From Streptomyces sclerotialus (GTDB lineage Bacteria; Actinomycetota; Actinomycetes; Streptomycetales; Streptomycetaceae): a stretch of 64,000 bases of DNA. Under the pieces are notes generated by a model. That model had not been told where the DNA came from. It searched no databases and was given only the letters and a program-made list of their open reading frames with translations. The translations under genes and the position numbers were made by a program. Of the stretch, positions 1 to 64,000 are shown piece after piece; position 1 is the first letter of the stretch; every line of letters begins with the position of its first letter. Location: NCBI RefSeq assembly GCF_040907265.1, contig NZ_JBFOHP010000002.1, positions 6,324,001-6,388,000 on the forward strand, read 5' to 3'.

Positions 1-1522
1 CCTCCTGCAGGCGGGAGCAGAAGGCGTGGAACGCGTCCACGGTGACCGCCGGGCAGCCGGGATCGCCGCCGACCTCGCAGGCCGAGAGCAGCGGCGTGTA
101 CCGGTAGAAGGCGCGGTCCTCGACCGACTTGGCGTGCAGTGCCGAGGCGGTCTGCGCGAAGCGGGCGGCGAAGTCGGCGTGGTCCGCCGCCTCGTCGCCC
201 TCGGAGCCGTCGCCCGGACGGCCCAGCGCGAGATCGCGTACCAGCGCGACGGAGCGGGCCTCCTCGGGTACCTCGAAGGACGCGGCGGCGCCCTCCGCCG
301 CCGCGTCCAGCATCTCGGCGTCCCGCTCGGCGCACCACGGGTCCTGTGCGTACGGGCGGTACACGGGCAGCCGGACGAGCAGTTCGTGCAGCGCCTGGCG
401 CAGGGCCCAGGGGGCGTGGTCGCCGTGGTGCGGCGCGCGCTCGCTGATGCGCGCGGCCGTACGCACCAAGCGGTCGATCTCGGCGGACAGTTCGTGGGTG
501 ACGACTTCGTAGGCGGCCTGCCGTACCGTTTCCTCCCAGTCGCCGCCCCGGTCCGCCAGGGGGGCCACGGTGTCGCGGTAGACCCCGTAGAGCAGGTCGG
601 CGCCCTCCGGGCACACGAAGAGCCCGTCGATGTGGCGCAGCGCGTCGTAGCCCGTGGTGCCCGCGCACGCCCAGCTCCGCGGCAGCCGTTCGTCGCCGGT
701 GAGGATCTTCTCCACGACCGTCCAGCGGCCGCCCGTGGCCTGCCGCAGCCGCGCCAGGTAGCCCGCGGGGTCCGCGAGCCCGTCCGGATGGTCGATGCGC
801 AGCCCGTCGATCACGCCGTCCTCGACGAGCCGCAGCACCGTCGCGTGCGTCGCCCGGAAGACCTCTGGGTCCTCGACGCGGACCGCGATCAGCTCGGAGA
901 TGGTGAAGAAGCGCCGGTAGTTCAGCTCCGTGCGGGCCAGCCGCCACCAGGAGAGCCGGTACCACTGCGCATCGAGGAGCTGCGGGAGCGGCAGCCGCTC
1001 CGTACCGGGGCGGATGGGGAAGGCGTGTTCGTGGTAGCGCAGCACGTCCCCCTGGATGCGCATCCGGGGCAGCTCGTCGGCCAGCCGGCCGCCCAGTACG
1101 GGCATCAGCAGCCGCCCGCCGTGCCCGCCCTCCCAGTCGATGTCGAACCAGCGGGCGTACGGCGAGGCGGGACCGTCCCGCAGAACGGACCACAGCGGCC
1201 CGTTCAAGGAGACGGGGGCGGGCCGGGCCATGTGATTGGGCACCAGGTCCACCACGAGCCGCAGGCCGTGCGCGGCGGCGACCCGCGCCAGCGCGCGCAG
1301 CCCCTCCTCGCCGCCCAGTTCGGCGCGCACCACGGAGTGGTCCACCACGTCGTACCCATGCGCGGAACCGGGGACGGCGCCGAGCACGGGGGAGAGGTGC
1401 AGGTGCGAGACGCCCAGGTCGGCCAGGTACGGCACGGCCTTCTCGGCCGCGGCGAACGGGAAGCCGGGCTGGAGCTGCAACCGGTAGGTGGCGGTGGGCG
1501 GCGCGCTGAATTCGGGCGTCAT
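1..1522 (-). CDS. treY: Maltooligosyl trehalose synthase (C-terminus cut by window)
   Basis: TreY rearranges the reducing-end alpha-1,4 bond of maltooligosaccharides to alpha,alpha-1,1, the first step of the TreY/TreZ trehalose route, in the cytoplasm. About 507 residues are visible of a family of roughly 750-850. The protein starts at the ATG at 1522 with MTPEFSAPPTATYRLQLQPG, the conserved family opening, followed by the GH13 segment with GYDVVDHS and DLVPNHMA. The reading frame is open to the window edge, so the end is missing because of the window and not because of a mutation. The gene is divergent from the MFS gene and near glgX, which releases the linear maltodextrins TreY uses. TreZ is not in view. 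Confidence 0.93.
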   Translation of the reverse strand, partial: MTPEFSAPPTATYRLQLQPGFPFAAAEKAVPYLADLGVSHLHLSPVLGAVPGSAHGYDVVDHSVVRAELGGEEGLRALARVAAAHGLRLVVDLVPNHMARPAPVSLNGPLWSVLRDGPASPYARWFDIDWEGGHGGRLLMPVLGGRLADELPRMRIQGDVLRYHEHAFPIRPGTERLPLPQLLDAQWYRLSWWRLARTELNYRRFFTISELIAVRVEDPEVFRATHATVLRLVEDGVIDGLRIDHPDGLADPAGYLARLRQATGGRWTVVEKILTGDERLPRSWACAGTTGYDALRHIDGLFVCPEGADLLYGVYRDTVAPLADRGGDWEETVRQAAYEVVTHELSAEIDRLVRTAARISERAPHHGDHAPWALRQALHELLVRLPVYRPYAQDPWCAERDAEMLDAAAEGAAASFEVPEEARSVALVRDLALGRPGDGSEGDEAADHADFAARFAQTASALHAKSVEDRAFYRYTPLLSACEVGGDPGCPAVTVDAFHAFCSRLQE

Positions 1523-3009
1523 GGGGACACACGTACCCGCGCGGTGCCTTGTTGCTTCATCCGATCGGGCGGGGTGTGCCCCGATTTTCGTTCGTACGTC
1601 CTGCCCATACTGGCCGGGGCGGCCGTGCCGATAGCGTCGGGCGATGACCGCTGTACTGGCCACCTACCGCACCGTGCTCGCGACGAGCGGCCCGGTGCTG
1701 CCCGCCGTCTCCTTCCTCGGCCGGCTGCCCACTGCCATGTGCCAGCTCGGCAGCGTCCTGCTGGTCGCCGAGACCAGCGGCAGCCTGGCGACGGCGGGCG
1801 TGGCGGGCGGCGCGCTGGCCGCCGGGCAGACCGTGGCCGGGCCGCTCATCGGCAGGCTCGCCGACCGGCGCGGCCAGCGTCCGGTGGTCCTGGCCGCCTG
1901 CTGGGCCAACGCCCTCGCCGTCACCGCCCTCGTACTCGCCGCGCTGTCCCACGTGGCCACGCTGCCGCTGGCCCTCCTGGCGCTGCTCGCCGGGCTCACC
2001 GTCCCCCAGGTGGGGCCGCTGGCCAGGACCCGGCTGGTCGCCCTGGTGCGGCGGGCCGGAGCGGACGAGCGCACGGTGAACGCCGCGCTCTCCTGGGAGG
2101 GCACCCTCGACGAGGTCTCCTTCGTGCTGGGTCCGGCGCTGGTGGGCGTGGCCGCGGCGGCCGCCCGTCCGGCCGCCGCGCTGGGACTGGCGGCGCTGCT
2201 CCTGGCCACGTGCGGTACGGCGTTCGCGCTGCACCCGACCTCGGGTGTGACGGCTCCGGGGACGCGGGAGGCGGACGCGTCCCCCGCGCGCGGGCACACC
2301 GCACGAGGTCCCTGGCGGCGGCGGTGCGCCGAGGCGCGAGAACGCCGCAGGGCGGCCCGGCGCGGCCGCCCCGGCATTCCGGGAGCCGTACACGCCCTGC
2401 GCGTCTCCATGGCCCTTCAGGGCGCCATGTTCGGCGCCTCGCAGGCCGGCATCACCGCACTGACCGAACGGCTCGGCGCCCCCGGCCACGCGGGCCTGGT
2501 CTACGCGGCGATGGGCGTGATGAGCGCCGTGGCCGGACTGTCGCTCGCCCTCGTACCGGCCCGGATCGGCCTGCCGACCCGCTGGCGGGCCGCCGCGGCG
2601 GGCCTGACCGTGCTCTCCGTACCGCTGCTGTTCGTCGGCTCCCTGGGGACGCTGTACGCGGTGGTCGTGGTCCTCGGCGCGGCCTTCGCGCCGCACCTCA
2701 TCACGATCTTCGCGCTCACCGAACGGCTGGTGCCCGCCCGCCGGATGGCCGAATCGATGGCCTTCCTGACCAGCTCGGTCGTCGGCGGGCAGGCGCTCGC
2801 GCTGGCCCTCTCGGGGCGGCTGGCCGAGTCGTACGGCCCGGCCGCCGCCTTCGCCGTCGCGGTCGCCGCCGCCGTCCTCGTGCTGTGCCTGGCGCTGACC
2901 GTCCGCCTCCGTACCCGGCCGGGCGCCCCGGCGTACGCGGGAGCCCGGCCGGGCGGCGGCACGGACACGGCCTCCGGAGGCCAGGACGCGGCTCCGGCCG
3001 GCCAGGAAG

Positions 3010-5139
<2,130 letters not shown>

Positions 5140-5654
5140 GCGTCGACTCTTCCACTTCCTAGAGGGGCGCCGCGACGGACTGACGACCGCGGACCGAACC
5201 GGAATTCTTCCCCGATGAGCGGCGAACAGTGGGACGTTCGCGAGATCTTCGCCGAAAGGCAGGCAACCTGCCGCGAAAGAGGGTCCTCCGACCGGGGGAA
5301 CGATCAGGTGTCCGACCGCAATCCTCATGTATAGCGACATAGCGCGAGAGAAGGGGTGTCCTGGGCGTGTCGCGACTCCTGAGCAATCACTTTCGGCCTC
5401 CTTCCCGGTGGCCTCCGATGTCCCGCCGGCCTCCTGACGAGGGGCGTGACGAGGGGAGAGTCCGCCGGGACTCCGGCGTGGCTCCCGGTGGCCCCACTAT
5501 GACTCCGCTCACGCCCGTTTCCCTTTCCGGACACAACGGGCACGGCGAATAAGGGGAGTTGGTGGAAGAGTCGGCGCATCCGGCTGCACCCCCTCCCGGA
5601 CCCGCAGTAGGGTGCCTTGATCGTTGGCGTGGGGGTTCGGAAGGCGGTGTACAG
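5140..5654. promoter_or_regulatory. Divergent intergenic region glgX / HEPN gene
   Basis: About 515 bp between two diverging genes. It contains short open frames on both strands, none with good start context or recognisable product. A direct repeat TGACGAGGGG occurs twice around 5437-5456. The promoters of both genes must lie here, but I cannot assign -35/-10 boxes with confidence. Confidence 0.4.
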
Positions 5655-6893
5655 GTGAGCTCGGGCGGGTTGGAGTTGCCTCCTGGTGACGATGGTCATG
5701 AGGGCGGCTCCATCGACGCACCGCCCGGCGCGGTGTCCCTCGCACGCCCCCTGGAGATCGGGGCGGAGCTGGAGTGGGGTGCCGAGGCCTGGAGCGAGGT
5801 ACGTACCCGCGCCAGACGCGCCGGGCGTGCCTACATCTGGCTGAATCTCGTCGAACAACGGCTGCGCGCCGTCGTCGCGGCCGTGCTGCGCCCCATCTAC
5901 GAGCCGGTGCACGGCGACGAATGGGTGGTCGCGGCGGCCGGGCCCGCCGGTCAGGAGTGGGTGCAGCGCGCCGTCGCCGTGCGCGAGGTCAGCCGCCGCA
6001 AGGGGTACCTCCTCGATCCCGCCGACGACAACATCATCAGCTTCCTCACCCTCCCGCAGCTGCGCGAGCTGATGGTCCAGCACTGGCCCTGCTTCGAGCC
6101 GTACTTCGACGACCGGCGCGATGTCGAGCTGGCCCTCGACGAGCTGGAGGTCGCCCGCAACATCGTCTCCCGCAACCGCGCGCTCTCCGAGACGGTGCTC
6201 GCCCAGGCCGAACGCGCCTCCGCGCGCCTCCTGGAGATACTGGGCTCCGGCATCGGCACCCGTACGGCCGGGCGGCTGCCCATCGACGCGGTCGAGGACC
6301 TGGTGGGCGACCGCTACGCCGACGTCGTGGGCGTCCACCCCGACCGGGTGCGCCTCCAGCGCCAGCTGCCCGCCGAGGACCTCTTCGGGGGCGCGCGGCG
6401 GCTCGACGCGGTCGGCATAGGGCTGAACCTGCTCGTCCAGAACTACTCGGGCCGCCGGCTGGTCCGGCTGGCCGAGTCCGGCTGCCGGGTACGGCTGCTC
6501 TTCCTCAACCCGGCCAGCAGCGCGGTCCGCCGCCGCGAGCGGGAGCTGGGCCTGAAGAAGGGCGAGATGAGCCGGTCGATCGAGATGAACATCATGCACA
6601 TGCGGCGGGTGCGGGCCCGGCTGCGCGACCCCGGCGCCTTCGAGATCCAGGTCTTCGACGAGACCCCGCGCTTCACGGCGTACCTCGTCGACGGCGACGG
6701 CCCGGACGGCATAGCCGTGGTCCAGTCCTACCTGCGCAGGAGCCGGGGCATGGAGGTGCCGGTCCTGGTGCTGCGCGGCGGCGGCCGGGAGGTCGTCCGG
6801 CACGAGGACGGCCGGGAGAGCGACCACGGGCTCTTCGAGGTGTACCGCGAGGAGTTCGAGAGCGTGTGGGCGGACGCGCGGCCGGTGTCGTGA
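5655..6893 (+). CDS. SAV2148-type HEPN-domain protein with PLD-like C-terminal region
   Basis: 412 residues from the GTG at 5655, which has GGAAGGCGG about 10 nt upstream; the open frame extends back to a TTG at 5559 but that start lacks spacing for a Shine-Dalgarno. Residues about 45-130 form a helical HEPN-like domain; R79-x6-H86 (RPIYEPVH) fits the Rx4-6H signature of HEPN RNases. The C-terminal half (about 265-400: LVRLAESGCRVRLLFLNPAS, then FEIQVFDETPRFTAYLVDGD) resembles phospholipase-D-fold regions such as those called DUF5919, without obvious HKD motifs. The family is, to my knowledge, widely conserved in Streptomyces and has no established function. The gene stands alone, with no antitoxin-like partner next to it. 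RNase activity is inference. Confidence 0.72.
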   Translation: MSSGGLELPPGDDGHEGGSIDAPPGAVSLARPLEIGAELEWGAEAWSEVRTRARRAGRAYIWLNLVEQRLRAVVAAVLRPIYEPVHGDEWVVAAAGPAGQEWVQRAVAVREVSRRKGYLLDPADDNIISFLTLPQLRELMVQHWPCFEPYFDDRRDVELALDELEVARNIVSRNRALSETVLAQAERASARLLEILGSGIGTRTAGRLPIDAVEDLVGDRYADVVGVHPDRVRLQRQLPAEDLFGGARRLDAVGIGLNLLVQNYSGRRLVRLAESGCRVRLLFLNPASSAVRRRERELGLKKGEMSRSIEMNIMHMRRVRARLRDPGAFEIQVFDETPRFTAYLVDGDGPDGIAVVQSYLRRSRGMEVPVLVLRGGGREVVRHEDGRESDHGLFEVYREEFESVWADARPVS

Positions 6894-6924
6894 GCCGCCC
6901 CGCCCGCCCGTGGCGGCCACCGGC

Positions 6925-7688
6925 TCAGGGCGTGCCCCTGATCCCGCCGTCGCCCCGCATCTCGATGCCGTTCACGTAGTCGGCGAGGGGCTCGCGAGGT
7001 ACAGCACCGCGCCCGCGATGTCCTCCGCGCGCCCCAGCCGGCCGACGGGGTTGGGCGCGTACCGGGCCGCGGCCTCTGCCGCCGGCTCGCCGCGCTCCTC
7101 GAACATCCGGCGCGTCGAGGGCGTTTCGATGACGCCCGGGCTGACGCGGTTCGCCGTGACCCCCGTGCCGGCCAGGTGCCGGGCCAGGGTGGTCGTCATG
7201 TTCACCACCGCGGCCTTGGCGGCGGAGCACTCGACCATGTTCGGCAGCGGCGTGCGCACCGCCCGGCTGCCGATGTCGACCACCCGGCCCCAGCCGTGCG
7301 CGCGGAGCGCGGGCAGCAGCGCCTGCGTCGTCCGCGCCGCCGAGAACACGTTCCCCTCGAACGCCCGCTGCCGGTCCGCGGGCCGCACGCCGTCCCAGTC
7401 GTGCTCGGCGAACGGTCCGGCGTTGTTGACCAGGAGGTGCACGCCGGAGTCACGGGCCACGGCGGCCACCCGCGCCGCGCCGTCCGGCTCACCCAGGTCG
7501 CCGAGTACCACCTCCGCGCGTACGCCGTGCGCCGCCGCCCGGCGCGCGACCTCCGCCGCGGCGTCCGCGTTCCGCCCGTGCGCCAGTACGTCACAGCCCT
7601 CGGCCGCCGGCATCCCGGCGACCGCCGCGCCGATGCCGCCACTGCTTCCCGTCACCAACGCCCGCCGTCCGGCCAGTTGCAGGTCCAT
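6925..7688 (-). pseudogene. SDR family oxidoreductase, frameshifted and lacking the catalytic Tyr
   Basis: Short-chain dehydrogenase starting MDLQLAGRRALVTGSSGGIG with the Rossmann TGxxxGIG motif and LLVNNAGP. Two defects are visible. The YxxxK catalytic motif reads C-S-A-A-K (TGC where TAC is expected, within NMVECSAAKAA). Near 6985-6990 the frame shifts: the main frame ends LYLASPSPTT at 6972, while the expected SDR ending PLADYVNGIEMRGDGGIRGTP lies in the next frame and runs to a TGA at 6925. One extra G in the GGGG run (C on the coding strand) would join them. Either a decaying gene or a sequencing indel plus a natural substitution. No operon partner. Confidence 0.82.
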
Positions 7689-7841
7689 GAGGGAAACCCT
7701 GGGGACGAGGGGCGCGAAGGGCAGAAGCCGGGGGCGTTGTCAGTGGTGCGTGGGAGAGTGAGGGAACACGGGAACGCGGCCGTGCGGGACGCGGCGGGCG
7801 GTCGCGTGCGACACGGGGGACGCACCATCGAAGGAGGCCGC

Positions 7842-8549
7842 ATGAGCTGGCACAAGGAACCACTGGTCGGCTTCGACCTGGAGACCACGGGCACCGACGT
7901 CGAGACCGACCGGGTCGTCACCGCCGCCGTCATCCGGCTCGACGCGGCCGGAGTGGCCGCACCGGCACTGAGCTGGGTCCTCGACCCCGGAGTGCCGATA
8001 CCGTCCGAAGCGGCGGCCATTCACGGCTACTCGACCGACTTCGTGCGGCGGCACGGCCGCCCGGCCGCGGCAGGTCTGGCGGAGATCACGGAAGCGCTCG
8101 CGGCGGCGCTGGGCACGGGCATCCCGCTCGTGGTGATGAACGCCCGGTACGACCTCTCGCTGCTGGACCGCGAGTGCCGCCGGCACGGCGTCGCGCCGCT
8201 GTCCGACCGGCTCGGCGCGGACCCGGCGCCGGTCGTCGACCCGCTCGTCCTCGACAAGCACCTCGACCCCTACCGGAAGGGCAAGCGCACGCTCCAGGCG
8301 CTGTGCGCGCACTACGGCGTGGTGCTGGACGCGGCGCACGAAGCGGGCGCGGACGCCGTGGCCGCGGTCGGCGTGGCCCGCCGGATAGGTGCGAAGCACC
8401 CGGAGGTCGCCGGGCTGACGCTGCCCGCGCTGCACGGCCTCCAGCGCACGGCGGCGGCCGACCAGGCCGCCTCCTTCCAGCGCTACTTGCGCCGTACCGA
8501 CCCGTCGGCCCGCGTCGAGCCGGCCTGGCCGCTGATACCGCGGGGCTGA
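7842..8549 (+). CDS. DEDDh 3'-5' exonuclease (DNA polymerase III epsilon-like)
   Basis: 235-residue exonuclease of the DnaQ superfamily. Exo I is GFDLETTGTD (residues about 9-18), Exo II NARYDLSLLDRE (about 99-110), Exo III HEAGADAVAA (about 166), giving the DEDDh set of acidic residues plus His. The ATG at 7842 has a strong GAAGGAGG Shine-Dalgarno 5 nt upstream, so the longer open frame from 7176 is rejected. It lacks the beta-clamp motif and polymerase partners of true epsilon subunits; such stand-alone versions are common in Streptomyces and probably act in repair or nucleic acid turnover. Confidence 0.88.
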   Translation: MSWHKEPLVGFDLETTGTDVETDRVVTAAVIRLDAAGVAAPALSWVLDPGVPIPSEAAAIHGYSTDFVRRHGRPAAAGLAEITEALAAALGTGIPLVVMNARYDLSLLDRECRRHGVAPLSDRLGADPAPVVDPLVLDKHLDPYRKGKRTLQALCAHYGVVLDAAHEAGADAVAAVGVARRIGAKHPEVAGLTLPALHGLQRTAAADQAASFQRYLRRTDPSARVEPAWPLIPRG

Positions 8550-8622
8550 TTCCGCAGGGGGACGGTCGGCTCGCGGCGGACACCGGGAAGGGGCGGGCCG
8601 GGCAGGAAAGACCGGGACGCTG

Positions 8623-8855
8623 AGAGCCTGTGCCATCGCCCCGGTCGGATCAGCGAACGTCGTCCGGTGCGTGCGATCGCAAGGCGGCTGGAAGCCTCGA
8701 GGGGGCACCTCCCTGGCCCTCAAGGCCTTGGGGGAGGAGCTACCAGGGCGTTTCGGTATCGCCGCGAGGATGGGGTCTCCTCTGCTCGAGCGAAGCCGAG
8801 AGCTTGGGGAAGTGCCAGGCGGCGGGCGCCCGGCCGGGGTGAGGACACAGGCTCT
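8623..8855. mobile_element. MITE-like element with 10-bp perfect terminal inverted repeats
   Basis: AGAGCCTGTG at 8623-8632 and its exact reverse complement CACAGGCTCT at 8846-8855 bound a 233-bp segment with no convincing ORF. Inside are two hairpin-forming stretches: CCTCCC...GGGAGG around 8705-8738, and a second with CTCGAGCGAAGCCGAGAG around 8783-8800, a type of GC-rich palindrome often seen between Streptomyces genes. The right end touches the stop codon (TAA, 8855-8857) of the methyltransferase gene. No clear target-site duplication is seen. It sits between convergent genes and may also act as a terminator. Its relation to a particular insertion sequence family is unproven. Confidence 0.6.
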
Positions 8856-9715
8856 TACGGATTCGGCAGGGGCTCGGCCGGGACGAGGGTGAGGTAGGCG
8901 ATGCCGAGGAGGTCGCGGTAGCCGGCGAGCCAGGACCTGCGGTGGGCGTCGGCCCGTGCGCAGGTCTCGGGGGCGAGCGGATGGCCGGGGTGGGCGGCCA
9001 GCCACTCCTCCACGTCGCAGCGGTAGGCCGATTCGAACGCCTCCCACTCGTCGCCGTTCGCCGTCTCCACCCATGCCGGGCGGAAGCCCGCGTCGACGGC
9101 GAGGTCGACGAGTTCGGCCAGGCTCACATGTTCCTCGGGGGCGGCATCCGGCCACATCCGCGCCAGCTCCGCCGCGGCCGGCGGGCGCTGCCAGAAGCCC
9201 TCGCCGTACAGCACGCGGCCGCCGGGGGCGACGAGCCGGCGCAGCTCGCGCAGTACGGTGCGGAAGTTGTGCGGCGACTCGGGACCGCTCACGGCATGGC
9301 CGGCGCCGAGGCAGAGCACGAGGTCGGCGGGGCCCCGCGTGGTCCCGTGCCCGGACTCCTCGGCGAACTCCACGCGGTCGGCGAGGCCGCGGGCCGCGGC
9401 GTTCGCCCGGCCCCTGGCCAGGTCGTCCGCGGCGAGGTCGATGCCGATGCCGGTGGCGCCGGGCGTGGCGTCGAGCATCCGCAGCATGAACTCCCCCCAG
9501 CCGCAGCCGATGTCGAGCACGGTGGCCGGGCGGGCCGCGGCGAGCCGCTGCACCATCCGCCCCGCCCGCTCCTCGGACAGCGGCCCGTGGAAGTCGAGCC
9601 GGGTCAGCCGGGGCGGCCCGTCACCACCGGGCCCGGAGCCCGGTCCGTGGCCGGGCGTCGGCAGCGCCACGTCTGCGGGAGATGCGGAAGGTGCGGGAGG
9701 CGTGTTGTCGGGCAT
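8855..9715 (-). CDS. Class I SAM-dependent methyltransferase
   Basis: 286 residues. A Pro/Gly-rich N-terminal extension of about 45 residues precedes a Rossmann methyltransferase core: motif I VLDIGCGWGEFMLRML, motif II with GIGIDLAADDLARG, motif III LVLCLGAGHAVSG, then LVAPGGRVLYGEGFW. Substrate unknown; the C-terminal half is Trp-rich and resembles uncharacterised Streptomyces methyltransferases. The last residues (EPLPNP) end at a TAA that overlaps the terminal inverted repeat of the MITE-like element, so the present C-terminus may have been set by that insertion. ATG at 9715. Confidence 0.8.
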   Translation of the reverse strand: MPDNTPPAPSASPADVALPTPGHGPGSGPGGDGPPRLTRLDFHGPLSEERAGRMVQRLAAARPATVLDIGCGWGEFMLRMLDATPGATGIGIDLAADDLARGRANAAARGLADRVEFAEESGHGTTRGPADLVLCLGAGHAVSGPESPHNFRTVLRELRRLVAPGGRVLYGEGFWQRPPAAAELARMWPDAAPEEHVSLAELVDLAVDAGFRPAWVETANGDEWEAFESAYRCDVEEWLAAHPGHPLAPETCARADAHRRSWLAGYRDLLGIAYLTLVPAEPLPNP

Positions 9716-9809
9716 GGGGCGGGACGTTAGCCCGCGACAGCCCGCGCCCGGTACCGAATATCGGGCGCGCGGCCGTCCGCAGGGACACCGGACAGCGGGC
9801 AGGCGGCTG

Positions 9810-10721
9810 TCAGAAGGGGTACCAGCGCACCGACGCGTCGCCTTCGCGGAGGGAGGCGATGCGGCGGCGGAACTCCTTCAGGGCCGCGGGGTTGCCCGGG
9901 GCGTGCTGGGAGACCCAGGCGCAGCTGGCGGTCTCGCGGGAGCCGCGCAGTACGGCGCAGCCCTCCCAGTCCCGTACGTCCCAGCCGTAGGCCCGTACGA
10001 ACGTGTCGTACGCCTCGGCGCCCAGGCCGTACCGGTCCCGGCTGAGGGCCATGACCACCAGGTCGTGCTCGCGCAGGTCGCGGGAGAAGGTCTCCAGGTC
10101 GACCAGGACCGGGCCGTCCGGGCCGACATGGACGTTGCGCGGCAGCGCGTCACCGTGGAGGGGGCCGCGCGGCAGGTGCGGCTCCAGGGCCGTCGCCGCG
10201 GCGGCGAACGCGTCCCGCCGGCCGCGCAGGTACTCCGCGTCCTCCCGCGACACCGCGTCCCCCGCCAGCCGCAGCCAGCGCTCCACGCCGCCCAGCAGCT
10301 CCCGCCGGGGCAGCTCGAACGGCGGCTCGGGCAGGGCGTGCACCAGCCGCAGCAGCTCGGCGAGGTCGGCGGGCCCGGCGGGCCGTACCGGCTCGGGCAG
10401 CCGCTCCCAGTAGGTGACGGGGTGGCCGTCCACCAGCCGGGCCGCCGGCTCGGCGGCGCGCACCGCCGGTACGCCCGCCTCGGCCAGCCAGCGCGCCACC
10501 CGCAGCTCCCGCTCGGCGCGCGCGAGCAGTTCGGCGCTGCGGCCCACGCGGATCACGGGGCCGGTCTCACCGAGCGCGAAGACGGCGTTCTCGCCGAGGG
10601 CGAGCAGCTTCGCGTCCGCCGCGGCGTCCGGCCGCCCGGCCGCGGCCAGCACGTCCCGTGCGCGCGACTCCGTGAAGGGCGTGCCCGGCGCGGAACCGGC
10701 TCCGCCACTCGCCTCGGTCAT
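9810..10721 (-). CDS. Aminoglycoside phosphotransferase (APH) family kinase
   Basis: 303-residue protein-kinase-like small-molecule phosphotransferase. Seen: an N-terminal lobe with a glycine-rich stretch (LALGENAVFALGETGPVIRVGR), the Brenner motif LHGDALPRNVHV (catalytic Asp and Asn), and LVDLETFSRD, where DxE replaces the usual DxD metal site. Substrate unknown; members include antibiotic, choline, homoserine and sugar kinases, so resistance should not be assumed. ATG at 10721. It lies 94 bp downstream of the methyltransferase start on the same strand and diverges from the ABC importer. Confidence 0.82.
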   Translation of the reverse strand: MTEASGGAGSAPGTPFTESRARDVLAAAGRPDAAADAKLLALGENAVFALGETGPVIRVGRSAELLARAERELRVARWLAEAGVPAVRAAEPAARLVDGHPVTYWERLPEPVRPAGPADLAELLRLVHALPEPPFELPRRELLGGVERWLRLAGDAVSREDAEYLRGRRDAFAAAATALEPHLPRGPLHGDALPRNVHVGPDGPVLVDLETFSRDLREHDLVVMALSRDRYGLGAEAYDTFVRAYGWDVRDWEGCAVLRGSRETASCAWVSQHAPGNPAALKEFRRRIASLREGDASVRWYPF

Positions 10722-10835
10722 GGTGCTGCCTCCTGCGCTCCGTGAGCACCCCGGCGCGCTCCGGCTCCCCGGGCCGCCCCGATGTCTCGATCCCCCACAG
10801 TCTCTCAGGCGGGTCCGACACCCAAAGTTCGGCGG

Positions 10836-10903
10836 GTGCCGCTCCCCGCCCTCCCGCGTGTGCCGCTGCCAGCCCTCCCGCGTGTGCCGCTCCCCCCTCC
10901 CGG
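10836..10903. repeat. 24-bp tandem repeat, 2.8 copies
   Basis: Unit begins GTGCCGCTCCCCGCCCTCCC. Copies lie at 10836-10859, 10860-10883 and a partial copy from 10884. It is non-coding, in the 336-bp region between the APH-like gene and the ABC importer. The rest of that region has no recognisable gene. Confidence 0.7.
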
Positions 10904-11057
10904 ACAGATCCTTCCGGTCTTCCCTGCTGAGGCGTCTTGACGGCGTCCCCCGGGGTCACGACGATGACGACGGCTGTCCGCGCGTACGGGCGCGCGCGGC
11001 CGTTCCGTATCGGATGTACCGGACGTTTCGGACCGAGCCGCGCCAAGGAGCCCTGCC

Positions 11058-11987
11058 GTGACCCTCGCGACCGCGCCACGGCGGTCCGCCCGCCGCCCGG
11101 CCGGTGCCGGACCGCGCCGCGACCGCGGCGTGTGGTTCCTCGTGCTGCCCGCGCTGATCCCGATCCTCGTGCTGAGCGTCGGCCCCCTGTTGTACGGCGT
11201 GTCGCTGGCCTTCACGGACGCGCAGTCGGGACGTACCGAGCCCACCCGCTGGGTGGGGCTGCTCAACTTCGGTGACCTGCTCGAGGACACCCTCTTCTGG
11301 GAGTCCTTCCGCATCGGGCTCGTCTGGGCGGTGGGCGTCACCGTCCCGCAGTTCTTCCTCGCGCTCGGCCTCGCCCTGCTGCTCAACGAGAAGCTGCGGC
11401 TGCGCTGGCCGGCCCGGGCGCTGGCCATCGTGCCGTGGGCGATGCCCGAGGTCGTGGTCGGCATCATGTGGCGGCTCGTCTACCACCCGGACGCGGGCGT
11501 GCTCAACGAGACGCTGCGCGGCTTCGGGCTCGGCGAGGGCCGCGACTGGCTGAGCGGCCTGGCCACCGCGCTGCCCGCCGTCATCGTCGTGGGCGTCTGG
11601 GCCGGTCTGCCGCAGACGACCGTGCCGCTGCTGGCCGGCCTGCAGAACGTGCCGCGCGAGCTGCACGAGGCGGCGGCCATGGACGGGGCCGGCGCCTGGC
11701 GGCGGTTCCGTACGGTCACCTGGCCCGCGCTGCGTCCGGTGGCGCTGGCGATCACCGCGCTGAACTTCATCTGGAACTTCAACTCCTTCGCGCTGGTCTT
11801 CGTGCTGACGGACGGCGGGCCCGGCGGCCGCACCAGATTGCCGATGCTGTTCGCGTACGAGGAGGCGTTCCGGTACGGGCAGTTCGGCTACGCGGCGGCG
11901 ATGGGGCTCGCGATGGTCGCCGTCATCGCCGTCCTGCTGGCTGTCTACCTGGCAGGCCGCCTGCGGGCAGGGGAGGACGACCGATGA
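11058..11987 (+). CDS. Carbohydrate ABC transporter permease (MalF/UgpA type)
   Basis: 309-residue inner-membrane permease with six predicted helices. The EAA loop that contacts the ATPase is present: ELHEAAAMDGAGAWRRFRTVTWPAL. Start is GTG at 11058 with AAGGAG 7 nt upstream. It is the first gene of a three-gene operon: permease, permease, binding protein, with ATGA and TGATG junctions. No ATPase is encoded here, so, as usual in Streptomyces, a shared MsiK-like ATPase probably energises it (inference). Substrate probably an oligosaccharide. Confidence 0.9.
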   Translation: MTLATAPRRSARRPAGAGPRRDRGVWFLVLPALIPILVLSVGPLLYGVSLAFTDAQSGRTEPTRWVGLLNFGDLLEDTLFWESFRIGLVWAVGVTVPQFFLALGLALLLNEKLRLRWPARALAIVPWAMPEVVVGIMWRLVYHPDAGVLNETLRGFGLGEGRDWLSGLATALPAVIVVGVWAGLPQTTVPLLAGLQNVPRELHEAAAMDGAGAWRRFRTVTWPALRPVALAITALNFIWNFNSFALVFVLTDGGPGGRTRLPMLFAYEEAFRYGQFGYAAAMGLAMVAVIAVLLAVYLAGRLRAGEDDR

Positions 11988-12829
11988 CCGCCCGCCGCGG
12001 ACGTACCGCCGCCGCCCGCGCCGGCCAGTACCTGGCCCTGCTCGGCTATCTGCTCTTCCTGCTCCTGCCGTTCCTGTGGCTGCTCTCCACCGCCTTCAAG
12101 CCCCCGCGCGAGCTGGGCAGCATCGATCCCACCTGGATCCCGCACGAGCCCACCCTCGCCAACTTCCGGGCCACGTTCGACGAGCAGCCGCTGCTGCGCT
12201 CGGCCGCCAACAGCCTCGCGGCGGCGGCCGGGGCCGCGGTGCTGGCCGTCGTGGTGGCCACGCCGATGGCGTACGTCCTCGCGCGCTTCCGTACCCGGAT
12301 GGCGCGCGCCGCGACCGGGTGGGTGGTGGTCAGCCAGGCGTTCCCGCTGGTGCTGGTGATCATTCCGCTGTTCCTGCTGCTGAAGGCGGTGCACCTGGTG
12401 GACTCGCTCGGCGGGCTCACCCTCGTCTACCTCGTGTGGTCACTGCCCTTCGCCCTGTGGATGCTCACCGGGTACGTACGTGCCGTGCCCGCCGAACTGG
12501 AGGAGGCGGCGGCCGTGGACGGGGCCGGCCGGGTCCGCACCCTGGTGTCCGTGACCGCGCCGCTCCTCATGCCCGGGATCGTCGCCACCGCGCTGTTCGC
12601 CTTCATCACCGCATGGAACGAGTTCTTCTTCGCGCTCGTCCTGCTCAAGTCGCCGGAGAAGCAGACGATGCCGGTCGTCCTCACGCACTTCCTCGGCGCC
12701 GAGGGCGTCGCCGACCTCGGTCCGCTCGCGGCCGCCGCCCTGCTCGCCACCCTGCCAGGGCTGGTCCTCTTCGCCGTCATCCAGCGCCGCATCACGGGTG
12801 GCATGCTGGCCGGGGCGGTGAAGCACTGA
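11984..12829 (+). CDS. Carbohydrate ABC transporter permease (MalG type)
   Basis: 281 residues, partner of the upstream permease, which it overlaps by 4 nt (ATGA). Six hydrophobic helices; the EAA loop reads ELEEAAAVDGAGRVRTLVSVTAPLL, followed by ITAWNEFFFALVLL, typical of MalG-type subunits. The C-terminus ITGGMLAGAVKH (a GMxxGAVK ending) is characteristic of the family. Confidence 0.92.
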   Translation: MTARRGRTAAARAGQYLALLGYLLFLLLPFLWLLSTAFKPPRELGSIDPTWIPHEPTLANFRATFDEQPLLRSAANSLAAAAGAAVLAVVVATPMAYVLARFRTRMARAATGWVVVSQAFPLVLVIIPLFLLLKAVHLVDSLGGLTLVYLVWSLPFALWMLTGYVRAVPAELEEAAAVDGAGRVRTLVSVTAPLLMPGIVATALFAFITAWNEFFFALVLLKSPEKQTMPVVLTHFLGAEGVADLGPLAAAALLATLPGLVLFAVIQRRITGGMLAGAVKH

Positions 12830-14205
12830 TGCCCACGCCGCCGCGCGCTGCGATGCGCCGCCGTACGTTTCTCGGCGCCGCCGCCTCGCTGGGCGTCGCG
12901 GCCGCCCCCGTACTCGCCGGCTGTTCCGGGGGCGGAAAGGCGTCCGGCTCCCGGCGCCCCCTGCGCTTCCAGTCGCTGGCCTGGCAGGCGGAGTCCGTAC
13001 GGGCCAACAAGGCGCTGGTGGCCGAGTGGAACCGGCTGCACCCCCGCAGTCCGGTGGAGTACGTACAGGGCGCCTGGCCCACCGTCCACGACCAGCTGCT
13101 GACCGCCTTCGAGGGCGGCGAGGCGCCCGACATCATCCACGACGCCTCCGACGACCTCGCGGACTTCGCGTACGGCGGTCACCTCGCCGATCTCACCGGT
13201 CTGCTGCCGGACCGGCTCACCGCCGACATCCCGGAGCACAGTTGGCGGACGGGCACCTTCGGCGGGCGGGTGTACGGAGTGCCGTTCCTCCAGGAGCCGC
13301 GCGTCCTGATCGCCAACCGGAAGCTGCTGCGCGCCGCCTCCGGAGTGCGCGTGCCGACCCCGGAGGACCCCTGGAGCTGGGAGGAATTCCGTGCGGCGGC
13401 CAAGGAGCTGAGCCGCGAAGGGGGCGGCGGAGGGGACCGCGACGGGCGCCGGGACCGGGACACGGACGGGAACGGGCGGCGGTACGGCGTCGCCTGGCCG
13501 CTCAAGGAACCGGTGTCGGCGACCCTCAACCTCGCGCTGTCGACTGGTGGCCGGCTCTTCCACCGCCGCGCCGACGGCCGTGCCGAGATCCGTTTCGACG
13601 CCGCCGACCAGGTCGTGCCGCGAACGGTCCACGACCAGGTGAACGTCGACGGCAGCGCGGCACGCACCACCCTGGGCATGGGCGGCTCGGACACGCTCCC
13701 CGGGTTCTTCGCCGGGCGGTACGCGATGGTGCCGCTCGGGTTCTCGTACCGGCAGCAGATCGTTCAGCAAGCCCCTGAAGGGTTCGCGTGGACGGTGCTG
13801 CCGGCGCCCACGGGGAGCGCGCACGCCCAAGGCGTGAGCCCGCAGACGCTGTCGATCGCCGCCGACTGCCCGCGCAAGGAGGAGGCGATGGCGTTCGTCG
13901 CCTTTCTGCTGCGCCCGGCGAACATGGTGCGCCTCGCGCTCGGCGACTGGATGCTGCCCACGGGCACCGCCGCGCTCCGCGATCCCCGGCTGCGGGTGCG
14001 GAAGTACGGCTGGGCCACCGGTACGGCGCTGGCCGGCACGCTGCACGCCGCGCCCGCGCAGTCCGTGCGCGGCTATCCGGAGTGGAAGGACAAGATCGCC
14101 ACGCCGGGGCTGCAGGAGTACTACAGCGGCGCGATCGGTCTGGCGGAGCTGCGCGGCCGGCTGGTCGAGGACGGCAACCTCGTGCTCGCCCGGTACCAGC
14201 GCTGA
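12829..14205 (+). CDS. Extracellular solute-binding lipoprotein of a carbohydrate ABC transporter
   Basis: 458 residues. The N-terminus MRRRTFLGAAASLGVAAAPVLAGC has a twin-arginine-like RRRTFLG and a lipobox LAGC, so it is probably a Tat-exported lipoprotein. Type-1 sugar-binding fold features follow: FEGGEAPDIIHDASDDLADFAYGG and PEDPWSWEEF. An Asp/Arg/Gly-rich insertion is seen around residues 200-220. The ATG at 12829 overlaps the previous stop (TGATG). Binding proteins usually come first in such operons; here it is last. A longer open frame from 12076 is an artefact of the shared frame. Confidence 0.9.
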   Translation: MPTPPRAAMRRRTFLGAAASLGVAAAPVLAGCSGGGKASGSRRPLRFQSLAWQAESVRANKALVAEWNRLHPRSPVEYVQGAWPTVHDQLLTAFEGGEAPDIIHDASDDLADFAYGGHLADLTGLLPDRLTADIPEHSWRTGTFGGRVYGVPFLQEPRVLIANRKLLRAASGVRVPTPEDPWSWEEFRAAAKELSREGGGGGDRDGRRDRDTDGNGRRYGVAWPLKEPVSATLNLALSTGGRLFHRRADGRAEIRFDAADQVVPRTVHDQVNVDGSAARTTLGMGGSDTLPGFFAGRYAMVPLGFSYRQQIVQQAPEGFAWTVLPAPTGSAHAQGVSPQTLSIAADCPRKEEAMAFVAFLLRPANMVRLALGDWMLPTGTAALRDPRLRVRKYGWATGTALAGTLHAAPAQSVRGYPEWKDKIATPGLQEYYSGAIGLAELRGRLVEDGNLVLARYQR

Positions 14206-14516
14206 GTCTCCACGCCCTTTACGCCCTTTACCAGAGCTGAGTGTCACGCGTCTCTCACAGGGCATTTATTTCCCCATGTTGCTGCACTGTGACGCGAGTT
14301 GAGGCAACCACCGTCAGCTTGAGTGCTCAATTTGACCGAGTGTGACGGGATTTGCATTTTTGCAGGGTTGTTGCCTATGTCACACCCGCGGGGGAGCCTT
14401 GAATTGGACGCGTCAATCAGTCAGGGTTTCGAGCCAGCCCGGAGGAGATCTTCTCGTTTCCCCGGGTGATCACGCAACGCTTTCCCCCCACACCACGAAC
14501 GAGGAGAACCCTCGCC
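14206..14516. promoter_or_regulatory. AT-richer intergenic region upstream of the protease gene
   Basis: 311 bp, clearly less GC-rich than the surroundings, with several short symmetric sites: TTGAGTGCTCAA (14319-14330, 5-bp arms) and TGTGAC repeated at about 14288 and 14342 with an inverted GTCACA at about 14380. No ORF. GAGGAG at 14501-14506 is the protease Shine-Dalgarno. Likely holds the regulated promoter of the subtilisin gene. Confidence 0.5.
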
Positions 14517-15719
14517 ATGGCTCACAAGCGTTCCAGCAAGAAGCGGCTGATCACCGGCATAACCGCCGTCGTCGCCGCCACCGGCATCGCGGCCGTCACC
14601 GCGGTCACCGCCGACGCCTCCCCCGCAGAGGGGAAGATCTACGGCGCGAGCGCCAAGTCCGCCGTCAGCGGCAGCTACATCGTCATGCTCAAGGACCAGG
14701 CGCGTACGGCCGAGAGCAAGGACCTCGCCGCGGAGTACGGCGGCAAGGTCGAGCGCACCTACAGCGCCGCCCTCGACGGCTTCTCCGCGACCGGCCTGAA
14801 CGAGACCGAGGCCAAGCGGCTCGCGGCCGACCCGGCCGTCGACAAGGTCGTCCAGAACAAGAAGTTCTCCATCGACGCCACCCAGGACAGCCCGCCGTCG
14901 TGGGGCCTGGACCGCATCGACCAGGAGGACACCGCGGGCGACAGCAAGTACACCTACCCGGACAGCGCGGGTGAGGGTGTCACCGCGTACGTCATCGACA
15001 CCGGCGTGCGCACCACGCACAAGGACTTCGAGGGCCGCGCGTCCTCCGGCTTCGACGCGGTCGACGGTGACGACAACGCCGACGACGGCAACGGCCACGG
15101 CACGCACGTCGCGGGCACCATCGCCGGCGCCGCGCACGGTGTCGCCAAGAAGGCCAAGATCGTGGGCGTCCGGGTGCTGGACGACCAGGGCTCCGGCACC
15201 ACCGAGCAGGTCGTGGCGGGCATCGACTGGGTGACCAAGAACCACAAGGGCCCCTCGGTCGCGAACATGTCCCTCGGCGGCGGGGCCGACGAGGCCCTCG
15301 ACGCGGCCGTGCAGAAGGCCATCGAGGCCGGTGTCACCTTCGGTGTCGCGGCCGGCAACGAGTCGACCGACGCCGGCCAGGGCTCGCCGTCCCGCGTCAA
15401 GGAGGCCATCACCGTGGCCGCCAGCGACAAGGACGACAACCAGGCCGACTACTCCAACTACGGCAGCGTCGTCGACCTCTACGCCCCCGGCACCGACATC
15501 ACCTCGGACTGGAACGAGGGTGACGACGCCACCAACACCATCTCGGGCACCTCGATGGCCACCCCGCACGTCGTGGGCGCCGCCGCGGTCTACCTGGCCG
15601 GACACCAGGACGCCAAGCCCGCCGACGTCGCCAAGGCGCTGACCGACGGCGCCACCCCGGACAAGATCGCCAACCCGGGTGAGGGCACGCCGAACAAGCT
15701 GCTGAAGATCGTCGAGTAG
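14517..15719 (+). CDS. Secreted S8 family serine protease (subtilisin-like)
   Basis: 400 residues. Sec signal: KRSSKKRLITGITAVVAATGIAAVTAV, cleavage near ADA-S (about residue 34). An inhibitor-I9 propeptide follows (SYIVMLKDQARTAESK, about 53-120). The peptidase S8 domain carries the triad D161 (AYVIDTGV), H194 (GNGHGTHVAG) and S346 (ISGTSMATPH), with oxyanion Asn281 (VAAGNES). It resembles the proteinase-K-like extracellular proteases common in Streptomyces. ATG at 14517 with GAGGAG upstream; a GTG at 14466 is in frame but adds an implausible N-terminus. The gene is monocistronic and followed by strong hairpins. Confidence 0.95.
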   Translation: MAHKRSSKKRLITGITAVVAATGIAAVTAVTADASPAEGKIYGASAKSAVSGSYIVMLKDQARTAESKDLAAEYGGKVERTYSAALDGFSATGLNETEAKRLAADPAVDKVVQNKKFSIDATQDSPPSWGLDRIDQEDTAGDSKYTYPDSAGEGVTAYVIDTGVRTTHKDFEGRASSGFDAVDGDDNADDGNGHGTHVAGTIAGAAHGVAKKAKIVGVRVLDDQGSGTTEQVVAGIDWVTKNHKGPSVANMSLGGGADEALDAAVQKAIEAGVTFGVAAGNESTDAGQGSPSRVKEAITVAASDKDDNQADYSNYGSVVDLYAPGTDITSDWNEGDDATNTISGTSMATPHVVGAAAVYLAGHQDAKPADVAKALTDGATPDKIANPGEGTPNKLLKIVE

Positions 15720-15733
15720 GTTCCCCGACGCCG

Positions 15734-15755
15734 CCCGGCCGGGGAACCGGCCGGG
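15734..15755 (+). terminator. Hairpin with GGAA loop downstream of the protease gene
   Basis: CCCGGCCGG-GGAA-CCGGCCGGG: a 9-bp perfect stem closed by a GNRA-type tetraloop, starting 15 bp after the stop codon. There is no U tract, as usual in Streptomyces. Likely terminates the protease transcript. Confidence 0.65.
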
Positions 15756-15759
15756 CACC

Positions 15760-15806
15760 GCCGCCGGCCGCCGCGCCCGCCCCCACGGGGCGTGGCGGCC
15801 GGCGGC
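15760..15806 (+). terminator. Second long GC hairpin after the protease gene
   Basis: GCCGCCGGCCGCC at 15760-15772 pairs perfectly with GGCGGCCGGCGGC at 15794-15806 (13 bp, 21-nt loop). Lies between the protease stop and the LacI-regulator start, so it may insulate the two genes. Confidence 0.6.
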
Positions 15807-15834
15807 TTCGAGCGCGTGAAGCGGAGTGCGTAGC

Positions 15835-16866
15835 ATGGCACGCGTGGCGCATACGGTGGGTATCAAGGATGTCGCACGTCAGGCCGGCGTCTCCATCGGC
15901 ACGGTCTCCAACGTGATCAACCGTCCCGACATGGTCGCCAAGGAGACCCGGGAGCGCGTACAGGCGGCGATCACCGCGCTGGGCTACGTCCGCAGCGAGT
16001 CGGCGCGCCAGCTGCGCGCTGGCCGCAGCCGGATCATCGCGCTGCTCGTGCTGGACATGGCCAACCCCTTCTTCGTGGACGTCGCGGCGGGCGCGGAGCG
16101 TGCCGCGCGCAAGGCGGGGCTCGGCGTGATGCTCTGCAACAGCGCCCAGAGCCCGGCCGAGGAGGCGGAGTACCTCTCCCTCTTCGCCGAGCAGCAGGTG
16201 CGCGGCGTACTGATCACCCCGGCCGATCTCACCGGCGGCACGCTCGCCCGGTTCCGGCCCCGCGGCATCCCGCTCGTCTTCGTCGACCGCGTCCTCGGCA
16301 GCGGTGAGGGCTGCTCGGTCTCCGTGGACGACGTGGCGGGCGGCGCGCTGGCGGCCCGGCACCTGGTCGAGCAGGGCCACGAAGGGCTGGTCTACGTCAG
16401 CGGGCCGATGTTCCTGACCCAGTGCCAGGACCGGCGGACCGGGGCGCTGCAGGCGCTGCGCGAGGCGGGCCTGCCGGAGTCGGCCCTGCGGCACATCGAG
16501 ACCGAGCGGATGGACGTGGCGGCGGGCCGGGACGCCGGCGCCCGGCTGCTGGGCATGTCGCCCCGGCCGACCGCCGTGTTCTGCGCCAACGACCTGCTCG
16601 CCCTCGGGGTGTTCCAGGCGCTCTACGGCGCCGGGGTGGCGGTCCCGGAGGACATCGCGCTGGTGGGGTACGACGACATCGAGTTCGCCGCGGCCGCCGC
16701 CGTGCCGCTCACCTCCGTACGGCAGCCGGCCCGGCAGATGGGCCGGACGGCGGCCGAGATGCTCCTCGAGGAGACCGGCGACCTGGCGGCGGCCCACGAG
16801 CACCGCCAGGTCGTGCTCGCGCCGGAGCTGGTCGTCCGTGCGTCCACCCTTCCGGGCCGCGCCTGA
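15835..16866 (+). CDS. LacI family transcriptional regulator
   Basis: 343 residues. The N-terminal HTH plus hinge is GIKDVARQAGVSIGTVSNVINRPDMV...ALGYVRSESARQLR, followed by a periplasmic-binding-like effector domain (IIALLVLDMANPFFVDVAAGAE to VVLAPELVVRAS). I use the ATG at 15835 (GCGGAG 8 nt upstream) over the GTG at 15826. It faces the GH43/GH51 genes and lies near the sugar importer, so it is the likely local repressor of the arabinan locus; candidate sites with ATTTCGAAC lie at 20.57-20.74 kb. The target assignment is inference. Confidence 0.9.
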   Translation: MARVAHTVGIKDVARQAGVSIGTVSNVINRPDMVAKETRERVQAAITALGYVRSESARQLRAGRSRIIALLVLDMANPFFVDVAAGAERAARKAGLGVMLCNSAQSPAEEAEYLSLFAEQQVRGVLITPADLTGGTLARFRPRGIPLVFVDRVLGSGEGCSVSVDDVAGGALAARHLVEQGHEGLVYVSGPMFLTQCQDRRTGALQALREAGLPESALRHIETERMDVAAGRDAGARLLGMSPRPTAVFCANDLLALGVFQALYGAGVAVPEDIALVGYDDIEFAAAAAVPLTSVRQPARQMGRTAAEMLLEETGDLAAAHEHRQVVLAPELVVRASTLPGRA

Positions 16867-16873
16867 GAGAGCC

Positions 16874-16890
16874 GGCCGGGCCGCCCGGCC
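16874..16890. terminator. Bidirectional hairpin between LacI regulator and GH43 gene
   Basis: GGCCGGGC-c-GCCCGGCC, a near-perfect 17-bp palindrome in the 35-bp gap between two convergent stop codons. Likely a shared terminator. Confidence 0.5.
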
Positions 16891-16901
16891 CGCAGACGGC
16901 C

Positions 16902-17951
16902 CTACGGGACCGTGTCCGCCACCGGCACCCCGAAGTCCGGCGTGCCGTCCGCGTGCCATCCCAGCTTCTGGATGCGGGTGTGCCGGTTGGGGTCGTGCAG
17001 AGGATCGCCGGTGATGTCCCGGTACTGCCGTGCGTGGTACACGAGCACGTCGGTGCGGCCGTCCTCGGCGACCGTGAAGCTGTTGTGCCCCGGGCCGTAC
17101 TGACCGGTGGTCTCGTTGCTGGTGAAGACCGGTACCGGCGACTTGGTCCAGGAGGCCGGGTCGAGCAGGTCGGCGCGCGCGTCCGCGGTGAGCAGCCCCA
17201 TGCAGTAGTTGCTGTCGGTGGCGCTGGCGGAGTACGTCATGAAGACCCGGCCGTTGCGGATGAGGACCGAGGGGCCCTCGTTCACCTTGAAGCCGCGGGT
17301 CTCCCAGTCCAGGACCGGGGAGGAGAGCCGTACCGGCGGGCTGCCGAGCGTCCAGGGGTTGCGCAGCCGCGCGAGGTAGAGGTTGGAGTTGTTCACGATG
17401 CCCGGCTCCTGCTGGGCCCAGGTCAGGTAGCGGACGCCGCGGTGGGTGAAGGTGGAGGCGTCGAGGGAGAAGGTGTCCCAGGGGGTGAGGAGGCGGCCCT
17501 TCTCCGTCCAGGTCCCCTTGAAGGGGTCGGGGTGGCGGTTCTCCAGGACGTACATCCGGATCTTCCAGACGTCCTCGGCGCTGCCCGCGGCGAAGTAGAG
17601 GTACCAGCGGCCGTCGATGTGGTGGATCTCCGGCGCCCAGATGTGGGCGCCCATCTCGCCGGTGGTGTGCTTGCGCCACAGCACCGCCTCGGGCGCGTCC
17701 GCGAGGCCGCGCAGCGTGCGGGAGCGGCGCAGGACGATGCGGTCGTACTCCGGGACGGTCGCGGTGAAGTAGTAGAAGCCGTTGGTGTGCCGGAAGATGT
17801 GCGGGTCGGCGTGCTGACGGACGAGGGGGTTGGGGTACGGCGCCGCGGGGCGGCGCCGGCCGGTGGCGGCGTGTGCCGTGCCCGGCAGGGCGGCGGCCGC
17901 GCCCATGGCCAGGGTGCCCAGTAGGACGCCTCTTCGGCCGGGTGCGTGCAT
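16902..17951 (-). CDS. Secreted glycoside hydrolase family 43 (arabinanase/arabinofuranosidase type)
   Basis: 349 residues. Twin-arginine signal RRGVLLGTLAMGAAAALPGTAHA, cleaved near residue 28. Five-bladed propeller with the expected carboxylates: Asp in VRQHADPHIFRH (base), Asp in FSLDASTFTH (pKa modulator) and Glu in FKVNEGPSVLI (acid). The segment GAHIWAPEIHHIDGRWYLYFAAG is typical of GH43. It probably removes arabinofuranosyl residues from arabinan or arabinoxylan outside the cell. It lies 60 bp downstream of the GH51 gene on the same strand, so probably co-transcribed. Confidence 0.9.
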   Translation of the reverse strand: MHAPGRRGVLLGTLAMGAAAALPGTAHAATGRRRPAAPYPNPLVRQHADPHIFRHTNGFYYFTATVPEYDRIVLRRSRTLRGLADAPEAVLWRKHTTGEMGAHIWAPEIHHIDGRWYLYFAAGSAEDVWKIRMYVLENRHPDPFKGTWTEKGRLLTPWDTFSLDASTFTHRGVRYLTWAQQEPGIVNNSNLYLARLRNPWTLGSPPVRLSSPVLDWETRGFKVNEGPSVLIRNGRVFMTYSASATDSNYCMGLLTADARADLLDPASWTKSPVPVFTSNETTGQYGPGHNSFTVAEDGRTDVLVYHARQYRDITGDPLHDPNRHTRIQKLGWHADGTPDFGVPVADTVP

Positions 17952-18011
17952 GGTGCTCTCCTCGTGGGGCTCGGTGGGGCGGCCGCCGGTCCGGCGGCCG
18001 CCCGGGGAACG

Positions 18012-20549
18012 TCAGCCGTGGCTCCTGATCCGCATGAAGGTGACGGAGTGGGCCGGGAAGGTGTGCGTGAACTGCGGGGCGACGCCGCGCAGGGTCGAGT
18101 GGCGGGGCGCGATCGGCCGGTCCTCCGCGGTGTTCTCGGCGGCCGGGTCGCCCTGGAGCGTGGTCAGGCGGGCGGTCGGCGCCACCTTCCGCTTGCCGAG
18201 GTCGATGCGCGTACGGGCGGCCGAGTCCTGCGCGTTGACGACCTTGACGATCAGCTCGCCGGTCTTCCTGTCCTCGGTCACGACCTGGCGGAACGGCTCG
18301 GCCTCGGCGTCGTCGGTGAACCCGCCCCACTTCCTGCCGTCGAGGTACAGCGTCACCTGCCGCCCGCGGACCTGCACCTTCAGGTCGTACGTCCGGCCGG
18401 TCTCGATCTTCGTGCCGTCCTCGGTCCCGGCCATCGTCTGCTTGGCGCCGTCGGTGGTCTTCTCCACGGCGGAGCGGGTGTTGCCCCAGCCGCCGAGGTT
18501 CCACCAGTAGTGATTGCCGGTGTCCTGGACGCCGAAGGCGACCAGGAAGCCTTCCTTGCCGGACCGCTTGGTGGCCTTCACGTGCAGGTCGTAGTCGCGC
18601 CAGCCGGGGTCACCCGCGGTGACGAGGGTGTTCTCGGCCGCGGCGTCGGACTGGACGTACGCGCCGTCCTCGGCCTTCCACGAGCCGCGTCCGGCCGCCT
18701 CGGTCCACTTGCCGGCACCGCCCGAGAAGTCGTCCTCGAACAGCGTCCTGCCGTCCGCGCCGGTGACCTTCACGTCGTCGTACGCGGCGGTGGTGGCCCA
18801 GGTGGACAGGCCGACGGCGCCGGTGATCGGCGCGGTGGTGGCCGGGGTGCCGGAGGCGGTGCTCGGGACGACCCGGTCGCCGGTGTTGTTCATGAACAGC
18901 TTCTGGACCTCGTAGCTCGTCGAGCCCCAGGACTTCCGGCCGTCGAACCAGATCATGTCGGGGCGCCACTGCACGGAGTCGGTACGCGCGAGCAGCGGGG
19001 CGTACGAGGCGAGCTTCACGACGTCGGCGTTGCGTTCCAGGCCCGTCATGAACGCGGCTTCGGACAGCGCGTTGCGGAAGCGGTTGTCCTGGGAGGCGTA
19101 CTCGCCGAGGAAGACCTTGGGCCCGTTGCGGTCGTAGGAGTCGTACCGCTCGTTGTTCTCCAGGAACCACTGCGGGCTGTTGTAGTAGTGCTCGTCGACC
19201 ATGTCGACCTTGCCCTCGCGGTTGAGCTGCCAGGCGCGGTCGAAGGTGGTGCCGCTGTCGTCGGGGCCCGAGTTGCTGATGACGGTGATGTCGGGGTACT
19301 TCGCCTCGATGGCGGCGCGGAACTCCTTGAAGCGCGCGAAGAACTCGTCGGGGAGGTTCTCCTCGTTGCCGACCGCCAGGTGGGTGAGGCCGAAGGGCTT
19401 CGGGTGGCCCATCTCGGCGCGCTTCTTGCCCCACTCGGAGGTCACCGGGCCGTTGGCGAACTCGATCAGGTCCAGGGTGTCCTGGACGTGCCGCTTCAGC
19501 AGCGCCGGGTCGTCGGTGGCCTTGTTCTGGCCGCAGCCGGTGACCAGGGCCGGGACGACCGGCAGCGGCATCGCGCCGATGTCCTCGGCGAACTGGAAGT
19601 ACTCGTAGTAGCCGAGGCCGTAGGACTGGTTGTAGCCCCAGAAGTTGGCGTTGGTGGCGCGCTGCTCGACGGGTCCGATGGTGTCCTTCCACTGGTACGA
19701 GCGCTTGCGCTGGTAGCCGGACGCCTCGTCGTACCCCTCGTGGCTGCCGGTGTTGACCAGGCAGCCGCCGGGGAACCGCACGAAGCCCGGGTCGAGCGCG
19801 GCGATCTTCTCGGCGAGGTCCTTGCGCAGCCCGTTCGGGCGGTGCTTGTAGGTGTCGCGGGGGAAGAGGGAGATCATGTCGAGTGCGACGGGGGCGCCGG
19901 ACGCGACGGTGAGCCGGCCGGCGGCGGAGGTGCGGGTGGCGGTGAAGGACGCCGTGTACTTGGTCCAGCCGCCGCGCGCGGTGACGCGGCGGGCGGCGGC
20001 GAGCTCGCCCGAGGAGTCCCGCAGGGTGAGAGTGAGCGGCGCGCCCGCCGCCCCGCCGGCGCGGGCCCAGACCGAGAAGTCGTACCGCTCGCCCTTGCGT
20101 ACCGCGATGCCGGTGCCGTAGCCGGTGTTGGTGACGGAGGAACCGGCGCCCAGGGAGAGGTAGTTGCGGTTGCGCGCGTTCAGCCGGCCGTCGTCGTTCA
20201 CGACCTTCGCCGACCCGGTCGTCTCCCACGACGTCAGCGGTGTGTACGCGGCGTTGTCGGCCCGGTCGTACTCGAAGGAGCGGTTCTGGACCTGCTCGGC
20301 GTACAGGCCGCCGTCCGCGGCGCGGTTGATGTCCTCGAAGAAGACGCCGTACATGGTGTCGTCGAGGGCGGGGCCCGTGCCGCCGTCCGTGACGTCCAGG
20401 GTGTAGTCGGTGACGTCCGCCGCCGCCGGGGGAGCGGCGAGGGCGGGCACCGCGAGCGCGGCGACCAGCGTCCCGGTGAGGAGGGTGAGCCGCGCGCGTC
20501 TTCGCGGCCGGCGCCGGGGGGTGGCGGATGCGGGTGCCGTGGTGGGCAT
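18012..20549 (-). CDS. Secreted GH51 alpha-L-arabinofuranosidase with extra carbohydrate-binding-like domains
   Basis: 845 residues. Basic N-terminus and hydrophobic core (RARLTLLTGTLVAALAVPALA) give a Sec signal. A CBM4/9-like beta sandwich (about 100-230) is inserted after the first GH51 segment YGVFFEDINRAADGGLYAE. The catalytic barrel carries acid/base Glu396 (LAVGNEEN) and nucleophile Glu483 (VFLGEYAS). A LamG/concanavalin-like domain (about 590-745, from FEDDFSGGAGKW to LYLDGRKWGGF) is inserted before the final GH51 strands ending THTFPAHSVTFMRI. It releases terminal arabinose from arabinoxylan or arabinan extracellularly. First gene of the GH51-GH43 pair. Confidence 0.93.
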   Translation of the reverse strand: MPTTAPASATPRRRPRRRARLTLLTGTLVAALAVPALAAPPAAADVTDYTLDVTDGGTGPALDDTMYGVFFEDINRAADGGLYAEQVQNRSFEYDRADNAAYTPLTSWETTGSAKVVNDDGRLNARNRNYLSLGAGSSVTNTGYGTGIAVRKGERYDFSVWARAGGAAGAPLTLTLRDSSGELAAARRVTARGGWTKYTASFTATRTSAAGRLTVASGAPVALDMISLFPRDTYKHRPNGLRKDLAEKIAALDPGFVRFPGGCLVNTGSHEGYDEASGYQRKRSYQWKDTIGPVEQRATNANFWGYNQSYGLGYYEYFQFAEDIGAMPLPVVPALVTGCGQNKATDDPALLKRHVQDTLDLIEFANGPVTSEWGKKRAEMGHPKPFGLTHLAVGNEENLPDEFFARFKEFRAAIEAKYPDITVISNSGPDDSGTTFDRAWQLNREGKVDMVDEHYYNSPQWFLENNERYDSYDRNGPKVFLGEYASQDNRFRNALSEAAFMTGLERNADVVKLASYAPLLARTDSVQWRPDMIWFDGRKSWGSTSYEVQKLFMNNTGDRVVPSTASGTPATTAPITGAVGLSTWATTAAYDDVKVTGADGRTLFEDDFSGGAGKWTEAAGRGSWKAEDGAYVQSDAAAENTLVTAGDPGWRDYDLHVKATKRSGKEGFLVAFGVQDTGNHYWWNLGGWGNTRSAVEKTTDGAKQTMAGTEDGTKIETGRTYDLKVQVRGRQVTLYLDGRKWGGFTDDAEAEPFRQVVTEDRKTGELIVKVVNAQDSAARTRIDLGKRKVAPTARLTTLQGDPAAENTAEDRPIAPRHSTLRGVAPQFTHTFPAHSVTFMRIRSHG

Positions 20550-20782
20550 GGTGCGCTCCTGACAGGCTGTTCGAAATACCGGACAGTGCTCGGGATATCG
20601 CCCGGTGAGGATGGCTGTCGCCCCGTCGTGCCGTCAACACCCCTGCGTATCCGGGAAATCCGTGCCCAGACCGTTGACACCGCTCGCGTCGTGGCATTAC
20701 CTATCTCGCAGCATTTCGAACGTGTGACGAAATCTCGAACGCGAAGCAGTCGGACACCGCGAGCCGCGAAGGGGCACCTCCC
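20550..20782. promoter_or_regulatory. Divergent promoter region with repeated ATTTCGAAC sites
   Basis: 233 bp between the GH51 gene and the enolase-superfamily gene. For the plus strand: TTGACA at 20674-20679, then TTACCT at 20697-20702 (17-bp spacing). Downstream, ATTTCG (20713-20718), 9 nt, CGAAAT (20728-20733) form an inverted repeat, and CTCGAAC follows at about 20734-20740. On the GH51 side GTTCGAAAT at 20569-20577 is the exact reverse complement of ATTTCGAAC at 20713-20721. These are good candidates for the operator of the nearby LacI-type regulator. Confidence 0.6.
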
Positions 20783-21943
20783 GTGCGCATCACCGGAATC
20801 ACCACTCACGTCGTCGGAACGCCCTGGCGCAACCTGACGTACGTCCAGGTCCACACCGACGAGGGGCTCACCGGAGTCGGCGAGACCCGCATGCTCGGCC
20901 ACACCGACGCGCTCCTCGGCTACCTCCGCGAGGCGGAGGCCAACCACATCGCGGGCTCCGACCCGTTCGCCGTGGAGGACCTGGTGCGCCGCATGAAGTA
21001 CGGCGACTACGGGCGGGCCGGCGAGATCGTGATGTCCGGCATCGCCTGCGTGGAGATGGCCTGCTGGGACATCAAGGGCAAGGCGCTGGGGGTGCCCGTC
21101 TGGCAGCTGCTGGGCGGCAAGGTCACCGACAGGGTCAAGGCGTACGCCAACGGCTGGTACACCACCGAGCGCACCCCGGAGGCGTACCACAAGGCCGCGC
21201 AGGCGGTCGTGGAGCGCGGCTACCAGGCCCTGAAGATCGACCCGTTCGGCACCGGCCACTTCGAGCTCGACCACGAACAGACCGTGTACGCGGTCTCCCT
21301 GATCGAGGCGGTACGCGACGCGATCGGGCCCGAGCGCGAGCTGATGCTGGAGATGCACGGCCGCTTCAGCCCGTCCACCGCGGTCCGGCTGGCCCACGAG
21401 ATGGCGCCGTTCAAGCCCGCCTGGCTGGAGGAGCCGGTACCGCCGGAGAACCTCAAGGCGCTGGAGAAGGTCGCCGCGAAGGTGGACATGCCGGTCGCCA
21501 CCGGTGAGCGCATCCACGACCGCATCGAGTTCCGCGAGCTCTTCGAGTCGCAGGCCGCCGACATCATCCAGCCCGACGTCGGCCACCTCGGCGGCATCCT
21601 GGAGACCCGCAAGCTCGCCGCCACCGCCGAGACCCACTACATGCTGGTCGCGCCGCACAACGTCGGCGGCTCGGTGCTCACCGCCGCCTCCCTCCAGGTC
21701 GCCGGCTGCACCCCCAATTTCAAGATCCTGGAGCACTTCAACGACTTCGCCGACGCGGAGATCAAGAAGGTGGTCAAGGGCGCCCCGCAGGTCGTCGACG
21801 GCTACTTCGAACTGTCCGACGCACCGGGCCTCGGCGTCGAGCTGGACACCGAGGCCGCCGCCGAGTTCCCCCAGCAGCAGGCCCGGTTCGACCTCTGGGC
21901 CGAGGGCTGGGAGAAGCGCGACCCCGCCAGGGCCGGCCGGTGA
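20783..21943 (+). CDS. Mandelate racemase/muconate lactonizing enzyme family (sugar-acid dehydratase-like)
   Basis: 386-residue enolase-superfamily enzyme. The N-terminal capping domain is followed by the modified TIM barrel with ALKIDPFG (K-x-D on strand 2), LEMHGRFSP (metal ligand Glu plus His, as in D-galactonate dehydratase-like enzymes), WLEEPVPPEN, ATGERIHDR, QPDVGHLGG and APHNVGGSV. This favours a dehydratase or cycloisomerase of an aldonic acid such as galactonate or an anhydro-sugar acid; exact substrate unknown. GTG at 20783 with AAGGGG upstream. It overlaps the dehydrogenase gene by 4 nt (GTGA), so the two probably act in sequence on one sugar. Confidence 0.85.
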   Translation: MRITGITTHVVGTPWRNLTYVQVHTDEGLTGVGETRMLGHTDALLGYLREAEANHIAGSDPFAVEDLVRRMKYGDYGRAGEIVMSGIACVEMACWDIKGKALGVPVWQLLGGKVTDRVKAYANGWYTTERTPEAYHKAAQAVVERGYQALKIDPFGTGHFELDHEQTVYAVSLIEAVRDAIGPERELMLEMHGRFSPSTAVRLAHEMAPFKPAWLEEPVPPENLKALEKVAAKVDMPVATGERIHDRIEFRELFESQAADIIQPDVGHLGGILETRKLAATAETHYMLVAPHNVGGSVLTAASLQVAGCTPNFKILEHFNDFADAEIKKVVKGAPQVVDGYFELSDAPGLGVELDTEAAAEFPQQQARFDLWAEGWEKRDPARAGR

Positions 21944-22941
21944 CCGGCCGCGCGCTCGTCCTGGACGGGCCCGGCGCGTACCGCCTCACCGACGCGGCCC
22001 CGGCCGAGCCCGGCCCGGGCGAGGCGCGCGTCAGGGTGCACGCGTCCGGTGTCTGCGGCAGCGACCGCGAGCTGTGGCAGGGGAACCGGCCTGCCGGGTA
22101 CGTGCGGTACCCGGTGGTTCCCGGGCACGAGTGGTCCGGCACCGTCGAGGCGGTCGGCGCGGGCGTACCGGAGGCACTGCTCGGCCGGAAGACCGTCGGC
22201 GAGGGCTTCCGCAACTGCCAGGTGTGCGCCCGCTGCCACGCGGGCGAGACCACGCTGTGCACGGCCGGGTACGAGGAGACCGGGTTCACGCAGCCGGGCG
22301 CGATGGCGGACACGCTGGTGCTGCCCGCCCGGCTGCTGCACCCGCTCGCGGACGGCGCCGACCTCACGGCCGCCGCGCTGCTGGAGCCCGCCGCCTGTGT
22401 CGCGGCCGCCGCGCTGAAGGCGGAGGCCCGGCCCGGCGACCGGGTGGCGGTGGTCGGCACGGGCACGCTCGGCATGATCGCCGTACAGTTCCTCGCCGCC
22501 GCCTCGCCCGCCGAGCTGCTGGCCGTCGGCACCGGCCGGGAGCGGGAGAAGCTCGCGCTCGACTTCGGGGCGACGTCCTTCCGTACGGCGGACGAGGCGC
22601 TGCCGGACGACTTCGACGTGGTGATCGAGGCCGCCGGGTCGGCCGAAGCGGCCTGCGCGGCGCTCGGGCTGCTGCGGCGTGGCGGCCGGCTGGTCCTCAC
22701 CGGCCTCCCGGCCCCGGGCGCCACCGGCCTGGACCCCACGGAACTGGTGGTCCGCCAGGCCGAGGTGCGGACCGTCTTCGGCGCCCCGCCCGCCGCCTGG
22801 GCCCACGCCGTACGCGCCTTCGACGCCGGGCTGCTGGACCTGCTGCCGCTGGTCACCCACCGCATGCCGCTGGACGGCTTCGCCGAGGCGATGGAGATCG
22901 CCGGCGGGCCGGGCGCGGGGAAGGTCCTGCTGCACCCGTGA
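21940..22941 (+). CDS. Zinc-dependent alcohol/sugar dehydrogenase (MDR family)
   Basis: 333 residues of the medium-chain dehydrogenase family. Catalytic zinc site in SGVCGSDREL and VPGHEWSG; structural zinc-like cysteines in CQVCARCHAGETTLC; Rossmann motif VAVVGTGTLGMIAVQ. Probably oxidises a polyol or aldose with NAD(P). GTG at 21940 overlaps the upstream stop. Context with an enolase-type dehydratase, a monosaccharide importer and an epimerase suggests sugar to lactone or keto-sugar oxidation. The substrate is not determinable from sequence. Confidence 0.88.
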   Translation: MTGRALVLDGPGAYRLTDAAPAEPGPGEARVRVHASGVCGSDRELWQGNRPAGYVRYPVVPGHEWSGTVEAVGAGVPEALLGRKTVGEGFRNCQVCARCHAGETTLCTAGYEETGFTQPGAMADTLVLPARLLHPLADGADLTAAALLEPAACVAAAALKAEARPGDRVAVVGTGTLGMIAVQFLAAASPAELLAVGTGREREKLALDFGATSFRTADEALPDDFDVVIEAAGSAEAACAALGLLRRGGRLVLTGLPAPGATGLDPTELVVRQAEVRTVFGAPPAAWAHAVRAFDAGLLDLLPLVTHRMPLDGFAEAMEIAGGPGAGKVLLHP

Positions 22942-22962
22942 GCCCGGCCCTCCCGCCGCTCC

Positions 22963-22982
22963 GCCCGGCCCCGCGGCCGGGC
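22963..22982 (+). terminator. Hairpin between dehydrogenase and importer genes
   Basis: GCCCGGCC-ccgc-GGCCGGGC: 8-bp perfect stem with a 4-nt loop in the 83-bp gap. It may partially terminate or stabilise the upstream message, setting different expression for the importer genes. Confidence 0.5.
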
Positions 22983-23024
22983 ACCTGATGCTTCGCCCCA
23001 GCCCTACCTCGAAGGGAACCACCC

Positions 23025-24128
23025 ATGCCCACCCGCAGACGAGCCGCCGCTCTGGCCGCCGTCCTCCTCATCGGCTCGCTCACCGCCTGCGGACAGGAGG
23101 CCCGCGGCGGCAGCCGCTACAAGCCCGAGACGGGCAAGGGCGGCACGATCGGCCTGGCGATGCCCACCAAGTCCTCCGAGCGGTGGATCGCCGACGGCAA
23201 GAACATGGCGGAGCAGTTCCGCAAGGCCGGGTACAAGACCGACCTCCAGTACGGTGACGACAAGGTCGAGAACCAGGTCGCCCAGATCGAGAACATGATC
23301 GCCAAGGGGCACCGGCTGCTGGTGATCGCGGCGATCAACGGCTCCGCGCTCACCGACGTCCTCCAGCGCGCGCACGACGCGGGCATCCCCGTGATCTCGT
23401 ACGACCGGCTCATCATGGGCACGCCGTACGTCGACTACTACGCGTCCTTCGACAACGAGAAGGTCGGCCGCCTCCAAGGGCAGTACATCCTCGACCGGTT
23501 GAAGCTGAAGAAACCCGACAAGGGCGCGAGCGAGCACTACAACGTCGAACTGTTCGCCGGTTCGCCGAACGACAACAACACGAAGTACTTCTGGGGCGGG
23601 GCCATGAAGGTCCTCAAGCCCTTCTTCGACTCCGGACAGCTCGTCGTGCGCAGCAAGCAGACGCAGATGAACCAGGCGACCACACAGGACTGGAACGGCG
23701 GCATCGCGCAGAAGCGCATGGACGACCTCATCAGCAAGAGCTACGGCGAGGAGAAGGTCGACGCCGTGCTGTCCCCGTACGACGGCATGTCGCTCGGCAT
23801 CATCTCCGCGCTGAAGAGCGCCGGTTACAGCGGCAAGGACCTGCCGGTCGTCACCGGGCAGGACGCCGAGCTGGCCTCGGTGAAGTCCATCGCCCGGGGC
23901 GAGCAGACCCAGACGGTCTTCAAGGACACCCGCAAGCTCGCCAAGCAGGCCGTCCAGATGGGCGACGCGGTGCTCACCGGCAAGAAGCCGGAGGTCAACA
24001 ACACCACCGACTACGACAACGGCAAGCGGGTCGTCCCGGCCTACCTGCTCGACCCCGTCTCCGTCGACAGGTCCAACACCCAGCTCCTCGTCGACGAGGG
24101 CTACTTCACCGCGGGACAGCTGAAGTGA
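23025..24128 (+). CDS. chvE: Sugar-binding lipoprotein of a ChvE-type monosaccharide ABC transporter
   Basis: 367 residues. Lipoprotein signal [19 protein letters not shown] with lipobox LTAC. Periplasmic-binding type I fold: [47 protein letters not shown] and [19 protein letters not shown]. Close to ChvE/multiple monosaccharide binding proteins (arabinose, galactose, xylose, glucose). The symbol follows the family, the ligand is inferred. ATG at 23025 with GAAGGGAA upstream; overlaps the ATPase gene by 4 nt (GTGA). Confidence 0.9.
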
Positions 24129-25702
24129 CGGGCCGCGGCACCGTGCCGGAGCGTCCCGTACTGGAGATGCGCGGCATCACCAAGACCTTCCCCGGGGTGA
24201 CGGCCCTCTCCGAGGTGAACCTGACCGTGCGGGCCGGCGAGATCCACGCGATCTGCGGCGAGAACGGCGCGGGCAAGTCCACGCTGATGAAGGTCCTCAG
24301 CGGGGTGCATCCGCACGGCAGTTACGAGGGCGAGATCCGCTTCGCGGGCGAGCCGGTGGCCTTCAAGGACATCAACGCCAGCGAACGGCGCGGCATCGTC
24401 ATCATCCACCAGGAGCTGGCGCTCGTCCCCTTCCTCTCGATCGCGGAGAACATCTACCTCGGCAACGAGCAGGGCCGGCGCGGCATCATCGACTGGCCCA
24501 CCACCCTCAGCGGCGCCGCCAAGCTGCTCAAGCGGGTCGGGCTGCGCGAGAACCCGCAGACTCCGGTCGCCGACATCGGCGTGGGCAAGCAGCAGCTCGT
24601 GGAGATCGCCAAGGCGCTGTCGAAGGAGGTACGGCTGCTCATCCTCGACGAGCCGACCGCGGCCCTCAACGACGAGGACAGCGCCACCCTGCTCAGCCTG
24701 ATCCGCGAGCTGCGGGACCAGGACATCGCCTGCATCATCATCTCCCACAAGCTGAACGAGATCCGGGAGATCGCCGACGCGGTGACGATCCTGCGCGACG
24801 GCCGCACCATCGAGACGCTGCCCGTCCGCGCGACCCCGGAGGCCGAGCCGGAGCTGTCCGAGGACCGCATCATCCGCGGCATGGTCGGCCGCGACCTCGA
24901 CCACCGCTTCCCCGACCGCACGGAGTACGCGGGCGAGGACGCCGGGCAGATCGCGCTGACCGTGCGGGACTGGACCGTACGGCACCCCGTCGACCGGGCC
25001 CGCAAGGTGGTCGACGGCGCGTCGCTGACCGTCCGGCGCGGCGAGATCGTCGGCATCGCGGGCCTGATGGGCGCAGGGCGTACCGAACTGGCGATGTCCG
25101 TCTTCGGCCGCTCGTACGGCATCCACGAGGGCGGCACCGTCCAGGTCGGCGGCCGCGAGGTGAACACCGCCACGGTGCCGGCCGCCATCGCCGCCGGGAT
25201 CGCGTACGTCACCGAGGACCGCAAGCAGTACGGCCTGAACCTGATCGACACCATCCACCGCAACGTCTCGCTGGCCTCGCTGCGCGGCATGACCCGCCGG
25301 GGCGCCGTCGACGAGCACCACGAGCGGTCCGTCGCCGAGCGCTACCGCACGTCGATGAACATCAAGGCGCCCACGGTCTTCGAGCAGGTGGGGCGGCTCT
25401 CCGGCGGCAACCAGCAGAAGGTCGTACTGAGCAAGTGGATCCACGCCGACCCCGAGGTGCTGATCCTCGACGAGCCGACCCGCGGCATCGACGTCGGCGC
25501 CAAATACGAGATCTACACCGTCATCGACCGGCTCGCCGCACAGGGCAAGGCGGTGCTCTTCATCTCCTCCGAACTGCCCGAACTGCTCGGCATGTGCGAC
25601 CGGATCTACACGATGGCCGAGGGCCGGCTGACCGGTGAGGTCGCTCGCGCCGATGCCACGCAGGAAGTCCTGATGCGCCAGATGACCATGAACAGAAGCT
25701 GA
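24125..25702 (+). CDS. mmsA: Monosaccharide ABC transporter ATP-binding protein (MmsA/GguA type)
   Basis: 525 residues with two ABC domains, as in XylG/RbsA/GguA. First domain: Walker [13 protein letters not shown], signature-like [15 protein letters not shown], Walker [12 protein letters not shown]. Second domain: degenerate Walker [14 protein letters not shown], signature [14 protein letters not shown], Walker [16 protein letters not shown] at 24125 overlaps the binding-protein stop. Powers uptake with the adjacent permease. Confidence 0.94.
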
Positions 25703-25710
25703 GGCCCGCG

Positions 25711-26943
25711 ATGACGACCACGACCACTCCACCCAAGGACTCCGACGCCGCGGCGCCGTCCGCCGTCCGCTCGGCCGGCGCGCTGCTGGTGCGGAGCGTG
25801 CGGAACAACATGCGCCAGTACGGCATGCTCACCGCGCTGGCCTTCATCGTCGTGCTGTTCCAGATATGGACCGACGGCACGCTGCTGCTGCCGAACAACG
25901 TCTCCAACCTGATCCAGCAGAACAGCTACATCCTGATCCTGGCCATGGGCATGATGATCGTCATCATCGCGGGCCACATCGACCTGTCCGTCGGCTCACT
26001 GGTCGCCTTCGTCGGCGCCATGTCGGCGGTGATGATGGTGAAACAGGACGTGCCCTGGGTCCTGGCACTGGTGCTGTCACTCCTGATCGGCGCGGTCGCG
26101 GGTGCCTGGCAGGGCTTCTTCATCGCCTACGTCGGCATCCCGTCCTTCATCGTCACCCTGGCCGGCATGCTGCTCTTCCGCGGCCTGACCCAGATCGTGC
26201 TCGAGGGCCAGTCCATCGCCCCGTTCCCCGAGGGCTTCCAGAACCTCGCCAAGGGCTTCATCCCCGAGATGGGCCCGTACACCCAGTACCACAACCCCAC
26301 GCTGCTCCTCGGGCTCGCCGCCGTCGTCTTCCTGCTGCTGCGCGAGTGGCGGGACCGGCGCCGCCAGCTCGCCCTGGAGCTGGACGTGCTGCCCACCGGG
26401 CTGTGGGTCACCAAGTGCGTCGCGCTCACCGCGGCCGTCGTCGCCTTCACGCTGACCCTGGCCAGCTTCCACGGCGTACCGGTCGTGATGCTGGTGATGT
26501 GCGCGCTGCTGCTCGGCCTCGGGTACGTCATGCGCAACGCGGTCATCGGGCGCCATGTGTACGCGCTGGGCGGCAACAAGGCCGCCGCGAAGCTCTCCGG
26601 CGTCAAGGACAAGCGCGTCACCTTCCTGGTCTTCGTCAACATGGGCGTCCTGGCGGCGCTCGCGGGCTGCGTGTACGCGGCGCGGCTGAACGCGGGCACC
26701 ACGCAGGCCGGCCTGAACTTCGAACTGGAGGCGATCGCCGCGTCGTTCATCGGCGGCGCCTCGATGAGCGGCGGTGTCGGCACGGTGATGGGCGCCGTGA
26801 TCGGCGGCCTCGTCCTCGGCGTCCTCAACAACGGCATGTCGCTGGTCGGCATCGGCACCGACTACCAGCAGGTCATCAAGGGCCTGGTGCTGCTCGCCGC
26901 GGTCGGCTTCGACATCTACAACAAGCGCAAGGCCGGTTCCTGA
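25711..26943 (+). CDS. mmsB: Monosaccharide ABC transporter permease (MmsB/GguB type)
   Basis: 410-residue membrane protein with about ten hydrophobic segments. Conserved family stretch MGMMIVIIAGHIDLSVGSLVAF and, near the end, AIAASFIGGASMSGGVGTVMGA plus GVLNNGMSLVGIGTDYQQVIKG. ATG at 25711, 8 nt after the ATPase stop, with a weak GAGG. Its length exceeds RbsC-type permeases (about 320) and fits the GguB/MmsB subgroup, supporting a ChvE-MmsA-MmsB transporter. Confidence 0.93.
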   Translation: MTTTTTPPKDSDAAAPSAVRSAGALLVRSVRNNMRQYGMLTALAFIVVLFQIWTDGTLLLPNNVSNLIQQNSYILILAMGMMIVIIAGHIDLSVGSLVAFVGAMSAVMMVKQDVPWVLALVLSLLIGAVAGAWQGFFIAYVGIPSFIVTLAGMLLFRGLTQIVLEGQSIAPFPEGFQNLAKGFIPEMGPYTQYHNPTLLLGLAAVVFLLLREWRDRRRQLALELDVLPTGLWVTKCVALTAAVVAFTLTLASFHGVPVVMLVMCALLLGLGYVMRNAVIGRHVYALGGNKAAAKLSGVKDKRVTFLVFVNMGVLAALAGCVYAARLNAGTTQAGLNFELEAIAASFIGGASMSGGVGTVMGAVIGGLVLGVLNNGMSLVGIGTDYQQVIKGLVLLAAVGFDIYNKRKAGS

Positions 26944-26992
26944 CCACGCGGGGCCGCCCTGCCCCGCACCCGGACTTCCCTAGGAGACAGCC

Positions 26993-28156
26993 ATGACGAC
27001 CAGCAGACGTACCGTGGTGGCCGCGGCGGCCGCCGGACTCACGGCCACCGCCGTCGGCACCGGACCGGCCTTCGCCGCGGCACCCGCCGCGGGCGGCGGA
27101 CGGCCGTACAAGGAGCACTTCGGCACCCTCCCCGACGGCACCCGCGTCGACCGCTGGACGGTGGCGAGCGGCGGTACCCGGCTCGGCGTGCTGTCCTACG
27201 GCGGCATCGTCCAGACCCTGGAGCTCCCCGACCGGCACGGCCGCCGGGCCAATGTGTCGCTCGGCTTCGGCGAACTCGCCCCCTACCTCACCGCGGGAAC
27301 GTACTTCGGCGCCCTCATCGGCCGCTACGGCAACCGCATCGCGCGCGGCACCTTCACCCTGGACGGCCGGACGTACCGGCTGCCCGTCAACGACGGCCCG
27401 AACAGCCTGCACGGCGGGGACCAGGGCTTCGACAAGCGGGTGTGGGACGTCGAGCCGTACGCCGGGGACTCCGGCACCGGTCTCACTCTCCGGCGCGTCA
27501 GTCCGGACGGTGAGATGGGCTATCCGGGCACCCTGACCGTCCGCGTCGACTACGTCCTCGACCGGCGCGGCGACCTCCGCATCACGTACGAGGCGACGAC
27601 GGACAAGGCCACGGTCGTCAACCTCACCAACCACACCTACTTCAACCTGGCGGGCGAGGGGAACGGCGACGTCCTCGGCCACACCCTGCGCATCGCCGCG
27701 TCCCGCTACACCCCCGTCGACGAGACCCTCATCCCGACCGGTGAGCTGCCGAAGGTCGCGGGCACCCCCTTCGACTTCCGGCGGGCCAAGCCGATCGGCC
27801 AGGACATCCGCAAGGGCCACCGGCAGCTCGTCTTCGGCGGCGGCTACGACCACAACTTCGTACTGGACAAGGGCGTCACCGCACGCCCCGAGACCGCGAT
27901 CACCCTCGCCGACCCGGCGTCCGGCCGCGTCATGGACATCGCCACCACCGAACCCGGCGTGCAGTTCTACAGCGGCAACGGCCTGGACGGCACCCTGCGC
28001 GGCACCTCGGGCACCCTCTACCGGCAGGCCGACGGCCTCTGCCTGGAGACCCAGCACTTCCCCGACTCGCCCAACCGGCCGTCGTTCCCCTCGACGGTGC
28101 TGCGCCCGGGGCAGACCTACCGGACGACGACCGTGCACCACTTCGGGGTGCGCTGA
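26993..28156 (+). CDS. Exported aldose 1-epimerase (galactose mutarotase)
   Basis: 387 residues. Tat-type signal [27 protein letters not shown]. Mutarotase fold with RYGNRIARGTF, NSLHGGDQGFDKRVWDV (catalytic His region), NLTNHTYFNLAGEG (catalytic His), GGGYDHNFVLD and ETQHFPDSPNRPSFPS (catalytic Glu). Interconverts alpha and beta anomers of sugars released outside the cell, which fits a locus that secretes arabinofuranosidases and imports monosaccharides. It follows the permease by 50 bp and has its own TAGGAGACAG Shine-Dalgarno. Confidence 0.92.
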   Translation: MTTSRRTVVAAAAAGLTATAVGTGPAFAAAPAAGGGRPYKEHFGTLPDGTRVDRWTVASGGTRLGVLSYGGIVQTLELPDRHGRRANVSLGFGELAPYLTAGTYFGALIGRYGNRIARGTFTLDGRTYRLPVNDGPNSLHGGDQGFDKRVWDVEPYAGDSGTGLTLRRVSPDGEMGYPGTLTVRVDYVLDRRGDLRITYEATTDKATVVNLTNHTYFNLAGEGNGDVLGHTLRIAASRYTPVDETLIPTGELPKVAGTPFDFRRAKPIGQDIRKGHRQLVFGGGYDHNFVLDKGVTARPETAITLADPASGRVMDIATTEPGVQFYSGNGLDGTLRGTSGTLYRQADGLCLETQHFPDSPNRPSFPSTVLRPGQTYRTTTVHHFGVR

Positions 28157-28242
28157 GCCCGGCGGCCGTGGGGGAGAATGACAGTTCGACCCGGGCGCGG
28201 TAGGGAGCCGCGCCCACCCCCGCGGCAGGAGAACGAACCCCC

Positions 28243-29049
28243 ATGCCCCCAGCCGACCTCCAGGCGGACTGCGCGCAGTGCTTCGGCCTGTGCTGCGTCG
28301 CCCTGCCCTTCGCCGCCTCGAACGACTTCGCGGCGGACAAGGAAGGCGGGACGCCGTGCGCCAACCTCCAGGCGGACTTCCGCTGCGGCATCCACGACCG
28401 GCTGCGCGAGGCGGGCTTCCGCGGCTGCACCGTCTTCGACTGCTTCGGCGCGGGGCAGCAGGTCTCGCAGGTCACCTTCGGCGGCCGGGACTGGCGGCAG
28501 CACCCGGACACCGCCCGGCAGATGTTCGCGGTCTTCCCCGTGATGCGGCAGCTGCACGAACTGCTCGCGTACGTCACCGAGGCGCTGGACCGGCCCGAGT
28601 GCCGGCCGGTGCACACCGGGCTCCGCACGGCGCTGGCGGACCTGGAACGGCTCACGCTCAGCCCCGCCGACGTGCTGGCGGAGCTGGACACCGAGGCGGT
28701 CCGGCAGGAGGTCAACACGCTGCTCCTGCGCGCCGGGGACCTGGTGCGGGCCGGCGTGCCCGGCAAGAAGAAGAACCACCGCGGCGCCGACCTCTTCGGA
28801 GCCCGGCTGCGCAATGCCGAGCTGCGCGGTGCCTCCCTCCGCGGCGCATGCCTGATCGCCGCGGACCTCAGCGGTGCCGACCTGCGGTCCGCCGACGTCA
28901 TCGGCGCCGACTTCCGGGACGCCGACCTGAGCGGCGCCGACCTGACCGGCAGCGTCTTCCTCACCCAGATCCAGCTGAACGCGGCCAGGGGGGACGCGCG
29001 GACCGCGCTGCCCGAGTCCCTGGCCCGCCCCGCCCACTGGCAGGAGTAG
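28243..29049 (+). CDS. Cys-rich (YkgJ-like) N-terminus fused to pentapeptide repeats
   Basis: 268 residues. The first 70 contain eight cysteines: C10-x2-C13-x3-C17-C18, then C39, C48, C62, C67, resembling zinc or Fe-S cluster sites of the YkgJ/UPF0153 family. A helical linker follows (about 80-175), then pentapeptide repeats (A[D/N]LxG type) from about 180 to 240, such as LSGADLRSADVIGADFRDADLSGADL, which build a right-handed beta helix. No function is established to my knowledge. The ATG at 28243 has GCAGGAGAACG upstream. It stands alone between the sugar and sulfur loci. Confidence 0.82.
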   Translation: MPPADLQADCAQCFGLCCVALPFAASNDFAADKEGGTPCANLQADFRCGIHDRLREAGFRGCTVFDCFGAGQQVSQVTFGGRDWRQHPDTARQMFAVFPVMRQLHELLAYVTEALDRPECRPVHTGLRTALADLERLTLSPADVLAELDTEAVRQEVNTLLLRAGDLVRAGVPGKKKNHRGADLFGARLRNAELRGASLRGACLIAADLSGADLRSADVIGADFRDADLSGADLTGSVFLTQIQLNAARGDARTALPESLARPAHWQE

Positions 29050-29075
29050 CGCCTGGCTCGCGGACCGCGTCCGGC

Positions 29076-29885
29076 TCAGGCGGTCAGCGCGGCCGCCGGC
29101 CGCTGCAGGGCCTCCGCGTACCGCAGGGCCAGCAGGTGCGCCAGCTCCGGGGCCGGGCCCAGCACGTCGGCGAGCACATCGGCGCCCGCCTCCCGGGCTC
29201 CGGCCACGATCCGGTCCGGCAGCCGGCCGGGCGCGATGACGTACGGCGCGACGGCGACGCGCGCGACGCCCTCGGCCCGCAGTTCCCGCACGGCGTCCGC
29301 CGTACGGGGAAGGGATGCGGAGGCGAACGCAGGCCGCACGGCATACCAACCAGTGGTACGCCGCCACTCCCGCGCGATTTCAGCGATCACTGCGATCGCC
29401 TCCGGGTCCGAAGAGCCCGCCGAGGCCAGTACGACCCCGGTCGAGGCACGGTCGGCGGGGGCGAGCCCCGCCTCGGTCAGCCGCCGCTCCAGCGCGCCCA
29501 CCAGCAGCGGCGCGGGGCCGAGGACATCGGCCTGCTGGACGGTCAGGCGGGGCAGCCGCGCGCACGCCTCGCGCAGCACCGAAGGGATGTCGGTCTTGGC
29601 GTGGAAGGCGCGGGTGAGCAGCAGCGGCAGCGCCACCACGTCCCGTACGCCGTCCGCGTGCAGCCGCTCCAGCACCTGGGGCACGCTCGGCGCGTTGAAG
29701 TCCAGGTAGCCGACCTCGACGCGCAGCTCCGGGTGGAGCGCGCGGACCCGTGCGCACAGCGCGCCGACGGTCGCCGCGTGCCGCGGGTCCCGGCTGCCGT
29801 GCGCGATCACCAGCAGCGCGGGCCGCGCGCATCGGCCGGCCGCCGAGGCGGTTCCCGATGTGGGGGCGAGCAGGTGGGGTCGCAT
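29076..29885 (-). CDS. Sirohydrochlorin chelatase (CbiX/SirB-like)
   Basis: 269 residues with two CbiX-like repeats. Metal-binding His in LLVIAHGSRDPRH; second conserved stretch VALPLLLTRAFHAKTDIP; a second half with ASAGSSDPEA and VAVAPYVIAPGRLPDR. It inserts Fe(II) (or Co) into sirohydrochlorin. As the last gene of the sulfur operon it likely supplies siroheme for the sulfite reductase made from the same message. ATG at 29885; 30 bp separate it from the transporter permease gene. Confidence 0.9.
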   Translation of the reverse strand: MRPHLLAPTSGTASAAGRCARPALLVIAHGSRDPRHAATVGALCARVRALHPELRVEVGYLDFNAPSVPQVLERLHADGVRDVVALPLLLTRAFHAKTDIPSVLREACARLPRLTVQQADVLGPAPLLVGALERRLTEAGLAPADRASTGVVLASAGSSDPEAIAVIAEIAREWRRTTGWYAVRPAFASASLPRTADAVRELRAEGVARVAVAPYVIAPGRLPDRIVAGAREAGADVLADVLGPAPELAHLLALRYAEALQRPAAALTA

Positions 29886-29915
29886 GGTGCTTCCGTTCGG
29901 AGGATTCGGCGGGGG

Positions 29916-30842
29916 TCAGCGGGTATGGGTGAGCAGACCGCGGCTGCGCAGCACGCGGCGCTCGATCGGGGCGAAGATCAGCAGCTCGATGCCGATGCCG
30001 ACGATCAGGATGAGCAGGATCGCGGCGAGCACGAGGGACATGTCGGAGCCGACCCGGCCCTGGTCCAGCAGCTGGCCGAGGCCTGCGCCCAGGTCGGGCG
30101 AGGTGGCGATCAGCTCGGCGGCCATCAGGGAGCGCCAGGAGAACGCCCAGCCCTGCTTGAGGCCTGAGATGTAGCCGGGCAGCGCGGCGGGCAGCAGCAC
30201 GTGGCGTACGCCCTTCATCCCGGTCGCGCCGATCGTCCGGCCGGCACGCAGGAACAGCGGCGGGATGCGGTCGACTCCGGAGACCAGGCCGTTGGCGATG
30301 GACGGCACGGCGCCCAGCAGCACGACCGCGTAGATCGTGGCGTCGGTGATGCCGAACCAGATGATCGCGGCGGGCACCCACGCCACCGACGGCAGCGACT
30401 GGAGGCCTGAGAGGATCGGGCCGATCGCCGCGCGCACCGGGCGGACCCGGGCGACCAGGAGGCCCAGCGGCGTACCGATGATCAGTGAGGCGACGAAGCC
30501 GAGCGCGCCGCGCGAGACGGACTCCCACACGTAGCTGAGGAGCGTGCCCTCCAGCCACTTCTCGCGGAGCGAGCCCCACACGTCCACCGGGCTGGGCAGC
30601 TGGTAGTGCGGCTTGACCTCGAAGTGGTACGCGAGCTGCCAGAGCGCCAGCACGATCACGACGGCGACGACCGGCGGCAGCGCCTTGGAGAGCAGCGTGC
30701 GCAGCACGGGCGGCCGGCTGACGACATGCGTCTCCAGCGCGTCCAGCCCGGCCTCCAGCCCGGCGGTCTCGCTCCCGCGCGCGTCCGCCGCCTTCGCGTC
30801 GGCCGCGTTGCGGGTCTCGGTGGTGGTCTCAGTGCTGGCCAT
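29916..30842 (-). CDS. ssuC: ABC transporter permease, sulfonate/sulfate-ester type
   Basis: 308 residues from the ATG at 30842; the longer frame to 30860 adds only GRSAAM-like residues without a Shine-Dalgarno. The hydrophilic Ala/Glu-rich N-terminal tail of about 50 residues precedes six helices, with SVAWVPAAIIWFGITDATIYAVV and the EAA-like LFLRAGRTIGATGMKGVRHVLLPAALPGYISGLKQGWAFSWRSLMAAE region. The gene overlaps the ATPase stop by 14 bp. SsuC/TauC family by sequence; the substrate may be sulfonates or sulfate in this context. Confidence 0.87.
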   Translation of the reverse strand: MASTETTTETRNAADAKAADARGSETAGLEAGLDALETHVVSRPPVLRTLLSKALPPVVAVVIVLALWQLAYHFEVKPHYQLPSPVDVWGSLREKWLEGTLLSYVWESVSRGALGFVASLIIGTPLGLLVARVRPVRAAIGPILSGLQSLPSVAWVPAAIIWFGITDATIYAVVLLGAVPSIANGLVSGVDRIPPLFLRAGRTIGATGMKGVRHVLLPAALPGYISGLKQGWAFSWRSLMAAELIATSPDLGAGLGQLLDQGRVGSDMSLVLAAILLILIVGIGIELLIFAPIERRVLRSRGLLTHTR

Positions 30843-31632
30843 GGCGGCGGATCTCCCCACGGAGCTGTTCGGTGATCTCTACGGAGAGTTCGGCGACGGC
30901 GGCGTCCTCGATGCGGCGCGGCTGCGGGATGTCGACCTCCCACTGCCGGGCGATGCGGCCGGGCCGGGAGGACAGCAGCACGACGCGCTCCGCCAGCCGG
31001 ACCGCCTCGCGGACGTTGTGCGTGACGAAGAGGACGGACAGATTCGTCTCTTCCCAGATGCGGGTCAGCTCGTCGTGCAGCACGTCACGGGTGATGGCGT
31101 CCAGCGCGGCGAACGGCTCGTCCATCAGCAGCAGCCCGCTGTCCTGGGCGAGCGCGCGGGCCATCGCGACCCGCTGCCGCATACCGCCGGACAGCTCGTG
31201 CACCCGCTTGCCGTAGGCGCCCTTGAGCCGGACCAGCTCCAGCAGCCGCTCGGCCTCGTTACGGCGCTCGGCGCGCGGCATGCCGCGCAGCTTCAGGGCC
31301 AGTTCGATGTTCTTGCCGGCGGTGAGCCAGGGGAAGAGCGCGTGCTCCTGGAACATCAGGGCCGGGCGGCTGCCGGGCACGTCGATGGTCCCGGTGGTCG
31401 GCTCGTCCAGCCCGGCCACGAGGTTGAGCAGCGTGGACTTGCCGCAGCCCGACGCGCCCAGGAGGCAGACGAACTCGCCCGGCGCGACATCGACCGTGAT
31501 GTCGTCCAGTACGTGCTGCTGCGCGCCGGGGCGGCCGAAGGACTTCGAGACGTGGTCGATACGCGCCGCGTAGCCCGCCGTCTCCTTCGTGCCGGCCGTG
31601 GCGGCCTGCTTCGTGAGGGTAGGGGTCGTCAT
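30829..31632 (-). CDS. ssuB: ABC transporter ATP-binding protein, sulfonate type
   Basis: 267 residues. Walker A LLGASGCGKSTLLNLVAG, Q loop ALMFQEHALFPWLT, signature HELSGGMRQRVAMARAL, Walker B LLLMDEPFAALD, H loop LFVTHNVREAVRL. These are SsuB/TauB hallmarks. I start at the ATG at 31632 because AGGAGG lies 9 nt upstream; a GTG at 31641 would sit directly on that ribosome-binding site. Energises the SsuC-type permease encoded next. Confidence 0.92.
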   Translation of the reverse strand: MTTPTLTKQAATAGTKETAGYAARIDHVSKSFGRPGAQQHVLDDITVDVAPGEFVCLLGASGCGKSTLLNLVAGLDEPTTGTIDVPGSRPALMFQEHALFPWLTAGKNIELALKLRGMPRAERRNEAERLLELVRLKGAYGKRVHELSGGMRQRVAMARALAQDSGLLLMDEPFAALDAITRDVLHDELTRIWEETNLSVLFVTHNVREAVRLAERVVLLSSRPGRIARQWEVDIPQPRRIEDAAVAELSVEITEQLRGEIRRHGQH

Positions 31633-31668
31633 CGGTGTCACCTCCTGGGGACCGTACGGATCGATCGG

Positions 31669-32793
31669 TTACTGTGCGCCGAGCCCGGCGGCGTCCACCG
31701 GTGGCCTGCCCTCGGCCTTGAGGACCTTGTTGAGCAGCCGCAGGTCGTAGATGCCGTTCAAATCGGGCTTCTTGAGCAGTCCGGCCTTGACCGCGTGGTC
31801 CGCCTGGTCCTTGAGGGTGGAGGCCAGCGGGTCGTCGGTGACCTGCACGTTCCGGAAGGCGGAGTTCAGGACCTGGTCCGGCAGCCGGGTGCCGGACACC
31901 TTGGGGTCGGCGAGCGAGGTGTTGACCGCCTGGGCGGCCTCGCCCGGGTGGCCCTTGATCCAGTCGTTGGTCTTCACCGAGCCGCGCAGTACCGCCTCGA
32001 CGGCCTTGGGGTGCTCCTCGAGGAACTGCTTGCGGACGACGATGTTCGTGATGACGAACTTGCCGTCCTTCCAGAGCTGCTTCTCGTCCAGCAGCTTCCG
32101 GCCGCCCTCGGCGACCAGCTTGGAGGCGGTCGGCTCGGGCACCCACGCGCCGTCGACGCCGCCCTGCCGGAAGGTGGCGGGGATCTCCTTGTTGTCCTGC
32201 CGGAGGACCCCGACCTCGCCCTTCCCGGTGTCCGGGTCGACCTGGTAGCCCTTTTCGCGCAGGTAGTTGAGGAGCGCCACGTCCTGGGTGTTGCCGAGCT
32301 GCGGCGAGGCGATCCGCTTGCCCTTGAGGTCCTTCAGGGACTTGATCTTCCTGGGGTTCACGACCAGCGAGACGCCGCCCGAGGCGGAGCCCCCGATGAT
32401 CTTCAGGTTGTCGCCGTGCGACTGCACGTAGCCGTTGATCGCGGGGGACGGCCCGATCCAGCCGATGTCGATCGTCTTCGAGTTCAGCGCCTCGATCTCC
32501 GAGGGCCCGGCGTTGAAGATGTACGGCTTGACCTGCGTACCGCCCAGTTCCTTCTGGAGGAAGCCCTGCTGCCGGTCCACCATGGGCGTCGCGTGCGTGA
32601 CGTTCCCGAAGTAGCCGATCTTCACCGCGTCCAGCCCGTCGGTCTTCGGCCCCTTCGCCGCCACCGCCTCGGTGCTCTTCGGCGCCTTGGACCCGTAACC
32701 GCAGGCCCCCAGCGCCCCGATCAGCAGCGGGACGGTGGCGGCCGCCGCGAGCAGGCGGCGGGCGGTGGAGCGGGGGCGAGCGGCAGGCAGCAC
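31669..32793 (-). CDS. ssuA: Aliphatic sulfonate-type ABC transporter substrate-binding lipoprotein
   Basis: 374 residues. Signal RRLLAAAATVPLLIGALGAC with lipobox LGAC. NMT1/SsuA-like fold: VKIGYFGNVTHATPMV, SKTIDIGWIGPSPAINGYV, LKDLKGKRIASPQLGNTQDVALL and GGVDGAWVPEPTASKLV. The start is a GTG at 32793 with GAGAGGAAA about 9 nt upstream. First gene of the transporter block inside the sulfur operon, so the cargo is a sulfur source, most likely a sulfonate or sulfate ester. Confidence 0.9.
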   Translation of the reverse strand: MLPAARPRSTARRLLAAAATVPLLIGALGACGYGSKAPKSTEAVAAKGPKTDGLDAVKIGYFGNVTHATPMVDRQQGFLQKELGGTQVKPYIFNAGPSEIEALNSKTIDIGWIGPSPAINGYVQSHGDNLKIIGGSASGGVSLVVNPRKIKSLKDLKGKRIASPQLGNTQDVALLNYLREKGYQVDPDTGKGEVGVLRQDNKEIPATFRQGGVDGAWVPEPTASKLVAEGGRKLLDEKQLWKDGKFVITNIVVRKQFLEEHPKAVEAVLRGSVKTNDWIKGHPGEAAQAVNTSLADPKVSGTRLPDQVLNSAFRNVQVTDDPLASTLKDQADHAVKAGLLKKPDLNGIYDLRLLNKVLKAEGRPPVDAAGLGAQ

Positions 32794-32826
32794 GGGAGGG
32801 TTTCCTCTCGGTGGGCCGGGACGGTA

Positions 32827-32848
32827 CGCGCCCCTTGGCTAGGGCGCG
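32827..32848 (-). terminator. Hairpin between cysN and the ssuA-type gene
   Basis: CGCGCCC-ccttggcta region-GGGCGCG: 7-bp stem (32827-32833 with 42-48) and an 8-nt loop, in the 217-bp gap downstream of cysN. It may attenuate transcription between the assimilation genes and the transporter genes. Confidence 0.4.
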
Positions 32849-32906
32849 CCCGGCAGGTCAGGTGGTCTTCGGAAGGGGCCGGCGGGCAGGGCGAGGCGGA
32901 GCGGGG

Positions 32907-33008
32907 TCAGCGCACACATCGGCCGACTCCGCCCTGTCCGCTGCCGAGGAGGCCGCTGCCGATCCGGCCGCCCTCCTTCGCGAACGTCGAGAACGCCTCG
33001 CCCGCCAT
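32907..33008 (-). CDS. Possible 33-aa ORF immediately after cysN
   Basis: An ATG 2 nt after the cysN stop opens a 33-codon frame (MAGEAFSTFAKEGGRIG..., ending GRCVR). No Shine-Dalgarno is visible, but coupling to cysN termination is possible. No known family. It may be a chance ORF. Confidence 0.25.
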   Translation of the reverse strand: MAGEAFSTFAKEGGRIGSGLLGSGQGGVGRCVR

Positions 33009-33010
33009 GG

Positions 33011-34357
33011 TCAGAAGTCCCAGCCCTCGTCGTCGGCCTGCTGGGCGCGGGCCGCCTCGGCGTCCTCGGCGAACGCCGTGCCCGCCATGCCGGCGGTCAG
33101 CGTCGTCCCGTCGGACGGGTCGATGAGCAGGAACGAACCGGTGCGCCGGGAGTCCGCGTAGGCGTCCACCGGCAGCGGCTCGGCTGTGCGGACCCTGATC
33201 CGGCCGATGTCGTTGGCGACCAGCTCGCCCGGCGCCGGGTGCTGGGACAGGTCGTCCAGCGTGAGCCGGGAGCGGATCTCCTTGACGATCGCCTTGACCG
33301 TACGGGTGGTGTGCTTCAGCAGCACCCGCTGGCCCTCGACCAGCGGCCGGTCCGCCACGTGGCAGATGGTCGCCTCGATGTCCTGCGACACGGCCGGGGC
33401 CGCGGCGGCCGGGGCGATCAGGTCGCCGCGCGAGACGTCGATGTCGTCGGCGAGCCGCACGGTCACCGACTGCGGCGCCCAGGCCACGTCCACGGACTCG
33501 CCCAGCGCGTCGATGCCCTCGATGGTGGAGGTGGCGCCGGACGGCAGCACCGTCACCTCGTCGCCGACGCGCAGCACGCCGGCGGCGATCTGGCCCGCGT
33601 AACCGCGGTAGTCGGGGTGCTCGGCGGTCTGCGGCCGGATGACGTACTGCACGGGGAAGCGCGCCGCGTCGTTCGACGGGTCGGTGACGACCGGGACCGT
33701 CTCCAGGTGCTCCAGCACCGTCGGGCCGCCGTACCAGTCCATGTTGGCGGACGGCGTCACGACGTTGTCCCCGGCCAGCGCCGAGATCGGGATCGTGGTG
33801 ATCTCCGGGACGCCCAGCGAGGCGGCGTACTTCGTGAACTCCTCGGCGATGGCCGCGAAGACCGACTCCTGGTAGTCCACCAGGTCCATCTTGTTCACGG
33901 CCAGCACCACGTGCGGCACGCGCAGCAGCGCGGCGACGGCCGCGTGCCGGCGGGTCTGCTCGACGACGCCGTTGCGGGCGTCGACCAGGACGACCGCCAG
34001 TTCGGCGGTCGAAGCGCCGGTGACCATGTTGCGGGTGTACTGCACATGGCCCGGGGTGTCGGCGAGGATGAACCGCCGCCGGGGCGTGGCGAAGTAGCGG
34101 TAGGCGACATCGATGGTGATGCCCTGCTCGCGCTCGGCCCGCAGCCCGTCGGTCAGCAGCGCCAGGTCCGGTGTCTCCTGGCCGCGGCTGGCGGAGGCGC
34201 GCTCGACCGCCTCCAGCTGGTCGGTCAGGACCGACTTGGAGTCGTGCAGCAGCCGCCCGACCAGGGTGGACTTGCCGTCGTCGACGGAGCCGGCGGTGGC
34301 GAAGCGCAGCAGGGAGGTGGCGCCGGCGTCCAGGACGCCGTCGGTAACAGTGGTCAT
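33011..34357 (-). CDS. cysN: Sulfate adenylyltransferase subunit 1 (GTPase)
   Basis: 448 residues. The GTPase subunit drives formation of APS from sulfate and ATP by CysD. G1 AGSVDDGKSTLVGRLL, G3 LADTPGHVQYTRNM, G4 VLAVNKMDLVDY, followed by EF-Tu-like beta barrels. Length matches stand-alone CysN; no APS kinase domain is fused, consistent with the separate cysC. ATG at 34357, 2 nt after the cysD stop. Confidence 0.96.
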   Translation of the reverse strand: MTTVTDGVLDAGATSLLRFATAGSVDDGKSTLVGRLLHDSKSVLTDQLEAVERASASRGQETPDLALLTDGLRAEREQGITIDVAYRYFATPRRRFILADTPGHVQYTRNMVTGASTAELAVVLVDARNGVVEQTRRHAAVAALLRVPHVVLAVNKMDLVDYQESVFAAIAEEFTKYAASLGVPEITTIPISALAGDNVVTPSANMDWYGGPTVLEHLETVPVVTDPSNDAARFPVQYVIRPQTAEHPDYRGYAGQIAAGVLRVGDEVTVLPSGATSTIEGIDALGESVDVAWAPQSVTVRLADDIDVSRGDLIAPAAAAPAVSQDIEATICHVADRPLVEGQRVLLKHTTRTVKAIVKEIRSRLTLDDLSQHPAPGELVANDIGRIRVRTAEPLPVDAYADSRRTGSFLLIDPSDGTTLTAGMAGTAFAEDAEAARAQQADDEGWDF

Positions 34358-34359
34358 GG

Positions 34360-35316
34360 TTAGAAGTACCCCTCGCGCTTACGGTCCTCCATGGCGGCCT
34401 CGGACATCTTGTCGTCGGCCCGCGTGGCGCCCCGCTCGGTGAGCCGGGACGCGGCGATCTCCGCGATCACGGCGTCGTTGTCGGCCGCGTCGGAGTCGAC
34501 GGCGCCGGTGCAGGACATGTCGCCGACGGTGCGGTAGCGCACCCGCCGCTTCTCGACCCGCTCGCCCTCCTTGGGGCCGCCCCACTCGCCCGGCGCCAGC
34601 CACATGCCGTTGCGGGCGAAGACCTCGCGCTCGTGCGCGTAGTAGATCGCGGGCAGCTCGATGTTCTCCCGGCCGATGTACTGCCAGACGTCCAGCTCGG
34701 TCCAGTTGGACAGCGGGAACACCCGGACGTGCTCACCGGGGGAGTGCCGGCCGTTGTAGAGCTGCCACAGCTCCGGGCGCTGCCGGCGCGGGTCCCAGCC
34801 GCCGAACTCGGTCCGCAGGGAGAAGACGCGCTCCTTGGCGCGGGCCTTCTCCTCGTCCCGGCGGCCGCCGCCGAAGACCGCGTCGTAGCGGCCCTTGTCG
34901 ATGGCGTCCAGCAGCGGGACGGTCTGCAGCGGGTTGCGGGTGCCGTCCGGGCGCTCGCGCAGCTCGCCGCGGTCGATGAAGTCCTGTACGGACGCGACGT
35001 GCAGGCGCAGCCCGTGCTTCTCGACCGTACGGTCCCGGTACTCCAGGACCTCCGGGAAGTTGTGCCCGGTGTCCACGTGCAGCAGGGAGAACGGCACCGG
35101 CGCGGGCGCGAACGCCTTGAGCGCCAGGTGCAGCATGACGATGGAGTCCTTGCCGCCGGAGAAGAGGATCACCGGGCGCTCGAACTCGCCCGCCACCTCG
35201 CGGAAGATGTGGACCGCCTCCGACTCCAGCGCGTCCAGGTGGGACAGCGCGTACGGAGAGTCGTCGCCCTCCGGTACCGGGCCGGTACCGGTGCGGGTCG
35301 TTGCTGCCGTCGTCAT
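34360..35316 (-). CDS. cysD: Sulfate adenylyltransferase subunit 2
   Basis: 318 residues. Catalytic subunit of ATP sulfurylase, PAPS-reductase-like fold: PP-loop ILFSGGKDSIVMLHLALKAF, HVDTGHNFPEVLEYRD, FGGGRRDEEKARAKERVFS, and HVRVFPLSNWTELDVWQYI. The C-terminus KMSEAAMEDRKREGYF is family-typical. ATG at 35316 with AAGGGGA upstream; it overlaps the cysC stop by 4 nt (ATGA). Confidence 0.97.
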   Translation of the reverse strand: MTTAATTRTGTGPVPEGDDSPYALSHLDALESEAVHIFREVAGEFERPVILFSGGKDSIVMLHLALKAFAPAPVPFSLLHVDTGHNFPEVLEYRDRTVEKHGLRLHVASVQDFIDRGELRERPDGTRNPLQTVPLLDAIDKGRYDAVFGGGRRDEEKARAKERVFSLRTEFGGWDPRRQRPELWQLYNGRHSPGEHVRVFPLSNWTELDVWQYIGRENIELPAIYYAHEREVFARNGMWLAPGEWGGPKEGERVEKRRVRYRTVGDMSCTGAVDSDAADNDAVIAEIAASRLTERGATRADDKMSEAAMEDRKREGYF

Positions 35317-35846
35317 GCCAGTCCCCTTTCGGTGAGCAGCGCGTACAGCGCCGCCGCGGACTCCTGCACGGTCTGGGTGTGCGACTCGATCCGCAGATCG
35401 GGCGACTCGGGAGCCTCGTACGGGTCGTCCACACCGGTCAGCCCGGTGAGCTCGCCCGCCGCCTGCTTGGCGTACAGGCCTTTCACGTCCCGCTCGGAGC
35501 AGACCTCGACGGGCGTGGCGACGTGCACCTCCAGGTAGGGCGTGCCCTCCTGCTGGTGGCGCTTGCGCACCGCCTCCCGGCTGTCCGCGTACGGCGCGAT
35601 CACCGGCACCAGGGCCTTGACGCCGTTGCTGGCCAGCAGCTCGGCGACGAAGCCGATCCGCTGCACGTTGGTGTGCCGGTCCTCCCGGCTGAAGCCGAGA
35701 CCCGCGGAGAGGAACTCCCGGATCTCGTCGCCGTCGAGCACCTCGACGCGGTGGCCCTCGCCGCGCAGCTTCCCGGCCAGCTCGTGCGCGATGGTCGTCT
35801 TGCCCGCGCTCGGCAGACCGGTCAGCCAGATCGTGGCGCCCGTCAT
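35313..35846 (-). CDS. cysC: Adenylylsulfate (APS) kinase
   Basis: 177 residues from the ATG at 35846, which has AGGAG 7 nt upstream; the ATG at 35870 gives 8 extra residues but has no Shine-Dalgarno. P-loop WLTGLPSAGKTTIAHELA, GDEIREFLSAGLGFSREDR, and FVAELLASNGVKALVPVIAPY. It phosphorylates APS to PAPS. Because the adjacent CysH looks like an APS-type reductase, PAPS may serve sulfation as well as, or instead of, assimilation. Confidence 0.94.
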   Translation of the reverse strand: MTGATIWLTGLPSAGKTTIAHELAGKLRGEGHRVEVLDGDEIREFLSAGLGFSREDRHTNVQRIGFVAELLASNGVKALVPVIAPYADSREAVRKRHQQEGTPYLEVHVATPVEVCSERDVKGLYAKQAAGELTGLTGVDDPYEAPESPDLRIESHTQTVQESAAALYALLTERGLA

Positions 35847-35886
35847 TCGTATCTCCTGAGTGTCCGTCATCGTGCGGTCAGCGGCC

Positions 35887-36588
35887 CTATCCGTGCAGTC
35901 CGCACTCGGTCTTGTTGCTGCCGGCCCAGCGGCCGGCCCTGACGTCCTCGCCTTCCAGCACGCGCCGCGTGCAGGGCGCGCAGCCGACCGAGGCGTAGCC
36001 GTCCTGGAGCAGCGGGTTGGTGAGCACGCCGTGCTCGGTGACGTACGCGTCCACGTCCGCCTGCGTCCACTTCGCGATCGGCGAGACCTTCACCTTCTGC
36101 CGCTTGGCGTCCCAGCCGACGACCGGGGTGTTCGCCCGGGTGGGCGACTCGTCCCGGCGCAGGCCCGTCGCCCACGCGTCGTACCCGGCCAGGCCCTCTT
36201 CGAGGGGCTTGACCTTGCGCAGCGCGCAGCACAGGTCGGGGTCGCGGTCGTGCAGCTTCGGGCCGTACTCGGCGTCCTGCTCGGCCACGGACTGACGCGG
36301 CGTCAGGGTGATGACGTTGACGTCCATCACCTCCGCGACCGCGTCCCGGGTGCCGAGGGTCTCCGGGAAGTGGTAACCGGTGTCCAGGAACACCACGTCC
36401 ACGCCGGGAAAGGCACGCGAGGCCAGGTGCGCGACGACCGCGTCCTCCATCGAGGAGGTGACGCAGAAGCGCGGACCGAAGGTCTCGGCGGCCCACTCGA
36501 GGATCTCCAGGGCCGGAGCGTCCTCCAGGTCGCGGCCCGCCTGCTCGGCGAGCTGCTGAAGGTCGGCTGCGGTGGTTGCGGTGGTCAC
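35887..36588 (-). CDS. cysH: Phosphoadenylyl/adenylyl-sulfate reductase, Fe-S type
   Basis: 233 residues. Reduces APS (or PAPS) to sulfite using thioredoxin. C120-C121 (DLCCALRKVKPL) plus C203-x2-C206 (VGCAPCTRR) form the four-cysteine set that holds a [4Fe-4S] cluster in APS reductases; E. coli-type PAPS reductases lack it. Catalytic Cys229 lies in the ending ECGLHG. The GTG at 36588 overlaps the stop of the 60-aa gene (GTGA), showing translational coupling. Confidence 0.94.
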   Translation of the reverse strand: MTTATTAADLQQLAEQAGRDLEDAPALEILEWAAETFGPRFCVTSSMEDAVVAHLASRAFPGVDVVFLDTGYHFPETLGTRDAVAEVMDVNVITLTPRQSVAEQDAEYGPKLHDRDPDLCCALRKVKPLEEGLAGYDAWATGLRRDESPTRANTPVVGWDAKRQKVKVSPIAKWTQADVDAYVTEHGVLTNPLLQDGYASVGCAPCTRRVLEGEDVRAGRWAGSNKTECGLHG

Positions 36589-36767
36589 GACTCACCTCCG
36601 TCGGAAGGGGACTTGCCGGACACGCCCGGGGCCAGCAGGCCCAGGAACTTGAGCCGGAACGCACGGCTGCAGGACCGGCATTCCCAGGCCCCGTGGCCCT
36701 CCTCGGAGGGCCGCAGGTCCTCGTCCCCGCAGTACGGGCAGAAGAACGGTGCTGCGCGTTCCGTCAC
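36585..36767 (-). CDS. 60-aa zinc-ribbon protein between sir and cysH
   Basis: MTERAAPFFCPYCGDEDLRP...WECRSCSRAFRLKFLG: a small protein with two CxxC knuckles (C10-x2-C13 and C29-x2-C32 region), i.e. a zinc ribbon or rubredoxin-like fold. The GTG start at 36767 overlaps the sulfite reductase stop by 4 nt, and its TGA overlaps the cysH GTG by 4 nt, so it is fixed in the operon by coupling on both sides. As I recall, the same gene lies between sir and cysH in other Streptomyces. Role unknown; a redox or metal carrier for sulfite reductase or CysH is speculation. Confidence 0.85.
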   Translation of the reverse strand: MTERAAPFFCPYCGDEDLRPSEEGHGAWECRSCSRAFRLKFLGLLAPGVSGKSPSDGGES

Positions 36768-38455
36768 TTGAGAGCACCCTCTTCGGCGCGGGCCGCCCAC
36801 TGGGCGAACCGCTCGCCCTCGGTGCGCTCCGCCTCGAAGTTGCGCAGCACCCGCTCGACGTAGTCGGGGAGTTCGTCGGCGGTGACCTTCAGGCCGCGCA
36901 CCTTGCGGCCGAAGCCGGCCTCCAGGGCCAGCGCGCCGCCCAGGTGCACCTGGAAGCCCTCGACCTGATTGCCGTCGGCGTCCAGGACCAGCTGGCCCTT
37001 GAGACCGATGTCCGCGGTCTGGATACGGGCGCAGGCGTTCGGGCAGCCGTTGAGGTTGATGGTGACCGGCTCCTGGAAGTCCGGCATCCGGCGCTCCAGC
37101 TCGTCGATGAGGGACGCGCCGCGGCCCTTGGTCTCGACGATGGCCAGCTTGCAGAACTCGATACCGGTGCAGGCCATGGTGCCGCGCCGGAACGGCGAGG
37201 GCTTGACCTGGAAGTCCAGCGCCTCCAGCCCGGCGACCAGCGAGTCGACCTGGTCCTCGGCCACGTCGAGGATGATCATCTTCTGCTCGACGGTGGTGTT
37301 CAGCCGGTCCGAGCCGTGCTCGGCGGCCAGCTCGGCGATCTTGGTGAGGGTCTTGCCGTCGACGCGGCCGACGCGCGGTGCGAAGCCGACGTAGAAGCGG
37401 CCGTCCTGCTGCTTGTGGACGCCGATGTGGTCGCGCCACTTCGAGGTCGGCGCCTCGGGCGCCGGGCCGTCCACCATCTTGCGCTGGAGGTACTCGTCCT
37501 CCAGCACCTGGCGGAACTTCTCCACGCCCCAGTCGGCGACCAGGAACTTCAGGCGGGCGCGGTTGCGCAGCCGGCGGTAGCCGTAGTCACGGAAGATGCC
37601 GACCACTCCGGCCCAGACGTCCGCGACCTCGTCCAGCGGCACCCACGTGCCCAGCCGCTGCGCGAGCTTGGGGTTGGTGGACAGGCCGCCGCCGACCCAG
37701 AGGTCGAAGCCGGGGCCGTGCTCGGGGTGGTTCACGCCGACGAAGGCCACGTCGTTGATCTCGTGTACCACATCCTGGACAGGGGAGCCCGAGACCGCGG
37801 TCTTGAACTTGCGCGGCAGGTTGGAGAACTCCTTGCTGCCGATGTAGCGCTCGTGGATCTCGTTCACGGCGGGGGTGCCGTCGATGATCTCGTCGGCGGC
37901 GATACCGGCCACGGGGGAGCCGATGATCACACGCGGGCAGTCGCCGCACGCCTCGGTCGTGGACAGCCCGACGGACTCCAGCTTGTCCCAGATGGCGGGC
38001 ACGTCCTCGATGCGTACCCAGTGCAGCTGGATGTTCTGCCGGTCGGTGATGTCCGCGGTGCCGCGGGCGTACTGCTCGGAGACCTCGCCGATGGCGCGCA
38101 GCTGGGCGACGGTCAGCCGGCCGCCGTCCACGCGCACGCGCAGCATGAAGTACTTGTCCTCCAGCTCCTCCGGCTCCAGGACCGCGGTCTTGCCGCCGTC
38201 GATGCCGGGCCGGCGCTGGGTGTACAGGCCCCACCAGCGCATCCGGCCGCGCAGGTCGTTGGGGTCGATCGAGTCGAAGCCGCGCTTGGAGTAGATCGTC
38301 TCAATGCGTGTCCGCACATTGAGACCGTCGTCGTCCTTCTTGAACTGCTCGTTGCCGTTGAGCGGAGTGAAGTGACCAACGGCCCACTGGCCCTCACCGC
38401 GGTGGCGTCCGGCCTTGCGGCGGGTCGTGGCGGGGCGTTCGGGAGTGGCGGCCAT
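36764..38455 (-). CDS. sir: Ferredoxin-type sulfite (nitrite/sulfite) reductase
   Basis: 563 residues from the ATG at 38455 (GAAGGA upstream); the frame runs back to 38542 without better signals. Siroheme/[4Fe-4S] enzyme reducing sulfite to sulfide by six electrons. Duplicated ferrite-like halves; cluster ligands in ACTGIEFCKLAI (C-x5-C) and NLNGCPNACAR (C-x3-C). Siroheme-site residues lie in TDRQNIQLHW and TEACGDCPRVIIG; that Cys also matches the Cys of the Tyr-Cys link known in M. tuberculosis NirA. Sulfite is likelier than nitrite here because the gene heads a cysHCDN operon. Confidence 0.94.
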   Translation of the reverse strand: MAATPERPATTRRKAGRHRGEGQWAVGHFTPLNGNEQFKKDDDGLNVRTRIETIYSKRGFDSIDPNDLRGRMRWWGLYTQRRPGIDGGKTAVLEPEELEDKYFMLRVRVDGGRLTVAQLRAIGEVSEQYARGTADITDRQNIQLHWVRIEDVPAIWDKLESVGLSTTEACGDCPRVIIGSPVAGIAADEIIDGTPAVNEIHERYIGSKEFSNLPRKFKTAVSGSPVQDVVHEINDVAFVGVNHPEHGPGFDLWVGGGLSTNPKLAQRLGTWVPLDEVADVWAGVVGIFRDYGYRRLRNRARLKFLVADWGVEKFRQVLEDEYLQRKMVDGPAPEAPTSKWRDHIGVHKQQDGRFYVGFAPRVGRVDGKTLTKIAELAAEHGSDRLNTTVEQKMIILDVAEDQVDSLVAGLEALDFQVKPSPFRRGTMACTGIEFCKLAIVETKGRGASLIDELERRMPDFQEPVTINLNGCPNACARIQTADIGLKGQLVLDADGNQVEGFQVHLGGALALEAGFGRKVRGLKVTADELPDYVERVLRNFEAERTEGERFAQWAARAEEGALK

Positions 38456-38550
38456 GGTGAATACGTCCTTCTCGGCGGCTGCAGGAAATGCGGGCTGAAG
38501 CGGTTTCAGGCCGGGTGCACCCACTGTGACCTGCGAAGACATGCCTGTTC

Positions 38551-38562
38551 GCGACGCGTCGC
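38551..38562. promoter_or_regulatory. Perfect 12-bp palindrome upstream of sir
   Basis: GCGACGCGTCGC lies 96 bp upstream of the sir start, between the leader ORF and the structural genes. It could be a protein-binding site or form a hairpin in the leader RNA. GCGTCG-type half sites are common in GC-rich DNA, so confidence is modest. Confidence 0.35.
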
Positions 38563-38685
38563 AGCGCGCCTTGGCATGGCTTGCCGGATCAGGGGTGGTC
38601 GCACGTCCGCGACGATGGGGACGGCGAGGGAAAGTCGGTGGAGCTGGGTGCTGTCAGGGGTGATGAGTCCCCGTGGGGTACAGCG

Positions 38686-38769
38686 TCAGCGCGCCTGACA
38701 GATGGCGCTGGACACGCGCGCAAGGTCGACGTGGCGCCGACTCACCAAGGCAATTCCAGCTCGAGACAT
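38686..38769 (-). CDS. 27-aa Cys-containing leader peptide of the sulfur operon
   Basis: Begins MSRAGIALVSRRHVDLAR and ends with SAIC then QAR-stop. It matches the short 'putative leader peptide' type with an RRHVDLxR core and a Cys near the end that, from memory, precedes many actinobacterial sulfur genes. It starts 314 bp upstream of sir on the same strand. No good Shine-Dalgarno is seen, so the transcript may be leaderless or start close to the ATG. The likely role is cysteine-dependent attenuation or ribosome stalling that controls the operon; the mechanism is inferred. Confidence 0.8.
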   Translation of the reverse strand: MSRAGIALVSRRHVDLARVSSAICQAR

Positions 38770-38902
38770 GACGGAAGCGTGTCACGACGGTCTTGGGCCA
38801 GTCCACCATTGTCCAAAATACGGACGGCTATGTCTTGCTTTGTGAGACATTGTGGCGCCGGTCACGTTCCGCTTGCCGTGACCGGCGCCGAGGAGGTCCG
38901 GC

Positions 38903-39469
38903 TCAGGCGCCCGGCCACGGCCCCGGCGTGGCGACCTCGGGCTCTTCCTCCACGGTCGTGTCGTACAGCCGGAAACCGCGCCGCCGGTAGTTGTCCATCG
39001 CGTACTCCCCGTCCTTGCTGCAGGTGTGCACCCACACCCGCTTCGTCGGCGCGCACTCCGGCCACCGCTCGGCCAGGTCCCACGCGCGCGCGAGCCCGTA
39101 GGAGAGGAGGTGACCGCCGATCCGCCGCCCCCGGAACGCCGGTATCAGCCCGAAATAGACGATCTCCACCGACCCCTCGGAGTCCGCCTGCAGCTCGATG
39201 AACCCGGCCGGCGTCCCCCGCTCGTACGCCACCCAGGTCTCCGTACCGGGCCGCCCGAGGTGCGCCGCCCACTCCGCGTACGTCCACGGCAGCCGGTCGG
39301 TCCACGTGACGTCCCCGCCCACCGCCGTGTAGAGGAAGCGGCTGAACTCCGGCAACGGCGTCCCGGACCGGACGATCCGGACGTCCTGCTCGGCAGGCGG
39401 CTCGGCGGCGGGCACGAGATCCGAGGGGGCGGTCTGCTCCAGGTACCACGTGGTGACAGTGACGGTCAT
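38903..39469 (-). CDS. GNAT family N-acetyltransferase
   Basis: 188 residues from the ATG at 39469. GNAT core: motif A/B region EGSVEIVYFGLIPAFRGRRIGGHLLSYGLARAW (acetyl-CoA pyrophosphate loop RGRRIGG) and C-terminal NYRRRGFRLYD. Acceptor substrate unknown. Upstream in-frame starts (GTG at 39478, longer to 39682) lack better ribosome-binding sites. Family starting TVTVTTWYLEQT is common in Streptomyces. It is transcribed toward, but separate from, the sulfur operon. Confidence 0.83.
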   Translation of the reverse strand: MTVTVTTWYLEQTAPSDLVPAAEPPAEQDVRIVRSGTPLPEFSRFLYTAVGGDVTWTDRLPWTYAEWAAHLGRPGTETWVAYERGTPAGFIELQADSEGSVEIVYFGLIPAFRGRRIGGHLLSYGLARAWDLAERWPECAPTKRVWVHTCSKDGEYAMDNYRRRGFRLYDTTVEEEPEVATPGPWPGA

Positions 39470-39695
39470 GGCGGTCACCCAATCATGGCGGGGACCGGCG
39501 CGGGCCGCCGGTCCCCGGATCGGATGCGCGCCAGCGGCCTGCGCACGCCAGGCGGACCGGAACGGCGACCGCACCGCGGGAAACCGCCGACTCCCGCCAC
39601 CGCACGTTCCGGTTCCACCGCGAACCGCAGCCGCGGGCGCGGGAGGGGACGGACAGGCTTGCGGCACACCGGGGGCCGTCATACCGAGGAGCGGA

Positions 39696-41027
39696 TCAGG
39701 GCGCCCGGTCGGGTGCCGGCGAGCGTGGCGGCGCCGACTCGGTCCGGGCCGCCAGCACGGCCGGTGCCGTGGAGTGGGGGAGGAGCGCCGCGGGACGGTC
39801 CGGGCGGACCAGGTCGACCTCGATGCCGTCGGCGAAGCGGTACGGGCGGTGGGAGAGGACGCAGCCGAGGGTGCGGCGCAGCCGGGAGAGTTCCGCGCGG
39901 ACCGTCGTGGTGCGGCGGGCGTCGCCGAACAGGTCGAGGGAGAGCTGCGCGGCGGTACGCCCGTCGGGGTGGGTGGCCAGGACGAAGAGGAGCTCGGCGT
40001 GGCGTGGGCTCAGCTCGTGCGACCAGCTGCCGGCCGGGCCGCCGACCGTCACCGTCCAGCCGTCCCGGCCGCTGACGTCCAGCACCACCCGGCTCGGCGC
40101 CGGGTCCAGCGGCCCGGTGTCCCCGATGCGTACCAGCCAGCCGCCCGGCAGCGGCTCCAGCACGCAGGAGCCGTACCGGGGCAGCCAGAGCGGGCCGGCC
40201 TGCGGGGAACGGGGCAGCGCCACCCGCTCGGGCGGTGCCGTGCCGGTGGCCGCCGCGGTCCAGCCGTCCCGGTCCACCGCCAGCGCCCGGCCGCCGAGCC
40301 GGGCGAGCAGCGGCACGGCGCTCGCCCGCAGCCGGTCCAGCGCCGCCAGGTGGCGGGTGCGCTGCTCGGACTCGGCGAGCCTGGCGACCGCGGTGACCAG
40401 CGGGAGCGTGGTCGGGTGGAAGGAGTGCGCCGGGCCGCTGAGGTCCACCACGCCCAGCAGCCGCCCGTCGCGCGGGTCGTGCAGCGGAGCGCCCGCGCAG
40501 GTCCACTTGTGGTGGGTGCGGACGTAGTGCTCGGCGGAGTGCACGAGCACTGGCTGCCGGGTGACCAGCGCGGTACCGATCCCGTTGGTGCCGACCACGT
40601 CCTCGGTCCAGTCGGCGCCCGGTTCGAAACCGTGCCGGTCGGCCATCCGGCGTACCGCCGCCGAGCCCTCGCGCCACAGCACCCGGCCCTCGGGGTCGGT
40701 CACCACCAGGATCTGCTGCGCGGCCTCGGCGGACGGGAGGAGGTGGGAGTGGAGCACCGGCAGCAGCTGCGCGAGCTGCGAACGGTGCCGGCGCTCCTCC
40801 AGCTCGGCGAGGGACAGCGGCCGTTCGCGGCGGTCCCGGTCCGGGTCCAGGCCCCTGTCGAGCACCCGCCGCCAGGATTCCCCGATCACCGTACGGAGGC
40901 CGTCGGGTGGCTGGTCCCCCGCAAGGGCGGCCTCTCGTACGGAAGCCAGCCGGCGGGCCGCTTCCCGGGGGGCCGGCGGCGTTGCCAGGACGGGGGTCCG
41001 GGTCCTGTCGTGATGCCGTGTGCTCAA
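39696..41027 (-). CDS. GAF-domain transcriptional regulator with C-terminal winged helix
   Basis: 443 residues from a TTG at 41027 with GCGGAG about 6 nt upstream; the open frame continues to 41267 but upstream residues look non-coding. N-terminal AcoR-like helix SWRRVLDRGLDPDRD, then a GAF sensor (about 95-230: QILVVTDPEGRVLWREG, GTNGIGTALVTRQPVLVHSAEHYV, GVVDLSGP). The C-terminal region HAELLFVLATHPDGRTAAQLSLDLFGD...VRAELSRLRRTLG looks like a winged-helix DNA-binding domain. The ligand is unknown; relatives often sit beside aldehyde dehydrogenase genes, absent here. A perfect inverted repeat at 41113-41134 is a candidate operator. Confidence 0.78.
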   Translation of the reverse strand: MSTRHHDRTRTPVLATPPAPREAARRLASVREAALAGDQPPDGLRTVIGESWRRVLDRGLDPDRDRRERPLSLAELEERRHRSQLAQLLPVLHSHLLPSAEAAQQILVVTDPEGRVLWREGSAAVRRMADRHGFEPGADWTEDVVGTNGIGTALVTRQPVLVHSAEHYVRTHHKWTCAGAPLHDPRDGRLLGVVDLSGPAHSFHPTTLPLVTAVARLAESEQRTRHLAALDRLRASAVPLLARLGGRALAVDRDGWTAAATGTAPPERVALPRSPQAGPLWLPRYGSCVLEPLPGGWLVRIGDTGPLDPAPSRVVLDVSGRDGWTVTVGGPAGSWSHELSPRHAELLFVLATHPDGRTAAQLSLDLFGDARRTTTVRAELSRLRRTLGCVLSHRPYRFADGIEVDLVRPDRPAALLPHSTAPAVLAARTESAPPRSPAPDRAP

Positions 41028-41112
41028 CGTCGCTCCGCTTGTGCAGTTCTGGTGAATAGCCGCGGCCCATGGTGCCGCTGCCGGGCCCCGGCGGAGGGCG
41101 GAATCGGGAGAT

Positions 41113-41134
41113 CCGTTGCAACGTCGTGCAACGG
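41113..41134. promoter_or_regulatory. Perfect inverted repeat in the GAF-regulator/BrkB divergent region
   Basis: CCGTTGCA-N6-TGCAACGG: 8-bp perfect arms with a 6-bp spacer, 86 bp upstream of the regulator start and about 300 bp upstream of the BrkB start. The dyad length and spacing fit a dimeric regulator. The remainder of the 407-bp intergenic region (41028-41434) shows no gene. Confidence 0.6.
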
Positions 41135-41434
41135 TTGTCCGCCCTGCCAGGGGCGGAAATGCTGGGCGCGAGCCGTCCCCGTGCCCCGGGTGCCCGTGCC
41201 TCCGTGCCGGGCCGCCCGTGTCACGTCCGGCTGTCCTGTCGGAAGCGGTGCCGAGTCGGCGCGGCACCGCTTCCGCGCCGGGCGCGGCGGCCGGCCGCCG
41301 AGCCTCTCACCCCGAGCAGAGGCACGGCGCCCCCGCCGCGCCCCCTCCGCCCGCCGCGCGCCCCGCCGATGACCGGCCACGACCGGGCCGGTCATGGTGC
41401 GAGCCGTACCTTTCCTGCCGGATACGGTGAGGAG

Positions 41435-43456
41435 GTGCAGCAAGCGAACGAACCAGCCGAGCGTCCCCGGGGCCGTCTGCACAGGGCTCGCGTCCTGTAC
41501 CGCCATGTATCGAAACGACGCCTCGGCTGGCTGCTGCTCAAGGACACCGTCCACTCCTGCATGGAGTACCGCGTCACCGGACTCGCGGCGGAAGCCGCCT
41601 TCTTCTGCCTGCTCTCACTGCCCCCGCTGCTCCTCGGCCTGATCGGGCTGCTGGGCTACATGGAGCCGTGGATCGGCCACGACACCATCGAGACCGTCCG
41701 GCAGAACATCCTCGACGCGTCCGCCGCCGTGCTCTCCGACAAGGGTGTCGACCAGATCGCCCGGCCGCTGCTGGACGACGTCTTCCGCGGCGGGCGGCCC
41801 GACGTCATCTCGATCGGCTTCGCCATCGCCCTGTGGTCCGGCTCCCGCGCCCTGAACGTCTTCGTCGACACCATCACGATCATGTACGGCCTGGAGGGCG
41901 AGCGGGGCATCGTCGCCACCCGCCTGCTGGCGTTCTTCCTGTACCTCGTCGCGCTGGTCCTCGGCGCGATCGCGCTGCCGCTGATGGTCGCGGGCCCGGA
42001 CACGGTGGTGCACCTGCTGCCCGCCAGCGAGAACGCCGTCCGGGTGCTGTACTGGCCGGTCGTCCTGCTGCTCTCGGTCGTCTTCCTCACCACGCTCTAC
42101 CACGTGTCCGTCCCGGTCCGCTCCCCGTGGCAGGAGGACATCCCCGGTGCCGTCGTCGCGCTCGCGATGTGGGTACTGGGCAGCGCGCTGCTGCGCGTCT
42201 ACCTCGCCTCCACGGTCGAGGGCCCGACCATCTACGGTTCGCTCGCCGCGCCGGTCGCGGTCCTGCTGTGGATCGGCGTCTCCGCCTTCGCGGTGCTGGT
42301 CGGCGCGGCGGTCAACGCGGCCCTGGACCGCGTCTGGCCCTCGCTCGCCACCGCGGCGGGCCGCGCCGAACGCGAGGAGCGCCGCCGCGAGGAGGCCGAA
42401 CTGCTGCGCCACGCCCGGGAGGAGGCCGAGCGGGAGCACGAACTGGACGACGAGGACCCCGAGGAGGACGGCGGGGAGGGCGCCGAGGAGGACGGCGGCC
42501 AGGACTCCGAGGAAGAGGGGCGGCATCACCCCCCGGAAGGAGGAGTGAGCGCGCCGGGGCCCGGGCGGGACAGGCGGATCACCGCCCCCGCCTCGCCGCC
42601 CCCGCCTCACCGCCGCTCGCCGAACACCCGCCGGTACGCGCCCGGCGTCGTCCCCAGTGCCGCGCGGAAGCGGCGCCGCAGGTTGACCGCCGAGGAGAGC
42701 CCGACCCGGGCGGCGACCGCGTCCACCGCGAGGTCGGTCTCCTCCAGCAGGACCCGCGCCGCGTCGATGCGCCGGGCCAGCAGCCACTGCCCCGGACTGA
42801 CGCCGAGCTGCTCGGCGAACCGGCGGGCGAGCGTCCGCTCGGACAGCCCGGCCCGCTCGGCGAGCCGGGCCACGCTCAGCCCGTCGCCCAGCCGGGTCAG
42901 CGCCCACTCCAGCACCGGCGCCAGCGAGGCGTCCGCGCGGGCCGGCGCGGACGGCTCCGCCGCGTACTGGAGCTGGCTGCCCTCCCGGTGCGGCGGCAGC
43001 ACCATGCCGCGGGCGATCCGCGCGGCGTACGCGGCACCGTGGTCCTTGCGCACCAGATGCAGGCACAGGTCGATGCCGGCGCCGCTGCCCGCGCTGGTCG
43101 CCACGTCCCCGTGGTCCACGTACAGCACGTCGGCCTCGACCCGTACGGCGGGGAACTCGGCGGCGAGCCGGGCGGTGCGCCGCCAGTGCGTGGTCGCGCC
43201 GCGGCCGTCCAGCAGCCCCGCCTCGGCCAGCGCGAACGCGCCGCTGCAGATGCTCGCGATCCGGGTGCCCCGGCCGTGCGCGGCCCGCAGCGCGTCCCGT
43301 ACGGCGGGCGAGGCGGGCACGCCGGTCGGCAGCCAGCCCGGAACGAGCACGGTGTCGGCGGTCTCCAGCGCGCCGAGCCCGGCCTCGACGAGCATCGTGT
43401 ACCCGGCGGTGGTGCGCAGCGGGCCGGGCCGCTCGGCGCACACCGAGAAGTCGTAG
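41435..43456 (+). CDS. YihY/BrkB family membrane protein; 3' end doubtful
   Basis: Inner-membrane protein, about 310 conserved residues. After VQQANEPAERP the BrkB core has six helices, e.g. GLAAEAAFFCLLSLPPLLLGLIGLLGY, WSGSRALNVFVDTITIMYGL, IALPLMVAGP and SPWQEDIPGAVVALAMWVLG, then an acidic tail (EEAEREHELDDEDPEEDGGEG). Function unknown, once mislabelled RNase BN. The frame has no stop after the tail and stays open to 43456, antisense to the whole GlxA gene. One base fewer near the C6 run at 42529-42534 would end it at TGA 42546-42548, just before that gene. I suspect a frameshift; the true end is probably 42548. GTG at 41435 chosen; GAGGAG touches it. Confidence 0.65.
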   Translation: MQQANEPAERPRGRLHRARVLYRHVSKRRLGWLLLKDTVHSCMEYRVTGLAAEAAFFCLLSLPPLLLGLIGLLGYMEPWIGHDTIETVRQNILDASAAVLSDKGVDQIARPLLDDVFRGGRPDVISIGFAIALWSGSRALNVFVDTITIMYGLEGERGIVATRLLAFFLYLVALVLGAIALPLMVAGPDTVVHLLPASENAVRVLYWPVVLLLSVVFLTTLYHVSVPVRSPWQEDIPGAVVALAMWVLGSALLRVYLASTVEGPTIYGSLAAPVAVLLWIGVSAFAVLVGAAVNAALDRVWPSLATAAGRAEREERRREEAELLRHAREEAEREHELDDEDPEEDGGEGAEEDGGQDSEEEGRHHPPEGGVSAPGPGRDRRITAPASPPPPHRRSPNTRRYAPGVVPSAARKRRRRLTAEESPTRAATASTARSVSSSRTRAASMRRASSHCPGLTPSCSANRRASVRSDSPARSASRATLSPSPSRVSAHSSTGASEASARAGADGSAAYWSWLPSRCGGSTMPRAIRAAYAAPWSLRTRCRHRSMPAPLPALVATSPWSTYSTSASTRTAGNSAASRAVRRQCVVAPRPSSSPASASANAPLQMLAIRVPRPCAARSASRTAGEAGTPVGSQPGTSTVSAVSSAPSPASTSIVYPAVVRSGPGRSAHTEKS

Positions 43457-43563
43457 TACGGCGGCGTGCCGTCCCGCGGTGCGCCGAACACCTCGGCGGC
43501 ACCGGCGAGTTCGAAGGCGCCCTGCGGCTCACGGAGCAGGGCCACCACGCGGTGCGGAGTCAT
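42607..43563 (-). CDS. GlxA family AraC-type transcriptional regulator
   Basis: 318 residues. The N-terminal DJ-1/PfpI-like domain (TADTVLVPGWLPTG, IASICSGAFALAEAGLLDGRGATTHW, with the Cys of the nucleophile elbow) is followed by two AraC HTHs (LSVARLAERAGLSERTLARRFAEQLG and DLAVDAVAARVGLSSAVNLRRRFRAALGTTPGAYRRVF). ATG at 43563. Divergent from the cupin gene, 70 bp apart, which it probably controls (inference). Codon structure and family match make this the real gene of the two that overlap here. Confidence 0.93.
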   Translation of the reverse strand: MTPHRVVALLREPQGAFELAGAAEVFGAPRDGTPPYYDFSVCAERPGPLRTTAGYTMLVEAGLGALETADTVLVPGWLPTGVPASPAVRDALRAAHGRGTRIASICSGAFALAEAGLLDGRGATTHWRRTARLAAEFPAVRVEADVLYVDHGDVATSAGSGAGIDLCLHLVRKDHGAAYAARIARGMVLPPHREGSQLQYAAEPSAPARADASLAPVLEWALTRLGDGLSVARLAERAGLSERTLARRFAEQLGVSPGQWLLARRIDAARVLLEETDLAVDAVAARVGLSSAVNLRRRFRAALGTTPGAYRRVFGERR

Positions 43564-43633
43564 GACAGAAAAGTACCCGGTGATGTCTTTTCAGACTCTC
43601 GTCCGGCGCGCCGCGTCCGGCGAGGCTGGCGCC

Positions 43634-43966
43634 ATGAGTGAACAGAGCGCAGGACAAGCGCTGAAGACGGTGCTGCACATCGAGGACGCGCAGGTGCAGG
43701 AGATCGGCCCCGGCGTCGTGGCCCGCCGGTTCCAGCGGACCGAGCACGCGCGCAGCTGGCTGATCGAGTTCGCCCCGGGCGCGGAGTGGCCCGTGGTGGA
43801 CCACCATCCCACCGAGGAGCGGTACTTCGTGCTCGACGGGGAGGTCATCGAGGGCGACGAGCGGCACGGGCCCGGCACGTACGTGGTGTTCGCGCCGGGC
43901 AGCAGCCACCGGCCGCGGACGGAGACGGGGGCGCGGATCCTCGGCGTCACCGTCCGGGGCCGGTGA
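43634..43966 (+). CDS. Cupin-domain protein
   Basis: 110-residue single-domain beta barrel. Cupin motif 1-like DHHPTEERYFVLDGEVIEGDERH (metal-binding His-His-Glu) and motif 2 PGTYVVFAPGSSHRPRTETG (His). Small stand-alone cupins of this kind (ChrR or anti-sigma type) may bind metal or act on small metabolites; activity unknown. ATG at 43634 with a weak ribosome-binding site. Divergent partner of the GlxA regulator. Confidence 0.82.
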   Translation: MSEQSAGQALKTVLHIEDAQVQEIGPGVVARRFQRTEHARSWLIEFAPGAEWPVVDHHPTEERYFVLDGEVIEGDERHGPGTYVVFAPGSSHRPRTETGARILGVTVRGR

Positions 43967-43971
43967 CACGG

Positions 43972-44002
43972 CGGCGCCGACGGCACGGAGCCGTCGGCGC
44001 CG
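43972..44002. terminator. Bidirectional 13-bp-stem terminator
   Basis: CGGCGCCGACGGC-acgga-GCCGTCGGCGCCG between the convergent cupin and permease genes; perfect stem, 5-nt loop, no T tract. Confidence 0.75.
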
Positions 44003-44013
44003 GCCGCGGTCCG

Positions 44014-45582
44014 TCAGATCAGGTCCATCGCCGCCACCTCGTCGGGGCGGCCGTAGCTGACCGGGCCCTGGAAGCGGTGCCGGGCGGTGGCGAACCACCA
44101 CACCGTGGCGATGATCAGCACCACCGCCAGCGCGATCGGCGCGTAGTTGAAGGAACCGGGCGTGATGGGGGAGGCCTGCGGCAGCATGAAGAGCACGTTG
44201 CTGAGGACGATCCAGACCACCGCGACGGCCGCGACGGGCCTGCCCCAGCGGCCCAGGTTCCACGGCCCCGGCTCGAAGGTGTCCAGGCGCAGCCGCAGGA
44301 AGATCGGCACGCCGTACGCGAGGAAGAGGCCGACGACGTTGACGCTGACGATGGCGGTGAAGGCGGTGTGCGACCACCAGCCGGGGATCACCAGTACCAG
44401 CGAGCAGGCGGCCGCGAGCCAGACGGCCTTGACGGGCGTACGGGTACGCGCGGAGACCGAGTGCCACCAGCGGGAGCCGGGCATCGCGCCGTCCCGCGAA
44501 AAGGCGAAGATCTGCCGGGTGTTGCTCGTCATATTGGCCAGGCCGCAGAAGAGCATCGCGCCGATCACGATCAGCAGCAGGAACTTGGCGGTGCCGGTGC
44601 CGAGCGCATCGATGAGAATCTGTACGGGCGGTGCGTCAGCACTCGCTTCCGTACGGTAATCAGTGATCGCGTAGACCAGCGCAAGCATCAGGATCAGGCC
44701 GGTGACGGCGGAGTAGCCGATCGCCCGCATGATTCCCTTGGGCGCGTTGACGGTGGCGCCCACCGTTTCCTCCGACATGTGGAAACTGCCGTCGAATCCG
44801 GTGAACGTCCAGCTGGTGACGAGCAGGCCCAGCAGCGCACCGTAAAGCCCGTTCGTGAAGCCGGTGTTGTTGGCGAAATGCGTCACGAACGAGGCCGGCT
44901 GGTGGTGTTCCGGCAGCACGGTCAGGGCCGTCACGATGACCACCATGCCGATCAGCAGCCACCACACCGAGATGCGGTTCAGGATCGCGACCAGGTGCAC
45001 GGTGTAGGTGTTGGCCAGCGCCTGGACCAGCAGGATCGCCGCCGTGATGAGGACCGTGCGCTGCTCGGAGACCTCGTAGGACGGCCACTGCATCGCGAGG
45101 AACGCCTGGATGAAGGTGGCCGCCGCGTAGCCGGTGGCGGCCGTCCCGCCGACCTGGCCCACGAAGTTCAGCCAGCCCGTGTACCAGGACCAGGCGCCGC
45201 GGTGCCGCTTGGCGAGTTTGCCCGCCGAGAAATACAGCGCGCCGCTCGTGGGATAGGCGGAGGTGATTTCCGCCATCGAGGCGCCGATGAACAGCACGAG
45301 GATCGAGACGGCGATCCAGCCGAACACCAGGATGCGCGGCCCGCCGGCATTCATGCCGAAACCGAACGACGAGAAGATCCCGGATATGATGTTGATGATC
45401 GTGAAGGAGATCGCGAAATTGTCGAAGGCCCGGAATCTCCGGGTGAGTTTCCGCGGATATCCCATCGCGTGCAGTGTGGCGTCGTCGTCCAGGCCGCCCG
45501 GCTGAGCCGTCGGCTGCTGAGTACGTGCTTTTCGCGTGCGCACCCGTGAGAGGAATGCGGAATCGGACGCGGAGTCGGACAC
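44014..45582 (-). CDS. APC family amino acid permease
   Basis: 522 residues from the GTG at 45582 (GAAAGG 8 nt upstream); the frame to 45621 has poorer signals. About 12 helices. First-helix region DNFAISFTIINIISGIFSSFGFG, then ISILVLFIGASMAEITSAYPTSGALYF (APC consensus) and TGFDGSFHMSEETVGATVNAPKGI. It resembles eukaryote-like amino-acid/GABA/choline permeases (ACT subfamily). Substrate unknown. It lies 70 bp downstream of the 321-aa unknown gene on the same strand. Confidence 0.9.
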   Translation of the reverse strand: MSDSASDSAFLSRVRTRKARTQQPTAQPGGLDDDATLHAMGYPRKLTRRFRAFDNFAISFTIINIISGIFSSFGFGMNAGGPRILVFGWIAVSILVLFIGASMAEITSAYPTSGALYFSAGKLAKRHRGAWSWYTGWLNFVGQVGGTAATGYAAATFIQAFLAMQWPSYEVSEQRTVLITAAILLVQALANTYTVHLVAILNRISVWWLLIGMVVIVTALTVLPEHHQPASFVTHFANNTGFTNGLYGALLGLLVTSWTFTGFDGSFHMSEETVGATVNAPKGIMRAIGYSAVTGLILMLALVYAITDYRTEASADAPPVQILIDALGTGTAKFLLLIVIGAMLFCGLANMTSNTRQIFAFSRDGAMPGSRWWHSVSARTRTPVKAVWLAAACSLVLVIPGWWSHTAFTAIVSVNVVGLFLAYGVPIFLRLRLDTFEPGPWNLGRWGRPVAAVAVVWIVLSNVLFMLPQASPITPGSFNYAPIALAVVLIIATVWWFATARHRFQGPVSYGRPDEVAAMDLI

Positions 45583-45652
45583 GGACGTACCTTTCTGGGG
45601 GGTGGGCGGTGCGGCCGGCAACAGTGGGGGGAGCCGGCGGATCGGGACCGGT

Positions 45653-46618
45653 TCAGGAGGAGTCCGGCGCGTGCGGGACCGGCAGCCCGCACCGGCGCCG
45701 TGCCCTGCTCAGCTGCTCGGCCGGATCACCGAACGCGCTCCAGGGCATCCGTGAGGCGTACGGGCCCATGGCGGTGAAGACCGCCCGCGCCTCGAACTCG
45801 TGCCGCGCCATCCACAGCGCGTGCGCCAGGTACGCCAGGTCCAGCACGGGCGTGAAGCGGTAGCCGGCCACCTCCGGCAGCCAGTGCCGGTAGATCCGCA
45901 GCGCCGTCTGCCGCCACTGCGGCTGCTCCCACGTACGGTCGGCCAGCGGCGCGCGCGGGTCGTACTCCTCGACCACGGCCACCAGCGGCAGCAGCCGCAG
46001 CGCGGACGTGGCGGGCGCGCGCTGGGCGAGGAAGGCGGCGACGTCCCAGGCGGCGCCCGCCGAACCGCCGTGCCGGGCGAAGAAGCAGGCCAGGAAGCGG
46101 TGGTGGCCCTCACGGTGCCAGGGGTCCAGCCGCAGGATGTGCGAGAACAGCGACCACGGGCCGGGCGGCGCGGTGATCAGCCCTTCCGGAGCCGGGTCCA
46201 GATGGCGCTGGAAGCGGGCCAGCGAGAGCTTGGCGACCCACGGAGTGGGGTCCAGCGGTGCCAGCTCCGCCGCCCGGTCGCAGGCGGTCAGCGCTATCCG
46301 GCTCAGCGTGGTGGCGTGCCGGTCCTGCTTCTCGGCGGCGCGGCAGGCGCGCAGCGCGGCGACCCGCGCCCACAACAGGGCGGCCTCGGTGCCCGGTTCC
46401 TCGGCGAGCCAGCGCTCCGTCAGGTCCGAATCGGCCGCTTCGGAGGCGAGTACCAGAGAACGGTGGGCCCGTACGCCGAAATCGCGGCGGGTCTCCTTCA
46501 GTACCTCGCGTGCGCTGAAGTAGCGTCCGGCGCGTACGTCCACGCAGGCACTCGCCAGCCGGCGATCGTCGGCCGCCGGATGCCATACGTACTGCCCTTC
46601 GAACAGGCCAGCGGCCAT
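45653..46618 (-). CDS. Uncharacterised protein, helical-repeat-like
   Basis: 321 residues from the ATG at 46618 (GGGGAAGGATC upstream, spacing a little long). No family that I recognise by name. Sequence is Ala/Leu/Arg-rich and helical, beginning MAAGLFEGQYVWHPAADDRRLASACVDVRAGRY, with Trp-rich blocks (TAPPGPWSLFSHILRLDPWHREGHHRFLACFFARHGGSAGAAWDVAAFLA) that suggest TPR-like or alpha-solenoid structure. No signal peptide or membrane helix. Adjacent to the amino-acid permease gene, possibly co-transcribed. Confidence 0.7.
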   Translation of the reverse strand: MAAGLFEGQYVWHPAADDRRLASACVDVRAGRYFSAREVLKETRRDFGVRAHRSLVLASEAADSDLTERWLAEEPGTEAALLWARVAALRACRAAEKQDRHATTLSRIALTACDRAAELAPLDPTPWVAKLSLARFQRHLDPAPEGLITAPPGPWSLFSHILRLDPWHREGHHRFLACFFARHGGSAGAAWDVAAFLAQRAPATSALRLLPLVAVVEEYDPRAPLADRTWEQPQWRQTALRIYRHWLPEVAGYRFTPVLDLAYLAHALWMARHEFEARAVFTAMGPYASRMPWSAFGDPAEQLSRARRRCGLPVPHAPDSS

Positions 46619-46914
46619 GCTGCGTGCCGATCCTTCCCCGTCACCTGGCGATATGGAATTCCGAGCCGGCGCCGCAGCCGGAAATCCTCCGGGGGCCCTG
46701 GCTGACGCCACACCTTACTCACGTGCCCCATGGACCGAAACCAGGAACTCAAGCAACTAATTTTTTTGCTGACGGTCCGTCAACACGTTCTCGGCAAGGG
46801 CGCGTCCGGGCCCGACGGGAAAAGCGCTGGCGGTGCCGGGCGGCCCCGCTTAAGGTGAGCAACGTCCACGGCACCCGTGGACTTCACGGACGACGAACGA
46901 GGAGGTGTGGACCG
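46619..46914. promoter_or_regulatory. Divergent intergenic region with a 13-bp palindrome
   Basis: About 296 bp between the unknown protein gene and the rsgA leader ORF, AT-richer in the middle (AATTTTTTTG at about 46760). TGACGG-t-CCGTCA (46770-46782) is a perfect palindrome that could be a TetR-type operator. GGAGG at 46901 serves the 23-aa ORF. Confidence 0.45.
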
Positions 46915-46986
46915 ATGGCTGTCATTGCGCTGGGCGCTGCCCGCATTCGCAAGATCATCAATCCCGCCTCCGTGGTCCCCGGCTGA
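46915..46986 (+). CDS. 23-aa ORF with strong ribosome-binding site upstream of rsgA
   Basis: ATG at 46915 preceded by GAGGAGG at optimal spacing; product MAVIALGAARIRKIINPAS ending VVPG. It ends 73 bp before the rsgA start. It has a basic amphipathic look (ARIRKII). No family known to me; a leader peptide or a real small protein are both possible. Confidence 0.5.
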   Translation: MAVIALGAARIRKIINPASVVPG

Positions 46987-47059
46987 CCTCTCCTTCTTCC
47001 CGGCACGCCACTGCCGCGTGCCCGCCGCCGGGACCACCCGCTTCGAAGGGTCCATCCCG

Positions 47060-48166
47060 TTGTCCGACATCACCGCTGCGCACCCCCTCACCGCCTACGG
47101 CTGGGACGCGGGCCGTGCGCAGGAGTTCACCCCGTACGCCGAGCGCGGCCTGCTGCCCGGCCGCCTGGTCCGCATCGACCGCGGCAGGGTGGACGCCGTC
47201 GTGCCCGACGCGGACGGCGTCCGTACCGTCCTGGCGTCCACCGCGCCGGTGGCCACCGGCGACCCGCTCAAGGTGCCCTGCACCGGCGACTGGGCCGTCA
47301 TCGATCCCGGCAGCGGCCCGGACGCCGTCGTCCGTGCCCTGCTCCCGCGGCGCACCGCCCTGGTGCGCTCCGCGTCCTCCAAGCGGTCCGAGGGCCAGAT
47401 CCTGGCCGCCAACGTCGACACCGCCGTCGTCGCCGTCTCGCTCGCCGAGCCCCTCGACCTCGGACGCGTCGAACGCTTCGTGTCCCTGGCCTGGGAGAGC
47501 GGCGCGACCCCGCTCGTCGCCCTGACCAAGGCGGACCTGGTGCCGGACGGGGCGGGCCTGGCCCACCTCGTCGCCGACACCGAGGGCGCCGCGCCCGGCG
47601 TGCAGGTACTGGCGGTGAGCGCCGCCACGGGCGCGGGCCTGGACGTCCTCACCGCCGTGCTGTCCGGCGGCACCGCCGTCCTGCTCGGCCGGTCCGGTGC
47701 CGGCAAGTCCACCCTCGCCAACGCCGTGATCGGCACCGACGTGCAGCACGTGCACGCGGTACGCGACCGGGACGGCAAGGGGCGGCACACCACGACCACC
47801 CGTGACCTGCTGGTGCTGCCCGCCGGCGGGGTGCTGATCGACACCCCCGGGCTGCGCGGGGTCGGCATGTGGGACGCGGAGGGCGGCCTCGCGCGTACCT
47901 TCACCGACGTCGAGGAGCTGGCCGACGGCTGCCGGTTCCACGACTGCGCGCACACCACCGAGCCCGGCTGCGCGGTGCTGGCGGCCGTGGACGCCGGCGA
48001 GCTCGCGGAACGCCGCCTGGACAGCTACCGCAAGCTGCTCCGCGAGAACCAGTACCTGGCCGCCAGGACCGACGCCCGGCTCCGCGCCGAGCTGCGCAGG
48101 GACTGGAAGCAGAAGCAGGCGCTCGGCCGCCACATGGGCGAGCGGAAGCGGGGGCAGCGGCGGTGA
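47060..48166 (+). CDS. rsgA: Ribosome small-subunit-dependent GTPase A
   Basis: 368 residues from a TTG at 47060 with GAAGGG 9 nt upstream; family similarity begins at SDITAAHPLTAYGWD. Circularly permuted GTPase: G4 VALTKADLV precedes G1 LGRSGAGKSTLANAV and G3 IDTPGLRGVG. An N-terminal OB-like region and a C-terminal zinc knuckle (CRFHDCAHTTEPGC) are present. It acts in late 30S maturation. It belongs to the longer actinobacterial RsgA branch; a second paralogue may exist elsewhere. Confidence 0.92.
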   Translation: MSDITAAHPLTAYGWDAGRAQEFTPYAERGLLPGRLVRIDRGRVDAVVPDADGVRTVLASTAPVATGDPLKVPCTGDWAVIDPGSGPDAVVRALLPRRTALVRSASSKRSEGQILAANVDTAVVAVSLAEPLDLGRVERFVSLAWESGATPLVALTKADLVPDGAGLAHLVADTEGAAPGVQVLAVSAATGAGLDVLTAVLSGGTAVLLGRSGAGKSTLANAVIGTDVQHVHAVRDRDGKGRHTTTTRDLLVLPAGGVLIDTPGLRGVGMWDAEGGLARTFTDVEELADGCRFHDCAHTTEPGCAVLAAVDAGELAERRLDSYRKLLRENQYLAARTDARLRAELRRDWKQKQALGRHMGERKRGQRR

Positions 48167-48260
48167 GACAGGGGCTTCGGGTCGCTCGCGCGCGGGCGGC
48201 CCGAACGCCATGTCCGATTCCCGCCGGAAGCGGCCGCCGCGATCCCGCACACTGGACGGT

Positions 48261-49820
48261 GTGAAGGACGAAAGCAGCAGGTACGAGGCGGTGGCGAGCC
48301 GGGACGCGCGCTTCGACGGAGAATTCTTCTTCGCCGTGGTGACGACCGGGATCTACTGCCGCCCGAGCTGCCCGGCGGTCACCCCGAAGCGCGTCAACGT
48401 ACGGTTCTACCCGTCCGCTGCCGCCGCCCAGGGCGCGGGCTTCCGGGCCTGCCGCCGCTGCCGCCCGGACGCCGTCCCCGGCTCGGCGGACTGGAACGTC
48501 CGGGCCGACCCGGTGGGCCGCGCGATGCGCTTCATCGACGACGGTGTCGTCGACCGCGAGGGCGTCGGCGGCCTCGCCGACCGGCTCGGCTACAGCGCCC
48601 GGCAGGTGCAGCGCCAGCTCACCGCCGAGCTGGGCGCGGGCCCGGTCGCCCTGGCCCGCGCCCGCCGCGCGCACACCGCCCGCATCCTGCTGCAGACCAC
48701 GGCGCTGCCGGTCACGGAGCTGGCCTTCGCCGCCGGGTTCGCCAGCATCCGCCAGTTCAACGCCACGATGCGGGAGATCTACGGCAGCACGCCCAGTGCG
48801 CTGCGCGCCGCCGCCCGCGGCCGCACGGCCGCGGCCCGTACGGCGCGCGACGGCGGTACCCCCGGCGGCATCCCGCTGCGGCTGGCCTTCCGCGGCCCCT
48901 ACGCCGCCCGGGAGCTCTTCGACGACCTCCAGGAAGCGGCCGTACCCGGCATCGAGGAGATCACCGGCGCGCCCGGCACCCGTACGTACCGCCGTACCCT
49001 GCGCCTGACGTACGGCACCGCCGTCGCCGAGGTCGGCGAGCGGCCCGGCAGGCCCGGCGGACCGGCCGCCTCCGGCTGGCTCGACTGCCGGCTGCACCTC
49101 ACCGACCTGCGTGACCTGCCGACCGCGAGCCAGCGGCTGCGCCGCCTGTTCGACCTGGACGCCGATCCGTACGCGGTCGCAGCGCGGCTGTCGGCCGACC
49201 CGCTGCTGCGGCCGCTGGTCGCCGCCCGCCCCGGGCTGCGCTCGCCGGGCGCGGCCGACCCCGCCGAGCTGGCGGTACGGACCGTGCTCGGCGGGCCACC
49301 GGAGCGCGCCGCCGCCCTCGTGCGGGCGTACGGCAAGCCCCTGGACGCGCCCGACGGCACCCTCACCCACCTCTTCCCGACACCCCAGGAGCTGTCCGGC
49401 GCCGACCTGGACGAGGGGCTGCGGGCGCTCTGCGCCGCGCTCGCCGACGGCACGGTCGACCTCGCGGCGGGCGCGGACCGGGACGCCGCCGAACGCGCCC
49501 TCGCCGCGCTCCCCGGCGTCGGCCCGGCCGCCGCCGCGGTCATCAGGAGGCGCGCGCTGGGCGACCCCGACGTGGGACCGGACGCCGGCCCCGGCGCCGA
49601 GCACCGGCGGCCGTGGCGCTCGTACGCCCTGCAGTACCTCCGGCACGCGGGCCCCAGGGCCGGTGCCGCCCACCACTCCGAGGACCACGACCCGAAGGAC
49701 ACCGGCGACCATGCCGCTCTACACACTGCTCGACAGTCCGCTCGGCCGGCTGACCCTCGTGGGCGAGCCGTCGGCCGACGCCCCCGGCGGCACGGTGCTG
49801 ACCGCGCTCTCCGTGCCTGA
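48261..49820 (+). CDS. Ada-AlkA fusion regulator/DNA glycosylase with damaged AlkA part
   Basis: About 519 residues from the GTG at 48261 (ATG at 48210 is also in frame). Residues 1-80: Ada N-terminal zinc domain with the four cysteines CRPSC and CRRC that accept methyl from phosphotriesters. Residues about 80-195: AraC HTH (YSARQVQRQLTAELG). Then AlkA N-domain and HhH (ALAALPGVGPAAAAVIRRRALGDPDV). The segment that should follow GDPDV and hold the catalytic Asp is missing: it jumps to GPDAGPGAEHRRPWRSYAL. The frame lacks its own stop and runs 110 nt into ogt. Alkylation response regulation is likely; glycosylase activity doubtful. Confidence 0.82.
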   Translation: MKDESSRYEAVASRDARFDGEFFFAVVTTGIYCRPSCPAVTPKRVNVRFYPSAAAAQGAGFRACRRCRPDAVPGSADWNVRADPVGRAMRFIDDGVVDREGVGGLADRLGYSARQVQRQLTAELGAGPVALARARRAHTARILLQTTALPVTELAFAAGFASIRQFNATMREIYGSTPSALRAAARGRTAAARTARDGGTPGGIPLRLAFRGPYAARELFDDLQEAAVPGIEEITGAPGTRTYRRTLRLTYGTAVAEVGERPGRPGGPAASGWLDCRLHLTDLRDLPTASQRLRRLFDLDADPYAVAARLSADPLLRPLVAARPGLRSPGAADPAELAVRTVLGGPPERAAALVRAYGKPLDAPDGTLTHLFPTPQELSGADLDEGLRALCAALADGTVDLAAGADRDAAERALAALPGVGPAAAAVIRRRALGDPDVGPDAGPGAEHRRPWRSYALQYLRHAGPRAGAAHHSEDHDPKDTGDHAALHTARQSARPADPRGRAVGRRPRRHGADRALRA

Positions 49821-50217
49821 CCAGAAGGGCGGCGTCGTGCCCGCGGCGGACTGGATCCGTGAACCGGCCGCCTTCACCGAGGCGGAGCGGCAGCTGACGG
49901 AGTACTTCGCCGGCGAGCGCCGGGAGTTCGGCCTGTCGCTGGCCGCGCGCGGCACGGCCTTCCGTGAGCGCGTCTGGGCGGCGCTGGACGGCGTTCCGTA
50001 CGGCGAGACCGTCAGTTACGGCGAGGTCGCCCGCCGCATCGGTGCCACCCGGCCCGCCGTCCGGGCCGTCGGCACCGCGATCGGCGCCAACCCGCTGCTG
50101 GTCCTGCGCCCCTGCCACCGCGTCATCGGCGCCGACGGCTCCCTCACCGGCTACGCGGGCGGCCTGGACCGCAAGCGCGCGCTGCTGTCCCTGGAGGGCG
50201 GCGCCGCGCTCGGCTGA
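49711..50217 (+). CDS. ogt: Methylated-DNA--protein-cysteine methyltransferase
   Basis: 168 residues. Repairs O6-methylguanine by suicidal transfer to Cys. Active-site motif [21 protein letters not shown] with PCHRV; HTH-like segment [32 protein letters not shown] at 49711 overlaps the Ada-AlkA frame. Pairing with Ada gives a compact alkylation-repair unit. Confidence 0.95.
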
Positions 50218-50280
50218 CACGTCGTCGAGCACCCTTTCGTGCTCTGTTTCCCGCCCGGCCGTCCGTGGACAATACGGGGC

Positions 50281-51516
50281 ATGAGCCAGCAGGGGGACAC
50301 CCGCGGACATGAGGACGACTGGTGGCGCGAGCTGTACGGAGCGGGTGACGGGAAGCCCGCCGACGCGGGGCCCTCGGCCGCGCGCGACTCGCTCGACGAC
50401 CGGGTCGACTCCGCCCTGCGCACGGTCCGCGCGACCGGTGCCGGACGGGTCGCGCAGCCGCCGCCCGCCGCGCCTCCCCCGCCCGGCCCCGCGCCCGCCG
50501 TGGAGTTCGTCGGGGACCGGCCGCCCACGTACGCGTCCGAGCCGGTCGCGCTGCCCGCGGCCGACCCGGCCGACCTCGCCGGGCTGGTGCCGGACACCGA
50601 GCTGGACGGCGCGCAGTACGGCACGCTCACGGTGCGCGCCGTCTCCGTACGCGGCGACTCCGCCCGGTACCGCGGCGACCCGCGCCGGGACGCCCTGCTC
50701 ACCGCCCGCTTCGGCGCGGGCCGGCAGACCCTGATCCTGGTGGCCGTCGCCTCCGGCGCGCCACGCTCGCCCGAGGGCCACCGCGCGGCGCGGGACGCCT
50801 GCCACTGGATCGGCGCCGCCGTCGGCCGCTCCAGCGCCCGGCTGGCCGACGACATCCGCAGCGGACACCGCGGGGCCCTCAAGTCCGGGCTGCAGCGGCT
50901 CACCGACCGGGGGTACGGCCGGCTGCGGGCCCGCGCCGCCGAGCTGGGCCTGGAACCGCGCGACTACACCGCCTCGCTGCGCTGCCTGCTGCTGCCCGCC
51001 GATCCCGCCTGCCGTACCCGGGTCTTCTTCGGCCTCGGCGGAGGTGGCCTCTTCCGGCTGCGGGACGGCGTCTGGCAGGACCTGGAGCCGCTGCCGCCGG
51101 AGCGGACGGCCGGCGGACCGGTCGTCGGGTACGGCGCGCCGCCGCCCGGCATTCCGGCGCAGCGCGGTCTCGCCGACCCGGAGCCGACGATGGACCTCGG
51201 CGTCGCCGGTCCGGAGCCGACCATGGACCTGGGCCTCGCCGGGGCCGCCGACGCCGCCGAGCAGCCGGACGCCCGCGAAGCCGTCGGCGCTGGGTTCCGT
51301 TTCCGGGCCTCCGTGGCCCGCTCCGGCGACACCCTCCTGCTGTGCAGCGCGGGCCTGGCCGAGCCGCTGCGCGAGGCGCCCGACTTCGCCGCGCGGCTGG
51401 CCGGGCGGTGGGCCGAGACCGAGCCGCCGGGCCTGGCCGCCTTCCTGGCCGACGCCCAGCTGCGCATCAAGGGGTACGCGAAGGACCGTACGGCAGCGGC
51501 CGTCTGGGACAGCTGA
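50281..51516 (+). CDS. PP2C-fold protein, probably inactive
   Basis: 411 residues. A Pro/Ala-rich N-terminus of about 95 residues precedes a PP2C-like domain: [40 protein letters not shown] and the end [10 protein letters not shown]. The usual metal-binding positions look lost: the DG of the first motif is replaced ([10 protein letters not shown]) and CSDGL reads CSAGL. A 12-residue tandem repeat, PEPTMDLG(V/L)AG, lies at about 300-325 in a loop. So it is likely a pseudophosphatase or regulatory domain. ATG at 50281. No kinase is nearby. Confidence 0.72.
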
Positions 51517-51670
51517 CGGGGCGGGCCGGGGTACGCCGGTGCCCGCCCCGCAGCACGCCTTCCGGGGCCGCCCCGGGTGGAGTGGTAGAACCGAACCGAT
51601 GCCGCGAAGCCGGGCAAAACGCCCGGCGGCGGCGCGAGCCACTGATCCCCACCCGAAGGGCGTGCGCGCG

Positions 51671-53412
51671 ATGGCGAAGCAGACCGTGGCCGAGCAGTTC
51701 GTCGACATCCTGGCGCGGGCCGGGGTCAAGCGGCTCTACGGCGTCGTCGGCGACAGCCTGAACCCGGTCGTCGACGCCATCCGCCGCACCTCTGCCGTCG
51801 AATGGGTGCAGGTCCGGCACGAGGAGGTCGCGGCGTTCGCGGCCGGGGCCGAGGCCCAGATCACCGGCCGGCTCGCGGCCTGCGCCGGGTCCTGCGGCCC
51901 GGGCAACCTCCACCTGATCAACGGCCTGTTCGACGCACACCGTTCGATGGCCCCCGTCCTGGCCCTGGCCTCGCACATCCCCTCCAGCGAGATCGGTACC
52001 GGCTTCTTCCAGGAGACCCACCCCGACCAGCTCTTCCAGGAGTGCAGCCACTACTGCGAGCTGATCTCCCACACCCGCCAGATGCCGCGCGTCCTGCAGA
52101 CCGCGATCCAGCACGCGGTGGGCCGCAGCGGCGTCTCGGTGGTCGCGCTGCCCGGCGACATCGCGGGCGAGCCGCCCCCGAGCGCGCCGAGGAGCACGCG
52201 CTCGTCACCTCACGGCCGACCGTACGGCCGGGCGACGCCGAGATCGCACAGCTGGCCCGCATGATCGACCAGGCCGGCAAGGTGACGCTGTTCTGCGGCA
52301 GCGGTACGGCGGGCGCGCACGCCGAGGTCATGGAACTGGCCGAGAAGATCAAGTCGCCGGTCGGGCACGCCCTGCGCGGCAAGGAGTGGATCCAGTACGA
52401 CAATCCGTACGACGTGGGCATGAGCGGTCTGCTCGGGTACGGCGCCGCCTACGAAGCCACGCACGAGTGCGATCTGCTGATCCTGCTCGGCACGGACTTC
52501 CCGTACAACGCCTTCCTGCCGAAGGACGTGCCGATCGTGCAGGTGGACGTGCGCGCCGAGCACCTCGGCCGCCGTTCCACGCTGGACCTGGCCGTCTGGG
52601 GCGACGTCCGCGAGACGCTGCGCTGCCTGACCCCGCTGGTCGCGGAGAAGAAGAGCCGCCGGTTCCTGGACCGGATGCTGAAGAAGCACGCCGACGCGCT
52701 GGAGGGGGTGGTGAAGGCCTACACCCGCAAGGTCGACAAGCACGTGCCGATCCACCCCGAGTTCGTCGCCTCCGTGCTGGACGAGGAGGCGTCCGACGAC
52801 GCGGTCTTCACGGTCGACACGGGAATGTGCAACGTCTGGGCGGCCCGCTACCTCACGCCCAACGGGCGCCGCCGCGTCATCGGTTCGTTCACCCACGGCT
52901 CGATGGCCAACGCGCTGCCGCAGGCCATCGGCGCGCAGCTGACCGACCGCCGGCGGCAGGTCGTCTCGATGTCGGGCGACGGCGGATTCTCCATGCTCAT
53001 GGGCGACTTCCTCACCCTGGTGCAGCACAAGCTGCCGGTGAAGGTCGTGCTGTTCAACAACTCCTCGCTCGGCATGGTCGAGCTGGAGATGCTGGTGGCC
53101 GGGCTGCCTTCGTACGGCACCGACAACCACAACCCCGACTTCGCCGCCATCGCCAGGGCGGCGGGCGCGTACGGCGTCCGGGTGGAGAAGCCCAAGCAGT
53201 TGCGGGGCGCGCTGCGGGACGCCTTCAAGCACAACGGTCCCGCGCTCGTCGACGTCGTCACCGACCCGAACGCGCTGTCCATCCCGCCGAAGATCAGCGC
53301 GGACATGGTGACCGGATTCGCGCTCTCCGCGGGCAAGATCGTGCTGGACGGCGGAGTGGGCCGGATGGTGCAGATGGCCCGGTCCAACCTCCGCAACATC
53401 CCGCGCATGTGA
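51671..53412 (+). pseudogene. Thiamine-pyrophosphate enzyme, pyruvate dehydrogenase (quinone)/PoxB-like, frameshifted
   Basis: ATG at 51671. Frame one carries the Pyr domain ([38 protein letters not shown] with the TPP-activating Glu) up to DIAGEPP. Near 52175-52180 it shifts: an extra C in the C5 run would restore [13 protein letters not shown] and the second frame, which holds the central domain and the PP domain (SGDGGFSMLMGDFLTL...LFNNSSLGMVE, TPP Mg motif GDG-x-NN) to 53412. Together about 580 residues, the normal length of pyruvate oxidases. Read as is, frame one ends at 52264. Probably decarboxylates pyruvate to acetate with quinone as acceptor. Confidence 0.85.
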
Positions 53413-53907
53413 GTCGTCACCGCGCAGCCGGGCACATGCCCCGCACCTGTGCCCGGCGTCGGCGGGAGCGGTCAGGAGCTTCCGGCGTGCGCCGACCCGA
53501 CGTAGTCGGCCGGACGCGGGACGTAGTCGCACCGGGCCGCTCGGCGTACCCGCCGTCTCGACGGCTCCACCGGGAAGTGGCGCACCGGCTGCGCAGCGGA
53601 CCGGTCGGCAGCGGGAACGAATTCGCCCTACGGACGGCGGCGCCACAGCCGTCCTCCCGCCCTTGTCATGACCGCCCGGCCGGTCCTTGGTCGGTACCAA
53701 CCGGGCATCGCATGGCATATGCGGAAGCATGGGGCGAAGCTTGGAAAGCAACCCGTTGGGCATGGATCGCCGTGAGGTTGTCCGGAAGATCGGGGACACG
53801 GAAACGCTCGGGGCGGGGAGGATGAAGCGTCAGCCTGTACGGGGCGAGCAACTGCACGGACGGGTCGACGGGCCGATCACCGGACCTGTCGACGGCCGTA
53901 TCGACAC
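53413..53907. promoter_or_regulatory. 495-bp intergenic region before the ATPase-domain gene
   Basis: No convincing gene. A near-palindrome GGTCGGTACCAACC lies at 53689-53702. Short open frames (e.g. 53687-54067 plus, 53667-53857 minus) have no recognisable product or ribosome-binding site. The promoter of the small ATPase gene should be here. Confidence 0.4.
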
Positions 53908-54303
53908 ATGGACCGAGGGGCAGCGGCCGAGGGCCATCCGGCGCGGCTGCGCCGCGCCGACCTCACGGCGGTGGCGGACGTCCGCAAGGACCTGCGCCAA
54001 CTGCTGCTCCACTGGGGGGAGACCGGCAGGTCGGACATCGCCGAGCTGCTCATCAGCGAGCTGGTGACCAACGCTCTGGTGCACACCGACCGGGGCGCCG
54101 TGGTGACCGCCACGGTGACCGACCGCCTGCGGGTGGAGGTACGGGACTTCGTGTCCCGGCGGCCACTGTCCCGCAGACCGACCACCGAAGGCACTTCGGG
54201 GAGAGGACTCATGCTGGTCCGCTCGCTCGCCGACTCCTGGGGCATACGGATGCACGGGGTCGGCAAGAGCGTGTGGTTCGAACTGGGCGGCACCACGGCC
54301 TGA
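53908..54303 (+). CDS. ATP-binding protein, RsbW/anti-sigma-type HATPase
   Basis: 131-residue single HATPase_c domain. N box ELLISELVTNALVHT, G1-like VEVRDFVSRRP (DxxxR in place of DxGxG), G2-like TTEGTSGRGLMLVRSLADSWG. This is the large Streptomyces family of stand-alone ATP-binding proteins related to anti-sigma serine kinases; partner unknown. ATG at 53908 is the first start in the frame, without a strong Shine-Dalgarno. A hairpin terminator follows. Confidence 0.88.
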   Translation: MDRGAAAEGHPARLRRADLTAVADVRKDLRQLLLHWGETGRSDIAELLISELVTNALVHTDRGAVVTATVTDRLRVEVRDFVSRRPLSRRPTTEGTSGRGLMLVRSLADSWGIRMHGVGKSVWFELGGTTA

Positions 54304-54330
54304 GGGCCGGTGCCCGGCACGGTCGACGAA

Positions 54331-54362
54331 CGGCGGGCCGCCCCCTCGGGGACGGCCCGCCG
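54331..54362. terminator. Bidirectional hairpin between ATPase and DUF2637 genes
   Basis: CGGCGGGCCG (54331-54340) pairs with CGGCCCGCCG (54353-54362), and the loop can extend with CCCC/GGGG. It lies between convergent stop codons. Confidence 0.7.
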
Positions 54363-54381
54363 CATCGCGCTTCCGGTCCGC

Positions 54382-55512
54382 TCAGCCGAACTGCCGCTCG
54401 ATCTCGGCGAGCTTCTCCTCCAGGGAATCCAGCCGCGGGATCGTCTGCGTGTCGTCCTCGGCGGTGAGGTCCACGGTCCGGCGGCCGTGCCCCTCGGAGC
54501 CGCCGGCGCGGCCGGTCACGGCCTTCAGCGTGGGGCGGAGCCCCGACCGGGTGCCGGCGGCGGCGTCGGCCTCGACCGTGCGGCCGTCGAGTGCGGGGCC
54601 CTCGGTGCTCCGGCCCCCGGCCGCCGGAGCGCCTATCGCCTGGCCCTCGATGGCCGGCGCCTCGGACTGCTGTGCCACGGGCCGCCCGGTCTCCACCGCC
54701 GGTACCTGCCGGGCGCCGCGGCCCCAGCGGTGCTGCCGGTTCAGCGCCCGTACCCGGGCCCGGTCCAGCTTCCGGTGCTCGCGCCGGCGCCGCCGGGTCC
54801 GCTCCCGCTCGCGACGGTCCTCGCGTACCTCCTCGACCGCCTCGTCCAGGCTCCGTACGCCCTCCAGCAGCATCAGCGACCAGGCGGCGAAGGTCTCGCG
54901 CGGGGCGCGCAGCCAGCGTACCATCCGGATCTGCGGCAGCGGCCGGGGCACCAGGCCCTGCTCGCGCAGCGCCGCCCGGCGGGTCTGCTTCAGCGCGCGG
55001 TCGAAGAGGACCGCGGCCGACAGCGACATGCCCGCGAAGAACTGCGGCGCCCCCGCGTGGTCCAGGCCGCGCGGCGCGTGCACCCAGTTGAACCACGCGG
55101 CCGCGCCCGCGAACGTCCACACCAGCATCCGGGAGCCGAGCGCCGCGTCACCGTGGCTGGCCTCGCGCACGGCCAGTACGGAGCAGAACATCGCGGCGCC
55201 GTCCAGGCCGAACGGGACCAGGTACTCCCAGCCCCCGGAGAGGTCGAGGTTCTGCCGGCCGAAGCCGACCAGGCCGTGGAAGGAGAGCGCGGCGGCCACC
55301 GCGGCGCAGCAGAAGAGCAGCAGGTAGGACGCCGAGCCGTAGACCGCCTCCTTGCGGCGCCGCCGCTCCTCGCTGCGTTCCCAGGAGTCGTCGGCCCCCG
55401 CCTTCTCCGCGCCGCGCTTGCCGCGCAGGACCACCGCCACGGCCCCCGAGACGCCGATGAGCAGCAGGGCTCCCGGGACGAGCCAGTCCAGCGATATGTC
55501 CGTCATTGCCAT
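54382..55512 (-). CDS. DUF2637 membrane protein (SpdB-like)
   Basis: 376 residues from the ATG at 55512 (AAGGGG 8 nt upstream). One N-terminal helix (DWLVPGALLLIGVSGAVAVV), a charged linker, then three helices (ASYLLLFCCAAVAAALSF, LVPFGLDGAAMFCSVLAVREA, MLVWTFAGAAAWFNWVHA) of DUF2637, a domain also found in spread proteins of Streptomyces plasmids. A basic Arg-rich stretch (DRRERERTRRRRREHRKLDR) and a long disordered Ala/Gly/Glu tail follow, ending in a short coiled coil DSLEEKLAEIERQFG. Function unknown. The chromosomal copy is not accompanied by conjugation genes here. Confidence 0.8.
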   Translation of the reverse strand: MAMTDISLDWLVPGALLLIGVSGAVAVVLRGKRGAEKAGADDSWERSEERRRRKEAVYGSASYLLLFCCAAVAAALSFHGLVGFGRQNLDLSGGWEYLVPFGLDGAAMFCSVLAVREASHGDAALGSRMLVWTFAGAAAWFNWVHAPRGLDHAGAPQFFAGMSLSAAVLFDRALKQTRRAALREQGLVPRPLPQIRMVRWLRAPRETFAAWSLMLLEGVRSLDEAVEEVREDRRERERTRRRRREHRKLDRARVRALNRQHRWGRGARQVPAVETGRPVAQQSEAPAIEGQAIGAPAAGGRSTEGPALDGRTVEADAAAGTRSGLRPTLKAVTGRAGGSEGHGRRTVDLTAEDDTQTIPRLDSLEEKLAEIERQFG

Positions 55513-55720
55513 CTGGGACCCCTTGCATCGCGGTACGCGTTTTCGCGCGACATCCTGGCGGAGCCGGCTGGTTCCGCAGGGGCTTTCGGGGCAAGAGAAC
55601 GCCAAGGGGGCGCGGTGGGCCGCCGGGAGGGGCAAACTGTTCGTACACCCTTGAGATGAGCGGCAGTTGAGTTCGATTACCGCCACCCGATCGGGTGACG
55701 GGCGTGGTGGGTGGTTTCCG

Positions 55721-56569
55721 TCAGGCGCTCGCGGTGAGGCGCGCGATCCGGTCCGCGTCGCAGGTGCGCGGGCAGGTGACGCAGGTGTCCTCCGGGCGCA
55801 CCGTGTAGAACATGCAGCAGCTCGCGCGGTCCCGGGTCTGCAGGGACTCCCCGGCCGGCCCGGTCAGCTCGCGGAAGCCGGCGCCGCCGACGTACGGAGT
55901 CGTCGCGCCCGGCAGCAGCCGCTCCACTTCGGCCACCGCGCGCGGCTCCTCGCCGAGCAGATGGCCCAGGTACCACAGGCCCTCGACGATCTCGTCCGTC
56001 GCCATGCCCCACAGGGCGCGCGGACCGCGCCGCACACGGGTGCGGAAGCCGTCCAGTACGGGCCCGAGGTGCTCGGCGACCGCGGCCCGCACCTCGGCGC
56101 GCAGCGCCTCCTCGTCGGCCACGACCACGGCGCCCGGCAGCGCGGCCGCCGGGTCCCCGGGCAGGCACGCGAAGGTCGTGATCCGTACGGCCGTGCGGCC
56201 CAGCTCGCGCGGGAAGAAGACGGCGCCGGCGGGCAGCCGCGGCACCCTGCGGTGCAGGAACCACGGCATGGTGATCAACAGGCAGGCCGGCCAGGCGTAG
56301 CGGTGCAGACCGAAGCCGGCGACCACGTCGGGCCGGGCCTGCTTGCCGTAGTTCTCGACCACCTGCGCGCCGTCCCAGGCGAGGAAGGTCTCCAGGGCCT
56401 CGCCGCCGGCCGCCAGCTCCGCCGCGCTGAGCCAGCCGCCGCCCGTCGGGTCCCTGTCCTCCGGGCCGAGCTCGGTGATCCGCAGATGGGGGAACACCTC
56501 GGTGAGCCGGGCATAGGAGCTGGTCACGGGGGAAGGGGACGGCGGGGCGGCGAGCGCGGAAGAAGACAT
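55721..56569 (-). CDS. FhuF-like siderophore ferric iron reductase
   Basis: 282 residues from the ATG at 56569. C-terminal [2Fe-2S] site ASCCMFYTVRPEDTCVTCPRTC, the C-C-x10-C-x2-C pattern of FhuF/FchR-type reductases. It releases iron from ferric siderophores in the cytoplasm. The promoter contains a clear iron box (56598-56616), supporting an iron-starvation role. No siderophore genes are in view. Confidence 0.9.
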   Translation of the reverse strand: MSSSALAAPPSPSPVTSSYARLTEVFPHLRITELGPEDRDPTGGGWLSAAELAAGGEALETFLAWDGAQVVENYGKQARPDVVAGFGLHRYAWPACLLITMPWFLHRRVPRLPAGAVFFPRELGRTAVRITTFACLPGDPAAALPGAVVVADEEALRAEVRAAVAEHLGPVLDGFRTRVRRGPRALWGMATDEIVEGLWYLGHLLGEEPRAVAEVERLLPGATTPYVGGAGFRELTGPAGESLQTRDRASCCMFYTVRPEDTCVTCPRTCDADRIARLTASA

Positions 56570-56597
56570 GCGGGGGACCACCGAATCGCTGTCGTTG

Positions 56598-56616
56598 GCA
56601 GGTAAGGCTTACCTTA
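56598..56616. promoter_or_regulatory. Iron box (DmdR/IdeR-type operator)
   Basis: GCAGGTAAGGCTTACCTTA, with the dyad GGTAAG-g-CTTACC. It closely fits the actinobacterial iron-box consensus TTAGGTTAGGCTAACCTAA. It lies 29 bp upstream of the FhuF-like gene and about 70 bp upstream of the GntR start, so it certainly suits the former and could touch the latter. Confidence 0.88.
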
Positions 56617-56686
56617 GCGGAAGACTCCGGGGTTTGACCTGCGGCGGGGGCCGCCTATGGTGCACAAGGACGTCAGGAGGTACCCC

Positions 56687-57529
56687 ATGGAGCAGCGCGC
56701 GGCGGAGCAGCCCTCGCGGATACGCGCCCGCGTGCCCGCCCAGGGGCACGCCGAGGCCGTACGCGGCCGCCACCCGGCCGACGCGGACGGCGCACAGCGG
56801 GTACCGGCCGCACCGGCGCCGGGCGTCGGCACGCGCGCGGACGCCGAGCCCGCCGCCCTGACCCACGCCGTGGCCGGGCCGGCCCCCGCCGCGCCCGTAC
56901 GCAAGCCGCAGCGGCACTCCGTCCGCGCGCAGGTCCTCGCGGCGCTGCGGGACTCCCTGCTCTCCGGCGAGCTGGCGCCCGGCGCCGTCTACTCCGCGCC
57001 CGCGCTCGCCGAGAGTTTCGGCGTGTCACCGACCCCGGTACGCGAGGCGATGCAGCAGCTCGCCGTCGAAGGCGCGGTCGAGGTCGTCCCCAACCGCGGC
57101 TTCCGGGTCGCCGAACGCACCCCCCGCGACCTCGCCGAGCTGGCCGAGGTGCGGGCCATGCTGGAGGTGCCGGCCGTCCTGCGGCTGGCCCGCACGCTGC
57201 CCGCCGAACGCTGGGAGGAGCTGCGCCCACTGGCCGCCGCGACCGTCACGGCCGCGGGCCACGGCGACTGCGTGGCGTACGCGGAGGCGGACCGCGCCTT
57301 CCACCGCGCCCTCCTCGCCCTGACCGGCAACCGCCAGCTGCCCCTCGTCGCCGACGACCTGCACCGCCGTACGGCCTGGCCCTGCGGCGGCGCGGCGGTG
57401 GGCGTCGCCGACCTCCTGGCCGACGCCGCCGACCACATGGCCCTCCTCGACGCCCTCGGCGCCCAGGACCACCCCCTCGCCGAACGCATCACCCGCGACC
57501 ACCTCACAGGCACCCGCTTCCTCCACTGA
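56687..57529 (+). CDS. GntR family transcriptional regulator (FCD type)
   Basis: 280 residues from the ATG at 56687, which has AGGAGG 6 nt upstream (ATG at 56657 is in frame but weaker). A 70-residue Pro/Ala-rich N-terminal extension precedes the winged HTH (SVRAQVLAALRDSLLSGELAPGAVYSAPALAESFGVSPTPVREAMQQLAVEGAVEVVPNRGFRV), then an FCD ligand domain (LAELAEVRAMLEVPAVLRLA, DRAFHRALLALTGN, HMALLDALGAQD). Effector unknown. Confidence 0.9.
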   Translation: MEQRAAEQPSRIRARVPAQGHAEAVRGRHPADADGAQRVPAAPAPGVGTRADAEPAALTHAVAGPAPAAPVRKPQRHSVRAQVLAALRDSLLSGELAPGAVYSAPALAESFGVSPTPVREAMQQLAVEGAVEVVPNRGFRVAERTPRDLAELAEVRAMLEVPAVLRLARTLPAERWEELRPLAAATVTAAGHGDCVAYAEADRAFHRALLALTGNRQLPLVADDLHRRTAWPCGGAAVGVADLLADAADHMALLDALGAQDHPLAERITRDHLTGTRFLH

Positions 57530-57588
57530 GCCACGAACGGCGCTCCGTGGTCCCCTCTGCGCGGGCCGCGCGCCGGCCGCGTCCTCCC

Positions 57589-57604
57589 GGACCCGGCCGG
57601 GTCC
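57589..57604. terminator. 16-bp GC palindrome between convergent genes
   Basis: GGACCCGGCCGGGTCC is perfectly self-complementary, in the 88-bp gap between the GntR gene and the TPR-like gene. Likely part of a shared terminator. Confidence 0.5.
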
Positions 57605-57617
57605 TCGGGGTGCTGCT

Positions 57618-58481
57618 TCAGGCCGCCGTCGGCAGGTGGTCGGCGAGCCAGGTGGGGATGCCGTCCATGAGGCGGAAGAGGCGGGCGGCTTCGGCGCGGA
57701 GGCGGGGGGCTTCCTCTTCGGGGGCGGCGTCGGCGAGGGCGGCGAGGGCCGGGGCCGTGCCGATGAGGTAGCCCAGTTCCTCGCGGATGCGGAGGGATTC
57801 GGCGAAGCCGTGCCGGGCCTCGGCCAACTCCCCGTCGCGAAGGGCGAGTCCGGCCAGGTGGCGCCAGGTGAAGGAGAGCAGCAGCAGGTCGTCGTGCGCG
57901 GTGGCGGCGGCGTGTGCGCGGCGGTAGGCGGCGCGGGCCGACTGCGGGCTGTCGGCGAGGTGCTCGGCCATCAGGCCGCGCCGGAAGTCCAGCAGCGCGC
58001 GCCCCGGCGCTGCCGGGCGCAGCAGGGCGGCGGCGCGGCCGAGTGCCGCCCTGGCCTCGTCGGCGCGGTCCCGTACGCCCAGGACCGTGGCCGCGTAGGC
58101 GAGATGGCCGCGTTCGCAGGCCGCGTCGCCGCGTTCGTCGTCGGTGGCCGCGCGGGCCTCGGCGTACCGCAGGGCGTCCTCGGCCTCGGCCCAGCCGGCA
58201 CAGGTGAACATGCAGCGCTCGACGAGCAGTGCGGCGCGGCGCAGCGCGGCGGGCGCGTGCCCGGCGGCGTGTGGTTCCAGCAGTGCGGCCGCGTCCTCCC
58301 AGCAGCCGCGGGAGCGGAGCCGCCATACGGCCCGGTCCAGTGGGCCGTCCCCGTCGGCGGTCCGGTCGGCCGTCCTGGCGGCCGGCACTGCCGCCCCCGG
58401 TGCCTCCGGCACCGGCAGTCGTTCGACAGATCCTTCCGACCCGTCGGTTTCCGCAGATTCCGGCATGGCGGTATCCGCCAC
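57618..58481 (-). CDS. TPR-like helical protein of unknown function
   Basis: 287 residues from the GTG at 58481 (GGAGGG 6 nt upstream); ATG at 58466 is an alternative. Ala-rich helical repeats such as GWAEAEDALRYAEARAATDDERGDAACERGHLAYAATVLGVRDRADEARAALGRAAALL and LAGLALRDGELAEARHGFAESLRIREELG look like tetratricopeptide units. No enzyme motif. The family is found in Streptomyces without a known role; a protein-protein interaction function is inferred. Confidence 0.72.
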   Translation of the reverse strand: MADTAMPESAETDGSEGSVERLPVPEAPGAAVPAARTADRTADGDGPLDRAVWRLRSRGCWEDAAALLEPHAAGHAPAALRRAALLVERCMFTCAGWAEAEDALRYAEARAATDDERGDAACERGHLAYAATVLGVRDRADEARAALGRAAALLRPAAPGRALLDFRRGLMAEHLADSPQSARAAYRRAHAAATAHDDLLLLSFTWRHLAGLALRDGELAEARHGFAESLRIREELGYLIGTAPALAALADAAPEEEAPRLRAEAARLFRLMDGIPTWLADHLPTAA

Positions 58482-58943
58482 GTTGCCCTCCCCGAGCGCA
58501 CCTTTGAGCTGGACTGGAAGCAGTGGGCGAATCTCAGCACGAATTTCGGCGTGGGGCCAAGGGGCTGGGTGAATGATTTCACAATCTCCCGTGGACCGTG
58601 TACAGCGCGGAGCGAGGCCGCCGGCGGAGGCGATTGCGGCCGTCGGGAGGGGTGCGTGACCGGGGGGCAGCTGGGGCCGGATGCCCTGACCTGGCGCTTC
58701 GGTGGCGGTCGCGGCGGTGGGGGAAAGCCGCCCGATCGGATGATCCGGGGGCGGGCCCGGCGGACGCGCCGGCTGCCTGCCGTTCGCGCCGTCCGGTGAT
58801 CCCGTCAGCCGGTCCCGCTGACGGACGCGCCGGTGGACGCCTGACGGGGACCGGACCACCGGATCGGGGGGCGGGCAGCGGGCGCCGGGACGAGCGCCGG
58901 ATGACGCATGCGTCGAAGCGCGGGTGTCACCGGCGGCCGGGCG
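58482..58943. promoter_or_regulatory. 462-bp intergenic region between TPR-like and DUF1266 genes
   Basis: No gene recognised. GTGAA-tgat-TTCAC (58569-58582) is a small perfect dyad about 90 bp upstream of the TPR-like gene start and may be an operator. The remaining sequence is GC-rich without ORFs that match proteins. Confidence 0.4.
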
Positions 58944-60221
58944 TCACTCCCAGGGGATGTTCCGCCACGGGCTGGCCGGGTCGGTGGTGAGGATGCGGTG
59001 CGCCGTGACCATGTCCGCGTACCAGTGGCCGAACTCCTCCTCGTCGAACTGGAGGCAGCGGCCGAGGATGAAGCCGGCGGAGAAGTCCTCCCAGGAGCGG
59101 TACGCGTTCCGGCTCGCCCGGCCGGCGTGCAGCACGGCCTGTTCCGCCTCCTGGAGGTCGCAGTAGCGCGCGCCGAGACCCCAGCGGGCCATGCACGAGG
59201 CGCGCCCGTGGTCCCACGCCTCGACGGAGCGGACGAACCTGCCCTCGGGCAGCACACCGTCCGCGCGGAACCGCGCCTCGTAGCGCGCGATCCGGCCGAT
59301 CAGCCGCTGCACGCCCGCGACCTGCGAGGCGACCTCCGCCTCACCGGGCGGCTCGGTCTTCGTCACGCCCTCCGGGGTGAGCTTGACCTCGGCGCCCCTC
59401 TCGGCGTTGTGCCGCAGTACCCGTTCGGCCACGCTGCGCCAGTGGTCCACGCTCACGGCACCCGCGAAGTCCAGTGCGAGCGAGCGCCGTACGGCGAGCG
59501 CGAACTCCCAGACCTCGCTGACCATGTCGGCGGCGGTCAGCCGCTCCTGGGCCTGCTGCCAGGTCGCCCGGTCGGTGACGCCCCAGTGGTCGGCGAGCAG
59601 CTTCTTCGCGGGGTAGTAGCCGCCGCCGTGGTACGCCATGGCGTTCCACGGCTCGCCGTTGTTGACGAACAGCAGCGCCCCGCAGGCGAGGCCGTGCGCC
59701 ACCGGGCCGTGCAGCGGTCCGCCCACGTGCAGGGCGCGCAGCCTGATCTGCTCCTGCCCGGAGGCGGCGGCCGCCGCCGCGTGCCGCTGCCACAGGGCGC
59801 GGTGCTCGGGCGAGGTCGGGAAGTACGCTTCGCACGGGCTGCCGGGGTTGACGGCCAGCCACGGCGGGTCGTGCGCTTCCCAGTTGCGCGCGTACCAGTC
59901 CAGCGAGCCGCACCAGAAGACCGGGTCGGGGGCGGGCGCGGGCAGCATGCCGATGGTGAACGCGGCCAGGCAGGGCGTACCGGTCCGCTGGTCCCAGTAC
60001 GGCTGGAAGCGCACCGTCCCCGGGTGCGCGTCGGCCGCGGCCCGGGAGTCGGCGATGAACAGCTCGGTGCGGGCCAGTACGTCGAAGTACGCGGACCAGT
60101 CGCCGCGCGCCTTCGCGTCGTACAGCTGCTGCTCGACCTCGCTCGGGGCCTGCCAGGCGGGGGCCGCCGGTTCCGCCGGTCCCTGCTCGGCGGCCGCCTC
60201 CGGCCCGTCCGTCATTGCCAT
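58944..60221 (-). CDS. DUF1266 domain protein
   Basis: 425 residues. The N-terminal part (QLYDAKARGDWSAYFDVLARTELFIADSR...) resembles SseB-type regions of Streptomyces proteins. The C-terminal half carries DUF1266 with LTAADMVSEVWEFALAVRRSLALDF and AWDHGRASCMARWGLGARYCDLQEAEQAVLHAGRASRNAYRSWEDFSAGFILGRC, where Trp and Gly positions are typical. Cytoplasmic; function unknown. ATG at 60221 with AAGG upstream; the ATG at 60215 is also possible. It lies 55 bp downstream of the pucR-type gene stop on the opposite reading order (both minus). Confidence 0.8.
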   Translation of the reverse strand: MAMTDGPEAAAEQGPAEPAAPAWQAPSEVEQQLYDAKARGDWSAYFDVLARTELFIADSRAAADAHPGTVRFQPYWDQRTGTPCLAAFTIGMLPAPAPDPVFWCGSLDWYARNWEAHDPPWLAVNPGSPCEAYFPTSPEHRALWQRHAAAAAASGQEQIRLRALHVGGPLHGPVAHGLACGALLFVNNGEPWNAMAYHGGGYYPAKKLLADHWGVTDRATWQQAQERLTAADMVSEVWEFALAVRRSLALDFAGAVSVDHWRSVAERVLRHNAERGAEVKLTPEGVTKTEPPGEAEVASQVAGVQRLIGRIARYEARFRADGVLPEGRFVRSVEAWDHGRASCMARWGLGARYCDLQEAEQAVLHAGRASRNAYRSWEDFSAGFILGRCLQFDEEEFGHWYADMVTAHRILTTDPASPWRNIPWE

Positions 60222-60276
60222 GGGAAAACCTTATCGAGCCGTGATCACGGGCCGGGCGGCACCTGCCGGACCGGGC

Positions 60277-61944
60277 TCACGTCATCCGCAGGGCCAGGAA
60301 GAAGTCCAGCTTGTCCTCCAGGCGGGACAGGTCGCGGCCGGTGAGCTGCTCGATGCGGCCGACGCGGTAGCGGAGGGTGTTGACGTGCAGGTGGAGCCGG
60401 CCGGCGCAGCGGGTCCAGGAGCCGTCGCTGTCGAGGAACGCCTCCAGGGTGGGGATCAGCTCGGCGCGGTGCCGCCGGTCGTAGTCCCGGAGCGGGTCCA
60501 GCAGCCGGGCGGTGAAGGCGCGGCGCACGTCGTCGGGGACGAAGGGCAGCAGCAGGACGTGCGAGGCCAGCTCCTCGTGGCCGGCGGCGCACACCGGGCC
60601 GGGCCGGGCCGCCGCGACCCGGCGGGCGTGCCGGGCCTCCTCCAGGGCGCCGCGCAGGCCTTCCGCCGAGTGGACGGCGGCGCTGACGCCGAGGGTGAGC
60701 CGGCCGTCGTCGGCCAGCCCGCGGGAGAGCGGCTCCTGGACCGCGGCGAGCAGCGCGTCGGCGTGCAGCCCCTCGGTCTTGGCGTCGGAGTCGTCGTCGT
60801 GCAGGGCGGGCAGCGGTACCAGCGCGACCGCCTCGTCCCCGGTGTGCGCCACGGCGATTCGGTCGGCCGGGTCGGGGCCCGCGCTGCCGGGGTCGACCAG
60901 GATCTCTTCGAGGAGGGACTGGGCGACCGGGCCACCGGGGACGTCGCCGCCCTCCCACTCCACGCGTGCGACCACGACCTGCCAGTGCGGCGCGGTGCCC
61001 AGGCCCGGCAGCAGCACGGGCGCGGCGACCCGCAGCCGGGCCGCGATCTCGGCGGGCGGGGCGCCGGTCTGGACGAGCTCCAGGACCTCCTGGGCGAGCC
61101 GGCGGCGCACCGTACGGGCCGCGTCGCGCCGGTCCCGCTCGACGGCGATCAGCTGGGTGACGCCGTGCAGCAGGTCCAGCCGTTCGGCCGGCCAGTCACC
61201 GGCGTCGGCCTCGACCGCCAGCAGCCAGTCCGAGAGCACGGTCTCGCGCAGGTCGCGGCCGCCGCTGCGGATGGGGAAGAGGGAGTAGGTGGTGTTGCCG
61301 AGCAGGACGCGGTGCGGGCTGCGGCGCCCGCTGCGGGCCGCCGCCAGGTGCTCGCCCGCCAGCTGGGCGGCGGCCGCGGCCTCCCCGACGCCCCCGGCCT
61401 CGTCGTCGGGCACCGCGCCCGCGATCCGCCGTCCGGTGGGGGAGAGCACCCAGGCGCGCAGGTCGAGGTCGGAGCCGAGGAGGTCCAGGACGACCTCGGG
61501 GCCGCCGCCCGCCGGGCCCGAGGTCATCAGGCGGCGGTGCCGGTCCACGACGGCGGCCAGGTCGCCGGCGCGCTCGCCGGAGACCTGCCGTACGACGTAC
61601 TCGGTGATCGAGGCGAAGGAGACCGCCTCGGAGACGGAGAAGAGCGGCAGGCGGTGCCGCGCGCAGGCCAGGACCAGGTCCTCGGGGACGGAGCCGAGCT
61701 CCGCCTCGCCGGCCGCCAGCCCGGCCACCCCGGCCGTCGCAAGGATCCGGACGAAATTCTCGGAGTCCCCGGGCTCCCGCCGCCAGGCGAGGCCGGAGAG
61801 GACCAGCTCGCCCCCGGAGAGGTAGCGGCTGGGATCCCGCAGGTCGGTGGTCATCACACCCCGCACCGTGCGGTCCAGTTCGTCCTCGCCCCCGAGAAGC
61901 CGCAGGCCAAGGGAGTCGGTGTCCAGAAGTGCGCGGAGCCGCAT
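60277..61944 (-). CDS. PucR family transcriptional regulator
   Basis: 555 residues from the ATG at 61944 (GAAGG upstream). Purine-catabolism PucR N-domain (MRLRALLDTDSLGLRLLGGEDELDRTVRGVMTTDL, ELVLSGLAWRREPGDSENFVRIL), a GGDEF-like central region and the C-terminal HTH (LIPTLEAFLDSDGSWTRCAGRLHLHVNTLRYRVGRIEQLTGRDLS). Divergent from the xanthine dehydrogenase genes, so it is the probable regulator of purine degradation here. Confidence 0.93.
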   Translation of the reverse strand: MRLRALLDTDSLGLRLLGGEDELDRTVRGVMTTDLRDPSRYLSGGELVLSGLAWRREPGDSENFVRILATAGVAGLAAGEAELGSVPEDLVLACARHRLPLFSVSEAVSFASITEYVVRQVSGERAGDLAAVVDRHRRLMTSGPAGGGPEVVLDLLGSDLDLRAWVLSPTGRRIAGAVPDDEAGGVGEAAAAAQLAGEHLAAARSGRRSPHRVLLGNTTYSLFPIRSGGRDLRETVLSDWLLAVEADAGDWPAERLDLLHGVTQLIAVERDRRDAARTVRRRLAQEVLELVQTGAPPAEIAARLRVAAPVLLPGLGTAPHWQVVVARVEWEGGDVPGGPVAQSLLEEILVDPGSAGPDPADRIAVAHTGDEAVALVPLPALHDDDSDAKTEGLHADALLAAVQEPLSRGLADDGRLTLGVSAAVHSAEGLRGALEEARHARRVAAARPGPVCAAGHEELASHVLLLPFVPDDVRRAFTARLLDPLRDYDRRHRAELIPTLEAFLDSDGSWTRCAGRLHLHVNTLRYRVGRIEQLTGRDLSRLEDKLDFFLALRMT

Positions 61945-62244
61945 GACCTTCGCCCGCCGATCTTTCCGTCTCGTGTTGCCGGTGGAATACCGCGAGGTTG
62001 CCGCGCCCCGCTTTTCGTTCGAATCTACAAGACGGGTGCCCTGGCCAGCCAACCGCTTCATGGTTTCGGTGACTGCACCGGGCAGCCGCCGGGCGCGTGT
62101 ACTGGGTCACATCGCGTGAACGGCAGAGGAACAACCCGAGGGACGGCGGCCGGATGGCTTCGGCGGCGCTCCTGTTGCCGTAGGCCCCGTTGACACCGAA
62201 GACCGTAGTAATTACGGCACGATTTTCGTAGAAGAGAGCCACAC
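61945..62244. promoter_or_regulatory. Divergent pucR/xdh promoter region
   Basis: 300 bp. For xdh: a consensus -35 TTGACA at 62190-62195 with a weak -10 near 62213-62218. Overlapping it is the dyad CCGTA-gtaat-TACGG (62203-62217), 28 bp upstream of the xdh start: a candidate PucR operator placed to block RNA polymerase. The pucR side has no clear boxes. Confidence 0.55.
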
Positions 62245-63147
62245 ATGGACTTCCTTCGCCCCGCCAGCTGGGAGGAGGCGCTCGCCGTCAAGGCCGAGCA
62301 CCCCACCGCTGTGCCGATTGCGGGCGGCACGGACGTGATGGTCGAGATCAACTTCGACCACCGCCGCCCCGAGTACCTGATGGATCTGAACCGCATCGGT
62401 GATCTGCGGGAGTGGGAGGTCGGTGCGGACACCGTCCGGCTGGGTGCCTCCGTGCCGTACACGCAGATCATGGAGAACCTGCGGACCGAGCTGCCCGGCC
62501 TGGCGCTCGCCTCGCACACCGTCGCCTCCCCGCAGATCCGTAACCGCGGCGGCGTCGGCGGCAACCTCGGCACCGCGTCCCCCGCGGGCGACGCGCACCC
62601 CGCGCTGCTGGCCTCCGGCGGCGAGGTCGAGGTGGAGTCGGCGGCCCGTGGCGTCCGCATGATCCCCATCGACGAGTTCTACGTCGGCGTGAAGCGCAAC
62701 GCCATGGCGCCGGACGAGCTGATCCGCGCCGTCCACCTGCCGAAGGCCACCGGGCCGCAGCAGTTCTCCAAGGTCGGCACGCGCAACGCCATGGTCATCG
62801 CGGTGTGCGCGTTCGGCATCGCGCTGCACCCGGAGACGAAGACCGTACGGACCGGCATCGGGTCCGCGGCGCCCACCCCGGTACGCGCCAAGGAGGCCGA
62901 GACCTTCCTCGCCGCGGCGCTGGAGGAGGCCGGGCTCTGGGAGTCCGGCGAGCCGGTCCCGGTGTCCGTGGCGAAGCAGTTCGCCCAGCTGGCGACCGGG
63001 GCCTGCAACCCGATCGACGACGTGCGCGGCAGCGCGAAGTACCGCCGGCACGCGGTCGGCGTGATGGCCCGCCGCACGCTCGGCTGGGTCTGGGAGTCCT
63101 ACCGCGGCAACGGCCGCACTGCACAGGGAGGCGCACAGTGCGCGTGA
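62245..63147 (+). CDS. Xanthine dehydrogenase family, FAD-binding subunit
   Basis: 300 residues. FAD-binding subunit of the molybdenum hydroxylase: PIAGGTDVMVEINFDHRRP (FAD pyrophosphate loop), LASHTVASPQIRNRGGVGGNLGTASPAGDAHPALLA (second FAD loop), and a CO-dehydrogenase flavoprotein C-terminal domain. First gene of the three-subunit xdh set, under the divergent PucR regulator. It passes electrons from the Fe-S subunit to NAD in purine oxidation to urate. Confidence 0.94.
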   Translation: MDFLRPASWEEALAVKAEHPTAVPIAGGTDVMVEINFDHRRPEYLMDLNRIGDLREWEVGADTVRLGASVPYTQIMENLRTELPGLALASHTVASPQIRNRGGVGGNLGTASPAGDAHPALLASGGEVEVESAARGVRMIPIDEFYVGVKRNAMAPDELIRAVHLPKATGPQQFSKVGTRNAMVIAVCAFGIALHPETKTVRTGIGSAAPTPVRAKEAETFLAAALEEAGLWESGEPVPVSVAKQFAQLATGACNPIDDVRGSAKYRRHAVGVMARRTLGWVWESYRGNGRTAQGGAQCA

Positions 63148-63755
63148 AGTTCACCGTCAACGGCCGCGAGCAGACGGCCGACGACGTCTGGGAAGGCGAG
63201 AGCCTGCTGTACGTGCTCCGCGAGCGGATGGGCCTGCCGGGTTCGAAGAACGCCTGCGAGCAGGGCGAGTGCGGTTCCTGCACGGTCCGCCTGGACGGGG
63301 TGCCGGTGTGCTCCTGCCTGGTCGCGGCCGGGCAGGTCGAGGGCCGCGACGTGGTCACCGTCGAGGGCCTGGCCGACTTCGCCCAGCAGCGCGCCGAGCG
63401 CGCCGGCTGCGGTACGGGGGTCTGCGGCGGCAAGGGCACGACGCTGGACGAGGCCAAGGGCTGGGCCGCCAGGCCCACCGGTACGGGCGACAGCCAGGCG
63501 GGTGAGCAGGTACGGCTCTCGCCGATCCAGCAGGCCTTCATCGACGCGGGCGCCGTGCAGTGCGGCTTCTGCACGCCGGGCCTGCTGGTCGCCGCCGACG
63601 AGCTGCTGGAGCGGAACGCCCAGCCGTCCGACGCCGACATCCGCGAGGCGCTGTCGGGCAACCTGTGCCGCTGCACGGGCTACGAGAAGATCCTCGACGC
63701 GGTCCGCCTCGCGGCTGCCCGCGGCGAGACCGAGACCGCAGGAACGGGGGCCTGA
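63138..63755 (+). CDS. Xanthine dehydrogenase family, 2Fe-2S subunit
   Basis: 205 residues from the GTG at 63138 (GGGAGG 7 nt upstream; overlaps the preceding gene by 10 bp). First [2Fe-2S] cluster: NACEQGECGSCTVRLDG and VCSC; second: QCGFCTPGLLVAADELL and NLCRCTGYEKI. An insertion containing GCGTGVCGGKGTT (about residues 91-105) separates the two domains, slightly longer than in many homologues. Confidence 0.94.
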   Translation: MRVKFTVNGREQTADDVWEGESLLYVLRERMGLPGSKNACEQGECGSCTVRLDGVPVCSCLVAAGQVEGRDVVTVEGLADFAQQRAERAGCGTGVCGGKGTTLDEAKGWAARPTGTGDSQAGEQVRLSPIQQAFIDAGAVQCGFCTPGLLVAADELLERNAQPSDADIREALSGNLCRCTGYEKILDAVRLAAARGETETAGTGA

Positions 63756-63757
63756 CC

Positions 63758-64000
63758 ATGGCCGGAGTCACCCGGACACCGACGAAGCTCACCCAGGGCA
63801 GCACCACCCCGGCCGGCATCGGGGCCTCCACGCTCCGCCCGGACGGCACCCTGAAGGTCACCGGTGAGTTCGCGTACTCCTCGGACATGTGGCACGAGGA
63901 CATGCTGTGGGGCTACACCCTGCGCAGCACCGTCGCGCACGCCGAGATCCGCTCCATCGACACCTCCGAGGCGCTCGCCCAGGCCGGTGTCCACGCGGTC
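63758..64000 (+). CDS. Xanthine dehydrogenase, molybdopterin-binding subunit (cut by window end)
   Basis: The first 81 residues are visible: GIGASTLRPDGTLKVTGEFAYSSDM matches the N-terminal domain of XdhB/CoxL-type large subunits, which normally have about 700-800 residues. ATG at 63758, 2 nt after the small-subunit stop, so co-translated. The catalytic molybdenum part lies beyond the window. Confidence 0.9.
   Translation, partial: MAGVTRTPTKLTQGSTTPAGIGASTLRPDGTLKVTGEFAYSSDMWHEDMLWGYTLRSTVAHAEIRSIDTSEALAQAGVHAV

Follow-up and report, generated by a model that had tools for sequence, protein, structure and literature searches.

The window (the whole stretch of 64,000 nucleotides analysed here) carries on its minus strand a sulfur operon that begins with sir, encoding a nitrite/sulfite reductase, and continues through a small protein with two CxxC pairs, two PAPS reductase domain proteins, an APS kinase and an EF-Tu-type GTPase (Table 1). 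Transporter genes, including one for an NMT1-type substrate-binding protein, are separated from the GTPase gene by 217 nt. In front of sir lies a short ORF, read on the minus strand as ATG...TGA from 38769 to 38686 and encoding MSRAGIALVSRRHVDLARVSSAICQAR. The sir ATG that is in frame with the homologues is located at 38455, so the ORF starts 314 nt and stops 230 nt before sir. The window sequence and this homologue-based start bear out the description, given in an earlier note on this DNA, of a 27-codon ORF 314 nt upstream of sir. The RRHVDLAR core and the SAIC pointed out there are both present, with the Cys codon, TGT, near the 3' end at 38700-38698.

Table 1. Features of the sir locus, in window coordinates
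Feature	Position	Strand	Basis
Candidate operator made of two inverted repeats, GTCTC..AAGAC and GTCC..GTGGAC	38801..38848	minus	conservation, loose patterns
Proposed promoter, GGACTG (38799-38804) and CACGCT (38776-38781) spaced by 17 nt, with transcription beginning at the ATG	38776..38804	minus	inferred from conservation
Leader ORF, 27 codons, MSRAGIALVSRRHVDLARVSSAICQAR and stop	38686..38769	minus	window sequence, NF042934 match, conservation before sir
Conserved core, codons 11-24, RRHVDLARVSSAIC	38698..38739	minus	pN/pS 0.16, 69 distinct ORFs
Key cysteine codon TGT, codon 24	38698..38700	minus	69/69 distinct sir leaders, 170/174 distinct motifs
UGU-to-stop segment, proposed as a switch strand, with either of two partners	38686..38700	minus	co-variation with near arm and SD region
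60-nt stretch rich in C and poor in G (31 C, 8 G), where Rho may load	38609..38668	minus	base counts
Near arm CCTGACAG, fully complementary to CTGTCAGG (38694-38701)	38651..38658	minus	stem P2 homologous in relatives
sir Shine-Dalgarno AAGGA, context GAGAAGGACGTA, possible switch-strand partner	38466..38470	minus	GGAC context in 131/133 sir loci
sir, nitrite/sulfite reductase, first operon gene	36764..38455	minus	Pfam NIR_SIR, NIR_SIR_ferr (scanned from upstream ATG 38542)
60-aa protein VTERAAPFFCPYCGDEDL..., two CxxC pairs, overlaps sir and the next (cysH-like) gene	36585..36767	minus	reading frame
PAPS reductase domain protein, cysH-like	35887..36588	minus	domain scan
APS kinase, cysC-like	35313..35870	minus	domain scan
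PAPS reductase domain protein, cysD-like by position	34360..35316	minus	domain scan
EF-Tu-type GTPase, cysN-like by position	33011..34357	minus	domain scan
NMT1-type substrate-binding protein	31669..32793	minus	217 nt after GTPase gene

The ORF matches the NCBIfam model NF042934, 'putative leader peptide' (cis_reg_atten), with 38.1 bits and an E value of 7.9e-10 against a cut-off of 27. It has the same R-x-H-V-D-L-x-R...C core and, as is typical of the family, is placed before a regulatable metabolic gene, here sir 230 nt downstream; no tested feature differs, the model having been compared by its name and description. The ORF is therefore a member of a leader-peptide family that is already catalogued, and the earlier remark that it is too short for routine gene calling has to be corrected, as NCBI maintains a curated model for the family.

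A sir gene was found in 149 of the 150 genomes of the genus searched. The 110 genus loci compared are the best 30 of the 149 matching genomes together with 80 named loci, some strains being represented twice. The leader ORF is present in every one of the 109 loci with enough upstream DNA. Its HVDL motif occurs in 105 of the 110 loci and is replaced by HVDF in four; the last, L115, has just 116 nt of upstream DNA. A family-wide set gave the same picture, with the ORF in 39/39 testable sir loci. This set adds 40 loci, of which four belong to the genus of the window; the regular motif is seen in 36 and a variant, HVDY or HVDH, in three, while the contig of the remaining one (L273) ends too soon. 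A chance ORF is thus ruled out by conservation and is left with a negligible probability: the ORF is short and the whole leader of the window folds no better than shuffles (z -0.54), but the profile match, the 109/109 and 39/39 conservation, the UGU codon and the selection on the peptide described below all stand against chance. By these comparisons the ORF is real.

The peptide itself is under selection. Among 69 distinct sir-leader ORFs, chosen by the HVDL pattern and hence slightly biased toward a conserved core, pN/pS is 1.28 over codons 2-4, 0.18 over codons 5-10, 0.16 over codons 11-24 and 1.18 over codons 25-27. The core gives 3.25 and 3.31 in the two alternative frames, and the sir gene, for comparison, gives 0.10 over 50 codons. 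The frame-conservation check set by the earlier note is therefore passed, and the conserved leader ORF that it placed before the sulfur genes is confirmed as one selected as a peptide in its own frame. The core also shows the trait expected of arrest peptides, a nascent-chain sequence selected before the stall site (0.16 against 1.28 and 1.18 in the flanks). As judged from these substitution patterns, selection acts on the peptide beyond a Cys codon alone. The 5' half of the sir leaders also contains near-fixed rare codons, TTG at codon 8 in 69/69 and AGT at codon 10 in 67/69 distinct ORFs.

The choice of the Cys codon is biased as well. Codon 24 is TGT in all 69 distinct sir leader ORFs. When paralogues and class-level relatives are added to the sir leaders, UGU encodes the key Cys in 170 of the 174 distinct motifs. 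The other Cys codons of the same ORFs are TGT in 53 of 234 cases (Fisher p 1.3e-60 against the key codon, a descriptive value because the rows are related). TGT makes up 7 of the 570 Cys codons inside the sir genes of the same loci, and the remaining two-fold codons of the motif that end in C or T are T-ending in 68 of 325 cases. Since the NF042934 profile reads amino acids only, the TGT codon was not pre-selected by the search. The base that follows UGU is C in 143, T in 25, G in four and A in two of the 174 motifs, so UGUC as a fixed RNA motif was rejected; conservation is stronger for the codon than for a tetranucleotide, which points to a property of decoding. A pattern search of the genome, which tRNAs outside the pattern would escape, found two tRNA-Cys genes, both with anticodon GCA, and both decode UGU only by wobble.

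The key Cys is not universal. Five of 108 family matches (L172, L186, L192, L196 and L207) have Ser, Gly or a stop in its place, which counts against universality of the UGU; these five and one of 67 class-level relatives (L228) were left out of the 174 motifs. The five form a sub-group, SRRHIDLLRV[CS]SA, in which four have a TGC Cys codon four codons earlier.

Leaders of this family are numerous in the genome and in its relatives. The genome contains eight NF042934 matches over the cut-off, the sir leader included, and two genuine-looking ones below it. The downstream gene was scanned for nine of these ten leaders (sir and eight others). Besides sir, the genes are ThiS-like, the dimethylsulfone monooxygenase SfnG, alkanesulfonate monooxygenase-like, cysteine dioxygenase, rhodanese, an SsuC-like permease, flavin reductase and an SDF symporter; SfnG scores over its profile cut-off, the alkanesulfonate monooxygenase-like protein and the SsuC-like permease below theirs. 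The leader left out of the scan, L005, has a frame that stays open for 64 codons beyond the Cys and precedes broken-looking reading frames, sulfatase-like by eye; it is possibly a decaying member. Each of 13 scanned genomes of the genus has 3 to 10 family matches. A match is present in at least 181 of 296 genomes of the class and in at least 7 of 149 drawn from the phylum, four of those seven being from the same genus; all these counts are lower bounds, as some candidates have no score. The multiplicity bears on the idea that the peptide works in trans as a small protein. A core conserved as amino acids would suit such a role, whereas the freely evolving peptide ends, the 3 to 10 family matches in 13/13 genomes, the position of the scanned leaders of this genome before genes of their own, mostly for sulfur metabolism, and the conserved codon choice at one Cys, a decoding property, argue against it. 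We consider it very improbable.

Fifteen of the leaders form a cysteine dioxygenase group (L006, L133, L134, L141-L143, L148-L150, L158-L160 and L175-L177; Pfam was checked for L006 only). Twelve of them end in CCGTCCTG, the exact complement of CAGGACGG, and one more ends in CGGTCCTG; CAGGACGG occurs downstream in 15/15. Induction by starvation makes little sense for an enzyme that degrades cysteine, and the regulatory sign may therefore be reversed in this group, perhaps via an earlier Cys codon.

Upstream of the sir leader an SD-like motif is absent from all 80 distinct regions compared, while 100 of 105 sir starts have one. This fits leaderless translation, and we infer from the sequence that the mRNA starts at the ATG of the ORF. 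A scan with the sigma-70 consensus found no promoter; the one proposed in Table 1 was derived from conservation. Further upstream are two inverted repeats, the second of which overlaps the proposed -35. Searched with loose patterns in 100 distinct upstream regions, the first (GTCTC..GRGAC) is present in 71, the second in 90 and both in 66. Their conservation suggests an extra DNA-level regulator acting at a repressor or activator site. With a single Cys codon and conserved inverted repeats, the peptide need not be the sole control. Taken further, the ORF might mainly hand ribosomes to sir, by reinitiation or by keeping the leader open, with regulation by the upstream operator and no special role for cysteine. 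Besides the repeats, this is in line with reinitiation at leader peptides as proposed in the available part of PMC4833913. However, the invariant Cys, the choice of UGU and the selection on the core peptide would be left unexplained, and 230 nt from stop to sir is long for reinitiation, which makes this reading improbable.

The RNA that follows the Cys codon appears structured in sir leaders. Among 35 sampled sir relatives, local structure peaks in a folding window that starts exactly at UGU (mean z -1.65), and a second structured one lies about 50 nt further on (mean z -1.40). Among 45 sampled paralogues the hairpin after UGU shows no trend (mean z 0.02), and the strongest folding window is inside the ORF (mean z -1.01). 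An Rfam scan of the leader gave only two matches, far below the gathering score. In an alignment of 56 loci (A1), obtained from the 80 named loci after filters on spacer length and near-duplicates, stems P2 and P3 of the drawn structure, which correspond to the two folding windows of the sir relatives, have 24 both-sides-changed cells against 10.4 in shuffles, with 0 of 500 shuffles as high; sliding the partners of P2 and P3 gave 6 to 18 such cells. The near-arm helix of the window itself is found in the centroid and absent from the minimum-energy structure. RNAalifold on the same 56 loci returned a consensus that differs from the drawn structure and is weak (-2.53 kcal/mol, covariation term -0.19). 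In it, GUCC of UGUCC pairs with GGAC of the sir SD in 54 to 56 loci. As these pairs hardly vary, they lend no covariation support. The window has UGUCA in place of UGUCC, which makes the pairing with GGAC weaker; the duplex between its own switch strand and SD has -10.9 kcal/mol.

Co-variation of whole segments was assessed by exchanging them between loci, in permutations that leave the kinship between loci in place and with five segment tests uncorrected for multiple testing. The UGU-to-stop segment pairs better with the near arm and the SD region of its own locus than after exchange (13/2000 and 24/2000 permutations as low, respectively), and the later part of the segment fits the bases just before the SD (20/2000). 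A control ORF segment, codons 9-17, does not (336/2000). The far arm UCAGAGCCGCC was rejected as a partner: it is 91% paired, but its helix P4 is without covariation and 390 of 2000 permutations were as low. The co-variation pattern fits one strand with two competing partners.

Other results do not favour a switch. When a ribosome at UGU was masked in folding of 99 loci, openness of the sir SD was 0.28 free and 0.30 stalled, that is, no effect was seen; at many loci the sir SD is in any case buried in a local GUCC-CGAA-GGAC hairpin. Across paralogues, in a comparison with at most 12 leaders per group and with script-guessed gene starts that assigned 65 of 103 leaders, the own SD is weakly preferred (38/71 leaders in 11 groups, with 369/20000 group permutations as low). 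One of three control segments, in the ORF 27-50 nt before UGU, outdid this preference (71/20000), and the anti-SD idea is therefore not general. The sir switch is accordingly a proposal, drawn from comparison of relatives. The earlier suggestion that a ribosome pausing at the Cys codon changes RNA structure before the operon holds in so far as the structure in sir relatives starts at that codon, whereas masked folding shows no switch. The mechanism of the earlier note is borne out in part; that it extends to the whole operon is a conjecture, with a gap of 217 nt before the transporter genes. At a single locus (L190), a ten-base complement, CUCCUGUUGC and GCAACAGGAG, was seen between the leader end and the SD of a luciferase-like monooxygenase gene.

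The spacer leaves room for Rho, alone or additionally. Over 98 distinct spacers the 60 nt past the ORF stop have 47% C and 22% G, and the best 60-nt spacer windows have medians of 30 C and 12 G, compared to 23 C and 18 G in 96 upstream controls; the stretch in Table 1 was counted on locus L013, whose sequence is identical to the window. A consensus scan of the window found no intrinsic terminator on the operon strand and one terminator-like site on the opposite strand, and T runs of at least five occur in 6 of 98 spacers. In Rho-dependent transcription attenuation the ribosome on the ORF would set Rho loading on the C-rich spacer, and masking of the SD would be unneeded. The C-rich, G-poor spacers, exceeding the upstream controls, and the operon strand free of intrinsic terminators in the scan favour this explanation, and Rho has been suggested for mycobacterial cys leaders in the accessible text of Seliverstov 2005 (PMC1262725). 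On the other hand, the C-rich stretch of the window begins about 17 nt past the stop, where a ribosome at UGU leaves it uncovered. Furthermore, under this explanation the UGU-to-stop segment and the SD region would not be expected to co-vary, and in a genome rich in GC an excess of C says little by itself. We regard Rho-dependent attenuation as the rather unlikely, yet most serious, alternative.

The reading we favour, with a probability of roughly 0.6, is that the ORF acts in cis as a leader peptide gene, conveying the charging of tRNA-Cys to the sir operon by translational attenuation. On an mRNA starting at the ATG of the ORF, a ribosome short of Cys-tRNA would halt at UGU, three sense codons before the stop. 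Slow decoding by wobble would favour the halt, as might the R-x-H-V-D-L-x-R nascent chain inside the tunnel. The UGU-to-stop segment would have two possible partners, the near arm just past the stop and the ribosome-binding site of sir. By covering this segment, the halted ribosome would leave the sir Shine-Dalgarno unhidden and sir would be translated; with enough cysteine the ribosome would leave and the site would be hidden. Overlapping genes, and perhaps Rho on the C-rich spacer, would pass the effect on to the downstream genes. The sign of the response, with sir switched on by cysteine shortage, is adopted by analogy with the mycobacterial case.

Cysteine leaders have been described in mycobacteria (in the parts available of Shell 2015, PMC4633059) and in mycobacteria and two other species (likewise Seliverstov 2005, PMC1262725). 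For the cysteine genes of M. smegmatis translation attenuation has been reported (Canestrari 2020, as described in the accessible passages of PMC13236596 and PMC9031893). The polycysteine leaderless ORFs of mycobacteria (NF042936, Ms4527A; NF042933, Ms5788A) share with the window ORF the Cys codons near the 3' end, a sulfur operon downstream and the core motif; the window ORF scores 32.1 bits with NF042936 and 15.3 with NF042933, both below the cut-off of 45. They have a run of Cys codons, whereas the window ORF has a single Cys, and they are leaderless, while the start here is predicted from sequence and from the lack of SD-like motifs (0/80 regions). Mycobacterial leader RNA hides the downstream ribosome-binding site; here RNAalifold and co-variation speak for such hiding, masked folding and the group comparison against it.

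Other attenuators are more distant. The uORFC-8-2 cysS attenuator of Rhodobacterales also places Cys codons in a short ORF ahead of a gene linked to cysteine, but these are tandem and dominated by UGC, and there is a run of U at the 3' end, none of which the window leader has (compared with the available part of PMC8632094). A trp-type transcription attenuator has tandem regulatory codons and an intrinsic terminator before the first gene; the window ORF has one Cys codon, and the consensus scan showed no such terminator on the operon strand. Ribosome-mediated amino acid attenuators likewise favour a particular synonymous codon at the sensing position. In the portion at hand of PMC1183508 this is explained by unequal charging of isoacceptors, whereas both tRNA-Cys found here share one anticodon. 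Of the eight leaders of S. lividans tabulated in PMC8079986, none is named as cysteine-dependent in the part available, and a literature search, conducted mostly without full texts, returned no report of a UGU bias or of a cysteine leader before Streptomyces sir. As far as this search showed, the near-fixed UGU key codon and the putative strand with two partners are new.

A wider possibility, put forward tentatively and less probable than the reading for sir, is that actinomycete cysteine leaders detect cysteine at one fixed, wobble-read UGU while the nascent chain R-x-[HA]-[VIM]-D-L-x-R, itself conserved, occupies the exit tunnel. Together these would give a codon-specific stall without a run of Cys codons, and the UGU-to-stop RNA would hide the ribosome-binding site of the next gene, at least before sir.

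If the favoured reading is true, exchange of UGU for UGC would dull the sensor and leave the peptide unchanged. Wobble decoding would then be a selected part of the sensor, in a situation on which the theory of isoacceptor charging is silent, since one anticodon reads both codons. Furthermore, tiny ORFs acting jointly, without a protein regulator, would underlie the way in which cysteine governs sulfur assimilation in Streptomyces.
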